From Caballeronia sp. M1242 (lineage in GTDB: Bacteria; Pseudomonadota; Gammaproteobacteria; Burkholderiales; Burkholderiaceae): DNA of 64,000 bases. The stretch covers positions 620,001 through 684,000 of the forward strand of contig NZ_CP071131.1 of assembly GCF_017220215.1 (NCBI RefSeq). The letters run 5' to 3'. The position numbers and the translations under genes were made by a program. The notes below the pieces were generated by a model, which was not told the origin of the DNA, made no database searches, and saw nothing but the letters and a program-made list of their open reading frames with translations. Shown here piece after piece: positions 1-64,000 of the stretch. Position 1 is the stretch's first letter. The number at the start of each line of letters is the position of its first letter.

Positions 1-598
1 CGCGGGCCGCTGACCGCGTGAGCGTGGACTGTGCGAAGCGGTCGTCCACGCAGTTCGCGAGTATGGTCGTGCGCGCGTTCGGTGCCAGCGTGCGCAGCTT
101 GGCGCGTAGATGTTCGTTGAGCGTGATGAATTCGTGGGGCATGCGATACACGCCACGTTTCACCAGCCACTTGAGTCTGTCGACGAGGCGGCCGCTGTCG
201 GGCCCGTCTGCGACCAGCGGCAGATAGCTCACCGAGCGCGTGCGGGTCACTCGCGCGGCCAAAAGCCCGGCGAGTCCTGAAACAATCGTGCCTTGGGCAA
301 TGAGTAGTCGAGTCAGTTTCAATCTGCGCAGGATCGAGGCGGTCGAGCGCGTCATGCGAAGCATCGCGAACGCATTGCCGCGTATCGACTCGGCTGTATA
401 TGACAGGCCAATCGTCTGCACTTTTGAATGCGCGCGCGCGAGGTCTTCCACGAAGCTAAAGAGCGCGGCGTTCTGCCTGGGCGCCAGGATATACAAGGTT
501 TCGATCTGCGCGTTCCCGACAAGCGCAATCATGAAACGCTTGAGCATCTCCTCGTGACCGCCGTTGATGCCCGAATCACAGTAGATCCCAACCTTCAC
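1..598 (-). CDS. Glycosyltransferase, N-terminal part (cut by window edge)
   Basis: An open frame runs from a GTG at 598 to the window edge without a stop, giving 199 residues of a larger protein. The start begins VKVGIYCDSGINGGHEEM, typical of the N-terminal Rossmann lobe of GT-B (family 4-like) glycosyltransferases, which often open with a Gly-rich loop after the first beta strand. An AGGGAG ribosome site sits six bases before the GTG, and an in-frame stop just upstream rules out a longer start. Such enzymes transfer sugars in exopolysaccharide or LPS synthesis. The nearby TupA-like ATP-grasp gene supports a surface-polysaccharide setting. The catalytic C-terminal lobe lies outside the window, so the exact family is open. 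Confidence 0.75.
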   Translation of the reverse strand, partial: MKVGIYCDSGINGGHEEMLKRFMIALVGNAQIETLYILAPRQNAALFSFVEDLARAHSKVQTIGLSYTAESIRGNAFAMLRMTRSTASILRRLKLTRLLIAQGTIVSGLAGLLAARVTRTRSVSYLPLVADGPDSGRLVDRLKWLVKRGVYRMPHEFITLNEHLRAKLRTLAPNARTTILANCVDDRFAQSTLTRSAAR

Positions 599-1114
599 GG
601 CATTCTCCCTTTTTGTGCGCGTCCTCGCGCTTCTTCATGGCTTTGCTGCCGACAACGTCGAGTACGTCTGTGCGTCATGATTGCAATGGGCCGCCGTTCA
701 CCAGTCGGGCTTGGTCGCCCTCTGTCATCTCAGTGTGAAGCTTAGGCAAAAAAGGAATGAATTATTAGCACTCGCGCATTTCTGAACCGGCGTGCTTCGC
801 ATGAAGCCTCCTGCGGCTCTTGTGCATCGCGAAGCGGTTTGTCTGTAGAAAGCAATTAGCCGGATGTCCGAAGCGATTCGCGAAGCGTGAATGCAAAGCA
901 TCGATCAGGCCAAGCGTGAGTCGGCGATGGGCAACGAAACCGCACGGTCTCTGCAGCGTTTGTTGCGATGTCGTCCACGACGCTCAGTGTAGGGAAAATG
1001 GCAGGCGGTGTCTGCCGAAATTAATGCTGAAACAAGGCGCGAACGCAGTGCCGTTGCGCGAACAATCTCGTCTACCTAAGTGTTAATAGGTGTGCTAAGG
1101 TCGGTGCGACTTCA
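599..1114. other. Intergenic region, no gene recognised
   Basis: About 516 bases, less GC-rich than the flanks, between divergently transcribed genes. It must hold promoters for both, and an AT-rich patch near 750-772 is a candidate promoter area for the glycosyltransferase. Short open frames here have no recognisable composition or ribosome site. I see no RNA gene or repeat. Confidence 0.5.
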
Positions 1115-2299
1115 ATGCACGATAGCTTCGTCCGTTGCAACATGCACTGCATGACCGATGCACCAACGCGTCGCAGACGGCGCTCAAACCGATATGTGAC
1201 CATGGATCAGCGGGAAGAGTTGCGCTCGCTTTATTGCGTCGTTTGTCCTCGTTGCGAAAGCGTGTCGCCAGCGGATGACCTGTCGTGTCCTTACTGCGGC
1301 GCAGATCGACATGGTGCTGTGTTGACGCGGGCGCAGGCGTCGCTCCTCGGCATAGACGAGGCTGCGCGCGCGCTGGTGCGCGCCGCTTCATCGCAAGTCG
1401 GAGACATGCGCCGCGATCAAGTGGACGATGCCACACGCGCGGACAGCGCGAATCAATCGGCGGCATTGGTGTCGTCGCCCACTTATTTCGCTGTGAAGCG
1501 CAAGTGGGCTGCCGTGTTGACCGTAGGCGTGTGCGTGCTGGCCGGCATCGTTGCGTGGGTGCGCACTTCGCACAGTCCCGGTGCCGGCGAGCCGCACGAT
1601 GACCGCGTGAGTGTCGTCGGGACGGTTCATAAGCTGCCGCCTGTTGCGCCGGCCGCTCGTTCCGATGACGTCGCGCCAGGAGGCTCGGCATCCGATGCGC
1701 AAGCACGCTTTCTCGCGATGACCAATGCGCCCGGCCGAGCTATCTTTGCATTGCCGGCGTCGATGGACATAGCACCGTGCGCCACGGCGTCGATGCCTGC
1801 GTGCGACACATTGGCTGAAAGCCAAGCGTCGAGCACAGCGGCCGATACCGGCGGCTCGACGGCCACGGTCGTTCCTGAAGCGCCTCATTCAATTGCATCG
1901 GCTTCGGCGAAGCCGGCGGCACGAAAGCATGGTCGCGTCGAACATGCTTCGGTGAGCACGCGGCAGGCGCCGACGCACTCACGTGCGCATGCCAACGAGA
2001 GGACGACTCACGCCCAGCCCGCTCCGCGTTCGGTTCGTCACGCGAAGAAGATCGACAAGACGCATCCGCGCGTGCGCACCGTGCAACGTACAGTGGCACC
2101 GCCACGCGGCGAAGCTGACGCATCGGACGCGCCAGGCGCGGGCACGGTCGCGCCGGTCGCCGATCCCGCGATGACGTCTTCCGCAAGCTGGAAGCCGGGC
2201 AGCGGTTCCGAGCCCAACGACAACCTCCGCTCGCGCATAGGCAGGCTATTGCCGGCGGGCGTCGCGGCCACCAACAAGGGACGCGGAGAGGCGCACTGA
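1115..2299 (+). CDS. Zinc-ribbon membrane protein of unknown function
   Basis: A 394-residue protein from the longest start. A CPRC/CPYC pair (about residues 44-61) forms a small zinc ribbon, followed by one transmembrane helix (about 129-149, WAAVLTVGVCVLAGIVAW) and a long low-complexity Ala/Ser/His/Arg-rich tail. This is a cytoplasmic zinc ribbon joined by a single span to a disordered, presumably periplasmic tail. Other starts are Met at 1151 and Met at 1202, and none has a strong ribosome site, so the first 29 residues are uncertain. I do not recognise a family function. The codon bias and the coherent domain order support a real gene. Confidence 0.65.
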   Translation: MHDSFVRCNMHCMTDAPTRRRRRSNRYVTMDQREELRSLYCVVCPRCESVSPADDLSCPYCGADRHGAVLTRAQASLLGIDEAARALVRAASSQVGDMRRDQVDDATRADSANQSAALVSSPTYFAVKRKWAAVLTVGVCVLAGIVAWVRTSHSPGAGEPHDDRVSVVGTVHKLPPVAPAARSDDVAPGGSASDAQARFLAMTNAPGRAIFALPASMDIAPCATASMPACDTLAESQASSTAADTGGSTATVVPEAPHSIASASAKPAARKHGRVEHASVSTRQAPTHSRAHANERTTHAQPAPRSVRHAKKIDKTHPRVRTVQRTVAPPRGEADASDAPGAGTVAPVADPAMTSSASWKPGSGSEPNDNLRSRIGRLLPAGVAATNKGRGEAH

Positions 2300-2463
2300 C
2301 GATGCACGGAGCCACGCGACTCACGCAACCAATGTGGCCATCCGCACATTCGCTTTACTCTGTCATTTGCAAGAATCGTTTGCTGTAATTGTCGCCGGTG
2401 GAACGAGCGATAACGAGCAGAAGATCGTGCCACCGTCTTCCCCCGAGGCATGAGGGCTTCCGG

Positions 2464-3351
2464 ATGTTCGCCAAGACACTCATCGACGGCGCGAAGGCGT
2501 GGCTGCCGGACCCGGTGTTTCTGAGCATTGCCCACCGACATAAGGTCGGACGATTCCCGAACATGTGGAATCCCAAGACGTTCAACGAAAAGATTCTGCA
2601 TCGCTGTCTCTATCCCGATCCGCGTTACATGGATCTGACGGACAAGCTTAGAGTTCGCGATTACGTGGCGAACAAGATCGGTCCGCAACACCTGATCCCC
2701 TTGCTTGCAGAACCCGGCGCGTTCACGAAAGAAGTCTTCGATGCGCTGCCTTCCGCGTTCGTCATGAAGGCGAATCACGGCAGCGGCTTCGTGGAAGTGG
2801 TGAAAGACAAGAGCCGTGTGTCGTTCGAGCGACTCTCGGCGCTGTCGCAACAGTGGCTGTCGACGCCCTTCTATAAAGTCGCGCGGGAACGCCATTACCG
2901 CATGATCGAGCCGCGCATCTTTTTCGAAGCGCTGCTGCTCGCCGAAGATGGCGAAGTCCCCGCTGATCTGAAGTTCCATGTCTTCAACTCGCCCTCCGGC
3001 CAGCAGACGATTTTCGTCACAGTGATATCGGGCCGCTTCACCGATCATCCTCGCGGCGATACATACGACGCCGCGTGGCGGTTGCAGGACATCTGGTTCG
3101 GTCACTATAAGCGTAGCGACACGCCTGCGCCGCCGCCCGAATCGCTCGATTCGCTCCTTCGGATTGCAGGCGTGCTGGCCAAAGAGTTCGAATACGTGAG
3201 AGTCGATCTCTACGAAGCCGACGGAAACGTGTACTTCGGGGAACTAACGTTCACGCCGGGCGCGGGAGTTTTTCCAATTCGTCCCGATCACGTCGATTAC
3301 GAATGGGGCCGGCTCTTCAAGGTTGGTCCGCGGCATCCTTACAACCGATAG
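2464..3351 (+). CDS. TupA-like ATP-grasp protein
   Basis: A 295-residue protein matching the TupA-like ATP-grasp family (Pfam ATPgrasp_TupA): WNPKTFNEKILHR near the start, a KANHGSG nucleotide-binding strand around residue 100, and a C-terminal YFGELTFTPGAG metal/ATP-binding block. Members are found in capsule and teichuronopeptide loci and are thought to form amide bonds on polysaccharides. The Met at 2464 follows a GAGGG site; an upstream Met at 2389 would add 25 unconserved residues. The small DUF4142 gene starts nine bases after its stop, so the two are probably co-transcribed. The exact substrate cannot be read from sequence. Confidence 0.85.
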   Translation: MFAKTLIDGAKAWLPDPVFLSIAHRHKVGRFPNMWNPKTFNEKILHRCLYPDPRYMDLTDKLRVRDYVANKIGPQHLIPLLAEPGAFTKEVFDALPSAFVMKANHGSGFVEVVKDKSRVSFERLSALSQQWLSTPFYKVARERHYRMIEPRIFFEALLLAEDGEVPADLKFHVFNSPSGQQTIFVTVISGRFTDHPRGDTYDAAWRLQDIWFGHYKRSDTPAPPPESLDSLLRIAGVLAKEFEYVRVDLYEADGNVYFGELTFTPGAGVFPIRPDHVDYEWGRLFKVGPRHPYNR

Positions 3352-3359
3352 GCGAGAGC

Positions 3360-3905
3360 GTGAACCAACGCAGACGGCGGATCACATGCGGCGGCCTGCT
3401 TTTCTTGGCGATGTGCGTCGGCGCGCGTGCGCAGAGCCGGCCGCTCTCGGACGCGCAGATGGTCGGTGTTCTGCTAACCGCGAATCAGGCGGAGATCGCA
3501 GCAGCGCAGATTGCGCTGCGCAGAACACGCTCCACCAGCCTGCGGAGCTTCGCGACGCGCATCGTCGATGAAAACGCGCAGATCGCGCAGGAGACAAACG
3601 ACATGTTGCGAAGGCTCGGCGCGAACGCGCAGCCGAGCAGCGTGAGCGACGCGCTTGCGCGCCAAAGCCGCGACGACACCGAGATGCTCGACGAGCAAGA
3701 CGAATACGCATTCGCGCAAGCCTATCTCGAACGCGAGGTCGATTTTCTCGGGCGGCTCGTGAATACCGTCGATGGATTCATCCGATCCACGCATAGCGCG
3801 GATGTGAAAGTACTGCTCGTGCGAGTCAGGCCGGCATTCACGCTTCATCTCGATCAGGCGCGACGACTCCAACTGGTGTTTCAACGCCCCGGCTTCGGTC
3901 ATTGA
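3360..3905 (+). CDS. DUF4142 secreted protein
   Basis: A 181-residue protein starting at GTG 3360, nine bases after the previous stop. It has a signal peptide (RRRRITCGGLLFLAMCVGARA) and a helical DUF4142 domain: SDAQMVGVLLTANQAEI, the SFATRIVDEN helix and a C-terminal four-helix portion. DUF4142 proteins are ferritin-like helical bundles exported to the periplasm or outer membrane; no reaction is established. No metal-binding Glu/His set is obvious. Tight spacing suggests an operon with the ATP-grasp gene. Confidence 0.8.
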   Translation: MNQRRRRITCGGLLFLAMCVGARAQSRPLSDAQMVGVLLTANQAEIAAAQIALRRTRSTSLRSFATRIVDENAQIAQETNDMLRRLGANAQPSSVSDALARQSRDDTEMLDEQDEYAFAQAYLEREVDFLGRLVNTVDGFIRSTHSADVKVLLVRVRPAFTLHLDQARRLQLVFQRPGFGH

Positions 3906-4006
3906 GTGGGACAGGCAGCGTCTGCAATGCATTCCACGAAGTCTTGTTTGCCGGTTGATTATCGGCGCGCTAGATTGAAATCATTCACGCACTGTCGGAG
4001 CCGGCC

Positions 4007-4267
4007 ATGTCACAGATCCTGACGCAATACTGGCAAGCGTTATTGGTCCCCGTAGGACGGGCTCGACAACGCTGGCGGCAACGCGCATACGAGCGCGCGA
4101 TGCGAGCGTGCGCATGCTCGGCCGCAAGCAAACCGACGCAGCGCGACGAGCAGGCAAGCGGCCCGGAGCGGCTCGAGCAGATTGCGCTTTACGCGCGCGC
4201 GGGCTATTTCAACATGGGCTATACGGTGGACGCGTTCAGCACACCCGCCGATTTGCCGCCACATTGA
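4007..4267 (+). CDS. Small hypothetical protein
   Basis: An 86-residue open frame with a GGAG site six bases before its ATG. The product is basic and helical at the N-terminus (QRWRQRAYERAMRACA), and a short C-terminal segment (ARAGYFNMGYTVDAFS) looks like a conserved tail rather than random translation. No signal peptide or membrane helix is evident. It stands alone between the DUF4142 gene and the binding-protein gene. I do not recognise a family. Confidence 0.55.
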   Translation: MSQILTQYWQALLVPVGRARQRWRQRAYERAMRACACSAASKPTQRDEQASGPERLEQIALYARAGYFNMGYTVDAFSTPADLPPH

Positions 4268-4394
4268 TTCCGACCACAACCGCGCGTTTCGCATATCGCG
4301 CGGAGGCATATTCGTAGCATTCTTCCTTCGTTTGTGCGCAAGCGCCGCGCTTGTACAGTGAACGCTCCTGACACTTCGCTCGGACGTTCAGCGC

Positions 4395-5408
4395 ATGAGG
4401 GCATCTTCCGCATTCAATCGACTGCTTGTGCTCGTTATGCTCGTTGCGTCGTGTGTTGCACTAAGCGCGGCGCACGCGGAAGGAACGGTACGCATCGTCG
4501 ATCAATATGGCATCGGCTCCTTGCTGCTGAAAGTGGCGAAGGACCAGAAGTTGATCGAGAAGGAAGGCGCGCGCGCGGGGCTGCATATCGACGTGCAATG
4601 GACCACGCTGTCCGGCGGCGCGGCGGTCAATGAAGCCTTGCTCTCGGGCGCCGCCGATATCGCCACGCTCGGCATCGGTCCGCTGATGACGATTTGGGAC
4701 CGCACGCGCGGTCATCAGGATTTCCGCGCGATGTCGGCGCAGAGCGCGGTGCCAGTGTATCTCGTGTCGAACGATGCGCGCATTCGCAGCATCGCGGATA
4801 TCGGCGAAAAAGACCGCATCGCGGTGGTGTCGGTCGCCGTCTCGCAGCAGGGGCGGCTGTTGCAGATGGCTTCGGCCAAGGCGTTCGGCGATGCGGAGTA
4901 CGCGCGCCTCGACCGCTTCGAAGTGAACATGCCGCACGCGGATGCGACGACGGCCATGCTCGCAGGCAGTTCGGTCATCAACCTTCACTTCTCGAACGCG
5001 CCTTATCAGTATCAAGAACTCGACGACCCGAAGATTCACAAGGTCATCAGTTCGACGGACATACTGGGCGGCCCGGCGACGAGCAGCGTTGCCGTCACAT
5101 CCGACAAATGGCGCAAGGATAACCCCCGCACATATGCGGCCGTGCGCGCGGCGCTCGTCGATGCGGCGCGGCTCGTTGCATCCAACAAGCCCGAGGCTGC
5201 GGCCATCTATATCCGACAGGACGCATCGAAACTGTCGCCGACATTCGTCGAACGCATTCTGAATGACAAGGACGTGAGTTTCTCCACGACCCCTGAAAAC
5301 ACACTCGCACTCGGCGCCTTCCTGTTCAAGGTGGGCGTCATTCGCCACGAGCCGAAGTCGTGGCGCGACTACTTCTTTACCGACGATCCCGACGGGCAAG
5401 GCAGCTAA
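4395..5408 (+). CDS. ABC transporter substrate-binding protein, NitT/TauT type
   Basis: A 337-residue periplasmic binding protein with a clear signal peptide (LLVLVMLVASCVALSAAHA) and an NMT1/SsuA-like fold: an N-terminal strand VRIVDQYGIGSLLL, then ALLSGAADIATLGIGP, the ligand-loop region typical of this class. Relatives bind sulfonates, nitrate, taurine or thiamine precursors. The next gene, 54 bases on, encodes a TauD-type dioxygenase, which points to an organosulfur or similar small-molecule ligand. No permease or ATPase is nearby, so it must borrow one encoded elsewhere. Confidence 0.85.
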   Translation: MRASSAFNRLLVLVMLVASCVALSAAHAEGTVRIVDQYGIGSLLLKVAKDQKLIEKEGARAGLHIDVQWTTLSGGAAVNEALLSGAADIATLGIGPLMTIWDRTRGHQDFRAMSAQSAVPVYLVSNDARIRSIADIGEKDRIAVVSVAVSQQGRLLQMASAKAFGDAEYARLDRFEVNMPHADATTAMLAGSSVINLHFSNAPYQYQELDDPKIHKVISSTDILGGPATSSVAVTSDKWRKDNPRTYAAVRAALVDAARLVASNKPEAAAIYIRQDASKLSPTFVERILNDKDVSFSTTPENTLALGAFLFKVGVIRHEPKSWRDYFFTDDPDGQGS

Positions 5409-5461
5409 CGTCGTCGGGTCGCTCGCAGAAACAGACCCACAGTCAAAGCGGAGATTCGCCC

Positions 5462-6418
5462 ATGAACGCAGCCGTCATCGCACACCAGGCAACCGAACAC
5501 GAGATCGAAGTGCGTCCTTTGTCGGCGCATATCGGCGCGGAGATTAGCGGCGTCGATCTGACGCGTGCATTGCAACCTGCCCAGGTCGCGGCGATTCGCG
5601 CGGCTTTGCTGAAGTGGCGCGTCGTGTTTTTCCGCGAGCAGTTCCTCACGCATGAACAGCATGTCGCGTTTTCGGCGCAGTTCGGCGAATTGACTGTCGG
5701 GCATCCCGTGTTCGGTCATGTGGAAGGGCATCCGGAGTTGTACTCGATCTCGAAGTTTCGCAAGGCGACGCGCTTCGAAGGGCAGGCGTTGCTGCGGCCG
5801 TGGACCGGATGGCATACGGATGTGACGGCAGCGGTCAATCCGCCATTCGCATCGATTCTTCGCGGCGTGACGATCCCGCCATATGGCGGCGATACGCAGT
5901 GGACCAACCTCGTCATCGCTTACGAGAAGTTGTCCCCAACGCTGCGCGCATTCGTCGACGGATTGCGCGGCATACATCGCTTCGCGCCGCCGCAAGGCGC
6001 GAGCGGCACCGATGCATTCGCGAAGGCGGTCAACGAGCACACGCTCGTCAGCGAACATCCGCTCGTGCGGGTGCATCCGGAGACCGGAGAGCGCGCGTTG
6101 TATGTGAGCCCGGGCTTTTTGAAGTCCATCGTCGGCCTGACGCCGCGTGAGAGTCAGGCGCTGCTCGAATTGCTATGGGAACATGTGACGCGACCGGAGT
6201 TCACGGTCCGCTTCAAGTGGGAGCCGGGCAGCATCGCGTTCTGGGACAACCGCTCGACAGCCCACCTTGCGCCGACGGATATCTTCGATCTCGACTTCGA
6301 CCGTCAGCTCTATCGCACGACGCTCGTCGGCGATGTGCCCGTTGGACCCGACGGCAAGCGGTCTATCGCGATAGAAGGCTCGCCTGTCGGCGCGGCGGCT
6401 GCCGTCGCGTTGAATTGA
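5462..6418 (+). CDS. TauD/TfdA-family Fe(II)/2-oxoglutarate dioxygenase
   Basis: A 318-residue enzyme of the TauD/TfdA family. The iron triad is visible: WHTDVTA (His and Asp, about residues 117-119) and the distal His in STAHLAP (about 266), with the 2-oxoglutarate-binding Arg in LYRTTL (about 284). The N-terminal IGAEISGVDLTR is also characteristic. It would hydroxylate a small acid or sulfonate, for example releasing sulfite from an alkylsulfonate. The start at 5462 follows a GGAG site; the preceding gene is the binding protein, probably in one operon. Family members also attack phenoxyacetates and other acids, so the substrate is inferred only. Confidence 0.88.
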   Translation: MNAAVIAHQATEHEIEVRPLSAHIGAEISGVDLTRALQPAQVAAIRAALLKWRVVFFREQFLTHEQHVAFSAQFGELTVGHPVFGHVEGHPELYSISKFRKATRFEGQALLRPWTGWHTDVTAAVNPPFASILRGVTIPPYGGDTQWTNLVIAYEKLSPTLRAFVDGLRGIHRFAPPQGASGTDAFAKAVNEHTLVSEHPLVRVHPETGERALYVSPGFLKSIVGLTPRESQALLELLWEHVTRPEFTVRFKWEPGSIAFWDNRSTAHLAPTDIFDLDFDRQLYRTTLVGDVPVGPDGKRSIAIEGSPVGAAAAVALN

Positions 6419-6423
6419 GCGCA

Positions 6424-6442
6424 GCGGCGACCGGGTCGCCGC
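6424..6442. terminator. Bidirectional hairpin between convergent genes
   Basis: A near-perfect inverted repeat GCGGCGACC-G-GGTCGCCGC lies between the stop of the dioxygenase gene and the stop of the CHAD gene. There is no T-run, so it could act as a structured 3' end for both transcripts rather than a classic intrinsic terminator. Confidence 0.55.
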
Positions 6443-6469
6443 GCATCCTCATCACAGGACAGACAACGG

Positions 6470-7294
6470 CTAAAGCAGCTTGGCGGCGGCCTTGAACCTG
6501 CGCTTCTGTTCCTTCTCCAGCACGCGCAACGCGCGGTCCGCCGCGCCGTCGGGCAGTGCCGCGCGGTGCTCGAGCAGCAGATCGCGGCTCGCGACGACAT
6601 CGTTCAGTTCACCGAAACGCTTCTGCACGCGCTTCAGGTTCTTCAGCCCCTTGCGCTGCTTCTTGCCGAGAAGCGGCTCGAAGAATTCCAGCAGATAGCG
6701 GACCTTCTTTCCGGCCTTGCGGACTTCATGGAACGACTCATAGTCCGAGCGGCCTTTGCGTGATGCCACGCGCATCCGCTTCTTGAGTTGCTTCTGCGCC
6801 GCAACGACGCGCTGTCTGGCGAATTTCGTCAGCGGCGTGCGTTGCGCGGCCGTGTTCAACTCGCGATTCGCTTCGCTCATCGCTTCGCGCAGCGTCTGCT
6901 TGACACTCGCATGAGCAAGCGTTTCGAGGCTCTTTCGCGAGGCTTCGGAGCGGCTCTGGCGGAATGCGTCGAGCAGCTCCCGGTCGCCGGTGGCTTCCAC
7001 GAGACCGATGAGGATGTCCCAGTCGCGCGTATTGCCTGCGGCGTTTGCGAGGAATTTGTAAATGGCGCGCTGCTGCGTGTCGAAGTCTTCGTGAAGTATC
7101 GGCCGGTACGCCCACAGCAGCGTGCGCAGGCGTCGCAGCGCCACGCGCAGCTTGTGCAGTTGTTCGGCCTCGCCTTCGTGTTCCAGCGCGGATGCCTGAG
7201 CGATGGCTTCGCCGACGAGCGGCTCTGCAAACGTCGAAAAGTTCGTCTCAGCGGTCGCCGGGCGATTGTCGGCGTTCTCGTCGTCCTTCTTCAT
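6470..7294 (-). CDS. CHAD domain protein
   Basis: A 274-residue helical, Lys/Arg-rich protein matching the CHAD domain: EQLHKLRVALRRLRTLL near the N-terminus, NTRDWDILIGL, and a second half-repeat with FHEVRKAGKKVRYLLEFF and FGELNDVVASRD. CHAD domains are established polyphosphate binders, and these basic helices line the binding cavity. The Met at 7294 is preferred over one 18 codons upstream because the domain begins soon after. It follows two phosphatase-type genes on the same strand, consistent with phosphate or polyphosphate metabolism. There is no fused CYTH domain. Confidence 0.9.
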   Translation of the reverse strand: MKKDDENADNRPATAETNFSTFAEPLVGEAIAQASALEHEGEAEQLHKLRVALRRLRTLLWAYRPILHEDFDTQQRAIYKFLANAAGNTRDWDILIGLVEATGDRELLDAFRQSRSEASRKSLETLAHASVKQTLREAMSEANRELNTAAQRTPLTKFARQRVVAAQKQLKKRMRVASRKGRSDYESFHEVRKAGKKVRYLLEFFEPLLGKKQRKGLKNLKRVQKRFGELNDVVASRDLLLEHRAALPDGAADRALRVLEKEQKRRFKAAAKLL

Positions 7295-7416
7295 GATCGT
7301 TTCCCGGTGTGATGCAACGGCATCTACAAGGCAAGATTCGTACCGCATCCACCATGTGATAAGAGTCTTGCCCGTTGCGCCGTTCTCGCCGGGAGATTGT
7401 CACGAGAGCTTCATAT

Positions 7417-9087
7417 TCAACCGCGGCGTTGCTTCTGGAGGACGATGGTTTCGAACAGTTCGTAGTCGGCGGTGGGCGTCTTATCCGCGCCCGGCGCGTG
7501 GTAGTAGTTCATCGTGATCGACGTCTTTCCGCCACGTTCGCCCGGATCGTGATCGAACACGGCGATGCCGTAGCCCGTGCCCGTATCGCGTTGCGCGGAC
7601 CAGATGGCGTCCTCCACCGCGTCGGCGACAGGGCGCACGAAGGTGCCCGCCGTCTTGCCGGGCACCGGGCCATTCCGCTTGGTGAAGATCTGCGCTTGCG
7701 GATTGCCCGTGCCCGCATCGGTGCCGTAGACGTCGAGCGGCGCGCTCGTGCCGCCGCCGCCGAGTATCAGATGCACGGTGCCGTGCGTCGTGTCGATCGG
7801 ATCGTTGGCGCGCTGCGTCGTGGTGACCGGGCGCGGCTGCAACGTGTCGACGCTTTCGCCCGTCACGGCATCGCGGCCCGCGTGATGGTTGCAGCCGCGC
7901 ACGGGATGGCTGCGCTCGTAGTCGTGATCGTGGCCGCACAGCACGAGATCGACGCCGTACCGGTCGAAAAGCGGCAGCCATGCTTCGCGAATGCCCTTGT
8001 CGGAGCCGTTGCCCGTCTTCGAAGAACTGAGCGCGTCCTGATGCATCTGCACGACGATCCAGTCGATGTCGTCGTCGTGCTTCGCCTCGCGCAAGGTCTT
8101 CTCCAGCCAGCGCGTTTGTTCGCCGCCGCTATAGCCACGTACATAGAAGGATGTGCCCGGTTCAATCGCGGGATGGCCGGTGCTCGCCGCCGGCACCAGC
8201 GGCGACGGTCCCGCGACGAACGCGGCGGCGTCCTGATACACGACGTCGTCCGCATCGAGCGAAATGAAGAGCACGGAACTCACCCGAAAGCTGTACCAGC
8301 GGCCGCCAAAGCGCGTTCCATTGTCGGGCAACGTGTAGCGCGTGAGGTAAGAATCGAAGCCCTGCGGGCCGTTATTGAATTCGATCTCATGGTTGCCGGG
8401 ACACGGCATCCACGGACGATTCGCGGCCGAAACTTGCGCGTTGTTGCCGAAGTCGCGCCACACGTCCGGCTGATGCGTCGGGTTCAGATTCGCGTAACAG
8501 AGGTCGCCGTTCAGCAGATGAAAGAGCGGTTGAAAGCGTTCGACGGCCTGCACGGCGAAGCGGCTTTGCGGCGAGGACAGCACCCATCCGGTGTTGGGCG
8601 TCGCGAGATCGCCGTAACTCGTGAAGCGGAACTTGCAACGCCCGCGCGGCGCGGTGCAAAAGCTCGCGCAGAAGGGCTGAGCCGCGTTGCTGTCGTTGTC
8701 GGCCGTAACTTCGTAGCGGTACGTCGTGTCCGGATGCAGACCGTCGAGCCGCGCGTGATATGTGCAGACGATTTCGCCATTGAGACCGTCCGTATAAGTG
8801 CGCTGCACTGCGTGCACGAGCCGCGCATGACCATCGTGCGTGGTGAGGCGAACGCGCGGCTTGGCGGCCGGCGCAAGCGACGCCCAGCTCACGACCACTT
8901 CGTGCGCGGGATCTTCGCCCCATGTGAGGTGGATCTGTTCGGGCGTGCCGTCGGGCGAGGCCGCTGCCGCGTTCGCCGCGCCGCTGAGGGCGTTCGCGGC
9001 CGTCGCGAGCCCCGAGGCGCCGGCGAGCTTCAGGAAACCTCGGCGCGATGCAACGCGCCCGCTATCGTGCGAATGGTGTGTCGTCAT
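7417..9087 (-). CDS. Tat-exported purple acid phosphatase-like metallophosphoesterase
   Basis: A 556-residue protein with a twin-arginine leader (SRRGFLKLAGASG), a fibronectin-like N-terminal domain (PEQIHLTWGEDPAHEVVVSW) and a metallophosphoesterase domain. Metal ligands are visible in FTSYGDLA, LLNGDLCYAN, PGNHEIE and CGHDHDYERSHP. This order is that of bacterial purple acid phosphatases, which release phosphate from esters in the periplasm or medium. The stop-to-start gap from the upstream phytase-like gene is 24 bases, so the two form an operon. Likely regulation by phosphate is an inference; I did not find a clear Pho box. Confidence 0.9.
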   Translation of the reverse strand: MTTHHSHDSGRVASRRGFLKLAGASGLATAANALSGAANAAAASPDGTPEQIHLTWGEDPAHEVVVSWASLAPAAKPRVRLTTHDGHARLVHAVQRTYTDGLNGEIVCTYHARLDGLHPDTTYRYEVTADNDSNAAQPFCASFCTAPRGRCKFRFTSYGDLATPNTGWVLSSPQSRFAVQAVERFQPLFHLLNGDLCYANLNPTHQPDVWRDFGNNAQVSAANRPWMPCPGNHEIEFNNGPQGFDSYLTRYTLPDNGTRFGGRWYSFRVSSVLFISLDADDVVYQDAAAFVAGPSPLVPAASTGHPAIEPGTSFYVRGYSGGEQTRWLEKTLREAKHDDDIDWIVVQMHQDALSSSKTGNGSDKGIREAWLPLFDRYGVDLVLCGHDHDYERSHPVRGCNHHAGRDAVTGESVDTLQPRPVTTTQRANDPIDTTHGTVHLILGGGGTSAPLDVYGTDAGTGNPQAQIFTKRNGPVPGKTAGTFVRPVADAVEDAIWSAQRDTGTGYGIAVFDHDPGERGGKTSITMNYYHAPGADKTPTADYELFETIVLQKQRRG

Positions 9088-9111
9088 TGGAGTGCTCGGG
9101 TCGTGGTCGGG

Positions 9112-10581
9112 TCAGTGGCCGTGGCGGTGATCGTGATCGTGATCGTCCCGGTCGATCCGGCAGAACGCCTCGCCGTGATGCGGCAGGCGCTGCGCTTCGT
9201 AAGCCGGAAGATCGGATGCATCTACCGAGAAGACGAAGAAGCGGTTCGGATTATCGATGCCGTTCGGATGATGCGTATCCGTCACCGTGCCGATGAAGTC
9301 GTTGTCGTTCGCGATGAAGAGCGTGTGCTTGAGCACGCCGTTTATGCGCACGTCGGGGCCGAACGCGAGGCTTTCCAGCTTCGCGGGGATGTCGGTGGCC
9401 GCGAAGCCTTGCGCGGACAGCGCCGCGACCACATCCAGAAAGAGCGTCTTGTTCAGCGCGAACGGCGCGAGTCCTGCGGCACCGCTCGCCTGGCTCACAT
9501 CCTGCGCGCCCGTGAGATCGACCTTGTACACGCGCTTGAAGACCGCGGCAGAGTCGTCGCCCAGGCCTTTGCCGTCGCGTTCATCGAGCAGCAGCTCATG
9601 ATCGTTGATGGCGACGATATCGCTGATCGTCGGATAGTTCGGCTTCGCCGTGGTGCCGATGTTGCTGAGCGGATAGGCGAACTGCGTCGTCTTGCCCGTG
9701 CGCAAGTCGATGCGCAGGATGCGCGTATAGCCGCCGCTCGTGCCGCCGTCTTGCAGCAGCGGGCTTTGCATCGCGCCGAAGAGCGTCTCGCCGTCGGGTG
9801 AAATGGCAAGGCCCTCCATGCCCTTGTTCGCCACGCGTCCCGTCGTGTTCTTGCTGATCTCGTCGCTGCCGACGGGCGAGAGCGTCGTGACCACGAACGA
9901 TGCGGGCACGCGCACGACCGCCGTGCGCTCGCCGGTGCGCCGATCGAAGCGATAGATGTAGGGGCCGTACTCGTCGGAGATGAAGACGCTCGCGCCATCG
10001 CGCGATACGCGGATGCTTTCCGGATCGAAACGCGCATCGAGCGGATACGTGGACGGCTGCGCCGGCGCGAAGTTGTCGGAGCGGCCGGTGAAGTAGTGGG
10101 TGTGGTTCGTCGCGTTCAGCGCGGGCGCGCCGTTGCCGACGCCGGCGGCCGCGCCGTCGCCGTAGACGAGCGCATCGCGCGTGTGCAGCAAGGTCGTATC
10201 GAGCAGACGGGGCGTGAGCGTGTAGGGCAGCGTGCCGTTCTTGCCGGATGCTTCGAGCTTCAGGCTCAGGGTCTGGAAGCGGTTGATGTACGAAGCGGTA
10301 TCGTCGAGCGCCTTGTTATACGAGATGGCGTTCGGACCGCGATCGGGCACGGCGAGAAACGTATCGCAGCCCGCATACGCGAGCCCCGAGCCGAGTCCGC
10401 CGAGCAGATTGCCCGGCGCGCCGTTTTCGAGCGGCGCGGCCGTCTGCTGCGAGCGGTCCACGCTGTTGCCGCTAAATTGACCGATGGCGATGAGATCGAC
10501 GCTCGCCCACGCCGATGAACATGCCGCGCACAACGCGAGGGTCAACGTCACATGACGCGCAACAGCGGGGGCTCGAAGCAT
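9112..10581 (-). CDS. Esterase-like activity of phytase family protein
   Basis: A 489-residue secreted protein with a signal peptide (LTLALCAACSSAWA) and a phytase-like beta-propeller domain (PF13449 type): GLGSGLAYAG, FLAVPDRGPNA, DPESIRVSRDG, ISDEYGPYIYRFD and NKGMEGLAISPDGETLF. Members are predicted phosphoesterases. The ATG at 10581 has AAGGAG six bases upstream and is preferred over the Met five codons earlier. An unusual C-terminal tail rich in His and Asp (DDHDHDHRHGH) could bind divalent metal. It heads the operon with the phosphatase. Confidence 0.85.
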   Translation of the reverse strand: MLRAPAVARHVTLTLALCAACSSAWASVDLIAIGQFSGNSVDRSQQTAAPLENGAPGNLLGGLGSGLAYAGCDTFLAVPDRGPNAISYNKALDDTASYINRFQTLSLKLEASGKNGTLPYTLTPRLLDTTLLHTRDALVYGDGAAAGVGNGAPALNATNHTHYFTGRSDNFAPAQPSTYPLDARFDPESIRVSRDGASVFISDEYGPYIYRFDRRTGERTAVVRVPASFVVTTLSPVGSDEISKNTTGRVANKGMEGLAISPDGETLFGAMQSPLLQDGGTSGGYTRILRIDLRTGKTTQFAYPLSNIGTTAKPNYPTISDIVAINDHELLLDERDGKGLGDDSAAVFKRVYKVDLTGAQDVSQASGAAGLAPFALNKTLFLDVVAALSAQGFAATDIPAKLESLAFGPDVRINGVLKHTLFIANDNDFIGTVTDTHHPNGIDNPNRFFVFSVDASDLPAYEAQRLPHHGEAFCRIDRDDHDHDHRHGH

Positions 10582-10694
10582 CGATGTCTCCTTCATCCGG
10601 CATGCGAAGTGATTGGACTCGCATTATTGCGGGATTGAAGTGACGTTTGTATGACTCATGCAATGAACGGCTCGTCATACCGAAGCCTGCGCCC

Positions 10695-11987
10695 TCAGCG
10701 TACCGGCATCCGCCATTGGTTCACGCGGACCCATACATATCGCGCAATCAGCCTGAACGGCGGATTGGCGAACAGCACGAGCGCGCCGAGCGCGAGGCAC
10801 CCGCAGACGAGAAACGTGCCGCGATAGCCGATGGCTGCGACGAGCGCGCCCGATAACACGCCGGAAAGAATGGAGCCGACGCGCGATGCGTTGAAGAAGA
10901 GCGCCGTCGCCGCGCCGGGATTGCGCGGCATCAGGTCCTGCACGTAGGTCATGCCGAGGCACGACGTCACCGCGACGACGAACGCGTTGAACGCCTGCAT
11001 CGGCATGAGAAACTGAATGGAGCGAGAGGACGCGACAGCCACGAAGTACACGATATGCACGGCTGCGCATGCCGCGAGCCAGCGTTGCTTGTCGAGATTC
11101 GAGCCGCGCGCGCCGAGCGCGAGCATCATCGGAATTTCGAGGAACGCGCCGAGCCCGAGCATGATCGACACCTCGATCTGCGTGCCGCGCAGTCCCTGCA
11201 CGACATAGAGCGGCAGCACGATCATCGTCGCGTTGGCCGCGAGACCGATGAGCGTCAACGCAATCGTCGCGCGCCAGATCTGCGCGCGGCTCGCGGGCAC
11301 GTGCTTCGCCGCATCATGCGGTTCGTCGTGCTCGGTCATCGTCGTGACTTCAAGCAAGGAGGCAGGATCGCCCGCATAGTGGGCGTGCGGCGCGATCGGC
11401 TTCTCCTTGTCCTTGATGCGCCAGGCTATCGCGCCACACGCCGCGAACGATGCCGCCGCGAACAGAAAGAGGCCGTGAAAGCCCGCGGCGGCCAACACCA
11501 GCGCGCCGACGGACGGACCGAAGACCCACGCCATCGAGAGCACGGTGCGCAGCGTGGCGAGCGCGAAGGAACGCTCCGCGTCGTCGGTGACGGGCAGCGC
11601 CGCGCGGCCGAAGGAGAACACGAGCGTCATGGCCGCGCTGCCGACGCCGAGAAACACGATGCCCACGGTCACGAGCGACGCATAGCTGCGCAGCACGCAC
11701 AACAGCACGAAGCCGAGCGCCGACGCGGCCAGCGCGCCCATCAGCAACACGCGATGATGACCGTGCTTATCCGACCACTTGCCCGCGAAGGCGCTGGCGA
11801 GCACGCCGCTTGCCGCGATGAGCGTCATGAAGAGCCCGAGTTGCAGCGGCGTCATGTCCGCCTCCTGCACGCCGAAGAGCGACAGAAACGGCGCGGTGAA
11901 AGACATGGCGACGCCCAGCATCAGCGTGACGCCGGCAAGCGGCATGAACGAATGCAGGCGCGCAAGACGAAAAAAGCGAGCGTCCAT
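10695..11987 (-). CDS. MFS sugar efflux transporter, SET-like
   Basis: A 430-residue twelve-helix major facilitator protein. The N-terminal half has FAGKWSDKHGHHRVLL between helices 2 and 3, the MFS signature loop, and the protein resembles the SetA/SetB sugar-efflux family. A cytoplasmic loop of about 40 residues (DKEKPIAPHAH onward) splits the two halves. The Met at 11987 follows AAGGA; a Met 20 codons upstream is less likely. It lies 111 bases beyond the SDR and dehydratase genes on the same strand, so it may act as an overflow valve for sugar acids or export another sugar. Substrate unknown. Confidence 0.82.
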   Translation of the reverse strand: MDARFFRLARLHSFMPLAGVTLMLGVAMSFTAPFLSLFGVQEADMTPLQLGLFMTLIAASGVLASAFAGKWSDKHGHHRVLLMGALAASALGFVLLCVLRSYASLVTVGIVFLGVGSAAMTLVFSFGRAALPVTDDAERSFALATLRTVLSMAWVFGPSVGALVLAAAGFHGLFLFAAASFAACGAIAWRIKDKEKPIAPHAHYAGDPASLLEVTTMTEHDEPHDAAKHVPASRAQIWRATIALTLIGLAANATMIVLPLYVVQGLRGTQIEVSIMLGLGAFLEIPMMLALGARGSNLDKQRWLAACAAVHIVYFVAVASSRSIQFLMPMQAFNAFVVAVTSCLGMTYVQDLMPRNPGAATALFFNASRVGSILSGVLSGALVAAIGYRGTFLVCGCLALGALVLFANPPFRLIARYVWVRVNQWRMPVR

Positions 11988-12098
11988 CGACGGGGAAATC
12001 CTTCGGAAAATGCAGGCGCGGAATGCGTGCGCGTGACAGTAGCGCAATCGACATTCCGCGCGTAAAAGAGTGAGCGATGCCAGGTGGAGACGCGGGGA

Positions 12099-12881
12099 TC
12101 ACGCCTGCGGCGGCTGTCCGTTGGATGCGCTCAGGCCGCCGTCCACGGGAAGATTCACGCCCGTCACGAAGCGCGCATCGTCGCTCGCGAGAAACGCGAT
12201 GACGGCGGCGATGTCGTCCGGTTGCGCGGCGCGGCCGAGCGGAATGCGCTCGCGGAACTTCGCCATGAGCGCTTCGTCGCCGAGCATGTCCTGCGTGAGA
12301 TTGGATTCGGTGAGGCTCGGGCAGACCGCGTTCACGCGCACGCCGTCGCGGCCGTGATCCATCGCGAGCGCGCGCGTGAAGTTGGTCACCGCGCCTTTCG
12401 CCGCGTTGTAGAAGCTCATGCCCCAGTCGCCGCCGAGGCCGGACACCGACGACACGTTCACGATCGAGCCTTTCGCCTGGATCAGATGGCGAATGGCGGC
12501 GCGGCTGCAATAGAAGACGCCGTCGAGATCGGTCGACATGATCGCGCGCCAGTCATCGAGCGATGCCTCGTCGATGCGGCCCGTCGGCGCGACGCCCGCA
12601 TTGTTCACGAGCACGTCGATGCGCCCCAAGCGCGCAATGGTGGCGTCGATCAGCTGCTGCGCGTCTTCGAAGCGCGAGACGTCGCACGCGTGGACGAGCG
12701 TGCGCGAGGCATCGAGATCGCGCGCCACGCGTTCGAGCTTGTCCTGCGTGCGGCCGGCGAGCACCACGGAGGCGCCCTCGGCCGCGAAGCGGCGCGCGGC
12801 GCCTTCGCCGATGCCGGAGCCCGCGCCCGTCACGATGACGACTTTCGAAGCGAAGCGGGAAGACTGCGTGGAAGCGTTCAT
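12099..12881 (-). CDS. Short-chain dehydrogenase, probable sugar-acid dehydrogenase
   Basis: A 260-residue classical SDR: Rossmann motif TGAGSGIG, NNAG, catalytic Ser in VSSVSG, YNAAK as the Tyr/Lys pair and a C-terminal VDGGLSAS. It lies 58 bases downstream of the L-fuconate dehydratase gene. In the oxidative L-fucose pathway an SDR oxidises 2-keto-3-deoxy-L-fuconate or L-fucose, and either role fits. The sequence itself does not separate these two activities from other sugar or hydroxy-acid dehydrogenases. Confidence 0.85.
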   Translation of the reverse strand: MNASTQSSRFASKVVIVTGAGSGIGEGAARRFAAEGASVVLAGRTQDKLERVARDLDASRTLVHACDVSRFEDAQQLIDATIARLGRIDVLVNNAGVAPTGRIDEASLDDWRAIMSTDLDGVFYCSRAAIRHLIQAKGSIVNVSSVSGLGGDWGMSFYNAAKGAVTNFTRALAMDHGRDGVRVNAVCPSLTESNLTQDMLGDEALMAKFRERIPLGRAAQPDDIAAVIAFLASDDARFVTGVNLPVDGGLSASNGQPPQA

Positions 12882-12939
12882 GGTGATGGTTCCTCGTTAA
12901 ACGAATCACCCGAGCGCGCAGATTTCGTTCCAGCGTCAG

Positions 12940-14241
12940 TCACTTCACGCGCCACGCTTCTCCGTCCGGAAAGTGATGCTTGTCCAGCGACGGCGCGTGC
13001 ATTTCGATGCTGTAGCCCGGCCGCTGCGGCGGCATATAGCGGCCGTTGCGGATCACCACCGGATCGATGAAATGCTCGTGCAGGTGATCCACATATTCGA
13101 GCACGCGATTTTCGAGCGACGCCGACACGCAGATGTAGTCGAACAGCGAAATATGCTGCACGTACTCGCACAAACCGACGCCGCCTGCATGCGGGCACAC
13201 AGGCACGCCGAACTTCGCCGCCATCAGCAGCACGACGATCACTTCGTTGAGACCACCGAGACGGCAACTGTCGATCTGACAGAAGTCGATGGCCTCCGCT
13301 TGCAGCAACTGCTTGAACATGACGCGATTCTGGCAATGCTCGCCCGTCGCCACGCCGATGGAACCGAGCCGGCGCCGAATGGCCGCGTGCCCGAGTATGT
13401 CGTCGGGGCTCGTCGGTTCCTCGATCCACCACGGATCGAACTCGGCGAGACGCCGCATGTTCGCGACGGCTTCGTCGACTTCCCATACCTGATTCGCGTC
13501 CATCATCAGCTTGGCGTCAGCGCCGATTTCTTCGCGCAGAATGCGGGCGCGGCGCACGTCTTCTTCCAGATTGCCGCCCACTTTCTGCTTGAAATGCGTC
13601 CACCCTTGCGCAACGCCTTCGCGAGCCAGTCGGCGGATCTTCTCATCGTCATAGCCGAGCCATCCCGCCGATGTCGTATAAGCCGGATATCCGTGCACGA
13701 GCATCTCCTTCTCGCGCTCGCCGCGCGTGCTCGCGTGGCGGCGCAGCAGCGCAATGGCTTCGTGAGGCGTGATCGCATCGGTCACATAACGGAAGTCGAG
13801 ACAGCGCACGAGTTCTTCGGGCGTCATGTCGACGAGCAGCTTCCACACTGGCTTGCCTTCGGCCTTCGCCCACAGGTCCCATACCGCATTCACGACGGCC
13901 GCTGTAGCGAGGTGAATCGCGCCTTTGTCCGGGCCGATCCAGCGCAACTGACTGTCGGAGGTGATCTCGCGCCAGAACGCGCCCATGTTCGCCGCGATGT
14001 CTTCGAGCTTCTTGCCGACGACGAGATGACTCAGCGCCTCGACGGCGGCCACGCAGATTTCGTTGCCGCGTCCGATGGTGAAGGTGAGTCCGTGTCCGCT
14101 GATTCCGGCCGATGAATCGGTTTCGAGCGTGACGTATGTGGCGGAATAGTCGGGCGCGGCGTTCATTGCATCCGAACCGTCGAGCGAACGCGAAGTGGGA
14201 AAGCGGATGTCCCGAACGGACAGCTTGGTGATCGTTGTCAT
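12940..14241 (-). CDS. L-fuconate dehydratase (enolase superfamily)
   Basis: A 433-residue enolase-superfamily enzyme matching L-fuconate dehydratase in length and motifs: FKQKVGG (catalytic Lys), MMDANQVW (metal Asp), WWIEEPTSPDD (metal Glu), ATGEHCQNR (metal Glu) and CPHAGGVGLCEYVQH (catalytic His). It removes water from L-fuconate to give 2-keto-3-deoxy-L-fuconate. A GGAGG site precedes the ATG. The divergent GntR regulator and sugar ABC transporter make this a sugar-acid uptake and breakdown locus. Dehydration of related acids such as D-arabinonate or L-galactonate is possible. Confidence 0.9.
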   Translation of the reverse strand: MTTITKLSVRDIRFPTSRSLDGSDAMNAAPDYSATYVTLETDSSAGISGHGLTFTIGRGNEICVAAVEALSHLVVGKKLEDIAANMGAFWREITSDSQLRWIGPDKGAIHLATAAVVNAVWDLWAKAEGKPVWKLLVDMTPEELVRCLDFRYVTDAITPHEAIALLRRHASTRGEREKEMLVHGYPAYTTSAGWLGYDDEKIRRLAREGVAQGWTHFKQKVGGNLEEDVRRARILREEIGADAKLMMDANQVWEVDEAVANMRRLAEFDPWWIEEPTSPDDILGHAAIRRRLGSIGVATGEHCQNRVMFKQLLQAEAIDFCQIDSCRLGGLNEVIVVLLMAAKFGVPVCPHAGGVGLCEYVQHISLFDYICVSASLENRVLEYVDHLHEHFIDPVVIRNGRYMPPQRPGYSIEMHAPSLDKHHFPDGEAWRVK

Positions 14242-14356
14242 GGGTATGCCTCCGGGGCAATGTGCGATCGACTACGGTCTGCGGGAAAACACTGATGAGC
14301 TTCGACGCAGCAAGGCGATGCAGGCAGCTTTGCGCGTTCTTAGGCGTTTGCACGCG

Positions 14357-14390
14357 TTGACAACGTCGAATCTGCTTTCTAGCATGCTAG
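14357..14390 (+). promoter_or_regulatory. GntR-gene promoter with overlapping palindromic operator
   Basis: TTGACA at 14357-14362 is followed, after exactly 17 bases, by TAGCAT at 14380-14385, a good sigma-70 pair. A perfect 12-base palindrome CTAGCATGCTAG (14379-14390) covers the -10 box. Binding of the regulator there would block its own promoter and could also affect the divergent dehydratase operon. If this promoter is used, transcription begins near 14392, after the first in-frame ATG. Confidence 0.55.
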
Positions 14391-15142
14391 CATCTTCAAC
14401 GGAAATCAAGCCCGCCGTGAGCCCTTCATCCGATGCGGTCATCGTGAGTAGTCCGTATGATGCGCTGCACAAGATTGCCGCCGGCCAGCGCGGCAGTCTG
14501 ACCGGCGCGGTGGAAGAGGCATTGCGGGAAGCCATCGTCACGCTGGCGCTCGAACCGGGAATGATGATCGACAAGATAGCGGTTTGCGAGCGCATGGGCG
14601 TCTCGCGTTTTCCCGTATCGGCCGCGCTCGCCAGGCTGGAGCACGCCGGTCTTGTCGAAGTCTTGCCGCAGCGCGGCACGCGCGTGAAGCCCATCGCGCT
14701 GCGCGATATCCGTCAGCATCTGTTCATTCGCAGCGCGCTCGAAGTGGAGACCGTGCGCGGCGTGGCTGCAATGCATGACCCCGCCATACTCGAGGCGCTT
14801 GAAACCAACCTCACGCAACAACGCGAAGCCATGGCGAACGGCGCGCGCCTCGCGTTTCATGCACTCGATCTGGCGTTTCACGAGATTCTGCTCGATGCCA
14901 TTGCGCTGCCGCGCGTGAAAGAGATCGTCGCGGTGTCGCGCAACGCGCTCGACCGCGCGCGGCAGCTGCTCGCGAGCCCCGAGCGCCTCGTGCACACGCT
15001 CGACGAACACGAACGCATCTTCGACGCGCTCAAGAAAGGCAAGGCCGATGCCGCCGCCAAAGCGATGCACGACCATCTGGATCAGGTCGTCGCCGAATTG
15101 CACCGCTCGGCGAAGGACAGGCCGGACCTCTTCGAGCCATGA
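14384..15142 (+). CDS. GntR-family (FCD) transcriptional regulator
   Basis: A GntR regulator of about 250 residues. The winged helix is seen in LTGAVEEALREAIVTLALEPG and VCERMGVSRFPVSAALARLEHAGLVE, followed by an all-helical FCD effector domain with LFIRSALEVETV, FHALDLAFHEIL and LDEHERIFDAL, whose Asp/His residues commonly bind metal and a sugar acid. It is divergent from the L-fuconate dehydratase gene and leads into the ABC genes. The given ATG lacks a ribosome site and overlaps a likely operator/-10 box; a GTG at 14417 is a plausible real start. Confidence 0.88.
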   Translation: MLASSTEIKPAVSPSSDAVIVSSPYDALHKIAAGQRGSLTGAVEEALREAIVTLALEPGMMIDKIAVCERMGVSRFPVSAALARLEHAGLVEVLPQRGTRVKPIALRDIRQHLFIRSALEVETVRGVAAMHDPAILEALETNLTQQREAMANGARLAFHALDLAFHEILLDAIALPRVKEIVAVSRNALDRARQLLASPERLVHTLDEHERIFDALKKGKADAAAKAMHDHLDQVVAELHRSAKDRPDLFEP

Positions 15143-15194
15143 CCCGAATGTCGGCTCCCCGGTCGCACTATGAACGCTCATTCACGACGACTCC

Positions 15195-16706
15195 ATGACT
15201 CCGCTCATTTCCGTCAGCAATCTCAGCAAGCGTTTTCCCGGTGTACGCGCGCTGCATGAAGTGCAGTTCGAACTCATGCCGGGCGAAGTCCACGCGCTCA
15301 TGGGCGAAAACGGCGCAGGCAAGTCCACGCTCATGAAGATTCTCGCGGGCGTCTATAACCGCGATTCGGGCGAGATGCTCGTCGATGGAAAGCCCGTCGA
15401 ATTCACGAGTCCGCGCGAGGCGCAGGCGCTCGGCATCGGCATCATTCATCAGGAACTGCATCTGATGAACCATCTGACGGTCGCGCAGAACATCTTCATC
15501 GGACGCGAGCCGCGCAAGCTGATGGGCCTGCTGCTGGACGAAGACAAGCTCAATGCGCAAGCCCGCGAAATTCTCGAGCGCATGCATGTGAAGCTCGATC
15601 CGCGCGCGGTGGTCGACACGCTGACCGTCGCGAGCCAGCAGATGGTGGAAATCGCGAAGGCGTTGTCGTTCGAATCGCGCGTGCTCATCATGGACGAGCC
15701 CACGTCCGCGCTCAACGACGCCGAAATCGCCGAGCTGTTCCGCATCATTCGTCAGTTGAAGGAGCGCGGCGTCGGCATCGTCTACATCTCGCACAAGATG
15801 GACGAGCTCAAGCAGATTGCGGATCGCGTCACGGTGTTGCGCGACGGCGAATACGTCGCCACCGTCAGCGCGCGGGAGACGAGCGTAGAGAGCATCATCG
15901 GCATGATGGTCGGCAGAACGCTGACGGACCTCACCTCGTTCCTCGGCGGCGCGCATCAGGGCGAAGTGGCGCTGGAAGTGCAGCATCTGAACGCCGGGCC
16001 GCTCGTGCGCGACGTGAGCTTCACGCTGCGCAAGGGAGAAATACTCGGCTTTGCGGGACTCATGGGCGCGGGCCGCACGGAAGTGGCGCGCGCGGTGTTC
16101 GGCGCGGACCCGGTCGAGTCCGGCGAGATCATCGTGAAGGGCGCGAAGGCGACCATCAAGAAGCCGAGCGACGCAGTGGCGCGCGGCATCGGCTATCTGT
16201 CCGAAGACCGCAAGCGGTTCGGCCTCGCGACGGGCATGGACGTGGAATCGAACATCGTCATGTCCAATCTCGGCAAGTTTCTTTCAGGGCGCGTATTTCT
16301 GCGGCGCTCGAAGATCCGCAAGACGGCAACGCATTTCATCAAGCTGCTCGGCATTCGCACGCCTTCCCCGACGCAGCCCGTGCGCCTGCTATCCGGCGGC
16401 AACCAGCAGAAGATCGTCATTGCGAAGTGGCTCGAACGCGACTGCGACGTGCTGTTCTTCGATGAGCCCACGCGCGGCATCGACGTCGGCGCGAAGAGCG
16501 AGATCTATCGTTTGCTGCGCTCGCTCGCCGAACAGGGCAAGGCAATCGTCATGATCTCGTCGGAGCTGCCCGAGGTCCTGCGCATGAGTGATCGCATCGT
16601 CGTGATGTGCGAAGGGCGCATCACGGGAGAACTTTCCGCAAGTGAAGCGACGCAAGAACGCATCATGCAGCTTGCGACGCAACGCCCGACTCTACAAGCG
16701 GCATGA
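15195..16706 (+). CDS. Sugar ABC transporter ATPase (RbsA/MglA type)
   Basis: A 503-residue fusion of two ATPase domains, as usual for the carbohydrate uptake type 2 family. First domain: Walker [10 protein letters not shown], and [11 protein letters not shown] as Walker B. Second domain: the degenerate GLMGAGRTE Walker A typical of RbsA/MglA, signature LLSGGNQQK, and [13 protein letters not shown]. It powers import by the permease that follows; the start codons are 17 bases beyond its stop. The linked L-fuconate dehydratase suggests L-fucose or a similar sugar as substrate. Confidence 0.92.
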
Positions 16707-16723
16707 GCCGCCAAGGACTTAAG

Positions 16724-17749
16724 ATGACACAGCCTACCGATACCGCCGCGCTCGCCAGCGACAAACCCGCCAACGGCCTGCGCTCGCGCGTGTTCTCGCC
16801 GACCGCGCTGCAAAAGCTCCTTGCATTCGCAAGCCTGATCGTGCTGCTCGTGTTTTTCAGCTTCGCGTCGCCCGCCTTCATGCAGATGGATAACATCCTC
16901 GGCATCTTGCAGGCGACGGCCGTGAACGGCGTGCTCGCCATCGCATCGACATTCGTGATCGTGACGGGCGGCATCGACTTGTCCGTGGGCACGCTCATGA
17001 CGTTCACCGCCGTGATCTGCGGCGTGTTCCTCACCTACTGGCACATGCCGATGTGGGTGGGCATCATCGCGGCGCTTGCGACGGGCGCGGTGTGCGGCAC
17101 CATTTCCGGCACGCTCACGGCCAAGATGAAGATCCCGCCCTTCATCGCGACGCTCGGCATGATGATGCTGCTCAAAGGTCTTTCGCTCGTGGTGTCGTCG
17201 GACAAGCCGATCTACTTCACCGACACCGAGAACTTCTACATGATCTCGCAGGACTCGCTCATCGGCTACTTTCTGCCGAGCGTGCCGATTCCGAACGCGG
17301 TGCTGATCCTCTTCGTCGTGGCGATCGTGAGTTCCATCGCGTTGAACCGCACGGCGCTCGGCCGCTATACGTTCGCGCTCGGCAGCAACGAGGAAGCGGT
17401 GCGTCTTTCGGGCGTGAATGTGGATCGCTGGAAGATCGCCATTTACGGGCTCGGCGGCGCGATTTGCGGCATCGCGGGCCTGCTGATCGCTTCGCGTCTG
17501 AACTCGGCGCAGCCTGCGCTCGGACAAGGCTATGAGCTCGATGCCATCGCTGCCGTCGTGATCGGCGGTACGTCGCTGAGTGGCGGCTCGGGCACGATCC
17601 TCGGAACCATCATCGGCGCGTTCATCATGAGCGTGCTGACCAACGGTCTGCGCATCATGTCGGTCGCGCAGGAATGGCAGATCGTCGTGACCGGGCTCAT
17701 CATCATTCTCGCGGTGTATGGGGATATTCTGCGTCGCAGGAAGCGTTGA
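16724..17749 (+). CDS. Sugar ABC transporter permease
   Basis: A 341-residue inner-membrane permease of the RbsC/AraH type with about ten hydrophobic helices. Typical blocks are [28 protein letters not shown] (the coupling-helix region) and [15 protein letters not shown]. An ATG at 16703 overlaps the ATPase stop, but the ATG at 16724 has AAGGA at proper spacing and is preferred. It pairs with the ATPase before it and the binding protein after it. Confidence 0.92.
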
Positions 17750-17817
17750 GCATCAGGCGCGCAAAGAAGACGTATCAGCAAATCAAGAGAGACAGTCTAC
17801 CCAGGAGGAGAACCTTC

Positions 17818-18759
17818 ATGTTCAAAAGAAGAATCATCGGTGTCCTGATCGGTTTCGGCGCGATCGCCACGGCGGCCAGCACGGCCTACGCGGACGAAGC
17901 GTACATCCCGCTCATTTCCAAGGGGTTTCAGCACCAGTTCTGGCAAGCGGTGAAGTCGGGCGCGGAGCAATCGGCGAAGGAGCATAACGTCAGGGTGACG
18001 TTCGAAGGCCCCGAAACCGAAGCGATGGTCGACAAGCAGATCGACATGCTGTCCGCCGCGCTTTCGAAGAAGCCGCAGGCTATCGGCATCGCGGCGCTGG
18101 ACAGCAAGGCGTCCGTTCCGCTGCTGAGGCGTGCGCAGAACAACAAGATTCCGGTCATCGCATTCGACTCGGGCGTCGACAGCGACATTCCGCTCACGAC
18201 CTGCACGACCGATAACCTCGCCGCCGCCGCGCTCGCCGCCGACAAGATGGCCGACGCGATCGGCAATTCCGGCGAAGTCGGCGTGATCGTGCACGACCAG
18301 ACGAGCCGCACGGGCATCGACCGCCGCGACGGTTTTTTGAACGAGATGAAGTCGAAGCACCCGAACATCAAGATCGTGTCGGTGCAGTACGGCGGCGGCG
18401 ATCACTTGAAATCCGCTGAAATCGCGAAGGCGATGATTCAGGCGAACCCGAACATCAAGGGCATTTTCGGCGCGAACGAGGGCTCGGCGGCAGGCGCGGC
18501 CATCGGTATCAAGGAGTCGGGAAAGAAGCTCGTGCTGATCGGCTACGACTCGGGCAAGGAGCAGAAGGAAGACATCACTTCTGGACTGATGTACGGCGCG
18601 ATCACGCAGAACCCGATCGGCATCGGAAGATGCGTGGTCGATTCGGCGGTGAAGGCGCTCAAGGGCGAGAAGCTGCCGAAGAAGATCGATACCGGCTTCT
18701 ACTGGTACGACAAGAGCAACATGAGCGATCCGAAGATCGCGGCTGTGCTTTACGACTGA
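17818..18759 (+). CDS. Sugar ABC transporter substrate-binding protein
   Basis: A 313-residue periplasmic binding protein (Peripla_BP_4 fold) with a signal peptide cleaved after STAYA. Characteristic parts are IPLISKGFQHQFWQAVKSG at the mature N-terminus, IGIAALDSKA, PVIAFDSGVD, and IGYDSGKEQ near the hinge. A strong AGGAGGAG site precedes the ATG. Being last in the ATPase-permease-binding protein operon, it sets the specificity, here inferred as L-fucose or a related sugar from the dehydratase next door. Confidence 0.92.
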   Translation: MFKRRIIGVLIGFGAIATAASTAYADEAYIPLISKGFQHQFWQAVKSGAEQSAKEHNVRVTFEGPETEAMVDKQIDMLSAALSKKPQAIGIAALDSKASVPLLRRAQNNKIPVIAFDSGVDSDIPLTTCTTDNLAAAALAADKMADAIGNSGEVGVIVHDQTSRTGIDRRDGFLNEMKSKHPNIKIVSVQYGGGDHLKSAEIAKAMIQANPNIKGIFGANEGSAAGAAIGIKESGKKLVLIGYDSGKEQKEDITSGLMYGAITQNPIGIGRCVVDSAVKALKGEKLPKKIDTGFYWYDKSNMSDPKIAAVLYD

Positions 18760-18770
18760 TCGTGGCATAA

Positions 18771-18802
18771 CGGCGCATCGCGCGGCTTCGTGCGATGCGC
18801 CG
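18771..18802. terminator. Strong bidirectional terminator hairpin
   Basis: A perfect 11-base stem CGGCGCATCGC/GCGATGCGCCG with a 10-base loop, followed by CTTTGCT. It sits in the 48-base gap between the end of the ABC operon and the convergent Gly-rich protein gene, and would stop both transcripts. Confidence 0.8.
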
Positions 18803-18807
18803 CTTTG

Positions 18808-19155
18808 CTACTGCCCCGTGCCGCCGTTTCTCGTCGACCCTGTCGATGACTCGCGGCCGGTCGGCGTGCCGCCGTTGCCGTTGCCGTTGCCCGGCGTCGC
18901 GGCGGTTCGGCCGCCGCCCGTTCCGCCGCTATTACCCGTCCCGCCCACGCCGCCCGTGGTCCCGCCGGGGCCGCCTGTCGCGCCAGTGGCCGCGGCGCTG
19001 GTTCCGCCGTTGCCGCCCGTCGACTCGCCTGCGCTGACGCCGCCTGTATGTTTCGCGTCGCCCATGCCGCCGAGGCCGGCGCTGCCTGCGGCGAAGGCCG
19101 CGCTGGAAAGCGACACGATCGCGGCTGCGACCAGTGTTCTGGATACGTTCGTCAT
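18808..19155 (-). CDS. Secreted glycine-rich protein
   Basis: A 115-residue protein with a signal peptide (LVAAAIVSLSSAAFA) followed by a low-complexity Gly/Thr/Ser/Asn tail, for example GGTSAAATGATGGPGG and GNGNGNGGTPTGR. There is no folded domain; it should be exported and disordered. A GGAG site stands before the ATG. The tail is imperfectly repetitive (GGxGG, GNG) and likely to vary in length among strains. Function unknown. It lies between the sugar operon terminator and a LysR gene. Confidence 0.7.
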   Translation of the reverse strand: MTNVSRTLVAAAIVSLSSAAFAAGSAGLGGMGDAKHTGGVSAGESTGGNGGTSAAATGATGGPGGTTGGVGGTGNSGGTGGGRTAATPGNGNGNGGTPTGRESSTGSTRNGGTGQ

Positions 19156-19230
19156 GTGCGTTCTCCGTTCGACTGCCCTTGACTGCCTTCGTTGCCCGCA
19201 ATGCGCATGCCATTGAAGCGCAGCAGTGCG

Positions 19231-20133
19231 TTAGAGCGCATCGACGGATGAAGCGAACGCGCGCGCCGTCTCGATGAAGTTCGCGGTCTTGGCGCGCGTC
19301 GCTTCTATCCGCGACGCCAGCGCGAGGCGGATCGAAATGACCTTGCCCGACACCTCGCGGTACGCGACGCCTTCCACCTGAATCTGGCAGACGGACGCGG
19401 GCACGAGCGACACGCCGAAGCCCGCCGCCACCAGATTGACCACCGACGAAAGCTGCGGCGCCTGCTGGCCCGCAATCGGCTCGAACCCCGCCTCCCTGCA
19501 TGCGCCGACGATCACGTCATGCAGCGTCGGACTCGCGACGCGCGGGAGCATCACGAACGGGTCGTCGGCGAGCGCGGACAGCGCGATTTTCTTTTTCTGG
19601 GCGAGCGGATGCGTGCTGGGCAGCACGGCGCGCATCGGCTCGATGGCGATGTGATTGAACTCGACGCCCGCGGGCGACTGACTGCCGAGCCGCACGAACG
19701 CGACGTCGACGGTGCCTGCATCGAGCCACGCGAGCAACTGCGCCGTGTTGCCTTCGGCCAGCGTCAGCACGACGTTCGGATACGACTGGCGATACGCGCG
19801 GATCAGTTTCGACACGACCGGATTGAACGCGGCCGATCCCGTGAAGCCGATGTTCAGTTGCCCCATCTCGCCGCGCCCCGCGCTTTGCGCGTTCTCCACG
19901 GCGGCGCGGGCGTCTTCCAGAATGCGCCGCGCGTCGGTGGCGAACGCTTCGCCAGCCTCCGTGAGCACGACGCCGTGCCCCGTCCGGCGGAAAAGCCGCA
20001 CGCCGATTTCGTCTTCGAGCGCGTGAATCTGTTGGCTCAGCGGCGGCTGGCCGATGCCGAGCCGTTCGGCGGCGCGCGTGACGTTCCGCTCTTCCGCGAC
20101 GGCCAGGAAATACCGGATGTGACGCAGTTCCAT
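19231..20133 (-). CDS. LysR-family transcriptional regulator
   Basis: A 300-residue LysR regulator: N-terminal helix-turn-helix (IRYFLAVAEERNVTRAAERL, IGQPPLSQQIHALEDEIGV) and a periplasmic-binding-like effector domain from about residue 90. It resembles the BenM/CatM-like class binding aromatic or dicarboxylic acids. It is transcribed away from sdhCDAB, and the 216-base gap between them holds inverted repeats, so control of sdhC is a natural guess. There is no obvious ribosome site. Confidence 0.88.
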   Translation of the reverse strand: MELRHIRYFLAVAEERNVTRAAERLGIGQPPLSQQIHALEDEIGVRLFRRTGHGVVLTEAGEAFATDARRILEDARAAVENAQSAGRGEMGQLNIGFTGSAAFNPVVSKLIRAYRQSYPNVVLTLAEGNTAQLLAWLDAGTVDVAFVRLGSQSPAGVEFNHIAIEPMRAVLPSTHPLAQKKKIALSALADDPFVMLPRVASPTLHDVIVGACREAGFEPIAGQQAPQLSSVVNLVAAGFGVSLVPASVCQIQVEGVAYREVSGKVISIRLALASRIEATRAKTANFIETARAFASSVDAL

Positions 20134-20138
20134 ACGAT

Positions 20139-20217
20139 ATACGCCAAACGTATTTCAGATAGAGGAGATAGATATTGGACAGTATAACAATCGCGCGACA
20201 AAATACCGCTGTCGCGC
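20139..20217. promoter_or_regulatory. Inverted repeats in the lysR-sdhC gap
   Basis: ATACG-N5-CGTAT (20139-20153) lies five bases from the LysR start codon and looks like an autoregulatory site. A second perfect repeat GCGCGACA-N9-TGTCGCGC lies at 20193-20217, in the only AT-rich stretch before sdhC. Either could be a LysR-binding site. Confidence 0.45.
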
Positions 20218-20349
20218 AGTCCGCGCGCCTGTTACGCGCCCCGCGATCACCGTCAGCCCGCCCGCCAAGAGGCACGCGCGACGGGTCGCAACCCACGCGT
20301 GAGGGCAGCGTCTGCGTTCATCGGGATTCAGAGAAAGAAGGGGTCTAGC

Positions 20350-20760
20350 ATGGCTGAAGCCGTAAAAAAACCAAGGCCCGAGTACCGGAACATCGGGCTT
20401 GGACAGATCGCGAAGTATCGCTTGCCGTGGGCGGGCAAGGTGTCCATCCTGCATCGCATCAGCGGTCTGTTGCTCTTCATCGCGCTGCCCTTTCTGCTGT
20501 ATCTGCTCGACCAGAGCCTCACGTCCGAGATCAGCTTCGAGGCGTTCAAGGGCTTTCTCGCGCACCCCATCGTCAAGATCATCACGCTCGTGCTGTCGTG
20601 GGCGTATCTGCATCACTTCTGCGCGGGTATCCGCTTTCTCGTGCTCGACATGCACGTGGCCGTCAACAAGGAAGGCGGACGGCAGACCGCCATCGCGGTG
20701 CTGGTCGTGTCGCTCGTGCTGACGCTTGCCGTCGCGCTGAAACTTTTCGGAGCCTTCTAA
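20350..20760 (+). CDS. sdhC: Succinate dehydrogenase cytochrome b556 subunit
   Basis: A 136-residue integral membrane subunit with three helices. SILHRISGLLLF carries the conserved His-Arg-Ile-Ser-Gly quinone/heme region, and SWAYLHHFCAGIRFLVLDMH includes the heme-ligand His. Together with SdhD it anchors the dehydrogenase and reduces ubiquinone. ATG 20350 is preferred over an upstream GTG because the protein then begins MAEAVKKPRPEYRNI, as expected for the family. First gene of sdhCDAB. Confidence 0.95.
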   Translation: MAEAVKKPRPEYRNIGLGQIAKYRLPWAGKVSILHRISGLLLFIALPFLLYLLDQSLTSEISFEAFKGFLAHPIVKIITLVLSWAYLHHFCAGIRFLVLDMHVAVNKEGGRQTAIAVLVVSLVLTLAVALKLFGAF

Positions 20761-20761
20761 C

Positions 20762-21130
20762 ATGGGAACGCAAAACCGGGTCGGCCCGAAGCGCCTCGTC
20801 GTGGGCGCGCATTACGGCACAGGCGAATGGCTCGCGCAACGCGTGACGGCCGTCGCCGTGGCGGTGTACACGCTCTTGCTGCTCGTGCTCTTTTTCGGCG
20901 CGCATAACTTCTCTTACGAAGGCTGGGCCGGCATCTTCGCGATGCAGTGGATGAAGCTCGCCACCTTCGTCGCCTTGCTCTCGCTCTTCTATCACGCGTG
21001 GGTCGGCATGCGCGACATCTGGATGGATTACGTGAAGCCCGTCGGATTGCGCCTGGGCCTGCTGGTGCTCACCGTCCTGTGGCTCATCGGATGCGCCGGC
21101 TACGCTGCACAGATTCTCTGGAGAGTTTAA
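20762..21130 (+). CDS. sdhD: Succinate dehydrogenase membrane anchor subunit
   Basis: A 122-residue three-helix membrane protein. GTGEWLAQRVTAVAVAVYT and LFYHAWVGMRDIWMDYVKP hold the conserved Arg, His and Asp that, with SdhC, form the quinone pocket and bind heme b. It starts one base after the sdhC stop, as usual for translationally coupled sdh genes. Confidence 0.95.
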   Translation: MGTQNRVGPKRLVVGAHYGTGEWLAQRVTAVAVAVYTLLLLVLFFGAHNFSYEGWAGIFAMQWMKLATFVALLSLFYHAWVGMRDIWMDYVKPVGLRLGLLVLTVLWLIGCAGYAAQILWRV

Positions 21131-21135
21131 AGAAC

Positions 21136-22911
21136 ATGGCTGCAATCAAGACTTCCTTGCCGCGTCGGCGCTTCGACGTGGTGATCGTGGGCGCGGGCGG
21201 ATCGGGCATGCGCGCGTCGCTGCAGCTCGCGCGCGCGGGCCTGTCCGTCGCGGTGCTCTCCAAAGTGTTTCCGACGCGCTCGCATACGGTGGCCGCGCAA
21301 GGCGGCATCGGCGCGTCGCTCGGCAACATGAGCGAAGACAACTGGCACTATCACTTCTACGACACGATCAAGGGCTCGGACTGGCTCGGCGATCAGGACG
21401 CCATCGAGTTCATGTGCCGCGAAGCGCCGAATGCGGTTTATGAACTCGAACACATGGGCATGCCGTTCGACCGCAATCCGGACGGCACCATTTATCAACG
21501 CCCGTTCGGCGGCCACACGGCGAACTACGGCGAGAAGCCCGTGCAACGCGCGTGCGCTGCGGCTGACCGCACCGGTCACGCTTTGCTGCACACGCTCTAT
21601 CAGCAGAACGTCGCGGCCAAGACGCACTTCTTCGTCGAATGGATGGCGCTGGACCTGATCCGCGACGCCGACGGCGACGTGCTCGGCGTGACCGCGCTCG
21701 AAATGGAAACGGGCGACGTGTACATCCTCGAAGGCAAGACCACGCTGTTCGCCACGGGCGGCGCGGGTCGCATCTTCGCGGCATCGACCAATGCGTTCAT
21801 CAATACGGGCGATGGCCTCGGCATGGCCGCTCGCTCGGGCATCGCGCTGCAGGACATGGAGTTCTGGCAGTTCCACCCGACGGGCGTCGCGGGCGCGGGC
21901 GTGCTGATCACCGAAGGCGTGCGCGGCGAAGGCGGCATTCTGCGTAACGCGAACGGCGACCGCTTCATGGAACGCTACGCGCCGACGCTGAAAGACCTCG
22001 CGCCGCGCGACTTCGTTTCGCGTTCGATGGATCAGGAGATCAAGGAAGGCCGCGGCGTGGGTCCGAACAAGGATCACGTGCTGCTGGACCTGTCGCACAT
22101 CGGCGCCGAGACGATCATGAAGCGTCTGCCGTCGATCCGCGAGATCGCGCTCAAGTTCGCCAACGTGGACTGCATCAAAGAGCCGATTCCCGTGGTGCCG
22201 ACCATCCACTATCAGATGGGCGGGATTCCGACGAACATGCACGGTCAGGTCGTCGGCACGGCGAAGGGCTACGACGATCCGGTCAACGGCTTCTATGCAG
22301 TGGGCGAATGCTCGTGCGTGTCGGTGCACGGCGCGAACCGTCTGGGCACGAACTCGCTGCTCGACCTCGTTGTGTTCGGCCGCGCGGCGGGCAATCACAT
22401 CATCAAGCACGCGACCGAGATGAAGGAGCACAAGCCGCTGCCGGCCGATGCCGCCGACTTCGCGCTCGAACGCCTCGCGGTGCTGGAGAAGTCGACTTCG
22501 GGCGAATACACGCAGCATATCGCCAACGACATCCGCGCGACGATGCAATCGCATGCGGGCGTGTTCCGCACCTCGAAGCTCCTGGAAGAGGGCGTCGGCA
22601 AGATCGCGGAATTGGCCGAGCGCGTGAAGCACGTGCATCTGAAGGACAAGTCGAAGGTGTTCAACACCGCGAAGGTCGAGGCGCTGGAGTTGGCGAATCT
22701 GATCGAAGTAGCGCGCGCGACGATGGTGTCGGCCGAAGCGCGCAAGGAAAGCCGCGGCGCGCATGCGCATAGCGACTACGAACATCGCGATGACGAGAAC
22801 TGGATGCGTCATACGCTGTGGTTCAGCGAAGGCAATCGCCTCGACTACAAGCCGGTGCAGATGAAGCCGCTGACGGTCGAATCGGTGCCGCCGAAGGCGC
22901 GTACCTTCTAA
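21136..22911 (+). CDS. sdhA: Succinate dehydrogenase flavoprotein subunit
   Basis: A 591-residue flavoprotein that oxidises succinate to fumarate. VVIVGAGGSGMRASLQLA is the FAD-binding Rossmann motif, TRSHTVAAQGGIGASLGN carries the His that binds FAD covalently, FHPTG and the Arg in VHGANRLGTNSLLD form the active site. Length and sequence are typical for beta-proteobacteria. The ATG lies five bases after the sdhD stop. Confidence 0.97.
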   Translation: MAAIKTSLPRRRFDVVIVGAGGSGMRASLQLARAGLSVAVLSKVFPTRSHTVAAQGGIGASLGNMSEDNWHYHFYDTIKGSDWLGDQDAIEFMCREAPNAVYELEHMGMPFDRNPDGTIYQRPFGGHTANYGEKPVQRACAAADRTGHALLHTLYQQNVAAKTHFFVEWMALDLIRDADGDVLGVTALEMETGDVYILEGKTTLFATGGAGRIFAASTNAFINTGDGLGMAARSGIALQDMEFWQFHPTGVAGAGVLITEGVRGEGGILRNANGDRFMERYAPTLKDLAPRDFVSRSMDQEIKEGRGVGPNKDHVLLDLSHIGAETIMKRLPSIREIALKFANVDCIKEPIPVVPTIHYQMGGIPTNMHGQVVGTAKGYDDPVNGFYAVGECSCVSVHGANRLGTNSLLDLVVFGRAAGNHIIKHATEMKEHKPLPADAADFALERLAVLEKSTSGEYTQHIANDIRATMQSHAGVFRTSKLLEEGVGKIAELAERVKHVHLKDKSKVFNTAKVEALELANLIEVARATMVSAEARKESRGAHAHSDYEHRDDENWMRHTLWFSEGNRLDYKPVQMKPLTVESVPPKARTF

Positions 22912-22932
22912 GGCAAGGGCAAGGATATCCAA

Positions 22933-23634
22933 ATGGCAAAGAGAATTTTCGAGGTCTACCGGTACGATCCGGACAAGGACGCCGCGCCGCGCATGCAGCG
23001 CTACGAGCTCGACCTGACGCATGAACGCATGCTGCTGGATGCGCTGGTGAAGCTGAAGGAGCTCGATGAAACGCTGTCGTTCCGTCGCTCGTGCCGCGAG
23101 GGCGTGTGCGGCTCGGACGCGATGAACATCAACGGCAAGAACGGGCTTGCGTGTCTCACGAACCTGAACGACTTGCCGCAGCGCATTGTGCTGCGTCCGC
23201 TGCCGGGGCTGCCGGTGGTGCGCGATCTGATCTGCGATTTCACGCAGTTCTTCAACCAGTATCACTCGATCAAGCCGTATCTGATCAACGACACGCCGCC
23301 GCCGGAGAAGGAACGTCTGCAGTCGCCGGTGGAGCGTGATGAACTCGACGGGCTCTACGAGTGCATTCTGTGCGCAAGCTGCTCGACGTCGTGCCCGAGC
23401 TTCTGGTGGAATCCGGACAAGTTCGTGGGTCCGGCGGGCTTGTTGCAGGCGTATCGCTTCATCGCCGATAGCCGCGATCAGGCGACCGGCGAGCGGCTCG
23501 ATAATCTGGAAGACCCGTATCGCCTGTTCCGCTGCCACACGATCATGAACTGCGTCGATGTGTGCCCGAAGGGACTCAACCCGACGAAGGCCATCGGCAA
23601 GATTCGGGAAATGCTGGTGCGGCGGGCGGTTTAA
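22933..23634 (+). CDS. sdhB: Succinate dehydrogenase iron-sulfur subunit
   Basis: A 233-residue subunit carrying three iron-sulfur clusters. [21 protein letters not shown] binds the [2Fe-2S] cluster, [15 protein letters not shown] the [4Fe-4S], and [17 protein letters not shown] the [3Fe-4S]. It passes electrons from SdhA to the quinone site. It ends the operon here; the sdhE and gltA genes often found next in related genomes are absent. Confidence 0.97.
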
Positions 23635-23953
23635 GACACGCATCGTTTTGACTCGCGGCTCATCGCGGGCCGCGCCTGACTACCGCAAAGCTCAACGCGA
23701 TCGATCCGGTCGCGGGCCTGTCCTCTCCTTCGTTCTCGACCGCCCGGTAACGCGGCGGTCGAGATGATGCCTCCCGTTCATCTTTCACCGAAGCCGCTTC
23801 AGCCTGCATATCGTTGCCGCGACGCGCAGCGCGACGACGCATGGTCGTGCGAGATGTCATGTCCGTTCCTTGAGTTCAATTCAAGCCCTCATTCAACGAT
23901 TGCGCGTTCCATTTGTAAAATGAATGATTTTCCGCATCTGATAACGGCATCGA
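23635..23953. other. Region after sdhB: hairpin and LysR-type half-sites
   Basis: No gene is seen in these 319 bases, and I find no trace of sdhE. A perfect 10-base stem CTCGACCGCC/GGCGGTCGAG (23735-23763) with a 9-base loop is the likely end of the sdh transcript, although it lacks a T-run. Nearer the next gene are CTTGA-N7-TCAAG (23869-23885) and CATTT-N3-AAATG (23910-23922), candidate operators for the LysR gene that follows. Confidence 0.55.
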
Positions 23954-24838
23954 ATGGAATTGAAACTGTTGAAAACGTTTCTCGCGGTGGCGGAACTGCG
24001 CCATTTCAGCCGCGCGGCGGACGCGTTGCACGTGAGTCAGCCCGGCCTTAGCAAGCAGATCGGCGCGCTGGAAGCGAGTCTGGGCGGCAAGCTTTTCGAA
24101 CGCGGCAGGCATGGGGCGGAGCTGACGTTGTTCGGTCAAGCGTTCCTGCCGGATGCGCAGGCACTGATGCGCGACGCCGACGATATGCTCGCCCGCGCGC
24201 GCGATGCCAGCAGCGGCAGAACCGGGCAATTGCGCATCGGCATTTGTCTTTCGGTGCTCACGCTGGTGCCGCGGCTCATTGCGGACTTTCGCCTGCAGAA
24301 TCCCGGCGTGGCGATCACACTCTCCGACCTGTCATCGTCGGAACAGAGCCGTCGCATTCTCGCGGGCAAGCTCGATGCAGGCTTCATGCGTCTGCCGGCG
24401 GCGAGCGGACTGACATCGTTCAGAGTGATCGACGAAGGTCTCGCGCTCGCCATGCCGGCCGATATCCGATACAAGCGGCTTCCGACGGACCTCGGCGTGC
24501 TCAACGACATCGGCTTCATCGCGTTGTCGCGCGCACGCGGTCCGGGCCTCGCGGCGCAGATCGACCGATGGTGCGGCGAACGACGTTTCGTGCCGCACGT
24601 CACGCAGCACGCGGAGGACGTGCAATCGGTGCTCACGTCCGTTGCGGCGGGCGTGGGCGTCGCGTTTATCCCGTCGCGCGCGCAGCATTTGCTACGCGAT
24701 GCAACCGTCCTGCCGCTCAACGGCAAACATGCGAAGTGGCGCGTGGGTTTGGCGTGGCCATCGGCGAAAGAGAACGCGGTCACGGCCCGCTTCGTGCGCC
24801 ATGTGCGCGAGGCATTGAAGGACGCCGCAACATCATAA
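23954..24838 (+). CDS. LysR-family transcriptional regulator
   Basis: A 294-residue LysR protein: helix-turn-helix with AELRHFSRAADALHVSQPGLSK and a periplasmic-binding-like effector domain (GQLRIGICLSVLTLVPRLI; ITLSDLSSSEQSRRILAGKLD). It ends 12 bases before the convergent AraC gene. Neither neighbour is an obvious target. Inverted repeats upstream may serve its own control. Confidence 0.88.
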   Translation: MELKLLKTFLAVAELRHFSRAADALHVSQPGLSKQIGALEASLGGKLFERGRHGAELTLFGQAFLPDAQALMRDADDMLARARDASSGRTGQLRIGICLSVLTLVPRLIADFRLQNPGVAITLSDLSSSEQSRRILAGKLDAGFMRLPAASGLTSFRVIDEGLALAMPADIRYKRLPTDLGVLNDIGFIALSRARGPGLAAQIDRWCGERRFVPHVTQHAEDVQSVLTSVAAGVGVAFIPSRAQHLLRDATVLPLNGKHAKWRVGLAWPSAKENAVTARFVRHVREALKDAATS

Positions 24839-24850
24839 GGACGACGAACG

Positions 24851-25876
24851 TTATTTTCGTAGCTCGCCCGGTCCCTTGCCCGTCCAGCGTTTCAACGCGC
24901 GACGGAAGTTCGCCGTATCGCTGAAGCCGAGCAGCATCGCGACGTCGTCGGTATTCATCTTTGTGGTCTTCAGGTATTCGAGCGCGAGGGAACGGCGCAC
25001 ATCGTCGACGATCGCGAGAAACGACGTGCCTTCTGCCTGCAGACGCCGCCGCAGCGTGCGCGTGGTCATGTGCATCTGCTCGGCCGTGGCCTCCATGCCG
25101 GGAAAGACGCCGGGCGTGCTCATCAGTATCTGATAGACCTCGCCCGCGACACCGCTCGATGTCTTCGCCTGACCGATGAGCCTGTCGCACGTTTCCTGCA
25201 ACAGCGACGCCGTGAGCTGATGCGCGAGTTGCGGCTTGCGATCGAGAATCGCGCTGTCGTAGATCAGCTCGCATTGCTCTTGCTCGAAGTAGCAAGGACA
25301 GCCGAGATATTCGGTGTAAATGTCCGCATGCGCCGGCGCGGCGTAGGAGAAGCAGGCCTTGATCGGCGGACACACCCCGCCCGCGACATCCTGCAGATGC
25401 GTGACGTGCTGCGTGTACTGCTGCTCGATGATGAACTCCCGCAACTCGCGCGACGGACTAGAGATGAACGCATCGGGAAACGTCCACACCATGCGGTCCG
25501 GATATTCGGTCCATTCGATGGCAACCGTCGGCGTGGCGAGCCGGTGGTACTTCACGCCTAGCTTGAAGTAGTCCCGCAGCGAGAGACAGGACATGAGCGC
25601 ATAGCCATACATGCCGTAAGCCGAAAGATGCAGCTTCCTGCCGACCTTAAACGGAGTCGCGGGATCGCACGATAGCGAGATCGCGTTCCTGCACACGGTC
25701 GCGTACTGACCGATGGACGTGAGCACGGACGCATCCTGCAGCGCCTCGACGCTGACGCCCGTGCCCCGCAGACTGTCGGCGGGCGCGATGCCTTGCTCCG
25801 CCAAGACCTCGACCAGCGCCGCGATCTTGTACGGCGCGTACATGCGTTCGTTGAGTGGGGGCCGGATTGTCGCCAT
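24851..25876 (-). CDS. AraC-family transcriptional regulator
   Basis: A 341-residue regulator with an N-terminal ligand domain of the OruR/ArgR-like type (PF12625) and a C-terminal double helix-turn-helix: ATAEQMHMTTRTLRRRLQAEG and MNTDDVAMLLGFSDTANFRRAL with the GKGPGELRK end. Divergent from the beta-keto-acid cleavage operon, so it likely activates that operon in response to the operon's substrate. Confidence 0.88.
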   Translation of the reverse strand: MATIRPPLNERMYAPYKIAALVEVLAEQGIAPADSLRGTGVSVEALQDASVLTSIGQYATVCRNAISLSCDPATPFKVGRKLHLSAYGMYGYALMSCLSLRDYFKLGVKYHRLATPTVAIEWTEYPDRMVWTFPDAFISSPSRELREFIIEQQYTQHVTHLQDVAGGVCPPIKACFSYAAPAHADIYTEYLGCPCYFEQEQCELIYDSAILDRKPQLAHQLTASLLQETCDRLIGQAKTSSGVAGEVYQILMSTPGVFPGMEATAEQMHMTTRTLRRRLQAEGTSFLAIVDDVRRSLALEYLKTTKMNTDDVAMLLGFSDTANFRRALKRWTGKGPGELRK

Positions 25877-26023
25877 GACTCGCTCGCTGGATTCGCTATG
25901 TCCTCGCAGGACTCTCGCCTGTCCGGAAAAGACCTTTCCGGCCGGATGCTAACTCAATAACATCAGTGTCACAAGCCGCCGTTGCGCGAAGCGCGGCGGC
26001 ATCATGGAGACGAGGACAGCATC

Positions 26024-26962
26024 ATGAGCAACCCGGGCCGCAAGGTCATCATTTCGTGCGCCGTCACGGGCGCCACGCACGTTCCTTCGATGTCGGAGCA
26101 TCTGCCGCTCACGCCCGACGATATCCGTACGCAGTCGATCGAAGCCGCCGAAGCGGGCGCCGCGATTATCCATCTGCATGCGCGCGATCCTATCGACGGA
26201 CGCCCCACGCCGAGCCCCGACATCTTCAGGCAGTTCGTGCCCGCTATCGCCGAGGCGACCCATGCCGTCATCAACATCACGACGGGCGGCAGCACCCGCA
26301 TGACGCTTGAAGAACGGCTCGCGTATCCGCTCGCAGCGGCCCCCGAGATGTGCTCGCTCAACATGGGCTCGATGAACTTCTCGATTCATCCGCTGGCATC
26401 GAAGATTTCGACGTGGCGTTATGAATGGGAGAAGGGCTACGTGGAAGGCATGGAAGACATGATCTTTCGCAACACCTTCAAGGACATCAAGCACATCCTG
26501 CTCGAACTGGGCGGTAAGGGCACGCGCTTCGAATTCGAATGCTACGACCTCGGGCATCTCTACAATCTCGCGCATTTCGTGGATCAGGGGCTCGTCAAGC
26601 CGCCGTTCTTCATTCAATCGGTGTTCGGCATTCTCGGCGGCATGGGGCCGGACCCGGAGAACATGACCGTGATGCGCGCCACCGCCGACCGCTTGTTCGG
26701 CCGCGAGAACTACTTGTTCTCCGTGCTCGGCGCGGGACGCCATCAGATGCCGCTTGTCACGATGAGCGCCATTCTCGGCGGCAACGTGCGCGTCGGGCTC
26801 GAAGACAGCATCTATCTTGCGAAGGGCGTGAAAGCCGAATCCAACGCGCAGCAGGTCAGAAAAATCCGCCGCATTCTCGAAGACCTGTCGTTCGAAATCG
26901 CGACGCCTGCGGACGCCCGCGCGATGCTCGGCCTCAAGGGACGCGATCACGTCAAGCTCTGA
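26024..26962 (+). CDS. Beta-keto acid cleavage enzyme (BKACE, DUF849)
   Basis: A 312-residue TIM-barrel enzyme of the BKACE family. CAVTGATH at the N-terminus, IIHLHARDP (zinc-binding His 50 and 52), NITTGGS, VLGAGRHQMPL and RVGLEDS are the family's active-site blocks. The established reaction joins a beta-keto acid with acetyl-CoA to give acetoacetate and a new acyl-CoA. GAGGA precedes the ATG at 26024. With two SDRs and an anion symporter downstream, the operon should import a 3-hydroxy acid, oxidise it and cleave the keto product. The substrate is not readable from sequence. Confidence 0.9.
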   Translation: MSNPGRKVIISCAVTGATHVPSMSEHLPLTPDDIRTQSIEAAEAGAAIIHLHARDPIDGRPTPSPDIFRQFVPAIAEATHAVINITTGGSTRMTLEERLAYPLAAAPEMCSLNMGSMNFSIHPLASKISTWRYEWEKGYVEGMEDMIFRNTFKDIKHILLELGGKGTRFEFECYDLGHLYNLAHFVDQGLVKPPFFIQSVFGILGGMGPDPENMTVMRATADRLFGRENYLFSVLGAGRHQMPLVTMSAILGGNVRVGLEDSIYLAKGVKAESNAQQVRKIRRILEDLSFEIATPADARAMLGLKGRDHVKL

Positions 26963-27038
26963 TTAACGCAGTTATCGATTCCACACGGCATGCCTCAAGC
27001 GACACATAACAACGGCAGCCATTCTTTCAGGAGACAAC

Positions 27039-28388
27039 ATGAACACCGGCGCTCTCAACGACACGGTCGACGCGGTTCATCGCGCCGCGACGCGCAAGGC
27101 AATGCTGCGGCTCATCCCGCTCATGTGCGCGATCTATTTCATGTCCTTTCTCGATCGCACGAACGTGGCGCTCGCGAAGGTGCAACTCGCCGCCGACGTA
27201 GGCATCAGCGCGGCCGCATACGGCCTCGGCTCGGGCATCTTCTTTATCGGCTATGCGCTGCTCGAAGTGCCGAGCAATCTCGCGGCGCATCGCATCGGGC
27301 CGCGCCGCTGGATCGCGCGCATCGCGGTGAGCTGGGGCATTCTTTCGACCGCGATGATGTTCGTGCAGGGCGAGTGGTCGTTCTATGTGCTGCGCGTGCT
27401 GTTGGGCATCGCGGAAGCGGGGCTTTTTCCCGCGCTCATGTACATGGTCACGCTGTGGTTCGCGCCCGCTGACCGGCCTATCGCGGTGGGCTGGATCTAC
27501 ACGGCGCCGGCGCTCGCGCTGGTGCTCGGCAATCCGATCGGCGGCGCGCTGATGCAGTTGGGCGGCATCGGCGGCCTGCGCGGCTGGCAGTGGATGTTCA
27601 TGATCGAAGGCATTCCCAGCGTGCTCGCGGGCGTGCTGCTGTACTTCAAGCTGCCGGAGCGTCCGCATAATGCGCGCTGGCTCTCGTCCGATGAAGCGCA
27701 GGCCCTCGAAGCGCGCGCGGTCATCGACACGCACGGGCATCCGGAACTGACGTCGGCGGACTGGCTCGCCGCGCTCAAGCGGCCGACGACCGTGCTCATC
27801 GGACTCATCTACTTTCTGAATCAGGTCGCCTTTGTCGGGCTTTACTTCTTCACGCCCGCGATGATTCATCAGATGCACGTGAGTTCGCCGTTCATCGTCG
27901 GGCTGCTGTCCAGCAGCGTGGGCGTGGGCTTTCTGCTGGGCGTGCTGATCCTGCCGCGCATCCATCGTCGGTATGGCAACGACTGCGTGTATCTGGGCAT
28001 ACTCACGGCTGGGCTCGTCGCGGGCGCGTGTGCGTTCGTGGCGACGGCCCATCCGGCGGCGCGCATGACATTGCTCGCGGTCACGGCGTTCTTCGGCGGC
28101 GGCGTCCTGCCTTCGTACTGGGCCATCGCGATGAAGCGGCTGCAAGGCATTCAGGCAGCGGCGGGCCTCGCGTTCATCAATACGATTGGGCTGATTGGCG
28201 GTTTCGTCGGACCGTATCTGTTCGGCATGACGGAGACGGTTACGGGGCGCAGCGATTCCGGCTTCCTCGTGATCGTCGTGGCGTCGGTGCTCGGGCTCGC
28301 GCTCGTGCCGGTCTTCGCGCGAGCGATCCGGCGCGAAGCGGGCGCGGCGTCGGCAATGAGCAATGGCAAGGCGGCCATCCACTCCTGA
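27039..28388 (+). CDS. MFS transporter, anion:cation symporter family
   Basis: A 449-residue major facilitator with twelve helices. IYFMSFLDRTNVALAKVQL and EVPSNLAAHRIGPRRWIAR are typical of the ACS family, which imports organic anions such as tartrate, phthalate or galactonate. AGGAG precedes the ATG. It lies between the BKACE and SDR genes and presumably brings in the operon's substrate. Confidence 0.9.
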   Translation: MNTGALNDTVDAVHRAATRKAMLRLIPLMCAIYFMSFLDRTNVALAKVQLAADVGISAAAYGLGSGIFFIGYALLEVPSNLAAHRIGPRRWIARIAVSWGILSTAMMFVQGEWSFYVLRVLLGIAEAGLFPALMYMVTLWFAPADRPIAVGWIYTAPALALVLGNPIGGALMQLGGIGGLRGWQWMFMIEGIPSVLAGVLLYFKLPERPHNARWLSSDEAQALEARAVIDTHGHPELTSADWLAALKRPTTVLIGLIYFLNQVAFVGLYFFTPAMIHQMHVSSPFIVGLLSSSVGVGFLLGVLILPRIHRRYGNDCVYLGILTAGLVAGACAFVATAHPAARMTLLAVTAFFGGGVLPSYWAIAMKRLQGIQAAAGLAFINTIGLIGGFVGPYLFGMTETVTGRSDSGFLVIVVASVLGLALVPVFARAIRREAGAASAMSNGKAAIHS

Positions 28389-28410
28389 CTGACACGAGAA
28401 GATTTCAACG

Positions 28411-29151
28411 ATGAGACTCCAGAACAAAGTAGCGATCATCACGGGCGCGGGACAGGGCATCGGCGCGGCCACGGCATTGAAGTTCGCGCGCGAAGGCGCG
28501 ATCGTCGTCGCGTGCGATATCAACGACGCAGCCGCGAAGGACGTGATCGCGCAATGCCGCGAGGCCGGCGCCGAGGCTTCGGCGTTTCGCGTCGACATGT
28601 CCGACCGTGACAGCGTGGATGCGATGGTCGCTGCCGTGCGCGAGCGGCACGGCAGAATCGACGTGCTCGTGAACAACGCGGGCATCACGCGCGATGCGCG
28701 CCTGCAGAAGATGACCATCGAACAGTTCGATGCCGTGATCGACGTGAATCTGCGCGCCGTGTTCCATGCCAGCCAGGCGGTGGTGGACGGCATGATCGCG
28801 CAAGGCTCGGGCGTAATTCTCAACGCGAGTTCGGTGGTCGGCATCTACGGCAACTTCGGGCAGACCAATTACGCGGCATCCAAGTTCGGCGTGATCGGCT
28901 TTACGAAGACCTGGAGCCGCGAGCTGGGGCCGAAGGGTATTCGCGTGAACGCGGTCGCGCCGGGCTTCGTCGAGACGCCGATTCTGTCGACTATTCCCGA
29001 CGACGTGCTCGGCAAAATGCGCGCGCAAGTGCCGCTCGGACGGCTCGGGCGTCCCGAAGAAGTCGCCAACGTCTACGCCTTTCTCGCAAGCGACGAAGCG
29101 AGCTACATCAACGGCGCGGTCATCGAGGTATCCGGCGGCATGACGCTTTAA
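28411..29151 (+). CDS. SDR-family oxidoreductase, FabG-like
   Basis: A 246-residue classical [28 protein letters not shown] with catalytic Ser, YAASK, and [13 protein letters not shown]. FabG-like enzymes interconvert 3-hydroxy and 3-keto acyl groups; in this operon oxidation of a 3-hydroxy acid to the BKACE substrate is the likely role. It starts 22 bases after the transporter stop. Confidence 0.88.
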
Positions 29152-29202
29152 TGCTTCGATGCTTCGATACGGCCGCGCGCTACTGCATGGTTCCACCTGA
29201 AC

Positions 29203-29994
29203 ATGAACACATTCGAACTTCTGAAACCGCAGCCTGGCTTGCGCGTGCTGATTAGCGGCGCGGCGTCCGGCATCGGCGCGGGCATCGCGCAAGCCTTTCT
29301 TGAGACGCAGGCGCAGGTATTCATCTGCGATGTGGATGCCGCGGCGGTCGAACGCTTCACGGCCACGCACGCGTCGCTGCATGGCTGCTTGGCCGACGTG
29401 AGCGATCCGCAGCAGGTCGATAAGGTCATCGACGAAGCGCGCGCCGCGCTCGGCGGCCTCGACGTGCTCGTGAACAACGCGGGCATCGCGGGTCCGACGG
29501 GGTCGGTCGAACAACTCGATCCCTCGCAGTGGGAGCGCACCGTCACGACCAATCTCAACAGCCAGTTCTACTTCTTGCGCAAGGCGGTGCCGGTCATGAA
29601 GGAGACGTCGGAGCGGGCGAGCATCGTCACGATGTCGTCGGTGGCGGGGCGGCTCGGCTATGCGTTTCGCACGCCGTATGCCGCGACGAAGTGGGCGCTC
29701 GTGGGCCTCATGAAGTCGCTCGCCATCGAGCTCGGCCCGAGCAACATTCGCGTCAACGCGATCTTGCCCGGCGTGGTGCAGGGCGAACGGATGGATCGCG
29801 TGATCGCGGCGCGCGCGAAGTCGGTCGGCGTTTCGTTCGATGCCATGCGCGAGGAGTATCTGAAGAAGATATCGCTGCGTCGCATGGTGACGGTCGAGGA
29901 TATCGCAGCGATGACGCTTTTTCTTGCTTCGCCGGCTGCGGGGAATGTCACGGGGCAGGCTATCAGCGTCGATGGGAACGTGGAGTATTTGTAG
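29203..29994 (+). CDS. SDR-family oxidoreductase
   Basis: A 263-residue SDR with GAASGIGAGIA, NNAGIAGPTG, MSSVAGRLG, YAATK and a C-terminal SVDGNVEYL. This subgroup includes hydroxy-acid and sugar dehydrogenases. It is last in the BKACE operon, 51 bases after the first SDR. Two dehydrogenases may handle two stereoisomers of the same hydroxy acid, an inference only. Confidence 0.87.
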   Translation: MNTFELLKPQPGLRVLISGAASGIGAGIAQAFLETQAQVFICDVDAAAVERFTATHASLHGCLADVSDPQQVDKVIDEARAALGGLDVLVNNAGIAGPTGSVEQLDPSQWERTVTTNLNSQFYFLRKAVPVMKETSERASIVTMSSVAGRLGYAFRTPYAATKWALVGLMKSLAIELGPSNIRVNAILPGVVQGERMDRVIAARAKSVGVSFDAMREEYLKKISLRRMVTVEDIAAMTLFLASPAAGNVTGQAISVDGNVEYL

Positions 29995-30008
29995 GCAGCA
30001 CGTTCAGT

Positions 30009-30032
30009 CAGCGCGGAAGCGAAGCCGCGCTG
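30009..30032. terminator. Bidirectional hairpin after the BKACE operon
   Basis: A perfect stem CAGCGCGG/CCGCGCTG with an 8-base loop, in the 57-base gap between the convergent SDR and TlpA-like genes. There is no T-run. Confidence 0.55.
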
Positions 30033-30051
30033 GCTAGCAAGCCAACCGCGC

Positions 30052-30615
30052 TCACTCCCGCTTCTCCCCACCCGCAAGCAAGCTCTTGATCTTCTCCTCC
30101 GTCTGCGCGTACTGCCCTTCCCCGAAGTGGCTGTACACCAGCTTGCCGTTCTGATCGATCAGATACAGCGCGGGCCAGTACTGATTGCCGTACGCGCGCC
30201 ACGTCGCGAACTGGTTGTCCTGCGCGACCGGATACGTAATGCCGTTCTTCGCAATCGCTTTCTTGAGATTGCCCGTATCGCGTTCGAACGCGAATTCCGG
30301 CGAATGCACGCCGATCACCACGAGCCCTTTGTCGCGATAACGCGCGTTCCACTCTTTGATATACGGCAGCGTGTGCGCGCAGTTGATGCAGTCGAAGGTC
30401 CAGAAATCGACGAGCACCACCTTGCCGCGCAACTGCTTCAACTGCAGCGGCGCGCTGTTGAACCAGTTGTCGATGCCCGTGAACTCCGGCGCTTGTTCTC
30501 CGTTCGCGATAGCCGCGGAGCCGAGCGCCGAAGCGCCATTCGACGCGAATGCCGTAAAGCCCGCCGTCGCCGCGATGCCGAGCGCGACTGCTGCAATCCT
30601 CAGACGACCGAACAT
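30052..30615 (-). CDS. TlpA-like periplasmic thioredoxin
   Basis: A 187-residue exported thioredoxin-fold protein. After a signal peptide it shows FWTFDCINC with the redox pair Cys 76/Cys 79, VIGVHSPEFAFERDTGN and the cis-Pro region YWPALYLID. AAGGAGA precedes the ATG. It is close to the redoxin domain of the divergent DipZ-like protein, which could supply it with electrons across the membrane. The upstream region carries the conserved local promoter described below. Confidence 0.9.
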   Translation of the reverse strand: MFGRLRIAAVALGIAATAGFTAFASNGASALGSAAIANGEQAPEFTGIDNWFNSAPLQLKQLRGKVVLVDFWTFDCINCAHTLPYIKEWNARYRDKGLVVIGVHSPEFAFERDTGNLKKAIAKNGITYPVAQDNQFATWRAYGNQYWPALYLIDQNGKLVYSHFGEGQYAQTEEKIKSLLAGGEKRE

Positions 30616-30649
30616 GGTGACTCTCCTTGGGTGGTTGATGTCAGCCCGT

Positions 30650-30742
30650 ATTGCAGCGCGCCGATGTATCCGCACTGTGTCCCGCGTTGAAGCGAATCGC
30701 GTCGTCATGTATCGCCGCGCGCCGCAGATACATGGCGATACA
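30650..30742 (-). promoter_or_regulatory. Conserved composite promoter, copy 1 (tlpA-like gene)
   Basis: Read on the minus strand: TGTATC-N4-TGTATC (30742-30727), 13 bases, GATACA (30713-30708), then 37 intervening bases to GATACA at 30670, which is preceded at five bases by GACACA. CGCTGCAAT begins 12 bases after the start of that last GATACA. The same order and spacing recur at 32596-32688 and 36188-36279. The 10-base direct repeat is the layout bound by OmpR-family regulators. It lies between the divergent TlpA-like and DipZ-like genes. Confidence 0.7.
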
Positions 30743-30821
30743 TAACGCCCGGATCGCGACATTCTCGCGATACATGCCAGCCGTGAAATAGCGCCATCGC
30801 TCATTCATGGAGGGCAGTCTC

Positions 30822-32591
30822 ATGTTGCTGGTCATCGTGGCTTTTCTGGGCGGCGCGTTCACCGTGCTCAGTCCCTGCATTCTGCCGGTCGTGCCGTTCA
30901 TCTTCGCACGCACCGACCGGCCGTTTCTCACCGATCGACTGCCGCTCCTCGCCGGCCTCGCCGGCATGTTCACGCTCGTCACCGGCCTGGGCGCGGCGGG
31001 CCTCGCCGGCGCGGCGCACCTGAGCCAGTACGGCCGCTGGCTCGCGCTCGGGCTGTTCGCGCTGTTCGGCGCGTCGCTGCTCTTTCCCGCTATCGCCGCG
31101 CGGCTCGCGTTGCCGCTCTCCGCGCTGGCGGACCGCTTCATCGCGCGGTCTCAGGCGCAAAGCGCATCGCGCCGCATCGTTCCTGCGATGCTGCTCGGCG
31201 CGGCCACCGGCCTGCTCTGGGCGCCGTGCGCCGGTCCGATACTCGGCGCGATTCTCTCCGGCGCGGCGCTGAATGGCGCGAGCTGGCACACCGGCGCGGC
31301 GCTCGCGGCGTACGCGACGGGCGCGGCGTGCGCGCTCGCGGTGGCGTCGTCGCTCGGCAAGCGCGCGCTCGACGGCCTCAAGCGATCGTTCGGCATCGGC
31401 GAGCACGTGCGCCGGGCGATGGGCGCGCTCGTGCTGCTGACCGTCGCCGCCATCGCTTCGGGCGTCGACACGCGCGTGCTCGCGCTCGTCAAGGGCGTCT
31501 CGACCGATGGCATCGAGAGCCGGCTCGTCGCGCTCTTGTCCGCGCGCACGCCGTTGCGCGGCGAAGCGCAAAAGCCGCGCATCGTGCGCGTGGCGATGTC
31601 GTCGCCGAATGCATCGGCGAATCTTCCGGTACAAGGCTCGCTGCCCGCGCTCGACGGCGCGACGCAGTGGCTCAACTCGCCGCCGCTTTCGCGCGATGCA
31701 TTGCGCGGCAAGGTCGTCGTCGTCAACTTCTGGACGTACTCGTGCATCAACTGCCTGCGCACGCTGCCGTATCTGCGGACGTGGGCGCAGCAGTACGGCG
31801 GCAACGGACTCGTCGTGCTCGGCGTGCATACGCCCGAATTCGGCTTCGAGCACGACACCGGCAACGTTCAGCGCGCGCTGCGTGATCTGCGCGTGTCGTA
31901 TCCGGTCGCCGTCGATAACGATTACCGCATCTGGCAGGCGTTCGGCAATCGCTATTGGCCGGCGTTCTATATCGTCGATCAGGAAGGGCGCATCCGCTAT
32001 CACCACTTCGGCGAGGGCGGCTACCAGGAGGCCGAGCATGTGATCCGGCAATTGCTCGGCGATGCTGCGCGGACGCCGGACACGAGCGCGCGCCCGGCGG
32101 TCGTCGCGAGCGGCACGCAAGTGGCGGCCGATCCGGCGCACGAGGCGTCGAGCGAAACGTATGTCGGCTATCGCGAGGCGGAAGGACAGGCGCCCGGCCA
32201 GCAAGTCCTGCGCGATGCCGCCGCCGACTACGCGCTGCCGCCACGTCTTGCGCTGAACGAATGGGCGCTCGGCGGGCGGTGGAACATCGGCGCGGAGGCG
32301 GCCGTGCCGGTCGCGTCGCATGCGCGCATCGCGTATCGCTTTCATGCGCGCGATCTTCATCTCGTGCTCGCGCCCGCCGCCGACGGAAAGCCGGTGCGCA
32401 TTCGCGTGACCGTGGATGGCGCGGCGCCGGGCGCGTCGCACGGGGCGGACGTCGATGCGAACGGCAACGGCGTCGTCGATGCCGCGCGCCTCTACCAACT
32501 CGTGCGCCAGAGCGGAAGCGTCGATGACCGCACGTTCCAGATTGAGTTTCTCGACAGCGGCGCGCGCGCTTACGCATTCACCTTCGGCTGA
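30822..32591 (+). CDS. DipZ-like fusion: CcdA/DsbD membrane domain, redoxin, C-terminal beta domain
   Basis: A 589-residue protein like mycobacterial DipZ. Residues 1-220 form the CcdA-type electron-carrying membrane domain with its two cysteines in LSPCILPVVPF and WAPCAGPILGA. A periplasmic redoxin domain follows, with FWTYSCINC at about 303-311, then a beta-rich C-terminal domain (about 440-589) as in DipZ. It should carry reducing power from cytoplasmic thioredoxin to the periplasm. ATG 30822 has GGAGGG seven bases upstream and is preferred over one five codons earlier. Its redoxin domain is a paralogue of the divergent TlpA-like protein. Confidence 0.9.
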   Translation: MLLVIVAFLGGAFTVLSPCILPVVPFIFARTDRPFLTDRLPLLAGLAGMFTLVTGLGAAGLAGAAHLSQYGRWLALGLFALFGASLLFPAIAARLALPLSALADRFIARSQAQSASRRIVPAMLLGAATGLLWAPCAGPILGAILSGAALNGASWHTGAALAAYATGAACALAVASSLGKRALDGLKRSFGIGEHVRRAMGALVLLTVAAIASGVDTRVLALVKGVSTDGIESRLVALLSARTPLRGEAQKPRIVRVAMSSPNASANLPVQGSLPALDGATQWLNSPPLSRDALRGKVVVVNFWTYSCINCLRTLPYLRTWAQQYGGNGLVVLGVHTPEFGFEHDTGNVQRALRDLRVSYPVAVDNDYRIWQAFGNRYWPAFYIVDQEGRIRYHHFGEGGYQEAEHVIRQLLGDAARTPDTSARPAVVASGTQVAADPAHEASSETYVGYREAEGQAPGQQVLRDAAADYALPPRLALNEWALGGRWNIGAEAAVPVASHARIAYRFHARDLHLVLAPAADGKPVRIRVTVDGAAPGASHGADVDANGNGVVDAARLYQLVRQSGSVDDRTFQIEFLDSGARAYAFTFG

Positions 32592-32595
32592 TGTT

Positions 32596-32688
32596 TGTAT
32601 CGCTGTGTATCCGGCGCGGCGCGTGACACATGCGCTTGCACCGGGCAGCGCTGGCGGAAACAAGCCAGATACGTTGGCGCGTTTCAAT
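32596..32688 (+). promoter_or_regulatory. Conserved composite promoter, copy 2 (DUF4148 gene)
   Basis: TGTATC-GCTG-TGTATC (32596-32611), 13 bases, GACACA (32625-32630), then GAAACA-N5-GATACG (32657-32673) and CGTTTCAAT at 32680. Distances match those upstream of the tlpA-like gene and of the second DUF4148 locus. It begins four bases after the dipZ-like stop codon. Confidence 0.7.
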
Positions 32689-32753
32689 ACGTCTCAGGCA
32701 AGGCCGATTCGCTTCCGGCCTTGCAGTCAACCCCTCGACCTTTGGAGAACATC

Positions 32754-33050
32754 ATGAAAGCCATGCAACTGATTGCTGCCGCCGCGCTTGCCGTCGCGCC
32801 CATCGTTACCTTCGCGCAGAGCGGGAACGACATCACGCGCGCGCAAGTGCGTGCCGAGCTCGTTCAACTGGAGAAGGCCGGCTATAACCCGGCAAGCGAT
32901 CATTCGCAGTATCCGAAGAACATCGAGGCCGCGGTTGCGCGCCTGCATTCGGGTGATGCCGCGTATGGCGGCGCGGCGGCCGGCGCGTCGCAAACGGGCG
33001 CGCGACAGGGTGAGGTCGTCGGGCTCGGCTCGGTGTACGCGCGTCCGTGA
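32754..33050 (+). CDS. DUF4148 exported small protein
   Basis: A 98-residue protein with a signal peptide (LIAAAALAVAPIVTFA) and the DUF4148 core: ITRAQVRAELVQLEKAGYNPAS. DUF4148 proteins are abundant in Burkholderia and of unknown function. A GGAG site precedes the ATG. Its promoter shares the composite site with the tlpA-like gene and the DUF4148 pair near 36.4 kb, so the three are probably controlled together. Confidence 0.85.
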   Translation: MKAMQLIAAAALAVAPIVTFAQSGNDITRAQVRAELVQLEKAGYNPASDHSQYPKNIEAAVARLHSGDAAYGGAAAGASQTGARQGEVVGLGSVYARP

Positions 33051-33138
33051 TGCGGATGCGTTCGCATCGCGCGGATGTGGTTGCGCGGTGCGAACGCCGA
33101 ACCTTCACGCGATACGACATCGGCCGCGCTTTCGTACG

Positions 33139-33245
33139 GCCGCCTTGGCGCGGATGCAAGTTCGTCGTGGCGTTCATCGCGGGTTGCCTCGCGATTGCGA
33201 CTTCAGCGGTGTGCCGCTAGTGTCGCGACTGCTCTAAGCTTGCAC
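33139..33245 (-). pseudogene. Relic A of the histidine-kinase 3' end
   Basis: On the minus strand this reads RDTSGT and then, in a shifted frame, AIARQPAMNATTNLHPRQGG. It matches RDTGGT...AIARQ...MDATLTLHSRDGG at the end of the intact kinase gene at 33821. Frameshifts and a short deletion show decay. Confidence 0.65.
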
Positions 33246-33310
33246 TCGGCGTCGCGTCTTGGCGATGCGTCTGCTCATACGTCTAACCGGTGTTAATGAC
33301 GCCAGTCGCG

Positions 33311-33417
33311 CTTCCAAACCGCCGCCTTCGCGCGGATCAGACCCGGGTTGCCGTTGATAGCCCGCGCGAAGTGCCGCGCCATGCTCACATGCCGATTGCG
33401 CGATCTTCCCGCGAACG
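33311..33417 (-). pseudogene. Relic B of the histidine-kinase 3' end
   Basis: Minus-strand frames give MARHFARAI, and after a frameshift REGGGLEARLAS, matching the kinase's IARQLARAM and RDGGGLEARLVL. A copy of the linker/terminator sequence (33419-33451) stands at its upstream side, between this relic and relic C. Confidence 0.7.
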
Positions 33418-33476
33418 TCGCATCGCGCAACAAGTCGTGCGGCATGCAACGTAAAACGCCCGTTCGCGACACCAGC

Positions 33477-33612
33477 GGCGCTTCTTAACCGCCGCCTTCG
33501 CGCGCATGCAAGGTCAACGTGGCCTCCAGCGCCCGCGCCACTTGCCGCGCGATCGCAAGCGCCGGCGGCATGCCGCTCGTGTCCCGATTGCTCGAAGCTT
33601 GCCACCCGCACC
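33477..33612 (-). pseudogene. Relic C of the histidine-kinase 3' end
   Basis: The best preserved copy. Between 33586 and 33485 the minus strand reads without interruption ALAIARQVARALEATLTL and on to HAREGGG then a stop, against GLAIARQLARAMDATLTL and HSRDGGGLEARLVL in the intact kinase. The G2-box glycines have been lost (SGMPPA for GGTGLG). A linker copy (33612-33645) follows on the kinase side. Confidence 0.8.
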
Positions 33613-33672
33613 GCATCGCGCAAGCAGGTCGTGCAGCATGCAACGCGACACCGCCGTCCAAGGATCGAGCAG

Positions 33673-33777
33673 CGCTTCGAAACCGCCGCCTTCGCGCATA
33701 TCGAGATCAACTTCGCGTCAATAGCCGCAAGATCGCAAGCACTCGCCGCCGTGCTCAAACTTCTCTTGAGCCTCGCA
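33673..33777 (-). pseudogene. Relic D of the histidine-kinase 3' end
   Basis: Nearest the intact gene but more decayed: the minus strand retains MREGGGFEALLD at its end, with a stop and scrambled sequence before it. The intact kinase stop and its linker (33773-33808) lie immediately upstream. Confidence 0.6.
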
Positions 33778-33808
33778 TCGCACGAAACAAGTCGTGCAGC
33801 ATGCAACG
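33773..33808 (-). terminator. Kinase-operon terminator-like linker, repeated downstream
   Basis: GCACGA-N6-TCGTGC forms a stem beginning about 13 bases after the kinase stop. The same 33-36-base block, with drift, recurs at 33612-33645 and 33419-33451, each time beside a kinase relic. The repeated unit is therefore gene end plus hairpin. Confidence 0.5.
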
Positions 33809-33820
33809 CGAAACAACTAC

Positions 33821-35164
33821 TCACAAAACCAGCCGCGCCTCCAACCCGCCGCCGTCCCGCGAATGCAACGTCAACGTAGCATCCATCGCGCGCGCGAGTT
33901 GCCGCGCGATGGCAAGTCCCAGCCCCGTGCCGCCCGTATCGCGATTGCGCGAGCTTTCCAGCCGCACGAAAGGCTCGAACACCGCTTCGAGCGACGCTTC
34001 CGGAATGCCCGGTCCGCGATCCATCACCGAGATGCGCGCGCGGCCATCGGCGAGCGGCTTCATCTCGATCTCCGCCGCGCCCGAAAACTTCAGCGCATTG
34101 TCGACGAGATTGCCGACGATGCGCCGCAACGCCTGCGGACGCGTCACCATCGCATGGCCAATGCGGCCTTCGAGCGACACGCTCTTTCTCGCGTCGCGGT
34201 AGTCGTCGACGATGCTCTCGATGAGCGCATCCGGATCGATGCGCACGGGCGCTTCATGCGTGCCGTGCAACGTCCGCGCGTACGTCACGCCTTCCTTCAC
34301 GAGCGTTTCCATCTCCTGCAAGTCCTGCCGCAGCTTCGCGCCGGTCGCGCTGTCGTCCATCACGTCCACGCGCAGGCGCATGCGCGTGATCGGCGTCTGC
34401 AGATCGTGCGTGATGGCCGCGAGTATCTGCATGCGCTGCGCCATGTACATCGCGACGCGATCCTGCATCGCGTTAAACGCCTTCGCCGCGCGCAGCACTT
34501 CGTCCGGGCCTTCTTCGGGCAGGCGCTGTCCCTTGAGATCGGGACCGAGCGTGTCGGCCGCGTGCGCCAGTTCCGCGAGCGGGCGCGTGGCGAGGCGCAC
34601 CGCGAGCCAGCAGCACGCCACCACCACCGCCAGTTGCAACGCGAGCACGAAAGGCAGCCAGCTCGACAGCGGCGTGCCCTTCATCGGGCGCATGTCGATG
34701 GTGAGCGGCGAGCCATCGGAGAGGCGCAAGTGGATCTGGAACCGTTCGGCGTGGCCGGGCACGGCGTTCGCCGTCAGCGGATAACGCTTGCCGATGCCTT
34801 CGGCGATCGACTGCGCGAATCGCTCGGACAACGCGGCGTCCGGCGGCGCGCCGCTCACGCCCGGGCCGAGGATGAAATCGTACGTGCGCCGCGCGAGTCG
34901 CGGCAACCACGCGGCGCGCTCGCCGGGCGGCAGGTGATCGAGCAGCGCGACCGAACTCGCCACTTCGCGCTCGACATAGCCCGTCATCACGTTCGTCATG
35001 CTTCGGTCGCGCTCGGTCATGGTGAGCCAGAACGCGGCCGCCTGCGCCACCGCGAGCCCGATCAGCAAGATGACCGCGAGCCGCGCGAAGAGCGTGCGCG
35101 GCAAGCGCAGCCACGCGGCGGCTGCGCGCGGCGCGTCCTCCGATACCCCGATGCGCGTGCTCAT
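33821..35164 (-). CDS. Sensor histidine kinase (EnvZ-like)
   Basis: A 447-residue membrane kinase: helix LFARLAVILLIGLAVAQAAAFW, a periplasmic sensor region of about 130 residues, a second helix (LPFVLALQLAVVVACCWLAV), HAMP, then a dimerisation helix with the phospho-His in AAITHDLQTPITRMR (about residue 253). The N box is NLVDNALKF, G1 DRGPGIP, G2 GTGLGLAIARQ. The start overlaps the regulator's stop in an ATGA. It should sense an extracytoplasmic signal and phosphorylate the regulator. Its last 35 codons are duplicated in decayed form downstream. Confidence 0.93.
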   Translation of the reverse strand: MSTRIGVSEDAPRAAAAWLRLPRTLFARLAVILLIGLAVAQAAAFWLTMTERDRSMTNVMTGYVEREVASSVALLDHLPPGERAAWLPRLARRTYDFILGPGVSGAPPDAALSERFAQSIAEGIGKRYPLTANAVPGHAERFQIHLRLSDGSPLTIDMRPMKGTPLSSWLPFVLALQLAVVVACCWLAVRLATRPLAELAHAADTLGPDLKGQRLPEEGPDEVLRAAKAFNAMQDRVAMYMAQRMQILAAITHDLQTPITRMRLRVDVMDDSATGAKLRQDLQEMETLVKEGVTYARTLHGTHEAPVRIDPDALIESIVDDYRDARKSVSLEGRIGHAMVTRPQALRRIVGNLVDNALKFSGAAEIEMKPLADGRARISVMDRGPGIPEASLEAVFEPFVRLESSRNRDTGGTGLGLAIARQLARAMDATLTLHSRDGGGLEARLVL

Positions 35165-35901
35165 GGCGTGCCGCCGAGCGGCGTCACCGCGGCGGAGAAC
35201 ACATAGCCCTCGCTGCGCAGCGTCTTGATGTAGCGCGGCTCGCGCGCTTCGTCCTTCAGGCGCTGACGCAGGCGGCTCACGAGCAGGTCGATGGAACGGT
35301 CGAACGGATCGGCCTGACGGCCTTGCGTCAGATTGAGCAACTGATCGCGCGTGAGCACGCGCTGCGGATGATCCAGAAACACGCGCAGCAAGCGATATTC
35401 GGCGCCGGAGAGCGCGACCATCGTGCCATCGGCGTCGAGCAGATGACGCGCGGTCGTGTCGAGCCGCCAGTCGCCGAAAGCCAGCACGGGCGCGGTCTCC
35501 GTCACCTGCATGCCGGGCGGCAGCATGCGCGTGCGGCGCAGGACGGAGCGCATCCGCGCGAGCAGCTCGCGCACGGCGAACGGTTTCGGCAGATAGTCGT
35601 CCGCGCCCATTTCGAGGCCGAGAATGCGATCGGCTTCCTCGTTGCGCGCGGTCAGCATGAGCACCGGAACGGAGCGGAACTTGCCCGCGCGCAGTTCGCG
35701 GCATAGCACGAGTCCGTCTTCGCCCGGCAGCATCAGATCGAGCACGATCAGATCCGGCGCGCCCTGTTCGAGCACGGCGCGCATCTGCCGGCCATTGGCG
35801 GCAAGCGACACGCGCATGCCGTTCTTCTCCAGATACGTCGCGAGCAGTTCGCGGATGCCGCGGTCGTCGTCGACGATCAGCACGTGGTCGTTGGTTTCCA
35901 T
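35161..35901 (-). CDS. OmpR-family response regulator
   Basis: A 246-residue regulator with a receiver domain (phospho-acceptor Asp 55 in LIVLDLMLPGEDG, LTAR, Lys 106 in LPKPF) and a winged-helix DNA-binding domain (LSGAEYRLLRVFLDHPQRVLT; SIDLLVSRLRQRL; KTLRSEGYVF). OmpR-family proteins bind 10-base direct repeats. TGTATC-N4-TGTATC repeats of just that type occur before nearby genes, including about 75 bases upstream of the small gene that precedes it. Confidence 0.93.
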   Translation of the reverse strand: METNDHVLIVDDDRGIRELLATYLEKNGMRVSLAANGRQMRAVLEQGAPDLIVLDLMLPGEDGLVLCRELRAGKFRSVPVLMLTARNEEADRILGLEMGADDYLPKPFAVRELLARMRSVLRRTRMLPPGMQVTETAPVLAFGDWRLDTTARHLLDADGTMVALSGAEYRLLRVFLDHPQRVLTRDQLLNLTQGRQADPFDRSIDLLVSRLRQRLKDEAREPRYIKTLRSEGYVFSAAVTPLGGTP

Positions 35902-35908
35902 CGATCGC

Positions 35909-36031
35909 TCATGGCTTCTTGCGCTTGTATTGCACCCGGGCGGGCGTGAGCAACAGGCACTGCACCGGATGCGCGAGTTCGGCCGCCAGTCCGCCCGCGA
36001 GGAAGGCGACGATTGCCAGCATGCGTTTCAC
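35909..36031 (-). CDS. Small membrane protein ahead of the two-component genes
   Basis: A 40-residue protein from GTG 36031, which has GGAG six bases upstream; an ATG at 36052 would give 47 residues but lacks a ribosome site. One hydrophobic stretch (MLAIVAFLAGGLAAELA) is followed by a basic end (VQYKRKKP), so it is a single-span membrane peptide. It ends eight bases before the regulator gene, so it is probably first in that operon. Small membrane peptides sometimes tune sensor kinases; a role here is a guess. Confidence 0.5.
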   Translation of the reverse strand: MKRMLAIVAFLAGGLAAELAHPVQCLLLTPARVQYKRKKP

Positions 36032-36105
36032 GGATGACTCCAGCGTTGACATGCAAGCTTTATAGCCCAAAGCGCGCGCGGTTTCGACAGGCGGGCGGCG
36101 CGTTT

Positions 36106-36140
36106 TGTATCGCAGTGTATCCGCGGCTTTGGGCGATACA
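36106..36140. promoter_or_regulatory. Composite regulator site, partial copy (two-component operon)
   Basis: TGTATC-GCAG-TGTATC, 13 bases, GATACA: the first half of the conserved promoter, without the second half at the usual distance. It lies upstream of the small-protein/regulator/kinase operon and 82 bases before the complete copy that serves the DUF4148 pair. Autoregulation is the likely meaning. Confidence 0.6.
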
Positions 36141-36187
36141 TAGCGTTGCACGCGTCGATCACGTTGCGACCCGCGCGGCGCCGCGTT

Positions 36188-36279
36188 TGTATCGCCATGT
36201 ATCCGGAAGCAGCCTGATACAGAGCGATTCGAACACGGCGCTCATCTGAAACATGGCGGATACACGGGGGCGTTTCAAT
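36188..36279 (+). promoter_or_regulatory. Conserved composite promoter, copy 3 (DUF4148 pair)
   Basis: TGTATC-GCCA-TGTATC (36188-36203), 12 bases, GATACA (36216-36221), GAAACA-N5-GATACA (36248-36264) and CGTTTCAAT (36271-36279). Here TGAAAC and GTTTCA form a perfect inverted repeat across the second block. Spacing matches the other two promoters to within one base. Confidence 0.7.
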
Positions 36280-36383
36280 GGCGTCACGGCAGCAGACGGT
36301 GCAAACAACGCAAGTTCACACGCAAGTGAGCGCGGGCCGGCACCTGATGAGCGTCGTCACTCTCAACCTCAAGGAGCTTAATC

Positions 36384-36602
36384 ATGAAGACCTCGATCAT
36401 CGCTTTGTTCGTCGCCGCGAGCGCTTTCGCGGGAGCCGCGCAAGCCGCAGTCAACGATACCGCGCCCGCGTCGCAGGATACACAGTCGTCGGCGGTGCAT
36501 CGCGTCATGGGCAAGACGCGCGCCGAAGTCCGCAGCGAACTCGTGCAGGCGCAGAAGAGCGGACAGATCGCGGCGCTGGCGAGTCTCTATCGCGGTAGCT
36601 GA
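36384..36602 (+). CDS. DUF4148-type exported protein, first tandem copy
   Basis: A 72-residue protein: signal peptide (IIALFVAASAFAGAAQA) and a short mature part ending in KTRAEVRSELVQAQKSGQIA, the DUF4148 signature. AAGGAG precedes the ATG. It is almost identical to the next gene, differing by Thr/Ala at one mature position. The composite promoter at 36188-36279 should drive both, possibly together with the Ohr-type gene. Confidence 0.85.
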   Translation: MKTSIIALFVAASAFAGAAQAAVNDTAPASQDTQSSAVHRVMGKTRAEVRSELVQAQKSGQIAALASLYRGS

Positions 36603-36672
36603 GTGACTGCGTTGCGCATCGCCCGATTTCCAATCATTCGCAAGATCACTTTCAACCTCAAGGAGCTTAATG

Positions 36673-36891
36673 ATGAAGACCTCGATCATCGCTTTATTCG
36701 TCGCCGCGAGCGCTTTCGCGGGAGCCGCGCAGGCCGCAGTCAACGATACCGCGCCCGCGTCGCAGGATGCGCAGTCGTCGGCGGTGCATCGCGTCATGGG
36801 CAAGACGCGCGCTGAAGTCCGCAGCGAACTCGTGCAGGCGCAAAAGAGCGGACAGATCGCGGCGCTGGCGAGTCTGTATCGCGGTAGCTAA
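36673..36891 (+). CDS. DUF4148-type exported protein, second tandem copy
   Basis: A 72-residue near-copy of the preceding gene with the same signal peptide and RAEVRSELVQAQKSG core. The ATG aligned with the first copy is at 36673; an ATG one codon earlier arose from a C-to-G change. The ribosome site AAGGAG is kept. Function unknown, as for the whole family. Confidence 0.85.
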   Translation: MKTSIIALFVAASAFAGAAQAAVNDTAPASQDAQSSAVHRVMGKTRAEVRSELVQAQKSGQIAALASLYRGS

Positions 36892-36938
36892 GCGCTTGCG
36901 TTTCGCATCGCCTGATTTCCAACCATTCGAGGATCACC

Positions 36939-37358
36939 ATGACGACACACATGGATACTGTGCTCTATACCGGCAAAACGCGCGTAACCGGAGGCCGCGA
37001 AGGACACGCGCGCAGCTCCGACGGCCGGCTCGACGTAAAGCTCTCGACGCCCGGCGCGGCCGGCGCGGGCACCAACCCGGAGCAGATGTTCGCGGCGGGC
37101 TGGTCGGCGTGTTTCATCGGCGCAATGCGCAAGGCCGCCGCCGTGCTGCAAGTGAAGCTGCCCGAGGATACGGCCGTCGACGCCGAAGTGGATCTCGGCA
37201 CGCACGACGGCGCGTATCTGCTGCGCGCGCGGCTTGCGGTGAGTCTGCCGGGCATCGACCGCGATACGGCGCACGCGATCGTCGAGGGCGCGCATCAGAC
37301 CTGCCCGTACTCGAAGGCGACGCGCGGCAATATCGACGTGACCATCGAGGTCGTATGA
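36939..37358 (+). CDS. Ohr/OsmC-type peroxiredoxin
   Basis: A 139-residue OsmC-family protein close to Ohr: VLYTGKTRVTGGREG at the N-terminus, peroxidatic Cys 58 in GWSACFIGAM and resolving Cys 122 in HQTCPYSKATRGN. Ohr reduces organic hydroperoxides with lipoylated or dithiol donors. A GAGGA site precedes the ATG, and the gene begins right after the DUF4148 duplication, so it may be read from the same promoter. No OhrR-type regulator is adjacent, unlike many ohr loci. Confidence 0.92.
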   Translation: MTTHMDTVLYTGKTRVTGGREGHARSSDGRLDVKLSTPGAAGAGTNPEQMFAAGWSACFIGAMRKAAAVLQVKLPEDTAVDAEVDLGTHDGAYLLRARLAVSLPGIDRDTAHAIVEGAHQTCPYSKATRGNIDVTIEVV

Positions 37359-37547
37359 GAGCGACGGCATGGCGGCGGCGCGAGGATGCGCTCGCTGCCG
37401 CCGGAATGTAGTGACTTCCGGGGACGCGTAAGAGCGGGCATGGCGCGTGCCATGAGCGAGAACGGTCGTCGATTGCGCGTCCGCGGTTGAACGGCGCGAG
37501 ACGACCTGATATGTTCGCTTGAACCTCACTCAGCCCTCGGAGTCACG

Positions 37548-38084
37548 ATGCAGTCCAAGTTGCGCGAAGAAGATATCCGAACCCGTGCCTATCTCCTCTG
37601 GGAGGCCGATGGCCGGCATTCCGGGCGCGATCACGTTTATTGGCAGCAGGCCATCGCTCAACTGAAGGAAGAAGGCGTCGCGCCGTCGCGCGATGCGGTC
37701 ATCGACGAACATGGGGCTTCAGGCGCGAAGAAGCCGTCGAAGGCCAAGAAGGGCGCTGCGGCCTCCGATACGCCCGTTACTTCCGAGGCCGACAAGAAGG
37801 CGAAAGCGAAAACGAAGACGCCGGTCAAAACCGCAGCGAAGACCGCAACCAAGACCGCAACCAAGACCGCGACCAAGACTGCGGCGAAGTCCGAACCGAA
37901 GTCCGCTGCGAAGAAGCCAGCGAAGCCGAAGGAACCGGCGGCCGAAGCGAAGGCCAAGTCCACCGCCGCCGCGAGCGAGCCGAAAGCCAAGCGCGGCAGC
38001 AAGACGGCTGGTGCCGATGCTTCCAAGCCCGCGAAGAAGCCGCGCGGGACGAAGGCCGTCGAAGGACAGGCCGAGTCGAGCTAA
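37548..38084 (+). CDS. DUF2934 protein with Lys/Ala-rich histone-like tail
   Basis: A 178-residue protein. The N-terminal 45 residues (REEDIRTRAYLLWEADGR) are DUF2934, common in soil proteobacteria. The rest is a basic, disordered tail of KTATKTATKTA-type repeats and KPAK/AKAK motifs, like histone H1 C-terminal tails and the bacterial AlgP/HctB-like proteins. It could bind DNA or RNA non-specifically. It stands alone, with its own AT-richer upstream region. Confidence 0.8.
   Translation: MQSKLREEDIRTRAYLLWEADGRHSGRDHVYWQQAIAQLKEEGVAPSRDAVIDEHGASGAKKPSKAKKGAAASDTPVTSEADKKAKAKTKTPVKTAAKTATKTATKTATKTAAKSEPKSAAKKPAKPKEPAAEAKAKSTAAASEPKAKRGSKTAGADASKPAKKPRGTKAVEGQAESS
37841..37876 (+). repeat. 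12-base tandem repeat inside the Lys/Ala-rich tail
   Basis: Three copies of a 12-base unit, GACCGCAACCAA with one changed base in the third, encode the KTAT repeats. Flanking units are degenerate. Slippage here would change tail length in frame. Confidence 0.75.
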
Positions 38085-38131
38085 CGCTGCGGCGAGCGTC
38101 CGACAGGCATATCGACGCGAGGCGCGGTTCG

Positions 38132-39331
38132 CTAAGCGTCCGCGCCGCCGCCCCGCCTGCTCACGATAGCCAACGCGACCGCGCCCAGCGCCAGCGCCGC
38201 GGCCGCGATCCACAGCGCGTACGAGAACGATCCGGTTCGCTCCGCGATCGGCGCGGCGACGATCGGCCCGACGATTTGTCCGAGGCCATACGCGCCCGTC
38301 GCGTAGCCCATCAGCCCGGCTGCCGCGTCGCCGCGCAAGCGGCGCGCTTCGCGCATGGCGAAGAGCGTGATCGCGGTGAACGGCAAACCGAGCAGCACGG
38401 TGCCCGCGCCCAGCCCGATGGCGGTCGGCGACACGACGCCGAGACCGATGCCCGCCGCCTGCACGATGTAGCACGCAGCCAGCAAGCGCCGGTTGTCCCA
38501 TGTAATCGGCAGACGGGCGCCGAAGACCGCGCCCACCATCAGCGCCAGACCGAAGGCCGGCCAGAACAGATCGGGCCACGGCGACCCCGGCAACGCGTGT
38601 CGCGCGATGACCGGCAGAAACGTCGCGGTGATGATGTAGCCGAAGCCGGCGAGACCATACAGGCTGACGAGCCAGAACGCATCGCCACGCGTCGAGGCGT
38701 GCGCGGTGGCGCTTGCGGCGCGCGCGTGCGCCGAGGCCGGCGGGGGCGTCAGCGCGAACGCCTGCCAGATGAACGCGATCGCTACTGCCGAGCACGCCGC
38801 GAAGCCCGTCCATACCCACGGCGCGCTGACGCCGTACGCGGCGGCACCCGCCCCGAGCAGCCCGGTCGCGACGATGCCGACGCCCGGTCCCGCGTAGATC
38901 ACGCCGCTCATGCCGTGCGCGTTCAGTTCCGCGAGGCGCCGCAGGCCCCATTGCGATGCGAACACGAACGCCCACGCGCTGACGACGCCCGCCGCGAAGC
39001 GTATCGCGGTCCACGCCCAGAAGACGTGCACGAGACCCATCGCCAGCGTGAAGACGGCGGTCGTCACGAGCGCGAGTCGCACCATGCGGCCGTGATCGAC
39101 GCGAATGGCCGCGCACGTAAGCGCGCCGATCAGATACCCCGCGTAATTGGCCGATGCGAGCCATCCGCCCTGACGAATATCGAGCGCGCCGCTCTTGAGC
39201 ATCAAGGGCAAGAGCGGCGTGAACGCGAATCGACCGACGCCGAGCGCCACGGCGAGCGCGACGGCACAGGCGAGCGCCGCATCGCGCGCGGGATGCGTTG
39301 ACGGTGCGTGAGCTTCAGCAGACGTAGCCAT
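38132..39331 (-). CDS. MFS transporter, YbfB/YjiJ type
   Basis: A 399-residue twelve-helix transporter: VALAVALGVGRFAFTPLLPLM and GGWLASANYAGYLIGAL are typical of the YbfB/YjiJ family, whose substrates are unknown. It is divergent from a LysR gene, and the 88 bases between them hold a perfect palindrome, so it is the likely target of that regulator. Confidence 0.87.
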   Translation of the reverse strand: MATSAEAHAPSTHPARDAALACAVALAVALGVGRFAFTPLLPLMLKSGALDIRQGGWLASANYAGYLIGALTCAAIRVDHGRMVRLALVTTAVFTLAMGLVHVFWAWTAIRFAAGVVSAWAFVFASQWGLRRLAELNAHGMSGVIYAGPGVGIVATGLLGAGAAAYGVSAPWVWTGFAACSAVAIAFIWQAFALTPPPASAHARAASATAHASTRGDAFWLVSLYGLAGFGYIITATFLPVIARHALPGSPWPDLFWPAFGLALMVGAVFGARLPITWDNRRLLAACYIVQAAGIGLGVVSPTAIGLGAGTVLLGLPFTAITLFAMREARRLRGDAAAGLMGYATGAYGLGQIVGPIVAAPIAERTGSFSYALWIAAAALALGAVALAIVSRRGGGADA

Positions 39332-39377
39332 GACAGATCGAGAAAGACGAGCAGTTTCTCGATGCTAGCTTGACCGC

Positions 39378-39408
39378 CGCATCTTGAAAAATGAATAATC
39401 AAGATGCG
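39378..39408. promoter_or_regulatory. LysR-type operator between divergent MFS and lysR genes
   Basis: A perfect inverted repeat CGCATCTTGA-N11-TCAAGATGCG. The inner TTGA-N11-TCAA fits the T-N11-A rule of LysR boxes, and its AT-rich centre could overlap both promoters. It lies 12 bases before the LysR start and 47 before the MFS start. Confidence 0.75.
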
Positions 39409-39419
39409 ATCAATCTCGG

Positions 39420-40301
39420 ATGCAGATCATGGACCTGGGCTCATTGGCGATTTTCCGGACTGTCGTGCGCGAAGCGGGCGTGACGAAAGCGGCGGCGAAG
39501 CTCAATCGCGTGCAGTCGAACGTGACCACGCGCATACGCCAACTGGAGGAGACGCTCGGCACCGAGCTTTTCGAGCGCAACGGCCGAAAGCTCGTGCTCA
39601 CGCCCGCCGGCGAGACGCTGCTGCCGTACGCCGAGCGCCTGCTCGCGCTGGCCGACGAAGCGCGTCACGCGGTGCGCGAAAATCGTCCGCAAGGGCGTTT
39701 GCGTCTCGGCACTATGGAAAGCACGGCCGCGAGCCGGCTGCCGCGCGTGCTCGCGGCCTACCATCAACGCTGGCCGGACGTGACGCTGGAACTGGCGACG
39801 GGCGTGACGCGCGCGCTCATCGACAGCGTGCGTGCGTATGAAGTCGATGCCGCCGTGCTCGCGCGTCCTATCGAGCCGAACGCGCTTCCCGCCGAGCTGT
39901 TCGAAACGGTGCCCGTGTTCGAGGAAGAACTCGTGCTGGTCACGCCGCGCGGCCAGCATCCGACCGCCATGGCGCAGCAGATCGCCGGGCTCACGCTCGT
40001 GGCGTTCGAGCGCGGCTGCGCGTATCGCGCATATGCGATGCGCTGGTACGAAGAGCAAGGCATCCGGCCGGCGCGCGTGCTGGAACTCGGTTCGTATCAC
40101 GCGATCGTCGCGTGCGTGTCCGCGGGCGCGGGCGTGGCCGTCGCGCCGCGCTCGGTGCTGGAACTCGCGGGACTGGCCGACGAAGTGGAACTGCATTCGC
40201 TCGGCGATCTCGGCCGCGTGAGCACGCTGCTCGTGTGGCGCAAGGGCCACTTCTCGGCGGCGCTCGGCGCATTGCGCGACTTGCTGCTCGCGCGGTCGTG
40301 A
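39420..40301 (+). CDS. LysR-family transcriptional regulator
   Basis: A 293-residue LysR protein with helix-turn-helix EAGVTKAAAKLNRVQSNVTT and effector domain from about residue 90 (GRLRLGTMESTAASRLPRVL). A Met at 39429 is an equally good start. It belongs to the group often found next to YbfB/YjiJ-type transporters, and the palindrome upstream should be its site. Confidence 0.9.
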   Translation: MQIMDLGSLAIFRTVVREAGVTKAAAKLNRVQSNVTTRIRQLEETLGTELFERNGRKLVLTPAGETLLPYAERLLALADEARHAVRENRPQGRLRLGTMESTAASRLPRVLAAYHQRWPDVTLELATGVTRALIDSVRAYEVDAAVLARPIEPNALPAELFETVPVFEEELVLVTPRGQHPTAMAQQIAGLTLVAFERGCAYRAYAMRWYEEQGIRPARVLELGSYHAIVACVSAGAGVAVAPRSVLELAGLADEVELHSLGDLGRVSTLLVWRKGHFSAALGALRDLLLARS

Positions 40302-40328
40302 GCGCCTACGCGTCGCCAGCGTCGCCCG

Positions 40329-41042
40329 TTAAGACGCTTTGCCGATGTTCAACTGCACCTGGTCGATCGCCGCCATGACGAGATCGTCTGCGTGGCGAAT
40401 GCCTTCGGCGGAGGCGGCGAGTCCGTCCAGACGGCCATCGATCAGCAGCAAGGCGAGGCCGTGCACATACGCCCACGCAGCGGTGAGCGCAACGGCGCGC
40501 GACGCGTCCATCGGCCCGAAAGTATGCTTGCCCGATGGCGGGCCGAGCGGCGCGTCACCGAATACGCCGGCCAACGCAAGGCCGGCGGTTCGTCGCGCCT
40601 CGATGAGCGATGGCCTTTCGGCATCGAACATCTCGCCGCGCGACATCAGCCGCATGAGATCCGGGTTCTTCTTCGCGAACTCGATATAGCCACGCGCGAT
40701 GGCCCTCGGCCTCTCCGACGCGTCCTGCACGTCCCGCGCGCTATTCGCGATGCACGCCGACAGACGCATGAAGCCATCGGCCGCGAGTTCGCTCAGCACG
40801 CCCGCCGTATCGCCAAAGTGATGCTGAGGCGCGGTATGCGACACGCCCGCCTCGCGCGCGATGGCTCTGAGGCTCAGCCCGCTGATTCCGTCGCGCTTCA
40901 GGACCACTTCGGCGGCCTGCAACAACGCTTGCGGCAGCGATCCGTGGTGATAGGGCTTGTGCTGTTCTTTTTCCGTTGGCTTCGCCGCGCGCTTTCTGGC
41001 TCGCGTCGGCTCGGCGAGACCGCTTTCGCTGTTGTCGACCAT
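40329..41042 (-). CDS. TetR-family regulator with WHG domain
   Basis: A 237-residue TetR regulator: DNA-binding region with LPQALLQAAEVVLKRDG and LRAIAREAGVSHTAPQHHFGD, followed by a WHG-type ligand domain. The 37-residue basic N-terminal extension (RARKRAAKPTEKEQHKPYHHG) may add DNA contacts. It has no obvious target operon; the downstream gene is the convergent LysR. Confidence 0.87.
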   Translation of the reverse strand: MVDNSESGLAEPTRARKRAAKPTEKEQHKPYHHGSLPQALLQAAEVVLKRDGISGLSLRAIAREAGVSHTAPQHHFGDTAGVLSELAADGFMRLSACIANSARDVQDASERPRAIARGYIEFAKKNPDLMRLMSRGEMFDAERPSLIEARRTAGLALAGVFGDAPLGPPSGKHTFGPMDASRAVALTAAWAYVHGLALLLIDGRLDGLAASAEGIRHADDLVMAAIDQVQLNIGKAS

Positions 41043-41142
41043 GTCGGTGGCATCGCATTTTTACATTGGAAACTTATGGTGATGCGTTCACGGCGAAATG
41101 TCAAAGACCGGTCCGCATGGAGAGCGCGCGCGGTCTGTCCGG

Positions 41143-41424
41143 TCACGGCACTGATCTTTCGTCCGTCATCGCGCGATGCGCGCCCGCAACGGGCGCTTCG
41201 TCCGCGAGCGAGCCGAAGCGCGCAGCGAGCCATTCCTGCGCCCATTGCCGCGCGAAGGCCACCGCGTCGTCACGCAAGTCGAAGCCTGCGAGATCGCCGC
41301 TCATGAAGACGTCGGTCTCGCTGCCGTCCGCGTTCGTCGCGCTGATGCGCACGTGCGCGATGTATTCGCCGTCCGCCCTGCGGGGCGTCGGGTCGATGCG
41401 ATAAGGGGATGAAGTGGATTGCAT
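41143..41424 (-). CDS. Small conserved-looking protein, unknown function
   Basis: A 93-residue protein with AAGGAAG before its ATG. The layout is YRIDPTPRR, then an alternating strand block (GEYIAHVRISATNADGSE), FMSGDLAGFDLRDDAVAFARQWAQEWL. The gene just upstream encodes another 93-residue protein with a similar layout, so the two may be diverged paralogues. Cytoplasmic, no membrane segment. Function unknown. Confidence 0.65.
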   Translation of the reverse strand: MQSTSSPYRIDPTPRRADGEYIAHVRISATNADGSETDVFMSGDLAGFDLRDDAVAFARQWAQEWLAARFGSLADEAPVAGAHRAMTDERSVP

Positions 41425-41465
41425 GATGCTCTTCCTTCGATGCAGCGTGTCCGCTGTTCTGCGCG

Positions 41466-41747
41466 TCAATCGAAGAGCGTCCGATCCTTCGCACACGTGT
41501 CGATCATTTTCTCGGCGTACGCGGTCGATGCGCGCCGCGCGTCACCCGCGTTGCGGAACGGCTCTCGCGCGTCGAGCCTGAACACGCGGCTTCGCGTCAC
41601 GCCGTCTGCGAGGCCCGGCTCCTGAATGCGCACGGCGGCGTCGAAACCGTCGTCGTAATTGTGGGCGCGGCCCGAGACCTGCGGCCGATGCGGAAACACG
41701 AGCGGATGAATTTCTAGACCACGGTAAAGACGGAAGTCGACTGTCAT
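41466..41747 (-). CDS. Small conserved-looking protein, unknown function
   Basis: A 93-residue protein: YRGLEIHPLVFPHRP, FDAAVRIQEPG, SRVFRLDAREPF and a C-terminal helix DARRASTAYAEKMIDTC. The order short basic strand, alternating strand, FxLD motif, DAxxxAxxxA helix matches its downstream neighbour, 41 bases away on the same strand. The Met at 41747 is chosen because it starts the folded part. Function unknown. Confidence 0.65.
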   Translation of the reverse strand: MTVDFRLYRGLEIHPLVFPHRPQVSGRAHNYDDGFDAAVRIQEPGLADGVTRSRVFRLDAREPFRNAGDARRASTAYAEKMIDTCAKDRTLFD

Positions 41748-42171
41748 GAGAGGCTCTCGCGCCGCGCGGTGGCGGCAAATAAGTAGTGCGCGTGGAAAGT
41801 ATCGGTAGTGATGACGCTTTGGCCGCGTTGCACGGCCGCGAACCACGCGAGAGTCATTCGCCGTCGGTCACGAGTCGCTCAGCTAGTCCATCGTACGCGC
41901 TTCGGAGACTTTGTACAGCGAAATTTCCGGCTTGCGTCCCGGGCGGCTCGAAGCGTTCGAAGAGGCTGCAACGTTGCCGCGCGATGTGCCTATAATGGAC
42001 CGCACTCGACACATCCTTCCTGCAAGAGGCGCGTGATTTCCTGGCGCCTCATGGTCCGCATTTGCATTCATCGCGGCTTCGAATCAAAGACTCATATCGA
42101 GCGCTCGCGTCGCTTGCCGCACAGTCGCCATCAGCGCAACGAGCAATGACGCTTCAACAGGACACTCACTC
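41748..42171. other. Intergenic region with promoter and 5' hairpin
   Basis: No gene is recognised in these 424 bases. A perfect TATAAT at 41991-41996 marks a likely promoter for the protease gene, with transcription starting near 42003. The early transcript would fold a hairpin GAGGCGC-N11-GCGCCTC (42026-42050), leaving a leader of about 170 bases. This could be a regulated leader or a small RNA; no known riboswitch class is recognised. Confidence 0.45.
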
Positions 42172-43176
42172 ATGCAAGCGCATATCCTCGACGTCTATTC
42201 GAGCCCGAATGGCGACACGTGGCGCTTGCGCATCGGCGCCGACGAATCGCGCGTCGTTCAACATGTCCCTAACGCGGCTTCGGGCGGGCAGGCATCGGAG
42301 ATGTCGGTAGAGGCGTTCCTATCGTCCGACGAAGCGACGCCGCAACGCGAGGCGCTAGTCGCCTTGCTCGACCAGCTTCGACGCGACGCCGACCAGCCGA
42401 GCACGCAGACTTCGAATGAACGCGCAGCGCCCCGCAAGTCCGCTGCCGACCCGCTGTTGCTCACCGCTGCGCGCGTCAGGACCTTCGCGGACGAAGCGCA
42501 TCTGACGAATGCGAGCGGCTTTTTCTTCGCTCGCGATGAACGGCTTTTTCTCGTGACGAGCCGTCATGTGGTCAGCGATGCGCCGAGCGAGCACTTTCCC
42601 GATCGGCTCGAAATAGAACTGCACATCGACGCCGACAACCTCGGCGCTTCGACTTGGTTCTCGTTGCCGTTGTATGCGGACGGCGTCGCGCTATGGCGAG
42701 AAGGCGCGGACGATGGCGGCGCGATCGATGTCGCCGTGCTCGAACTTGCGCGTGATCGCCTGCCCGCGACCGCGCGCTTCGATGCGTTCGGTCCCGAGCA
42801 TCTGCCGAAGCCCGACGGCGCGCTGCCGGTCGGCGCTTCGGTGCTGATCGTCGGTTTTCCGCTGGGCTTTCACGATTCGCTGCATCATCTGCCGGTCGTG
42901 AGGCAGGGCGTCATCGCGTCGGCGTTCGGGCTGCGCTTCCAGGGCAAAGGATGCTTTATCACCGATGCGCGCACGCATCGCGGCACGAGCGGCGCGCCGG
43001 TCGTCACCCGCGATCCGTCGAAGGCGGGCACGCCTGAAGCGTCACGGCTGCCGTGGCTGTTGCTCGGCATTCACTCATCGACAATCGATATGGGCTCCCG
43101 CGACGTGCAGGTGGATGAAACGCTCGGCCTCAACAGCGCGTGGTACTCGGACATTCTCATGACGTTGACGCGTTGA
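42172..43176 (+). CDS. Trypsin-like serine protease
   Basis: A 334-residue protein without signal peptide. A trypsin-fold domain begins near residue 100, with the catalytic triad visible: His in LVTSRHVVSD, Asp in GAIDVAVLELA, Ser in HRGTSGAPVV. The first 90 residues (MQAHILDVYSSPNGDTWRLR) form a separate small domain of unknown role. Cytoplasmic trypsin-like proteases of this kind appear in stress and defence settings, but no partner effector is seen here. It has a long leader. Confidence 0.8.
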   Translation: MQAHILDVYSSPNGDTWRLRIGADESRVVQHVPNAASGGQASEMSVEAFLSSDEATPQREALVALLDQLRRDADQPSTQTSNERAAPRKSAADPLLLTAARVRTFADEAHLTNASGFFFARDERLFLVTSRHVVSDAPSEHFPDRLEIELHIDADNLGASTWFSLPLYADGVALWREGADDGGAIDVAVLELARDRLPATARFDAFGPEHLPKPDGALPVGASVLIVGFPLGFHDSLHHLPVVRQGVIASAFGLRFQGKGCFITDARTHRGTSGAPVVTRDPSKAGTPEASRLPWLLLGIHSSTIDMGSRDVQVDETLGLNSAWYSDILMTLTR

Positions 43177-43349
43177 GCGAGCGCGCCGTCCGGACGCGAT
43201 TTTCACCATCCTGTTAAAATAGGCGCTCTTCGCACGTCCCGACGCATCGCATGCCCGCACCGCAGCTATCGCGTTGCCAGCGGGCCGAGCCTCTGTTGTC
43301 ACCAACCGGCGCACTCGCGCCGCACGTCTTCGTCCGAATCCATACCGCC

Positions 43350-44849
43350 ATGACTCAACCCGCGACCGGGACTCACACGCGCGTCGTCTCGCGCCTCTCA
43401 TTGCCGTCGTCACGCGCCGAATGGGTGCGGGAGATTCTCGCGGGCGTCGTGACGAGCCTCGCGCTGATCCCCGAGGTCATTTCGTTCGCCTTCATTTCGG
43501 GTGTCGAGCCGCGTTCGGCGTTGTTCGCCTCGGTCGTGCTGCTGATCGTCACGTCGCTGCTCGGCGGACGGCCCGCCATGGTCACTGCCGCGGCGGGGTC
43601 GGTGGCGCTCGTCGTCGCGCCGATGGTCCACGCGCACGGCGCGGGCTACATTCTCCCCGCCGTGCTGCTCGCGGGCTTGATACAGATCGCGTTCGGCGCG
43701 CTGGGCTTCGCGCGCATCGTGCGCTTCATTCCGCGCTCGGTTATGCTCGGTTTCGTCAACGCGCTCGGCGTGCTCATCTTCTGCGCGCAGATTCCGCATC
43801 TCGTCGACGAACCGCTTGCGGTGTACGCGCTGTTCGCGATCACGCTCGCCATCGTCGTGATCGGGCCGCGCGTGACGCGGGCGGTGCCGGCGCCGCTCAT
43901 CGCGATCATCGTGGCGACCGTGCTCGCCATTGCGTTGCACTGGTCGGTGCCGACGGTCGGCGGCGATCGTCCCATGTCGTCGGACTTGCCCGGCCTCACG
44001 CTCTGGTCCGTGCCGTTCGATCTGAGCACGTTGAAGATCGTATGGCAAACGGCGGTGTCCATTGCGTTCGTCGGCTTGCTGGAGACGCTGCTGACCGCGA
44101 AGCTCGTCGACGAAGTGACCGCGACGCGCTCGCACAAGTCGCGCGAATCGTGGGCGCTCGGGCTCGCGAATCTCGGCGCGGGCGCCTTCGGCGGCATTGC
44201 CGGCTGCGCGATGATCGGGCAGACGGTCGTGAACGTGGAGATCGGCGGGGCGCGCACGCGCGTGTCCACGCTCGCGGCGGCGGCCACGCTGCTTCTGCTC
44301 ATCACCGGGCTGAGTTCGGTGATGGCGCGCATCCCGATGGTGGCGCTCGCCGGCGTGATGATGGTCGTCGCGGTCAAGACGGTGGACTGGCACAGCCTGC
44401 GCCCGGCCACGTTGCGCCGCATGCCGCTCATGGAAACGTCCGTCATGCTCACCTCGATCGCGCTGACCGTGTACACGGGCAATCTCGCGATCGGCGTGGT
44501 CGGCGGCGTGTTGCTGGCGACGGTGCTGTTCGCGCGGCGCGTCGCTCACGTGATCCGCACGACGCGCGCCGTATCGGATGACGGCGAAAGCGTGCGTTAC
44601 GAAGTGCACGGACCGCTTTTCTTCGGCAGCAGCAACGATCTCGTCGACCAGTTCGAGTACGACGCCGATCCGCGCTCGGTCGTCATCGACTTCGCGAAAT
44701 CCCAGGTGTGGGATGCATCGACCGTCGCGGTGCTGGACTCCATCGAGAGCAAATACCGGCAGCGCGATGTGGCCGTGCAGTTCGTCGGGCTGGACGAGCG
44801 CAGCCGGGCGTTCCACGCGCGGTTGAGCGGAACCTTGAATGCCGGTTGA
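43350..44849 (+). CDS. SulP-family anion transporter with STAS domain
   Basis: A 499-residue protein: about eleven membrane helices with SLALIPEVISFAFISGV and GLLETLLTAKLVDEVTATRS (SulP signature), followed by a cytoplasmic STAS domain (YEVHGPLFFGSSNDLVDQF; VIDFAKSQVWDASTVAVLDS). It resembles the subgroup importing bicarbonate, sulfate or dicarboxylates. The Met at 43350 begins the usual N-terminus; an upstream Met adds 33 residues unlike the family. Confidence 0.9.
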   Translation: MTQPATGTHTRVVSRLSLPSSRAEWVREILAGVVTSLALIPEVISFAFISGVEPRSALFASVVLLIVTSLLGGRPAMVTAAAGSVALVVAPMVHAHGAGYILPAVLLAGLIQIAFGALGFARIVRFIPRSVMLGFVNALGVLIFCAQIPHLVDEPLAVYALFAITLAIVVIGPRVTRAVPAPLIAIIVATVLAIALHWSVPTVGGDRPMSSDLPGLTLWSVPFDLSTLKIVWQTAVSIAFVGLLETLLTAKLVDEVTATRSHKSRESWALGLANLGAGAFGGIAGCAMIGQTVVNVEIGGARTRVSTLAAAATLLLLITGLSSVMARIPMVALAGVMMVVAVKTVDWHSLRPATLRRMPLMETSVMLTSIALTVYTGNLAIGVVGGVLLATVLFARRVAHVIRTTRAVSDDGESVRYEVHGPLFFGSSNDLVDQFEYDADPRSVVIDFAKSQVWDASTVAVLDSIESKYRQRDVAVQFVGLDERSRAFHARLSGTLNAG

Positions 44850-44853
44850 AAGG

Positions 44854-44883
44854 CGGCGCGTTTCGCTGTCGAATGACGCGCCG
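44854..44883 (+). terminator. Terminator-like hairpin after the SulP gene
   Basis: CGGCGCGT/ACGCGCCG stem, extended inside by TTCG/CGAA with a CTGT loop and a 2-base bulge, beginning four bases after the stop codon. There is no T-run. Confidence 0.6.
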
Positions 44884-45014
44884 AAGTCAAAGGTAAGACG
44901 AATTCGCCCGATACGTTAAACACCGCACAATTGCGCGTTTGCCCAGCGTGTACTGTTCTCCCTGACCGCCCGATTTGAGAGGCGGAACAAGCGAAAACAG
45001 ATACGGGGAAGCAA

Positions 45015-46127
45015 ATGAAATCACGTGCAGCGGTTGCGTTGAGTGTCCTGTTGGCTGCGTGCGGCGGCGGTGGCGGCGGGGGTGCATCGAACGGCGGGAC
45101 GACGGCGGCGTCGGCCGCGCCGGCGTCCAGTTCCACGGCCACGGTGTGCTCGGGCGGTCCTTTCACCACGGACGCGAGCAAAGTGTGTTCGGATGCGTCG
45201 GGCAAGGTCGTCACGGCCTACGTGTACGCGCAGCCGCAAACGGTCATCGCCGATGGTACGGTCATCTCCGCGAATACGACGTGGCCCGCGAGCGGCTCGC
45301 CGTACTACATCGCGGGAACGGTGCAGGTCGCCAAGGGCGCGACGCTCACGATTCCGGATGGCGTCGTCGTCGAGGGCCTGAAGCCCGTGCCTTGCGCGGC
45401 CGACTGCATCGGCACCGTGCCGACCAAGGGCATCATCAACGTGGCGGGGCAACTGAACGTCGGCGGCAGCAACCAGTCGCAGCTGCTCGGCGTGACCGTC
45501 AGCAACGTGGACGGCACCGTGGGCGGCGGCACCGTGAGCATCCAGCACGCGCTGCTGCAAGACGCGTTCGTGCAGATCAGCCCCGCAGCGCCGTTCTCGA
45601 TGACCTACAGCCAGGCGTACCGGCTGAACGTCACGCGGATCGTTCGCGCGGGCGTCACCACCTATCAGGCCGGAACGAACGGCTATCCGAGCTTCAAGAA
45701 CGCCACGCTGAAGTACAACACGTTCGTCGACTCCGCCGCGTTCGCCTTCGATCCTTCGGTCGTCATGCAGAACAACTTGTTCGTGAACATGGTCGACGGA
45801 CTCGTGCTGATCGACGATTTCCCGGCGACGGGCGCGCCCACCGGCATCGCGAAGAACAATTCCTTCCTCTTCAAGAAGGATTCGCCCAATCTAAATCGCC
45901 AGGTCATCGCGGCGCACGGCACGTACAACGCGTCGACGATTCATACGCTCGATTTCTCGAACAACTTCTGGGGCGTGACGGACAACACGACGATCCAATC
46001 GCGCATTCTCGACAGCACGAATTCGACCAGCCCGCGACTGCCGAACATCGTGAACTACGCGCCTGCAGCCACCACGGCCGACCCCGCCACGCCGGCCGAT
46101 CCGCAAAGCGTCACGCCCAACGTCTGA
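45015..46127 (+). CDS. Lipoprotein with probable beta-helix domain
   Basis: A 370-residue protein with a lipobox (VLLAAC), a Gly-rich linker, and a mature part that reads like a right-handed parallel beta-helix: repeated short strands such as GTVQVAKGATLTIPDGVVVEG, KGIINVAGQLNVGG and NNLFVNMVDGLVLID. Such folds bind or cleave polysaccharides, but no catalytic Asp cluster is evident. GGGGAAG precedes the ATG. Outer-membrane or periplasmic anchoring is expected. Function unknown. Confidence 0.75.
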   Translation: MKSRAAVALSVLLAACGGGGGGGASNGGTTAASAAPASSSTATVCSGGPFTTDASKVCSDASGKVVTAYVYAQPQTVIADGTVISANTTWPASGSPYYIAGTVQVAKGATLTIPDGVVVEGLKPVPCAADCIGTVPTKGIINVAGQLNVGGSNQSQLLGVTVSNVDGTVGGGTVSIQHALLQDAFVQISPAAPFSMTYSQAYRLNVTRIVRAGVTTYQAGTNGYPSFKNATLKYNTFVDSAAFAFDPSVVMQNNLFVNMVDGLVLIDDFPATGAPTGIAKNNSFLFKKDSPNLNRQVIAAHGTYNASTIHTLDFSNNFWGVTDNTTIQSRILDSTNSTSPRLPNIVNYAPAATTADPATPADPQSVTPNV

Positions 46128-46269
46128 TCTCCGACGGCTGGAACAGTCGACGGCCGCGCGAGCTTCAGGGCTCCGCGGCTGTCGGCGGGATAATCCTGCA
46201 CAAAAAACCGGCTAACGCAGCGAAACCGCGTGGCATACTCGGCACGGTACTCATCGGAACGTCGGGTTC

Positions 46270-46647
46270 ATGCGAAGCCGTTTTACTCGGACCATTGGCA
46301 CACTGTTGGGATTGCTTGCAATCCTGATGGCGTCGCTCGCCCCGACCGTTTCGCAGACGCTCGCCGCGTCGCACCACGAGCACGCGACCGCCGACATGGA
46401 CTGTTCCATGCCGGAAATGCAACATGCGCCCGCCGGGAAGTCGCACGACGGCACGTCGATGTCCGACGGGCAGGCGTGCGGCTATTGCGGCCTCTTCGCG
46501 CACATGCCTACCGTGCCGATTGCGCAAAGCCGTTTTGCGCTGACGGTCGAGGCCATCGTCCATCAGGCGGCGACGCGCTTCGAAAGCGTTCGGCTCGTGG
46601 CGCACGTATCGCCGTCGCAGCCTCGCGCGCCTCCTGTCTTGTCCTGA
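46270..46647 (+). CDS. DUF2946 protein, metal-rich motif
   Basis: A 125-residue protein with an N-terminal membrane helix or signal (TIGTLLGLLAILMASLAPTVS) and a His/Met/Cys-rich centre (HHEHATADMDCSMPEMQH, CGYCGLFAH), the DUF2946 pattern. These genes occur in copper loci, and the residues suit Cu binding in the periplasm. It precedes an outer-membrane-like protein and CopC, supporting a copper role. No clear ribosome site. Confidence 0.8.
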   Translation: MRSRFTRTIGTLLGLLAILMASLAPTVSQTLAASHHEHATADMDCSMPEMQHAPAGKSHDGTSMSDGQACGYCGLFAHMPTVPIAQSRFALTVEAIVHQAATRFESVRLVAHVSPSQPRAPPVLS

Positions 46648-46749
46648 TGTGAATCTCATCGACGCGATGCGTGAAGCGCATCGCAGTGCCTCGCGCATCG
46701 GCTAACCGACGCGCGGCGGCATGACGACGACCTCATTCAAGGAGACGAC

Positions 46750-47646
46750 ATGCACGTCATCCCGACGCGCTGCGGGCATTCGCTGCCTGCGGCGTCAATC
46801 GCTTCGGCCATCGCGGCCGCTCTGCTTCTCTTGCCTGCTGTCGCCGGGGCGCACTCCGTTGCCGGCGATCGCATCTTCCCCTCGACGATGGCGGTCGACG
46901 ACCCCGGCGTCGGCGACGAGGCCAATCTCCAGTTCGGGCACATTCGCGTGCCCGGCGACGACGGCGACCAGAGCATCAATACCTTCGAGTTCGAATACGA
47001 CAAGCTGATTACGCCGAGGCTCGCGGTGTCGGTCGGCGGCGCGTACGCGATGCAGAACAATCCGACGGCGCACGGCTTCGACAACGTCGAGGTCGGACTC
47101 AAGTACCTTCTTTACGTCAACGAGGCGCACGAGTTCATGACGTCCGTCGGCGTCAGCGCCGAACTGGGCGGCACCGGAAGCCGGGCGATCGCGGAGAGCC
47201 ATTCGACGATTTCGCCGACGCTTTATGCCGGCAAGGGCATGGGCGATCTGCCGGACTCGCTCGCGTACTTGCGTCCCGTGGCGATCACGGCGGAAGTCGG
47301 GCCCGCGCTGACCACGGGCTCGGGCCAGCCGAACGCCTTCAACTATGGATTCACGGTGCAGTACAGCCTGCCGTATCTTCAGCAGCACGTGCGCGACGTG
47401 GGCTTGCCGCAGCCGTTTTCGAACATCGTTCCGCTCGTCGAGATTCCGCTGTCGAGAAGCCAGGGGCAGACGACGGGCACGGTCAATCCCGGCTTCATCT
47501 GGATCAATCGCTACGGGCAGTTCGGCGTCGAAGCGCAGATTCCGCTCAACCGCGCGAGCGGCTCGCATGTCGGCATTCTGGTTCAGGCGCACATTTTCTT
47601 CGACGACGTCGCGCCGAGGACGCTCGGCAAGCCATTCTTCAAATAA
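46750..47646 (+). CDS. Outer-membrane beta-barrel-like protein
   Basis: A 298-residue exported protein (signal peptide ASAIAAALLLLPAVAGA). Alternating amphipathic strands (FEFEYDKLITPRLAVSVGGAYA, VEVGLKYLLYVNEAHEFMTSV, GILVQAHIFFDD) suggest a small barrel or MetA-pathway-like fold. AAGGAG precedes the ATG, and copC starts 14 bases after its stop, so both are co-transcribed. It may pass or sense metal at the outer membrane; that is an inference from context. Confidence 0.7.
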   Translation: MHVIPTRCGHSLPAASIASAIAAALLLLPAVAGAHSVAGDRIFPSTMAVDDPGVGDEANLQFGHIRVPGDDGDQSINTFEFEYDKLITPRLAVSVGGAYAMQNNPTAHGFDNVEVGLKYLLYVNEAHEFMTSVGVSAELGGTGSRAIAESHSTISPTLYAGKGMGDLPDSLAYLRPVAITAEVGPALTTGSGQPNAFNYGFTVQYSLPYLQQHVRDVGLPQPFSNIVPLVEIPLSRSQGQTTGTVNPGFIWINRYGQFGVEAQIPLNRASGSHVGILVQAHIFFDDVAPRTLGKPFFK

Positions 47647-47659
47647 GCGAGGCCGAAAA

Positions 47660-48037
47660 ATGAGAAAACATCGAAAGGCCGGGCGGTGGCTCGCAAGCGG
47701 TGCAGCGTGGGCGGTCGGGCTGATGCTGTCCGGCGCCGCGTGCGCGCATGTGTTTCCGCAGAAGCAGGAACCGGGCGCGGGCGCGACGGTGGCTGCGCCG
47801 GCGCGCATCCGCATTGTCTTCGACGGGCCGCTCGAGCCCGCCTTCTCGACGCTGACCGTCACCGATGCAAGCGGCAAGCAAGTCAACACCGAGAAGTCGA
47901 AGGTGGATGCGCAGCAGCCGTTCATCGCCACGCTTGCGCTGCCGGCGTTGCCATCGGGGCGTTACACCGTCCACTGGGCGGCTGTCGCGGACGACGGGCA
48001 TCGCACGCATGGGGATTACAGCTTCGAGGTGAAGTGA
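47660..48037 (+). CDS. copC: CopC-type periplasmic copper-binding protein
   Basis: A 125-residue protein: signal peptide ending GAACA, then HVFPQKQEPGAG with the N-terminal His that is a Cu(II) ligand in CopC, and a cupredoxin-like beta sandwich ending in WAAVADDGHRTHGDYSFEV with the other His/Asp ligands. It binds copper in the periplasm. The usual partner CopD is missing; the upstream gene is an outer-membrane-like protein instead. Confidence 0.88.
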   Translation: MRKHRKAGRWLASGAAWAVGLMLSGAACAHVFPQKQEPGAGATVAAPARIRIVFDGPLEPAFSTLTVTDASGKQVNTEKSKVDAQQPFIATLALPALPSGRYTVHWAAVADDGHRTHGDYSFEVK

Positions 48038-48710
48038 TCCGCGCGGGGCTTGTGTGCGGTTTCGGGGCGGGCGCGGGGTGAAGCGCCGTCGCTGCCCGCG
48101 ACTCGTGGCTCGCCGGATGCGCCGCCCGACGCGGGAAGCGGGGCATATCGCCGAGCCGCCACGCGCGCGTTGCTTGATCTAAGACGACCACGGCACGCGC
48201 CTCGCTTGCCGAGGCGGTCTACAACGCAGGCGGTGTCCCGTGGGCCGAGGCAGCGACTTTGCGGGCGAGGCGGCGCGTCGTGGTAGAACAAGCGCCGGCG
48301 CGCGCGGTGATGCGCCCCGCTGCCCGCGACTCGTGGCTCGCCGGACGCGTTGCTTGGTCTACGACGACCCCGCGCGCGCCTCGCTTGCCGGAGGTCTTCT
48401 ACCGCGCAGGCTGCTCCGGGGCCGAGGCCGCGAACTGCGGGGTGAGGCGGCGCGTCGTGGCGGGACGAGCGCCGGCGGCCGCGGTCATTCACTTCGTTAT
48501 CCCGCAGCCGAACGGCTGGAACGCGCCGCAAACCGCGCTCGGAACCGCCAACTCCGATTCCCTCGCGCCCGATGAAATCGGCCACGCCATCATCCGGCGC
48601 AAGCCGGTAGAGCACACGCATGCCGCGACGCGCTCGAAAGCCGCAAAGCGCCGCCGAGGTCGCGGCACAACGGTTGCGTAGGCTGAGACGACTTCTACGC
48701 CGGCGGCCTC
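48038..48710. other. Non-coding GC-rich region with tandem repeat
   Basis: These 673 bases carry no supported gene. Open frames are Arg/Ala/Gly-rich and change frame across the repeat described at 48091-48490. The last 200 bases lead up to the lone receiver gene and must include its promoter. Confidence 0.55.
48091..48490. repeat. Degenerate two-unit tandem repeat
   Basis: A block beginning GCTGCCCGCGACTCGTGG at 48091 recurs at 48319 (228 bases on). Shared stretches continue through TTGCTTG(A/G)TCTA, GCGCCTCGCTTGCCG and GGCGGCGCGTCGTGG. The first unit carries about 45 extra bases (near 48117-48160). Origin unknown. Confidence 0.7.
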
Positions 48711-49055
48711 ATGACATGCGTTCTTCTGGTCGATGACGACACACTCTCCCTTCACGCGCTCGAAGCGGTCTTCGAGTCCCGCGGTTTCAGCGTGCTCCTG
48801 GCGCGCAACGGTGTCGACGCGCTCGCCACCGCCATTCGCGCGCTGCCGGACCTGGTCGTGACCGACTGGGAAATGCCGCTTTTCGACGGCGTGACACTGT
48901 GCGAGCGGCTTCGCTCCGTTCCCGGATTGGCGCGCATTCCTGTCGTTCTTACGTCCGGTAAACAGCGCCCCGCCGATGGCCCGCAAGCGTGGGACGTGTT
49001 CCTTCAGAAGCCGCTGGACTTGCGCCTGCTCGAACCGATCTTCCGGCGGTTCTAA
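48711..49055 (+). CDS. Stand-alone receiver-domain response regulator
   Basis: A 114-residue single receiver domain, CheY-like: acidic cluster VDDD at 8-10, phospho-acceptor Asp 52 in LVVTDWEMPLFDG, and Lys 100 in FLQKPL. There is no output domain, so it works by protein contact or as a phosphate sink. It is not next to a kinase; the nearest is the CheB-CheR-kinase fusion 9 kb away. Confidence 0.88.
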   Translation: MTCVLLVDDDTLSLHALEAVFESRGFSVLLARNGVDALATAIRALPDLVVTDWEMPLFDGVTLCERLRSVPGLARIPVVLTSGKQRPADGPQAWDVFLQKPLDLRLLEPIFRRF

Positions 49056-49101
49056 TCGAACGTTCGTCGCGTGCTCGATGTCCTGAAACGGAGAAACCGC
49101 C

Positions 49102-49800
49102 ACGAACAGAACGGAAACGGCGCTGATCGTCGGCGCGGGGCCAGGTCTGAGCGCATCGCTGGCTCGGCTCTTCGCGAAAGAAGGCATGCAGGTCGCGCTG
49201 GCCGCACGCGATACGGCCAAGCTCGCGCCACTCGTCGATGAAACCGGCGCGTTCGCCGTCGCATGCGACGCGAGCGAGGCGCGGGACGTCGAGAGTCTCT
49301 TCGCGCAGGTGAGCGGCAAGTTGGGTGTGCCGGACCTCATCGTGTACAACGCGAGCGGCCGGTATCGCGCGCCCGTCGGACAGATCGACGCCAAAAGGCT
49401 CCGCGATGCGATCGACGTCACAGCCATAGGCGCGTTGCTCGTCGCTCAGGAGGCGGCCGTTGGCATGCTCGCACGCGGAAGCGGCTCCATCCTGTTGACC
49501 GGCGCAACCGCGAGCGTGAAAGGCCTGCCCGGTTCGACGCCGTTCGCGATGGGCAAGTTCGCGCTGCGCGGCATGGCGCAATGCCTCGCACGGGAACTGG
49601 CACCGAAGAATATTCACGTCGCGCACTTCGTGATCGACGGCGGCATTGCAAGCGGCGCGATGCAGCGCGACGTCGCGAATGCGCCCGACGCGTTGCTCGA
49701 CCCGGACGCGATCGCGCGGGAATATCTTCACGTGCACCGGCAGCACCGCAGTGCGTGGACATGGGAGATCGAACTGAGGCCGTGGGTAGAACGGTTCTGA
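49102..49800 (+). CDS. SDR-like protein with apparent ACG start and Phe in place of Tyr
   Basis: The reading frame contains a full Rossmann motif (LIVGAGPGLSASLARLF), YNASGRY and a catalytic-site region, but no ATG, GTG or TTG between the upstream stop and the motif. An ACG at 49102 has GGAG eight bases upstream and would start (M)NRTETALIVG, so it is a rare ACG start or a mutated ATG. Starting at the first Met (49186) would delete the NAD-binding loop. The usual YxxxK is FAMGK (about residue 147), so normal SDR chemistry is doubtful. 232 residues. Confidence 0.7.
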   Translation, partial: TNRTETALIVGAGPGLSASLARLFAKEGMQVALAARDTAKLAPLVDETGAFAVACDASEARDVESLFAQVSGKLGVPDLIVYNASGRYRAPVGQIDAKRLRDAIDVTAIGALLVAQEAAVGMLARGSGSILLTGATASVKGLPGSTPFAMGKFALRGMAQCLARELAPKNIHVAHFVIDGGIASGAMQRDVANAPDALLDPDAIAREYLHVHRQHRSAWTWEIELRPWVERF

Positions 49801-49950
49801 AGCCATGACCCACGCAGGATAAGCTCAGGTTCAGGGAAGAATTGCCGATACGAAACGGCCCGCGAGGCCACGCAGGCAATTCCGGCTAAAGCGCCCCTTC
49901 ATCCTTGCCGATAAGAACGAACGGAAACGTTCATAAGAAAGCCGCAAGAG

Positions 49951-52026
49951 ATGTTGATCCCCTGTGTCCCATCGCGACGCCCGTGCCTCGCCGCCGCGTC
50001 GCTGCCTCTGCTTGCCGGTGCGGTCATGGCCGCGGCACTGAGCGCCTGGACCTCGCCTGTTGGCGCCGCGTCTGCGGCGTCGCTGGCGGGCGCTTCCGCA
50101 CAGGCCGACGGCGGCGCGGGCGATGACCTCGCGTCGATGCCGCTCGAATCGCTGATGAGCCTCACCGTGAGCGGCGCGACGCGCATCGAGCAGTCCGCGT
50201 CGAGCGCGCCTGCGGCCGTGATGGTCCTCACCGCGACCGACATCCGCGATTACGGCTGGCGCACGCTCGGCGACGCGCTCGCCACGCTGCCGGGCCTCTA
50301 TGTCAGCTCGGACCGCATGTACTCGTATCTCGGCGCGCGCGGCTTCCAGCGTCCGGGCGACTACAACAGCCGCTTCCTGTTGCTGATCGACGGCATGCGC
50401 GTGAACGATGCCGTCTATGGCGAGGCGCCGGTCGGCCTGGATTTTCCGGTGGACATGGATCTCGTCGAGCGCATCGAATACATACCCGGTCCGGGATCGG
50501 CCGTGTATGGCTCGAATGCGTTGTTCGGCGTCGTCAACGTCATCACGAAGAAGGGCAGCGCAATCGGCGGCGCGCAAGTCGCGGGCGCGGTCGGCAGCTT
50601 CGGCGAGAAGGAAGCGCGCGGCACCTACGGCTGGCATGGCGCGAACGGCGCCGATCTCGTGCTGTCCGCCACGGCCTACGAGCGTCACGGACAAGACCTC
50701 TACTATCCGGAGTTCGATACGCCGGACCAGAACCACGGCATCGCGCAGAATCTCGACGGCGAGCGCAACCAGACGGTGTTCGCCAAGTTCGGCATGGGCG
50801 GCTTTCGCGTCAGCGCGGGTTATGGCAACCGGACGAAAGACGTGCCGGGCGCGCCGTATGAAGCCGTATTCAACGCGCCGTTCAGCGTGACTGACACGCG
50901 CTCCTTCCTCGATGCCACGTACACGCAGAACGTGCGCGAGGACATCGCGATCGACTACGAACTCTATGCGGGCCGCTACGACTACACGAGCCGCGAGTTG
51001 CAGGCGCCGGCTCCCGGAACCGCCAACGTCGACGGCGATCATGCTGCCTGGTATGGCGGCGATGTCCACGCCACCGTGCGCACCGTGCCGCGCAATCGCA
51101 TCATGGTGGGCGTCGACTACACGATGAACGCGGCGCAGAATCAATGGAATTACAACGTCGCGCCGTACGCCAAACTGCTCGACGATCACCGCATGAGCCA
51201 GCGCGCGGGCTTCTATATCGACGATGAAATCAAACTCGCCGAACCGCTCACGCTCGATATCGGCGGGCGCTTCGACACGGAGACGCACGTGGGCGGCAAC
51301 TTCAGCCCGCGCATCGCGCTCATTTGGCGGCCGACCGCGAGCGATACGCTCAAGCTGATTTACGGCGGAGCGTATCGCGCCCCGAACGCGTACGAGATGT
51401 ACTACGCGATTCCCGGCGATGGCGGCCAGCTCGCGAATCCGATGCTGAAGTCCGAACATATCGACACGCAGGAGATCGTCTACGAACGCGCGCTCGGCAG
51501 CCTGGGGCGCGCGACCGTCACGCTCTTTCGCTATACGCTGCGCGATCTGATCACCGAGTCGATCGATCCCGACACGGGCCTCTATGTCTTTCGCAACGTC
51601 GATCGCGCGCAGGCACGCGGCGCAGAACTCGCGTGGCAGCAACAGTTCGCTTCGGGCGTGCGCGCCCGCGCGAGCTATTCGTATCAGTTCTCGCGCGATT
51701 CCATCAACGGCGGCGCATTGCAGAACTCGCCGCGCCACATGGGCAAACTCAATGTGAGCGCGCCGTTGTTCGCGAAGTGGGCGCGCGTGGGCGCGGAAGC
51801 GCAGTGCATGTCGTCGCGGCTCGCAGAAGCCGGTTCGGCTGGCGGCTACTGCGTCGCGAACGTGTCGGTTCATAGCCGCAAGCTCGTGCCGCGCGCGGAC
51901 GTTTCCTTGTCCGTCTACAACGTGTTCGATCGCCGCTACGCCGATCCGGCCGGCCCCGGCTTCGCGCAGGACGTCATCGCGCAACAGAGCCGTACGTTGC
52001 TCGCCAAAATGGTCTACGGGTTCTGA
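49951..52026 (+). CDS. TonB-dependent outer-membrane receptor
   Basis: A 691-residue receptor: exported N-terminus, plug domain (APAAVMVLTATDIRDYGWRTL; RGFQRPGDYNSRFLLLIDG; IPGPGSAVYGSNALFGVVNV) and a 22-strand barrel ending with a Phe (LLAKMVYGF). It takes up or senses a bulky ligand using TonB energy. It lacks the long N-terminal signalling domain of FecA. The stop overlaps the start of the YfiR-like gene, so import or ligand binding is tied to the c-di-GMP enzyme downstream. Confidence 0.92.
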   Translation: MLIPCVPSRRPCLAAASLPLLAGAVMAAALSAWTSPVGAASAASLAGASAQADGGAGDDLASMPLESLMSLTVSGATRIEQSASSAPAAVMVLTATDIRDYGWRTLGDALATLPGLYVSSDRMYSYLGARGFQRPGDYNSRFLLLIDGMRVNDAVYGEAPVGLDFPVDMDLVERIEYIPGPGSAVYGSNALFGVVNVITKKGSAIGGAQVAGAVGSFGEKEARGTYGWHGANGADLVLSATAYERHGQDLYYPEFDTPDQNHGIAQNLDGERNQTVFAKFGMGGFRVSAGYGNRTKDVPGAPYEAVFNAPFSVTDTRSFLDATYTQNVREDIAIDYELYAGRYDYTSRELQAPAPGTANVDGDHAAWYGGDVHATVRTVPRNRIMVGVDYTMNAAQNQWNYNVAPYAKLLDDHRMSQRAGFYIDDEIKLAEPLTLDIGGRFDTETHVGGNFSPRIALIWRPTASDTLKLIYGGAYRAPNAYEMYYAIPGDGGQLANPMLKSEHIDTQEIVYERALGSLGRATVTLFRYTLRDLITESIDPDTGLYVFRNVDRAQARGAELAWQQQFASGVRARASYSYQFSRDSINGGALQNSPRHMGKLNVSAPLFAKWARVGAEAQCMSSRLAEAGSAGGYCVANVSVHSRKLVPRADVSLSVYNVFDRRYADPAGPGFAQDVIAQQSRTLLAKMVYGF

Positions 52027-52550
52027 TGATGTGGATGCGTCGCTGCATAGCGTTGTCTCTCTGCGCGGCCGGATCGGTCGCGGCATGGCACGCGCACGCG
52101 CAGGCGGACATGCGTAAGCTCGAGAGCGCGTACATCTTCAACTTCACGCAGTTCACGCAATGGCCCGCCGATCGCATGCGCACCGGCGAGCTGCGCGTCT
52201 GCGCCAGCGCGCGCAGCTCGATGCGCGAGGCGCTCGCCGCGCTCAACGGACGCGCGGTCGGCGCGCGCGTGTGGCGCTTCATCACGCTCGCGGAAAAGCG
52301 CTTCGCCGATTGCGACGTGCTCGCTCTCGATGACGGCGACAGCGCGAACGCTGATGTTCGCGATGCGCTCGCAGCGGACGACGCGCTGCTCGTCGTCGCG
52401 GGCGTGGGCGCGACCCCGCCGGGCGAGCCGGTCGTCGCGCTCATCGCGCAAGACGATCATCTGCGCTTCGATATCAACAATACGGAGGCGCTGCGCCGCA
52501 AGCTCGTGCTCAGTTCAAAACTGCTGCGGCTGGCAAGGAGACTCAAGTGA
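52026..52550 (+). CDS. YfiR-family (DUF4154) periplasmic protein
   Basis: A 174-residue exported protein of the YfiR/DUF4154 family: LESAYIFNFTQFTQWP near the mature N-terminus, FADCDVLALDDGD, and a final FDINNTEALRRKLVLSSKLLRLA. YfiR is known to hold the YfiN diguanylate cyclase inactive from the periplasm. Its gene overlaps both neighbours (receptor before, cyclase after), which is strong evidence for one signalling unit. Confidence 0.88.
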   Translation: MMWMRRCIALSLCAAGSVAAWHAHAQADMRKLESAYIFNFTQFTQWPADRMRTGELRVCASARSSMREALAALNGRAVGARVWRFITLAEKRFADCDVLALDDGDSANADVRDALAADDALLVVAGVGATPPGEPVVALIAQDDHLRFDINNTEALRRKLVLSSKLLRLARRLK

Positions 52551-54490
52551 GCGCCATCAAAATGCGCAGCGGAAGCACCGGCCGTCTCACGCTGCGCGCC
52601 AATCTGGTCAGCGTGGGCATCGCGCTCGTGGTCGCGAGCGTCGTGCTGCTGCTGTATCAGGCCGTGGCCTTTCGCAGCGCGCTTTACGACGACGCGTCCT
52701 TGCAAGCGTCGGTGATTGCGGAGAACGTGAGCGCGTCGCTGATGTTCGACGACGAAGGCTCGATGCAGGACGTCCTGCGATCGCTCGGCCGCGTTCCTTA
52801 TGTCGAGACGCTGAGTGTCTACGAGAGCGATGGGCGGCTCTACACACGCTATGCGCGCGCGGGCATCACCCGCGAGGAACTGTCGGAAGGCACGCTAGAG
52901 TCGACCGAGCATCGCGACGCGCTTTCGCTCGGCGACGTTTTCGTGCGCGCGCCCATCGAACACAACGGCCATATCCTGGGACATGTGGTGCTCGTCGCGA
53001 CGAGCGATCTCGTGCATCGGCACCTCGCGCAATACGCGTGCTTTCTCGGTGTTGCGTGTCTCGGCGCGATGTGGATTTCGACACTTGTGATGAACCGGAT
53101 GCGGCGGCGCGTGAGCCAGGCCGAACGCGAACTGGAGCGCCTTGCCCGCACCGATCCGCTCACCAATCTGCCGAACCGTCGCACGTTCTATGAAACGCTG
53201 GAAGAGCGCGTGGCCAGCGCGAAGGAGCCGAGCCGCTATTTCGGCATCGTGTTGATCGACCTCGACGACTTCAAGACAGTCAACGACACGCTGGGTCACG
53301 GCGCAGGCGATGAACTGCTGCAGCACGTGGCGCGCGTGCTGAACGACACGGTGAGCGGCCGCGCCACCGTGAGCCGCATGGGCGGCGACGAGTTCGCGGT
53401 GACGCTCGAAAGCTCATGGAAGCGCACGGCGGTCGGGGAACTGGCGCGCGAGATCGGCACGGCGTTGTGCCGCCCGGCGACCTTCTTCGGCCGCGAAATC
53501 AACGTGACGGCGAGCGTGGGGTATGCGAGCTTTCCCGAGGCAGGCGACGACGGCGGCAGTCTTGTCACGAGTGCAGATATTGCGTTGTACGAAGCAAAAT
53601 CGCTCGGGAAGAACACGGTGGTCGGCTTCTCGCCGGAGATGATGCACGCGGCGCAGCGGCGCGCGTATCTCGAAGCGGAATTGCGCAAGGCCGTCGACAG
53701 CGACGCGCTTGAACTCGTGTTTCAGCCGCAGTTCGACTGCCGCAGCGGCACGCTCGTGGGCGCGGAGGCGCTCGCTCGCTGGACGCATATGAAAGAAGGC
53801 GCGGTGTCGCCGGGCGAGTTCATACCGATTGCGGAAAATAGCGATCTGATCGTGCTGCTCGGGCGCTCCGTGCTGCAGCGCGCGTGCGTTGCCGCCGCGA
53901 CGTGGAATGCCGGGTGCACGGGTATTGCCGTGCGCGTAGCGGTGAATGTGTCGGCGCGACAGTTGCGGCATCCGGCCTTCGTCGGCGACGTGATGGCGGC
54001 GCTTGCCACGAGCGGGCTCGCGCCGGCGCTGCTCGAACTGGAGTTGACCGAGAGCCATTTGATCGCGAATCGCGAGACAGGCATCGCCGTGATGAATCGT
54101 CTGCGGGCGGCGGGCGTGCTGCTGTCGATCGACGACTTCGGCACGGGCTATTCGTCGCTTTCCTATTTGCATGCGTTTCCGGTGAACACGCTCAAGATCG
54201 ACCGGTCGTTCATCGAGCGGCTGCCGGAAGACGGTCAGCCGATCGTGACCGCGATCCTCTCGATGGCGCATAGCTTCGGCCTGGATGCGGTGGCCGAAGG
54301 AGTCGAAGATCCGAAGCAACTCGAATGGCTTATCGATGCCGGTTGCGATGTGGTGCAGGGATTTCTGACCGGGCGGCCGATGTCGTTGGAGCAGTTCCGT
54401 GAGTTGGTGGCGAGAGAGGGCGAGGAGAGCGTGCGACGACCATTCGGGTCCACGTGCGATGTGCAGAACGCTGGTCTTGTCGTTAGCTGA
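52547..54490 (+). CDS. CHASE8-GGDEF-EAL c-di-GMP enzyme (YfiN-like)
   Basis: A 647-residue inner-membrane protein from GTG 52547 with AAGGAG six bases upstream. Order: helix, periplasmic CHASE8 domain as in YfiN, second helix and HAMP-like segment, GGDEF (MGGDEFA, about 278-283), EAL (GAEALARW, about 405 onward). The cyclase motif is intact but lacks the RxxD inhibitory site. The phosphodiesterase residues are complete (VNVSARQL, ELTESHLI, DDFGTGYSSL, LKIDRSF, AEGVED). It could make or destroy c-di-GMP under YfiR control. Confidence 0.92.
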   Translation: MSAIKMRSGSTGRLTLRANLVSVGIALVVASVVLLLYQAVAFRSALYDDASLQASVIAENVSASLMFDDEGSMQDVLRSLGRVPYVETLSVYESDGRLYTRYARAGITREELSEGTLESTEHRDALSLGDVFVRAPIEHNGHILGHVVLVATSDLVHRHLAQYACFLGVACLGAMWISTLVMNRMRRRVSQAERELERLARTDPLTNLPNRRTFYETLEERVASAKEPSRYFGIVLIDLDDFKTVNDTLGHGAGDELLQHVARVLNDTVSGRATVSRMGGDEFAVTLESSWKRTAVGELAREIGTALCRPATFFGREINVTASVGYASFPEAGDDGGSLVTSADIALYEAKSLGKNTVVGFSPEMMHAAQRRAYLEAELRKAVDSDALELVFQPQFDCRSGTLVGAEALARWTHMKEGAVSPGEFIPIAENSDLIVLLGRSVLQRACVAAATWNAGCTGIAVRVAVNVSARQLRHPAFVGDVMAALATSGLAPALLELELTESHLIANRETGIAVMNRLRAAGVLLSIDDFGTGYSSLSYLHAFPVNTLKIDRSFIERLPEDGQPIVTAILSMAHSFGLDAVAEGVEDPKQLEWLIDAGCDVVQGFLTGRPMSLEQFRELVAREGEESVRRPFGSTCDVQNAGLVVS

Positions 54491-54545
54491 CCAGCGCCTG
54501 CAATGGATCTTTTAGTTCGCGATGCGGATTGAAAAAACATCATGC

Positions 54546-54588
54546 CCGCGCGCCGCAGTGCCTCCGACATGTAACATGCGCCGCGCGG
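54546..54588 (-). terminator. Intrinsic terminator of the AhpD-like gene
   Basis: A 12-base stem with one mismatch (CCGCGCGCCGCA/TGCGCCGCGCGG). On the minus strand it is followed within about nine bases by TTTTTT. It also lies after the convergent c-di-GMP gene. Confidence 0.7.
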
Positions 54589-54637
54589 CCTATGCTCGAC
54601 TTCACGCATTGTTATGGCGCGAAAACCCGCAGCGGCT

Positions 54638-55093
54638 TCATTGTTCCAGCACGGCCTGCGGCGTATTGCGAAAGCTGATCGCCAACCGGTTATAGGTGTT
54701 CATCAGGCTGATGGCGAGCGTGAGATCAACGAGTTCCCGCTCGTTGAACACGGCGCGCGCAGCGTCGTACGACGCGTCCGGCACGCCCGTCTGCGCCACC
54801 AGCGTGACCGATTCGGCCCACGCGAGGGCTGCGCGTTCGCGGTCATCGAAGAGATGGCCCGCTTCTCTCCATGCCTGCACCAGCGCGAGCTTTTCGATTT
54901 TCACGCCCTTTTTCAGCAGGTCGCGTGTGTGCATGTCGAGGCAATAGGCGCAGTTGTTGATCTGCGAGACGCGCAAATAGACCAGATCGACGAGAACCGG
55001 CGACAGGTCGCTCTGCATCACATATCCATAGACGCCGCCAAGGGCTTTGACGCCCGCGGGCGCAATCTGAACGTAGTCGAGACGCTTGCTCAT
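54638..55093 (-). CDS. Carboxymuconolactone decarboxylase family, AhpD-like
   Basis: A 151-residue helical protein with the AhpD-like redox motif NNCAYCLDMHTRDLL (CxxC plus His) and LVQAWREAGHLFDDRERAALAW. Such proteins are alkylhydroperoxidase-type disulfide reductases. AAGGAG precedes the ATG. It is 24 bases downstream of the cupin gene and probably in one transcript with it. Confidence 0.9.
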   Translation of the reverse strand: MSKRLDYVQIAPAGVKALGGVYGYVMQSDLSPVLVDLVYLRVSQINNCAYCLDMHTRDLLKKGVKIEKLALVQAWREAGHLFDDRERAALAWAESVTLVAQTGVPDASYDAARAVFNERELVDLTLAISLMNTYNRLAISFRNTPQAVLEQ

Positions 55094-55117
55094 GAGGTGA
55101 CTCCTTGAAGGGGTGCG

Positions 55118-55534
55118 CTACTTGATGGGGGTGGTCAGCGCTTTATCATCGGTATCGGCGACGAAGACGGCGAGCAGCTTCGCAGGCTTCGTTTCGCTCG
55201 CATTGCGGCTTATGCGGTGAACCGAGCCGGGCTCCTCGAAGAAGCTTTCGCCGGCATGGTAGACGCGCTTCGGACCGTTATCGACTTGCGACTCGATCTC
55301 GCCCGATACAACGTACGCATAGATGAAAGCCGAGCCTGCATGCCTGTGCGCTGACGACGCCGCGCCGGGCGCGTAATCGACGACGACGGCGGTCAACGAC
55401 TTGCCCGGAACGTTGGGAATGGCGTGCTGAAAGTTCGGCGTGACGGTCTCAGCCGCACCATGCGCCAGGGCCGGTACGGCGATGCCGAGCGCCATGGCGG
55501 CGCACGCGGCGCGCATGATGGATCGCATGTTCAT
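55118..55534 (-). CDS. Secreted cupin protein
   Basis: A 138-residue protein with a signal peptide (AACAAMALGIAVPALA) and a single cupin barrel: SSAHRHAGSAFIYAYVVSGE and SFFEEPGSVHRISRN supply the metal-binding His residues. AAGGAG lies before the ATG at 55534. Secreted cupins next to AhpD-like genes are common in Burkholderia; the reaction is unknown. Confidence 0.87.
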   Translation of the reverse strand: MNMRSIMRAACAAMALGIAVPALAHGAAETVTPNFQHAIPNVPGKSLTAVVVDYAPGAASSAHRHAGSAFIYAYVVSGEIESQVDNGPKRVYHAGESFFEEPGSVHRISRNASETKPAKLLAVFVADTDDKALTTPIK

Positions 55535-55641
55535 GGGTGTTTGGCTCCTTTGTGTGTCTGCATTGTCGTGTGACGGGCGGACACGCAAAAGCACCAGGAA
55601 TGGATATTTTCGATGCACCAAGAAGGCGGGTGTCGCTTTCG

Positions 55642-57054
55642 TCAGTGGCGCCCGCGAACAACTTCCAGCAAGCGGGAACAGTTGGCCGCGAGCGTTCTTT
55701 CGTCCAGATTGGTCACGCCGAGCAGAAGCCCCTGTCGACTCGGGTCGGTCGTGTACCACGGTGAAAGCGGGACCGGGGCCAGCCCGAAAACACGCGCGCG
55801 AGAAGCGATATCGATATCCGATACGCCGGCCTGCGAAAGCCCGGCCACGACGGTCATGCCCGCGGAGCCTTGCACGTCGATCGACTCCGAGCCCAGTTCC
55901 TTCAGACAACGCACGAGCGCTTCTTGCCGGCCCGCGTAAAGACGCTTCATGCGCCGGAGATGCCGAAGAAAGTGTCCGTCGTGCATGAACTCGGTGACCG
56001 CGTGCTGTACCGATGCAGCCGGCGCGGGCGAAAGGCACGCCGCGACATCGCCGAAGCCGCGCGCCAAGGGCTGAGGCACGACTAGAAAACCCAGGCGCAA
56101 TGCCGGGCTGATGGTCTTGCTGAAGGTCCCGACGTGGAGCACGCGTGCGTTTCGGTCGAGCGAGGCCAGCGCCGGTGCAGCCCGTCCTCGCAACTGCAAC
56201 TCGCCGAGATAGTCGTCTTCCACGACCCAGGCATCGTGGCGCTCGGCCCAGTCGAGCAGCGAGAGCCGTCGAGCGAGCGACATCGTCATTCCGAGCGGCG
56301 CCTGCTGGCCCGGCGTCACCACTGCCAGCGCGGCGGCGGGCGCGATGCGAATGCCCCTTTCGACATCGAGCCCTTCCGTGTCCACCGGCACGCCCGCCAC
56401 GGTCATGCCGGCAAGCCCGAGGGCCGTGCGCGTGAGCGGAAAGCCGGGCTCTTCCATCCAGGCTTGTTTGCCTTCGATGCGCAGGCCGCGAATGGCTAGA
56501 TTGAGCGCGCCGGCGAAACCGGCGGTAACGAACACCTGAGAGGGACTGCATAGCAGCCCGCGAGACACCGCGAGATACGACGCGATCTCCTGTCGCAGTT
56601 CGGGATCGCCGCGAGGGTCGGGATAGCCGACAGGAGCCGCAGCCGCCCGGCGCGCGGCGCGTCCCTGAATGCGTGACCAGAGTTTGAACGGAAACGCGTC
56701 CTGCGAGGGCACGCCCATCTGAAACGCGAGCGGGGCCGTGCTGAAGTCGTTGAACAGCTCTGGCAGCGGCGGCGATTCAGGCGACCATCCGGCCGTCGCC
56801 GGCGACGGTCTTGCCACGACTCGCGTGCCGGCCGCGCCCAATCCGACCGCGAATTGCTCGTCGATCAGACGTTCATAGGCCGCGCGAACGGTGCCTCGCG
56901 ATACGCCGAGCTGGGCGGCCAAATCGGACCAGGAGGGCAGCCGTGCGCCGGCGGCAAGCTGACCCGACTCGATCGCATGGCGGATCGAACCATAGATTTG
57001 CGCGGAGAGCGGGAGGCCTCCGGCGCGATCGATTCCAATGGAAAGCGTTGCCAT
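55642..57054 (-). CDS. MocR/PdxR-family regulator (GntR plus aminotransferase domain)
   Basis: A 470-residue fusion: N-terminal GntR winged helix (LPSWSDLAAQLGVSRGTVRAAYERL) and a fold-type I aminotransferase domain with YPDPRGDPELRQEI and the PLP-binding Lys in VGTFSKTISPALRLGF (about residue 313). MocR proteins use PLP as a sensor. It is on the same strand upstream of the cupin and AhpD-like genes (107-base gap) and divergent from the HD gene; either may be its target. Confidence 0.92.
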   Translation of the reverse strand: MATLSIGIDRAGGLPLSAQIYGSIRHAIESGQLAAGARLPSWSDLAAQLGVSRGTVRAAYERLIDEQFAVGLGAAGTRVVARPSPATAGWSPESPPLPELFNDFSTAPLAFQMGVPSQDAFPFKLWSRIQGRAARRAAAAPVGYPDPRGDPELRQEIASYLAVSRGLLCSPSQVFVTAGFAGALNLAIRGLRIEGKQAWMEEPGFPLTRTALGLAGMTVAGVPVDTEGLDVERGIRIAPAAALAVVTPGQQAPLGMTMSLARRLSLLDWAERHDAWVVEDDYLGELQLRGRAAPALASLDRNARVLHVGTFSKTISPALRLGFLVVPQPLARGFGDVAACLSPAPAASVQHAVTEFMHDGHFLRHLRRMKRLYAGRQEALVRCLKELGSESIDVQGSAGMTVVAGLSQAGVSDIDIASRARVFGLAPVPLSPWYTTDPSRQGLLLGVTNLDERTLAANCSRLLEVVRGRH

Positions 57055-57220
57055 AGACGCGATAGTACAGTGGCTTCTAACGATCTTGGGCCTGTTCGAT
57101 GACCCATGCGAAGCGTAACTTCACGGCTGTGGCGCCGCCAGTGAGTGCGGCGCGCGATGACCGACCGAATCAAAAGTGGCGTGCGATAGCAAGGCACGCT
57201 GTCATTCATTCGAGTAACCG

Positions 57221-57880
57221 ATGAAGCCAGACAAAACCGGGCAGACGAAAGCCATGCTCGATATCGACATTCCCGACAGCCCGCTCGCGCGTGAGGCAGC
57301 CGAGCTCATCCGCGACACCGAGAGCGAATTGTTGTTCAACCACTCGACAAGGGTCTACTTGTGGGGCGCGCTGTTGGGCAAACGAAACGGTATCCGGTAC
57401 GACGCGGAGTTGCTCTACGTTGCCGCGATGTTCCACGATATCGGGCTGACGTCGGCCTATGGCACAAGCCAGCTGCGTTTCGAAGTGGACGGCGCCAACG
57501 CCGCACGCGATTTTCTACGCAGTCATCGTGTTGACGAGGCTGACGTGGCGAAGGTGTGGACCGCGGTGGCGCTTCATACGACGCCGGGTATTCCCGAACA
57601 TATGCACGGCGAAATCGCGCTGGTGCAGGCCGGGGCGGGAATGGACGTAGCGGGGCGCGGCTTCGATGCGTTCACGGAAGCGCAGCGCGCGGCGGTGGTC
57701 GCGGCGTATCCGCGCGGCGCCGACTTCGGCGAGAAGATGATCGATGCCTTCTACGAAGGGATGAAACACCGCCCGGGCACCACGTTCGGCACGTTCAACG
57801 ACGATTTTCTCGCGCACAAGGACCCGAGCTTCGAGCGCGTGGACCTGTGCAGCATCATCCTCAATTCCAGGCTGCGTTGA
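57221..57880 (+). CDS. HD-domain hydrolase
   Basis: A 219-residue HD-family metal enzyme: NHSTRVYLWGALLG gives the first His, AAMFHDIGLTSAYG the His-Asp pair, and VALHTTPGIPEHMHGE a further His. The layout resembles the cyanamide hydratase-like HD group. There is no partner domain. It is divergent from the MocR regulator gene. A Met 11 codons in is an alternative start. Confidence 0.8.
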   Translation: MKPDKTGQTKAMLDIDIPDSPLAREAAELIRDTESELLFNHSTRVYLWGALLGKRNGIRYDAELLYVAAMFHDIGLTSAYGTSQLRFEVDGANAARDFLRSHRVDEADVAKVWTAVALHTTPGIPEHMHGEIALVQAGAGMDVAGRGFDAFTEAQRAAVVAAYPRGADFGEKMIDAFYEGMKHRPGTTFGTFNDDFLAHKDPSFERVDLCSIILNSRLR

Positions 57881-58276
57881 AGGCGCGGACGGTTGTCACG
57901 AGCCGTCAACCTGCGTCTGATTGCCGAACGACCGTTTGCATCCATTGAGCCGGAATAAGCACTGAACGGCTGCGCACGGCACGGGCGCACCGCTGCGCGC
58001 GATCGAGCGCAACCCGCGCACGCGATCCCGTTCGCCACCGTTGCAACCATCGCAGGCGACGTCGAACGCCTGGCATGCGCAGCCCGCCATCTCACTCGAA
58101 ACTTTGTCCGATCCGTCGTCGCGCGTATCCGTTAAGTAACGCTTTCGACAACGTGCAAGCCTAACTGCTGCCCTACAATAGCTGTGCTGCATCGCTGGTC
58201 CTACAATAGGCATTCAGTACACAATTCGGCATTGGTCGTGGATAGCACAACCGCGCATTAGACGAGGAGAGGCGCA
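57881..58276. other. Intergenic region with a repeated CCTACAATAG
   Basis: No gene is recognised in these 396 bases. CCTACAATAG occurs at 58172-58181 and again at 58200-58209, 28 bases apart. Each contains TACAAT, a passable -10 box, so there may be two start sites for the large signalling gene, or a paired regulator site. No RNA gene is seen. Confidence 0.4.
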
Positions 58277-61200
58277 GTGTCAAAGCCAAAGTCGACGCTC
58301 CAGCGAACGACGGATTCACCGGTTACGGTCAAAAGCGACTTGCGGTTTCCAGTGGTTGGAATCGGTGCGTCGGCCGGCGGCGTCGAAGCCTTGCAGACGT
58401 TTTTCGAAAATGCGCCGAGCAGCATGGACATGGCGTTCGTCGTCGTGGTGCATCTGGCGGCAGAACATGCGAGTCACGTCGACGACATCCTGCAACGCAC
58501 CACCGGCATGCCGGTGCGGCAGGTGACTGCCACGCTGCCGCTCGAAAAGAATCATATCTATGTGATCGCGCCGGGCAAGCGGCTGGAGATGTCGGACGGC
58601 TGCGTGAGAGCCACCGACCGCGACGCATCCGAGAGCCCGCCCTTTACCATCGACCATTTCTTCCGCACGCTCGCCGAGGCGCACGAGCAGCATGCTATCG
58701 GCGTCGTGCTGTCGGGCGCGGGATCGGATGGCGCGGCAGGGCTCATCCGCATCAAGGAAGCGGGCGGCATCACGCTCGCCCAGACTCCCGGCGATGCCGA
58801 GCACGCTGAGATGCCCCAGCACGCCATTGCGACAAGCCAGGTCGACATCGTGCTGCCCGCGTCCGAAATGCCGCAGCGGTTGATCGAATTGTGGGCCAAC
58901 GCCCAGCGCATTCAGTTAGAAAGTCTCGAAGTGGCAGAACCGGCAAACGACCGCACGCGTCGGATGGCGAGCGACCCGGAGCGCGCCTTGTCCGACATAT
59001 TGATGCACCTGCGCGTGCGCACGGGGCACGACTTCCGGCTGTACAAGCGCGCGACGGTGCTGCGGCGTATCGAACGGCGCATGCAGGTCAACGGACAGCG
59101 CGATCTGATGGGCTATCGCGACTTCCTGCGCGCGACGCCCGACGAAGCGAACGCATTGCTCGGCGACATGCTGATCGGCGTGACGCAGTTTTTCCGCGAC
59201 CGCGGCGCGTTCGACTATCTGGAACGCGAGGTCATTTCCACCCTATTCACCGAAGAGCCGGGCGAGGGGCAGGTGCGCGTCTGGGTGGCCGGTTGCGCCT
59301 CCGGCGAGGAAGCCTATTCCATCTCGCTGCAACTGGCGCAGGCGCGCGACGCCGCGAGCTCGGCCCGCTCGATTCAGGTGTTCGCCACCGACATCGACGA
59401 AGCGGCGATCTCGCGTGCGCGCGCCGGCTCGTATCCGCTCTCGATTGCGAACGACGTGCCGCCCGCGCTGCTGCAGCGCTATTTCGTGCGTCAATCGGCG
59501 CACTACGTCATCGCGAAGTCGGTGCGCGAGCGCATTCTGTTCGCCTCGCATAGCCTGCTGCGCGATCCGCCGTTTTCGCACCTCGATCTGATCTCTTGCC
59601 GCAACGTGCTGATCTACCTCGAACGCGCGGTGCAGCGGCAGATTCTCGAGCTGTTCCACTTCGCGCTGCGGCCGAACGGCTACCTGTTTCTCGGCACCGC
59701 CGAATCGGCCGATGCCGCCGACGACCTCTTTGTCGTCGTCGACAAGAAATGGCGCATTTACCGGGCGCGCACCGTCGCGCATCGCACGAAGCCCCCAGTC
59801 GGTTTCCCACCGCTGATGCAGCACGAAGCAGGCACCGCGGACGACCGCGCAGCGGCCACCGCGCCGCTGCGGGCGCCGGCCAGTCCCGCGCAGCGCAGCT
59901 TCTCCTTCACGGAGTTGCATCAGCGCGCGCTGGAGACGTATGCGCCGCCGAGCGTGATCATCGACCGGGACTCGAACGTGGTGCATCTGTCGGACAACGC
60001 GGGCCGCTTCCTGCGCCATCCGGGCGGCGAGCTGTCGAGCAACATCATGTCGCTGGTGCTGCCGGACTTGCGGCTGGAACTGCGCACCGCGATTTTCCGC
60101 GCGCTGCAAACGGGCACGAGCGTCGAGGCGCGCCGCGTAAAGTGGGTGCACGAGCCGCGCGCCTCGTGGATCAACATGACGGTGCGGCCGTTCCACGACA
60201 AGGTGGCGAATGCCGGCTTTCTTCTGATCGTGTTCGATGAAGTGTCGGCTCGCATGACCGACGAAGAACACGCCGAAGCCGCCGGCCAGGACCCGGTGCT
60301 CGCGCAGCTCGAACAGGAGTTGCAGCAAAGCCGCGAGCAGCTGGCAACGATTATCGAGCAGTACGAAACATCCGTCGAGGAACTGCGAGCGTCGAACGAA
60401 GAGCTGCAGGCGATCAACGAAGAGTTGCGCTCGACCAGCGAAGAACTGGAAAGCAGCAAGGAAGAACTGCAGTCGGTCAACGAGGAACTCACCACCGCGA
60501 ACGCGGAATTGCAGGCGCGCATCGAAGACACCGCGAAGGCCAACGACGACTTGCACAACATCATCGAATCGAGCGAGATCGCGACGGTGTTCGTCGACAA
60601 GGAGATTCGCATCAAGCGCTTCACGCCGAACGCGACGGCGATCTTCAATCTCATCGATAGCGACATTGGCCGGTCGCTCTTTCACATCACGCATTCGCTG
60701 CGCTACCCGACACTCGCCGACGACGTGCGGCAGTCGTTCCAGTCGTTGCGGCTGACCGAGCGCGAGATTCAGAGCGAGACGGGCCGCTGGTATCTGATGC
60801 GCCTGTTGCCGTATCGCACGGCCGACGATCATATCGACGGCGCGGTGATCACGCTCATCGACATCACCGACCGGCACCACGCCGAAGAGGCGGCGCGCGC
60901 GAACGAGCAGAGGCTGCGTCTCGTCGCTCAGTCCACCAAGGATTACGCAATCATCATTCACGACCGCGACGGCTTGATCGTGAGCTGGAACGCGGGCGCG
61001 GAAAGAATCTTCGGGTACGCGGAAGACGAAGTGATCGGCCGGGATATCGAGCTCATCTATGAGACGAACGACCGGCTGGCGTTCGTGCCCGCGCACGAGC
61101 GCGAAACCGCGCTGAAGGAAGGCCGCGCCGACGACGAGCGCTGGCATCGCACCAAGGACGGCCGGCGCATCTATTGCAGCGGCGTGGTCACGCCGATATC

Positions 61201-62443
61201 GGACGCTTCGTTCAGCGGCTTCGGGAAGATCGTCCGTGATCTGACCGAGCGCAAGCAGCGCGAGGATGCGAGTCGCGAGGCGTTGGAGCAGGAGCAGCGA
61301 GCGCGCGAGCAGGCGCTGAGCGCGAATCAGGTGAAAGACGAGTTCATCGCGGTGCTCTCGCATGAGCTGAAGCATCCGCTCAATCTGATAGGCGTGAAGT
61401 CGGAGATGCTGCCGCGCTTGCCGGAGGTCCGGCACATCGACGCCGTGCGCGAAGCGGCCGTGTCGATCAAGCAGGCGGTGCGCAGCCAGGCGCAGATCAT
61501 CGACGATCTGCTCGACTGGTCGCGCATTCAGACCGGCAAGCTCACGCTCGAAATGCAGCGGGTGGACCTGGCTGCAATGCTCAGCAGCATCGCGGATGCA
61601 TGCGAGGAAGACGCGGGTTCGCGTGGCATCTCGCTCGAAACGCATTTGGCGGAGGGACCGGCAATCGCGCTCGCCGATCCTGTCCGGTGCGAGCAGATCA
61701 TCTGGAACCTCGTTTCAAACGCGCTGAAGTTCACTCATGCGGGCGGCCATGTGAAGCTGCATCTGTCGCATGAAGGCCGCATGCTGCGCATCGACGTCGC
61801 CGACGACGGGCAGGGCATGGACGCGTCGATGGTCGCGTATGTATTCGACATGTTCCGTCAGGGCCCGCGCGACCGCGTGCGTGGCGGTCTCGGCATCGGC
61901 CTCGCGCTCGTCAAGCAACTGGTCGAGAAGCATGGCGGCAGGGTCGCGGCGGCATCGGAAGGTCACGGCATGGGCACGACGATGTCGGTATGGCTGCCGG
62001 CGGCCGACGCCCCGCCGCCTGTGAGCGCCGTCACGCGAGACGACGCCAGTATCGTCGGGCTGCACATTCTGCTGGTCGAAGACGACGACGAAACCGGCGC
62101 TTCGCTGACCGCGCTGCTCGAACTGGAAGGCGCGGTGGTCGAAGCCGTGACGGATGCGGACGCAGCGTTGACGCTTCTTGCGGAGAAGCCGATCGACGCA
62201 ATGGTGTCGGACATCGACCTGCCGGGCATGAACGGTTATGAACTGGTGCGAACGATCCGCGCGAATCCGGAATGGGCTGCGCTGCGCTGCGTCGCGCTCA
62301 GTGGACACGACCGCCATGAAGACATTCAGGCCGCGCATGAAGCGGGCTACGACGTGCATCTGGCGAAACCGCTCGACTTTTCACGATTGATGGATGCACT
62401 GGGCGTCTTGACCCGCGATCAGGGCAGCCAGGCTACCGGCTAG
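58277..62443 (+). CDS. CheB-CheR-PAS-histidine kinase-receiver fusion protein
   Basis: A 1,388-residue cytoplasmic protein from GTG 58277 (GAGGAGAGG upstream). Domains in order: CheB methylesterase (about 24-200; GIGASAGG, VVVHL, LSGAGSDGAAG), CheR methyltransferase (about 225-505; VWVAGCASGEEAYS, SCRNVLIYL), a linker with a long Glu-rich coiled coil (about 670-755), two PAS domains, HisKA (SHELKHPLN, His about 1029), ATPase (NLVSNALKF, GLGIGLALV) and a receiver (Asp about 1312 in SDIDLPGMNG). All key residues are present. Such fusions are thought to link methylation chemistry to a phosphorelay. Confidence 0.95.
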   Translation: MSKPKSTLQRTTDSPVTVKSDLRFPVVGIGASAGGVEALQTFFENAPSSMDMAFVVVVHLAAEHASHVDDILQRTTGMPVRQVTATLPLEKNHIYVIAPGKRLEMSDGCVRATDRDASESPPFTIDHFFRTLAEAHEQHAIGVVLSGAGSDGAAGLIRIKEAGGITLAQTPGDAEHAEMPQHAIATSQVDIVLPASEMPQRLIELWANAQRIQLESLEVAEPANDRTRRMASDPERALSDILMHLRVRTGHDFRLYKRATVLRRIERRMQVNGQRDLMGYRDFLRATPDEANALLGDMLIGVTQFFRDRGAFDYLEREVISTLFTEEPGEGQVRVWVAGCASGEEAYSISLQLAQARDAASSARSIQVFATDIDEAAISRARAGSYPLSIANDVPPALLQRYFVRQSAHYVIAKSVRERILFASHSLLRDPPFSHLDLISCRNVLIYLERAVQRQILELFHFALRPNGYLFLGTAESADAADDLFVVVDKKWRIYRARTVAHRTKPPVGFPPLMQHEAGTADDRAAATAPLRAPASPAQRSFSFTELHQRALETYAPPSVIIDRDSNVVHLSDNAGRFLRHPGGELSSNIMSLVLPDLRLELRTAIFRALQTGTSVEARRVKWVHEPRASWINMTVRPFHDKVANAGFLLIVFDEVSARMTDEEHAEAAGQDPVLAQLEQELQQSREQLATIIEQYETSVEELRASNEELQAINEELRSTSEELESSKEELQSVNEELTTANAELQARIEDTAKANDDLHNIIESSEIATVFVDKEIRIKRFTPNATAIFNLIDSDIGRSLFHITHSLRYPTLADDVRQSFQSLRLTEREIQSETGRWYLMRLLPYRTADDHIDGAVITLIDITDRHHAEEAARANEQRLRLVAQSTKDYAIIIHDRDGLIVSWNAGAERIFGYAEDEVIGRDIELIYETNDRLAFVPAHERETALKEGRADDERWHRTKDGRRIYCSGVVTPISDASFSGFGKIVRDLTERKQREDASREALEQEQRAREQALSANQVKDEFIAVLSHELKHPLNLIGVKSEMLPRLPEVRHIDAVREAAVSIKQAVRSQAQIIDDLLDWSRIQTGKLTLEMQRVDLAAMLSSIADACEEDAGSRGISLETHLAEGPAIALADPVRCEQIIWNLVSNALKFTHAGGHVKLHLSHEGRMLRIDVADDGQGMDASMVAYVFDMFRQGPRDRVRGGLGIGLALVKQLVEKHGGRVAAASEGHGMGTTMSVWLPAADAPPPVSAVTRDDASIVGLHILLVEDDDETGASLTALLELEGAVVEAVTDADAALTLLAEKPIDAMVSDIDLPGMNGYELVRTIRANPEWAALRCVALSGHDRHEDIQAAHEAGYDVHLAKPLDFSRLMDALGVLTRDQGSQATG

Positions 62444-62483
62444 GCTTCGCACTGGCGCGCGGGTGCAACAACGTGCAATGCGG

Positions 62484-62525
62484 GCCGGGGCGGCTTGATT
62501 CAATGAAATGCAACGTCGCCCCGGC
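62484..62525 (+). terminator. Hairpin after the CheB-CheR-kinase gene
   Basis: A perfect 9-base GC stem GCCGGGGCG/CGCCCCGGC with a 24-base loop, 40 bases after the stop. There is no clear T-run. Confidence 0.5.
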
Positions 62526-62765
62526 ACGCTGATCTTCGGCGCGTGAATGTCGCTTTACGCATGCGAGCTTTGATTCAACTACTTCATGCGCTTTCGCGGA
62601 GCGCAGCACACCGGACCCACATCGCGACGTTTCCTCAGTCAGTCAGACCGGCAATGCACGCCCCCGCGCGCACTGTCGATACACAGCGGACCCCGAACTG
62701 ATCGGCTTGACCGATATGAACGAGGGCAGGCGCAAATAATGCGGCCTACGTCGGGTGGAGGCCCT

Positions 62766-63758
62766 ATGGAACATCGAGATATTGTTGTCATTGCGGCGTC
62801 TCGCGGCGGACTTCCCGTCCTGAGGACGCTGGTGACACAGTTGCCCGCGGACCTGGACGCCACGCTTTGCATCGTGCTGCACATAGGCAGGCATCGAAGC
62901 GTTCTGCCCGAGCTGCTCTCGCGCTGGGGCTCTCACGTGGCGATTCATCCGAGCCACCAGGAAGTGCTGGAGCGTGGCAGAATTTACGTGGCGCCGCCCG
63001 ATCGTCACATGGTTTTGCGCGACGGCAAGCTGTGCCTTCTCGATACCGCCCCGGAGAACTTCGCGCGGCCCGCCGCCGATCCGCTGTTCAGATCGGCCGC
63101 CGTCGAATACGGAAGCCGCGTCGTGGGCGTCGTGCTCAGTGGCGACCTCGATGACGGCGCCGCAGGCCTCGCCTCGGTGCACGCGCGGGGCGGTTACGGC
63201 GTGGTTCAGCAACCGGATGACTGCGAGGCCCCGTCCATGCCGCGTAGCGCGATCGCCGCCGGGGGCGTGGATGTCATCGCGAAGCTGGATGAACTTCCGG
63301 GGGTCCTTGTTGCAGCCGTCAAGGGGGCGAAGCGGCGCAAGGAGCATTGCATGACGACTAATCGGCCAGACCTCGACCGCGAGGCACAAATTGCTGAGAC
63401 CGGGCTCGTCGAACCTCAAGTGCTCGATGAGATCGGTCAGCGTTCGGCGCTCACCTGTCCCAGTTGCAACGGCGCGCTTTGGCGGCTCAACGACGACTGG
63501 CCTTTACGCTGCCGATGCCATACCGGGCATGCATTCTCGATGCTGTCGCTCGAAGAAGCGACCGCGCAGACCGCCGATCACGCGATCTGGAGCGCGCTGC
63601 GCGCCGTGCACGAGCGCATCATCTTCGCGCGCGAGCGGCAGCAGTGGGCGCAGCGGGTGGGCAGCGACACGGACGTGGCCGTGGAACAGGCGCGCATCGA
63701 CGAGAATGAGAAGCTGGCGGAACTGCTGCGCGCGGCAGCGAATGTTCGCGAGCCTTAA
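62766..63758 (+). CDS. CheB-type methylesterase with C-terminal zinc-ribbon-like tail
   Basis: A 330-residue protein. A CheB domain (about 1-185): IVVIAASRGGLPVLRTL with the catalytic Ser, IVLHIGRHRS with the His, and LSGDLDDGAAG with the Asp. It has no receiver domain, so phosphorylation control is missing or external. The C-terminal half has ALTCPSCNGALWRL...CRCHTGHAFS, a Cys-rich ribbon seen in stand-alone CheB proteins. GGAGG lies before ATG 62766. It follows the CheB-CheR-kinase gene by 322 bases. Confidence 0.88.
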   Translation: MEHRDIVVIAASRGGLPVLRTLVTQLPADLDATLCIVLHIGRHRSVLPELLSRWGSHVAIHPSHQEVLERGRIYVAPPDRHMVLRDGKLCLLDTAPENFARPAADPLFRSAAVEYGSRVVGVVLSGDLDDGAAGLASVHARGGYGVVQQPDDCEAPSMPRSAIAAGGVDVIAKLDELPGVLVAAVKGAKRRKEHCMTTNRPDLDREAQIAETGLVEPQVLDEIGQRSALTCPSCNGALWRLNDDWPLRCRCHTGHAFSMLSLEEATAQTADHAIWSALRAVHERIIFARERQQWAQRVGSDTDVAVEQARIDENEKLAELLRAAANVREP

Positions 63759-64000
63759 TGGGCCATAACGAGCCGCGAACACCGCTGTTATACCATCGAT
63801 TCACTCGCGCCTGGCGCAGACCGAGGGCGGGAAGCCATGGGTCTGAGCGCGAGGATGGCCGATGGGCGTCGCGATAGACGTGTCAGAGTCCAATGGTCTT
63901 ATCCAACCGTTATCGCCTGCACTGGCAGCGGGTAACGGCAGTGGGCGGGTCTCGCTCTCTCGCGCATCGTTCTCTTGCTGCGTTACAGAGTGCGTCGAAC
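63759..64000. other. Window end: hairpin, no gene seen
   Basis: An imperfect hairpin CCGTTATCGCCTGC-ACTG-GCAGCGGGTAACGG (63907-63938, 11 of 14 pairs) is the only structure. It could be a terminator or part of a leader of a gene beyond the edge. Confidence 0.35.

Follow-up and report, generated by a model that had tools for sequence, protein, structure and literature searches.

A promoter layout of about 95 bp recurs within a 64-kb stretch (the window) of the Caballeronia sp. M1242 genome (NZ_CP071131.1), and its organization and distribution among genomes make it very likely that this layout is tied to the OmpR-family two-component system encoded beside it, whose activator platform it would be. 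Such sites occur almost only in those sampled genomes that carry one uncharacterised sensor-regulator pair, so that the set is testable as one regulon. A two-component system without a name thus acquires a predicted regulon that can be located exactly in the DNA of soil-dwelling, plant-associated and symbiotic bacteria. Families with little or no assigned function (DUF4148, DUF2790 and an alpha/beta hydrolase group) are placed under one predicted regulator, and thereby stand beside periplasmic thiol-redox enzymes.

Promoters and genes of the locus

The first-pass annotation had described three promoters carrying five elements in one order, and all of these are present where it had placed them. 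Promoter A (30650..30742, minus strand; profile score 53.0 bits, E 1.5e-13, this and the following promoter scores being from a model without window sites) precedes a gene for a TlpA/ResA-like redoxin (30052..30615, minus strand; Pfam Redoxin, 66.9 bits, over the cut-off), whose start at 30615 was picked by us; its boxes lie at 30727-30742 (distal), 30708-30713 (middle), and 30676-30681 and 30665-30670 (proximal), with a -10-like TGCAAT at 30650-30655. Promoter B (32593..32695, plus strand; 53.8 bits, E 8.3e-14) precedes a DUF4148 gene (32754..33050, plus strand; Pfam, 61.8 bits) and has its boxes at 32596-32611, 32625-32630, and 32657-32662 and 32668-32673, with TTCAAT at 32683-32688. Promoter C (36185..36286, plus strand; 56.8 bits, E 9.3e-15), with boxes at 36188-36203, 36216-36221, and 36248-36253 and 36259-36264 and TTCAAT at 36274-36279, faces a near-identical pair of DUF4148 genes (36384..36602 and 36670..36891, plus strand; Pfam) followed by a gene for an Ohr family peroxiredoxin (36939..37358, plus strand; NCBIfam TIGR03561, 162.3 bits, cut-off 88.85). 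The Ohr gene probably belongs to the promoter C operon, and the sites of five relatives are assigned to Ohr.

In promoters A, B and C respectively, TGTATC-N4-TGTATC is followed after 13, 13 and 12 bases by GATACA, GACACA and GATACA, and after a further 26 bases by GACACA, GAAACA and GAAACA, each separated by N5 from GATACA, GATACG and GATACA; this proximal pair ends 9 bases before the -10-like hexamer. A fixed distance of 38 bases had been claimed from the inverted GATACA to the second block; the constancy holds, but the gap is 26 bases in all three, 38 being the length from the start of GATACA through the end of GA(A/C)ACA. There are thus three tandem two-box sites with fixed phasing, the distal pair being 10 bases apart, the middle pair about 10 and the proximal pair 11.

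The set of three proved incomplete, as a fourth complete promoter (30707..30795, plus strand; 47.0 bits, E 1.1e-11) had been overlooked. It has TGTATC at 30708-30713, shares the distal block of promoter A (GATACA at 30727-30732 and 30737-30742), has a proximal part of its own (GACATT at 30758-30763, GATACA at 30769-30774 and a -10-like TGAAAT at 30784-30789), and precedes a gene for a protein with DsbD_TM, redoxin and Thioredoxin_10 domains (30807..32591, plus strand; Pfam), the real start of which is probably at 30822, judging from the N-termini of relatives. A partial copy upstream of the OmpR-type regulator had also been reported, and copy D (36103..36154, plus strand; 32.6 bits, over model positions 2-53 only) does lie between the regulator gene and promoter C; it has an exact distal block (36106-36121) and a middle block (36135-36150), the proximal block alone being absent. 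The sensor histidine kinase is EnvZ-like (33821..35164, minus strand; Pfam and NCBIfam), and the response regulator (35161..35901, minus strand; Pfam and NCBIfam) is, from its co-occurrence with the sites, the proposed binder of the boxes.

Two further explanations of the layout were rejected. A promoter peculiar to the DUF4148 family is discounted because, among the 18 DUF4148 genes over the cut-off (19 Pfam matches in the genome), only three, all in the window, lie behind a site. As to an RNA element, nothing in 30000-37500 reaches an Rfam gathering score, and the boxes are upstream of the inferred start.

Target genes and candidate signals

The layout is represented by 96 distinct sites in alpha-, beta- and gammaproteobacteria, with constant spacing and the three-pair geometry kept across the three classes. 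This set comprises sites of at least 30 bits that reach model position 95, one per identical 50-base core, drawn from the window and loci L012-L091 and L102-L155, with L160-L167 left out. The spacing from GATACA to the -10-like hexamer is 14-15 in 90/96 sites, the hexamer being taken as the best match within 7 positions. The first profile was built from 32 sites (three from the window and 29 others), the exact-match sites of L016 and L061 being left out by choice; a later model (A1) took in L061, and model R1 consists of 41 non-window sites of at least 40 bits. One sequence-pattern search gave, among the patterns listed, the best 80 of 588 confirmed stretches.

A downstream gene in the right orientation could be assigned for 90 of the 96 sites, and the targets encode DUF4148, TlpA, DsbD/CcdA, alpha/beta hydrolase, Ohr, DUF2790 and LTXXQ (Spy-like) proteins, with HvfA, HvfB and CzcE as single cases. 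Some DUF2790 genes respond to lanthanides, as described in PMC11520305, which is not informative on the regulator. The output would be reducing power delivered to the periplasm (DsbD/CcdA and TlpA) and removal of organic peroxides (Ohr), with lineage-specific small, apparently exported proteins (DUF4148, DUF2790 and LTXXQ) added. This gene content, together with three kinase residues, suggests that the sensor responds to thiol, oxidant or metal stress or damage in the periplasm, perhaps via Cys184, which lies in the second transmembrane stretch and is shared by 32/34 aligned kinases, or via the likewise conserved Met60 and His145 in the periplasmic part (31/34 and 28/34). That the signal is an oxidant or thiol we regard, from gene content, as roughly an even call.

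A response mainly to copper, or to another soft metal, with the thiol-redox genes repairing disulfide damage caused by the metal, is possible, but we lean against it. Met60 and His145 are of residue types able to bind copper, although a single methionine and a single histidine do not by themselves make a metal site. Sites lie upstream of HvfA-type and HvfB genes in two Pseudomonas loci and of a CzcE gene in Massilia, and in Pantoea a DUF305 gene is divergent from the regulator gene with only a 16.8-bit site between them; metal-linked genes nevertheless account for only 3/96 sites, against 33/96 for TlpA, DsbD, Ohr or CcdA genes. DsbRS of Pseudomonas aeruginosa, a copper-responsive two-component system that controls Dsb genes, also speaks for a copper signal, the likeness drawn here being that of a two-component system acting on Dsb genes.

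A bolder reading, which we think improbable, is of a widespread periplasmic stress system in which the platform is kept more strictly than the gene content, each lineage has its own small, apparently exported protein (LTXXQ/Spy-like, DUF2790 or DUF4148), these unrelated families stand in for a CpxP/Spy-type chaperone or a feedback partner of the kinase, and the kinase senses redox state through its intramembrane cysteine. If true, the stand-in role would be the first for DUF4148 and DUF2790.

The regulator and its sites

Few matches to the motif are found in the 5.76-Mb genome, and most fall in the window. Exact TGTATC-N4-TGTATC occurs six times, four of them in the window (0 in 200 simulated windows), and the two outside matches lack the other parts of the layout within the 140 bases examined. 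With up to two mismatches there are nine window matches (shuffle mean 1.05, maximum 4 in 100 shuffles); with up to one, the whole genome has 11, compared with three for a reversed control pattern. Half of the TGTATC/GATACA hexamers in the window (14/28) start within 30600-36300. A profile built solely from sites of other genomes places its five top matches in this genome within the window. No further regulon members were found elsewhere in the genome, eight of ten profile matches being in the window and the other two having E=0.16 and E=0.32.

Scanning of related genomes showed that the sites track the regulator in genus, order and phylum samples. Among sampled Pseudomonadota genomes, 24/25 with a regulator of at least 66% identity have a site, against 3/373 others, and in the same sample none of 37 genomes with only a 51-65% homologue has one. 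The Burkholderiales sample has sites in 20/70 genomes with a regulator homologue and 0/230 without; all 20 have a regulator match at E<=1e-75, and 16 have a site no more than 300 bases from the regulator gene. Within the genus the figures are 21/21 genomes with a regulator or kinase orthologue and 1/4 without. Five site-positive genomes are common to the order and phylum samples, and searches over more than 40 genomes used stricter filters, at which weak sites are lost. The significance of these associations is overstated, because the genomes are related and because the DNA used to train the profile came from the surroundings of this regulator. The co-occurrence is not explained by linkage alone, as some sites are far from the regulator, either on the replicon that carries it or on a different one (in G001, at a distance of about 200 kb and on a different contig). 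There are also exceptions: G674 has a regulator (74%) and no site, among 35 fetched loci whose regulator is at least 70% identical, seven lack a 30-bit site (L015, at 91%, is one of these), and L061 has a 43.6-bit site but a different helix and an unrelated target.

The regulator has Response_reg (108.6 bits) and Trans_reg_C (76.1 bits) domains, both over the Pfam cut-offs, and so belongs to the OmpR/PhoB family; direct repeats with the OmpR/PhoB-type periods of 10-11 bases are present in the candidate promoters. The helix FDRSIDLLVSR(L/V)RQRL is found in 26/29 regulators at sites of at least 40 bits, compared with 2/48 where the best site is below 30 bits. Layout and co-occurrence thus point to the local regulator, already the first-pass candidate, as the best one. 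We propose that the regulator, once phosphorylated, occupies the GAYACA half-sites in dimers arranged head to tail and that the proximal dimer replaces the -35 contact, a class II activation such as PhoB exerts at pho boxes. The distal pair would face the middle one almost symmetrically, so that a single copy could act on divergent genes to either side, as in the TlpA-DsbD intergenic region. This bidirectional, fixed-phase layout would be a clean natural case for the stacking of OmpR-type dimers on promoters.

It is very unlikely that the boxes serve another regulator, be it an ECF sigma factor or an OmpR-family paralogue, and that the local system is only a neighbour or target. The genome does encode OmpR-family proteins at 47-49% identity to the local regulator, sites also face the regulator gene itself (L123 and copy D), and four genomes have sites without a regulator match (G379, G410 and G456, with one site each and no match at E<=1e-75, and G018 of the same-genus sample, with neither regulator nor kinase). 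Against this stand the co-occurrence in three samples and the lack of sites alongside 51-65% homologues, and the layout appears OmpR-like rather than an ECF -35/-10 pair.

That a small mobile or duplicated element, carried with these genes, accounts for the copies is barely credible, several copies in 6 kb and a duplicated DUF4148 pair nearby notwithstanding: between promoters A, B and C the elements agree at 32-34/36 positions but the spacers at only 18-24/56-57, the upstream flanks at 14-19/60 and the downstream flanks at 7-9/40, so no recent copying of a single DNA segment gave rise to them, and other proteobacterial classes have the same layout with different spacers. A DNA-repeat or cassette origin is rejected on this divergence.

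Comparison with known systems

Among the matches listed, no published description of this system was recognised in the open-access literature. EnvZ/OmpR of enterobacteria gives the best NCBIfam matches of both local proteins and likewise uses tandem direct-repeat sites, with a GNAACA-like half-site resembling the GAYACA boxes; the targets are different, however, and the scores are below the curated cut-offs (253.2 of 331 bits for the regulator and 170.6 of 415 for the kinase). At pho boxes, the -35 box is replaced by 11-base direct repeats lying about 10 bases upstream of the -10, as is proposed here for the proximal pair, but the half-site is another one, the PhoB cut-off is not reached, and there are here two more upstream pairs, the distal one inverted. 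Four loci resemble the control of CpxP and Spy by CpxRA in having an LTXXQ-like gene next to the regulator with a site directed at it (Pfam-tested in L045 only), whereas DUF4148 or DUF2790 genes are found instead in Burkholderiaceae and Pseudomonas, and the proteins fall below the CpxR and CpxA cut-offs (174.5 of 341 and 120.8 of 486 bits). They also fall below those of the heavy-metal CzcRS/CopRS group (TIGR01387, 143.9 of 279.2 bits; TIGR01386, 92.6 of 292.55 bits).

The EcfF/OsrA regulon of Bradyrhizobium, as described in PMC3420878, is oxidant-responsive and has among its members a DsbD-like protein and a periplasmic thioredoxin anchored in the membrane, but is governed by an ECF sigma factor and a cysteine anti-sigma factor and not by a two-component system. 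That thioredoxin and DsbD-like protein are proposed to feed a periplasmic methionine sulfoxide reductase (PMC3420878).

Promoters and genes of the locus

The three promoters of the first-pass annotation, preceding a TlpA-like gene (promoter A), a DUF4148 gene (B) and a DUF4148 pair followed by Ohr (C), are confirmed in the sequence in their positions, element order and spacing, and the set proves incomplete: a fourth full promoter (30707-30795, plus strand) was overlooked, which faces the DsbD-thioredoxin gene and shares promoter A's distal block, read in the opposite direction. Copy D (36103-36154), which precedes the regulator gene, is partial, as had been proposed, yet it has both the distal and middle blocks and is without the proximal block only. 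Exact TGTATC-N4-TGTATC occurs four times in the window (30727 on the minus strand, 32596, 36106 and 36188) versus none in 200 simulated windows. The whole genome holds six matches in 5.76 Mb, four of them in the window, in line with the expectation of few hits, mostly here; the remaining elements are absent from the 140 bases inspected around both outside matches. When this genome was searched with a sequence-only profile whose 41 training sites all lie outside the window, the five best matches were C (56.8 bits), B (53.8), A (53.0), the DsbD promoter (47.0) and D (32.6), the training sites being held out by genome and not by lineage, since they include the same genus and family. Eight of the ten matches at E ≤ 10 lie in the window, including three opposite-strand readings; the two outside have E values of 0.16 and 0.32.

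The locus encodes a TlpA/ResA-like redoxin (30052-30615, minus strand), a DsbD_TM-redoxin-Thioredoxin_10 protein (start 30807, probably 30822, plus strand), three DUF4148 proteins (starts 32754, 36384 and 36670), an Ohr peroxidase (start 36939) and, on the minus strand, an EnvZ-like kinase (33821-35164) and an OmpR-family regulator (35161-35901); neither of the last two reaches a curated NCBIfam cut-off among the matches listed (25 of 97 for the regulator and 25 of 76 for the kinase). The genome has 19 DUF4148 matches, 18 above the Pfam cut-off, and by the genome profile search only the three genes in the window lie behind a site. A DUF4148 protein is described as a B. pseudomallei virulence factor in the available text of PMC7549894. 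The tandem DUF4148 genes with their leaders (36384-36891) share 96% DNA identity, a recent duplication. Degenerate direct repeats at 33261-33952, 3' of the kinase gene and reaching into its 3' end, comprise a 73-base unit in four copies (62-77%) and a 170-base pair (78%), and resemble decayed copies of the end of that gene.

Layout and distribution of the sites

Sites from other genomes have a common layout of about 95 bases: TTTGTATC-N4-TGTATC (distal), a gap of about 13-15 bases, GATACA-N4-(G)ATTCA or TTGCA (middle), a gap of about 17 bases, GACACA-N5-GATAC (proximal), about 9 bases and TNNAAT, the last of which deviates in rhizobial sites. Because the first training sites were selected by their distal block, its conservation is partly built in; the other blocks are unaffected. 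Spacing was measured on 96 distinct sites from the best match inside small search ranges: 93 have a distal period of 10 and 91 a proximal period of 11; the second TGTATC lies 50-51 from the first proximal box in 85, and GATAC lies 14-15 from the -10-like hexamer in 90. The distal and middle blocks oppose each other and read similarly on either strand, which agrees with the way TlpA and DsbD share one intergenic region and with the three weak profile matches on the opposite strand.

Sites and regulator occur together. Among 25 same-genus genomes (the window's own included, sites counted at E ≤ 1e-3), 20 encode the regulator at no less than 83% identity and a twenty-first (G008) has the kinase, truncated at a contig end; all 21 carry sites. 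Of the other four, three have none (G003, 60% complete; G015; G024) and the fourth, G018 (3.9 Mb), has a single site with neither regulator nor kinase. In an order-level sample of 300 genomes, sites at E ≤ 1e-4 are found in 20; all of these belong to the 70 genomes whose regulator match reaches E ≤ 1e-75, and none to the 230 without such a match. By regulator identity, sites are present in 10/10 at 66% or above and 10/60 at 56-65%. Sixteen of these 20 genomes have a site no more than 300 bases from the regulator gene; the distances in the remainder are 565 bases (G013), 2.5 kb (G278) and 5.3 kb (G320), with G228 unlinked. A phylum-level sample of 398 genomes gave sites in 24/25 at 66% identity or above, 0/37 at 51-65% and 3/336 without a regulator match (a single site in each of G379, G410 and G456); G674 encodes the regulator but lacks a site. 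The Fisher p values for co-occurrence (2e-14 and 4e-34) ignore relatedness and are thus overstated. Across 80 fetched loci around regulator homologues, the best profile match is at least 30 bits in 28/35 at 70% regulator identity or above and in 4/45 below, a count that takes in some partial sites (L016, L017). Plasmid records with a regulator homologue at E ≤ 1e-90 number 148, of which 79 are from Sinorhizobium; of four plasmid regions inspected, two contain a site of at least 30 bits (S. meliloti, 32.2; P. antarctica, 38.6) and two only weak ones (Pantoea, 16.8; P. sprentiae, 24.2).

Target genes

Downstream genes were assigned to 90 of the 96 sites by tblastn against representatives, some assignments perhaps being second operon genes (e.g. 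locus L115 to Ohr at 336 bases), and six sites have no assignment. Targets are DUF4148 (25), TlpA (14), alpha/beta hydrolase (13), DsbD-thioredoxin (11, including locus L019, nearer CcdA), DUF2790 (9), Ohr (5), LTXXQ (4, identity checked by Pfam in L045 only), CcdA-like (3) and, once each, the regulator, epoxide-hydrolase-N, HvfA, HvfB, CzcE and an unnamed small protein (L029); the last five classes were matched to their own protein and are inventory, not independent support. The HvfA call is to the KCGExKCG domain model (39.4 bits against a cut-off of 19.5), the protein scoring below the HvfA equivalog cut-off. Export of the target proteins was judged by eye from N-terminal sequences. In a Pseudomonas locus (L025, 14626-15063) the gene behind the site combines EF-hand repeats with a KCGExKCG stretch of the HvfA type, and an HvfB-like gene is next. 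In a Propionivibrio locus (L061) a 43.6-bit site (9826-9928) adjoins a regulator of 61% identity whose recognition helix differs; the target of this site, unlike the others, resembles a TRAP-transporter small permease.

Proposed regulation and signal

The earlier suggestion that the local OmpR-type regulator controls the sites is supported by their co-occurrence and by the held-out profile, and the sequences argue for an uncharacterised regulon of the OmpR family, its promoters built to an unusually strict plan. No published description of the motif or of the two-component system was recognised in the available text of the full-text literature matches listed. A parallel is the sigma factor EcfF of Bradyrhizobium, which, according to the available text of PMC3420878, has both a periplasmic thioredoxin and a DsbD-like protein under its control. 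The regulon merits experiment, because one deletion tests the entire predicted gene set.

Beyond the observed geometry, location, co-occurrence and target families of the sites, we infer that the regulator would bind GAYACA half-sites as tandem dimers, that the proximal dimer would substitute for a -35 box and that the output would be activation. The helix FDRSIDLLVSR(L/V)RQRL is found in 26/29 regulators with a site of at least 40 bits (exceptions L043, L045 and L061), 3/4 at 30-40 bits and 2/48 below 30 bits, a correlation that is not proof of specificity, since regulator identity declines in parallel. No clear site accompanies the regulator (75-76% identity) of two Variovorax loci (L027 and L030), where the helix has FERSID in place of FDRSID and specificity has perhaps changed.

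The genes behind the sites suggest that the signal is thiol or oxidant stress in the periplasm; this is the weakest step of the scheme, and a metal signal is a possible alternative reading. In 34 aligned kinases Cys184, within the second transmembrane stretch, is conserved in 32, Met60 in 31 and His145 in 28; these are candidate sensing residues, and Cys184 may be a redox switch.
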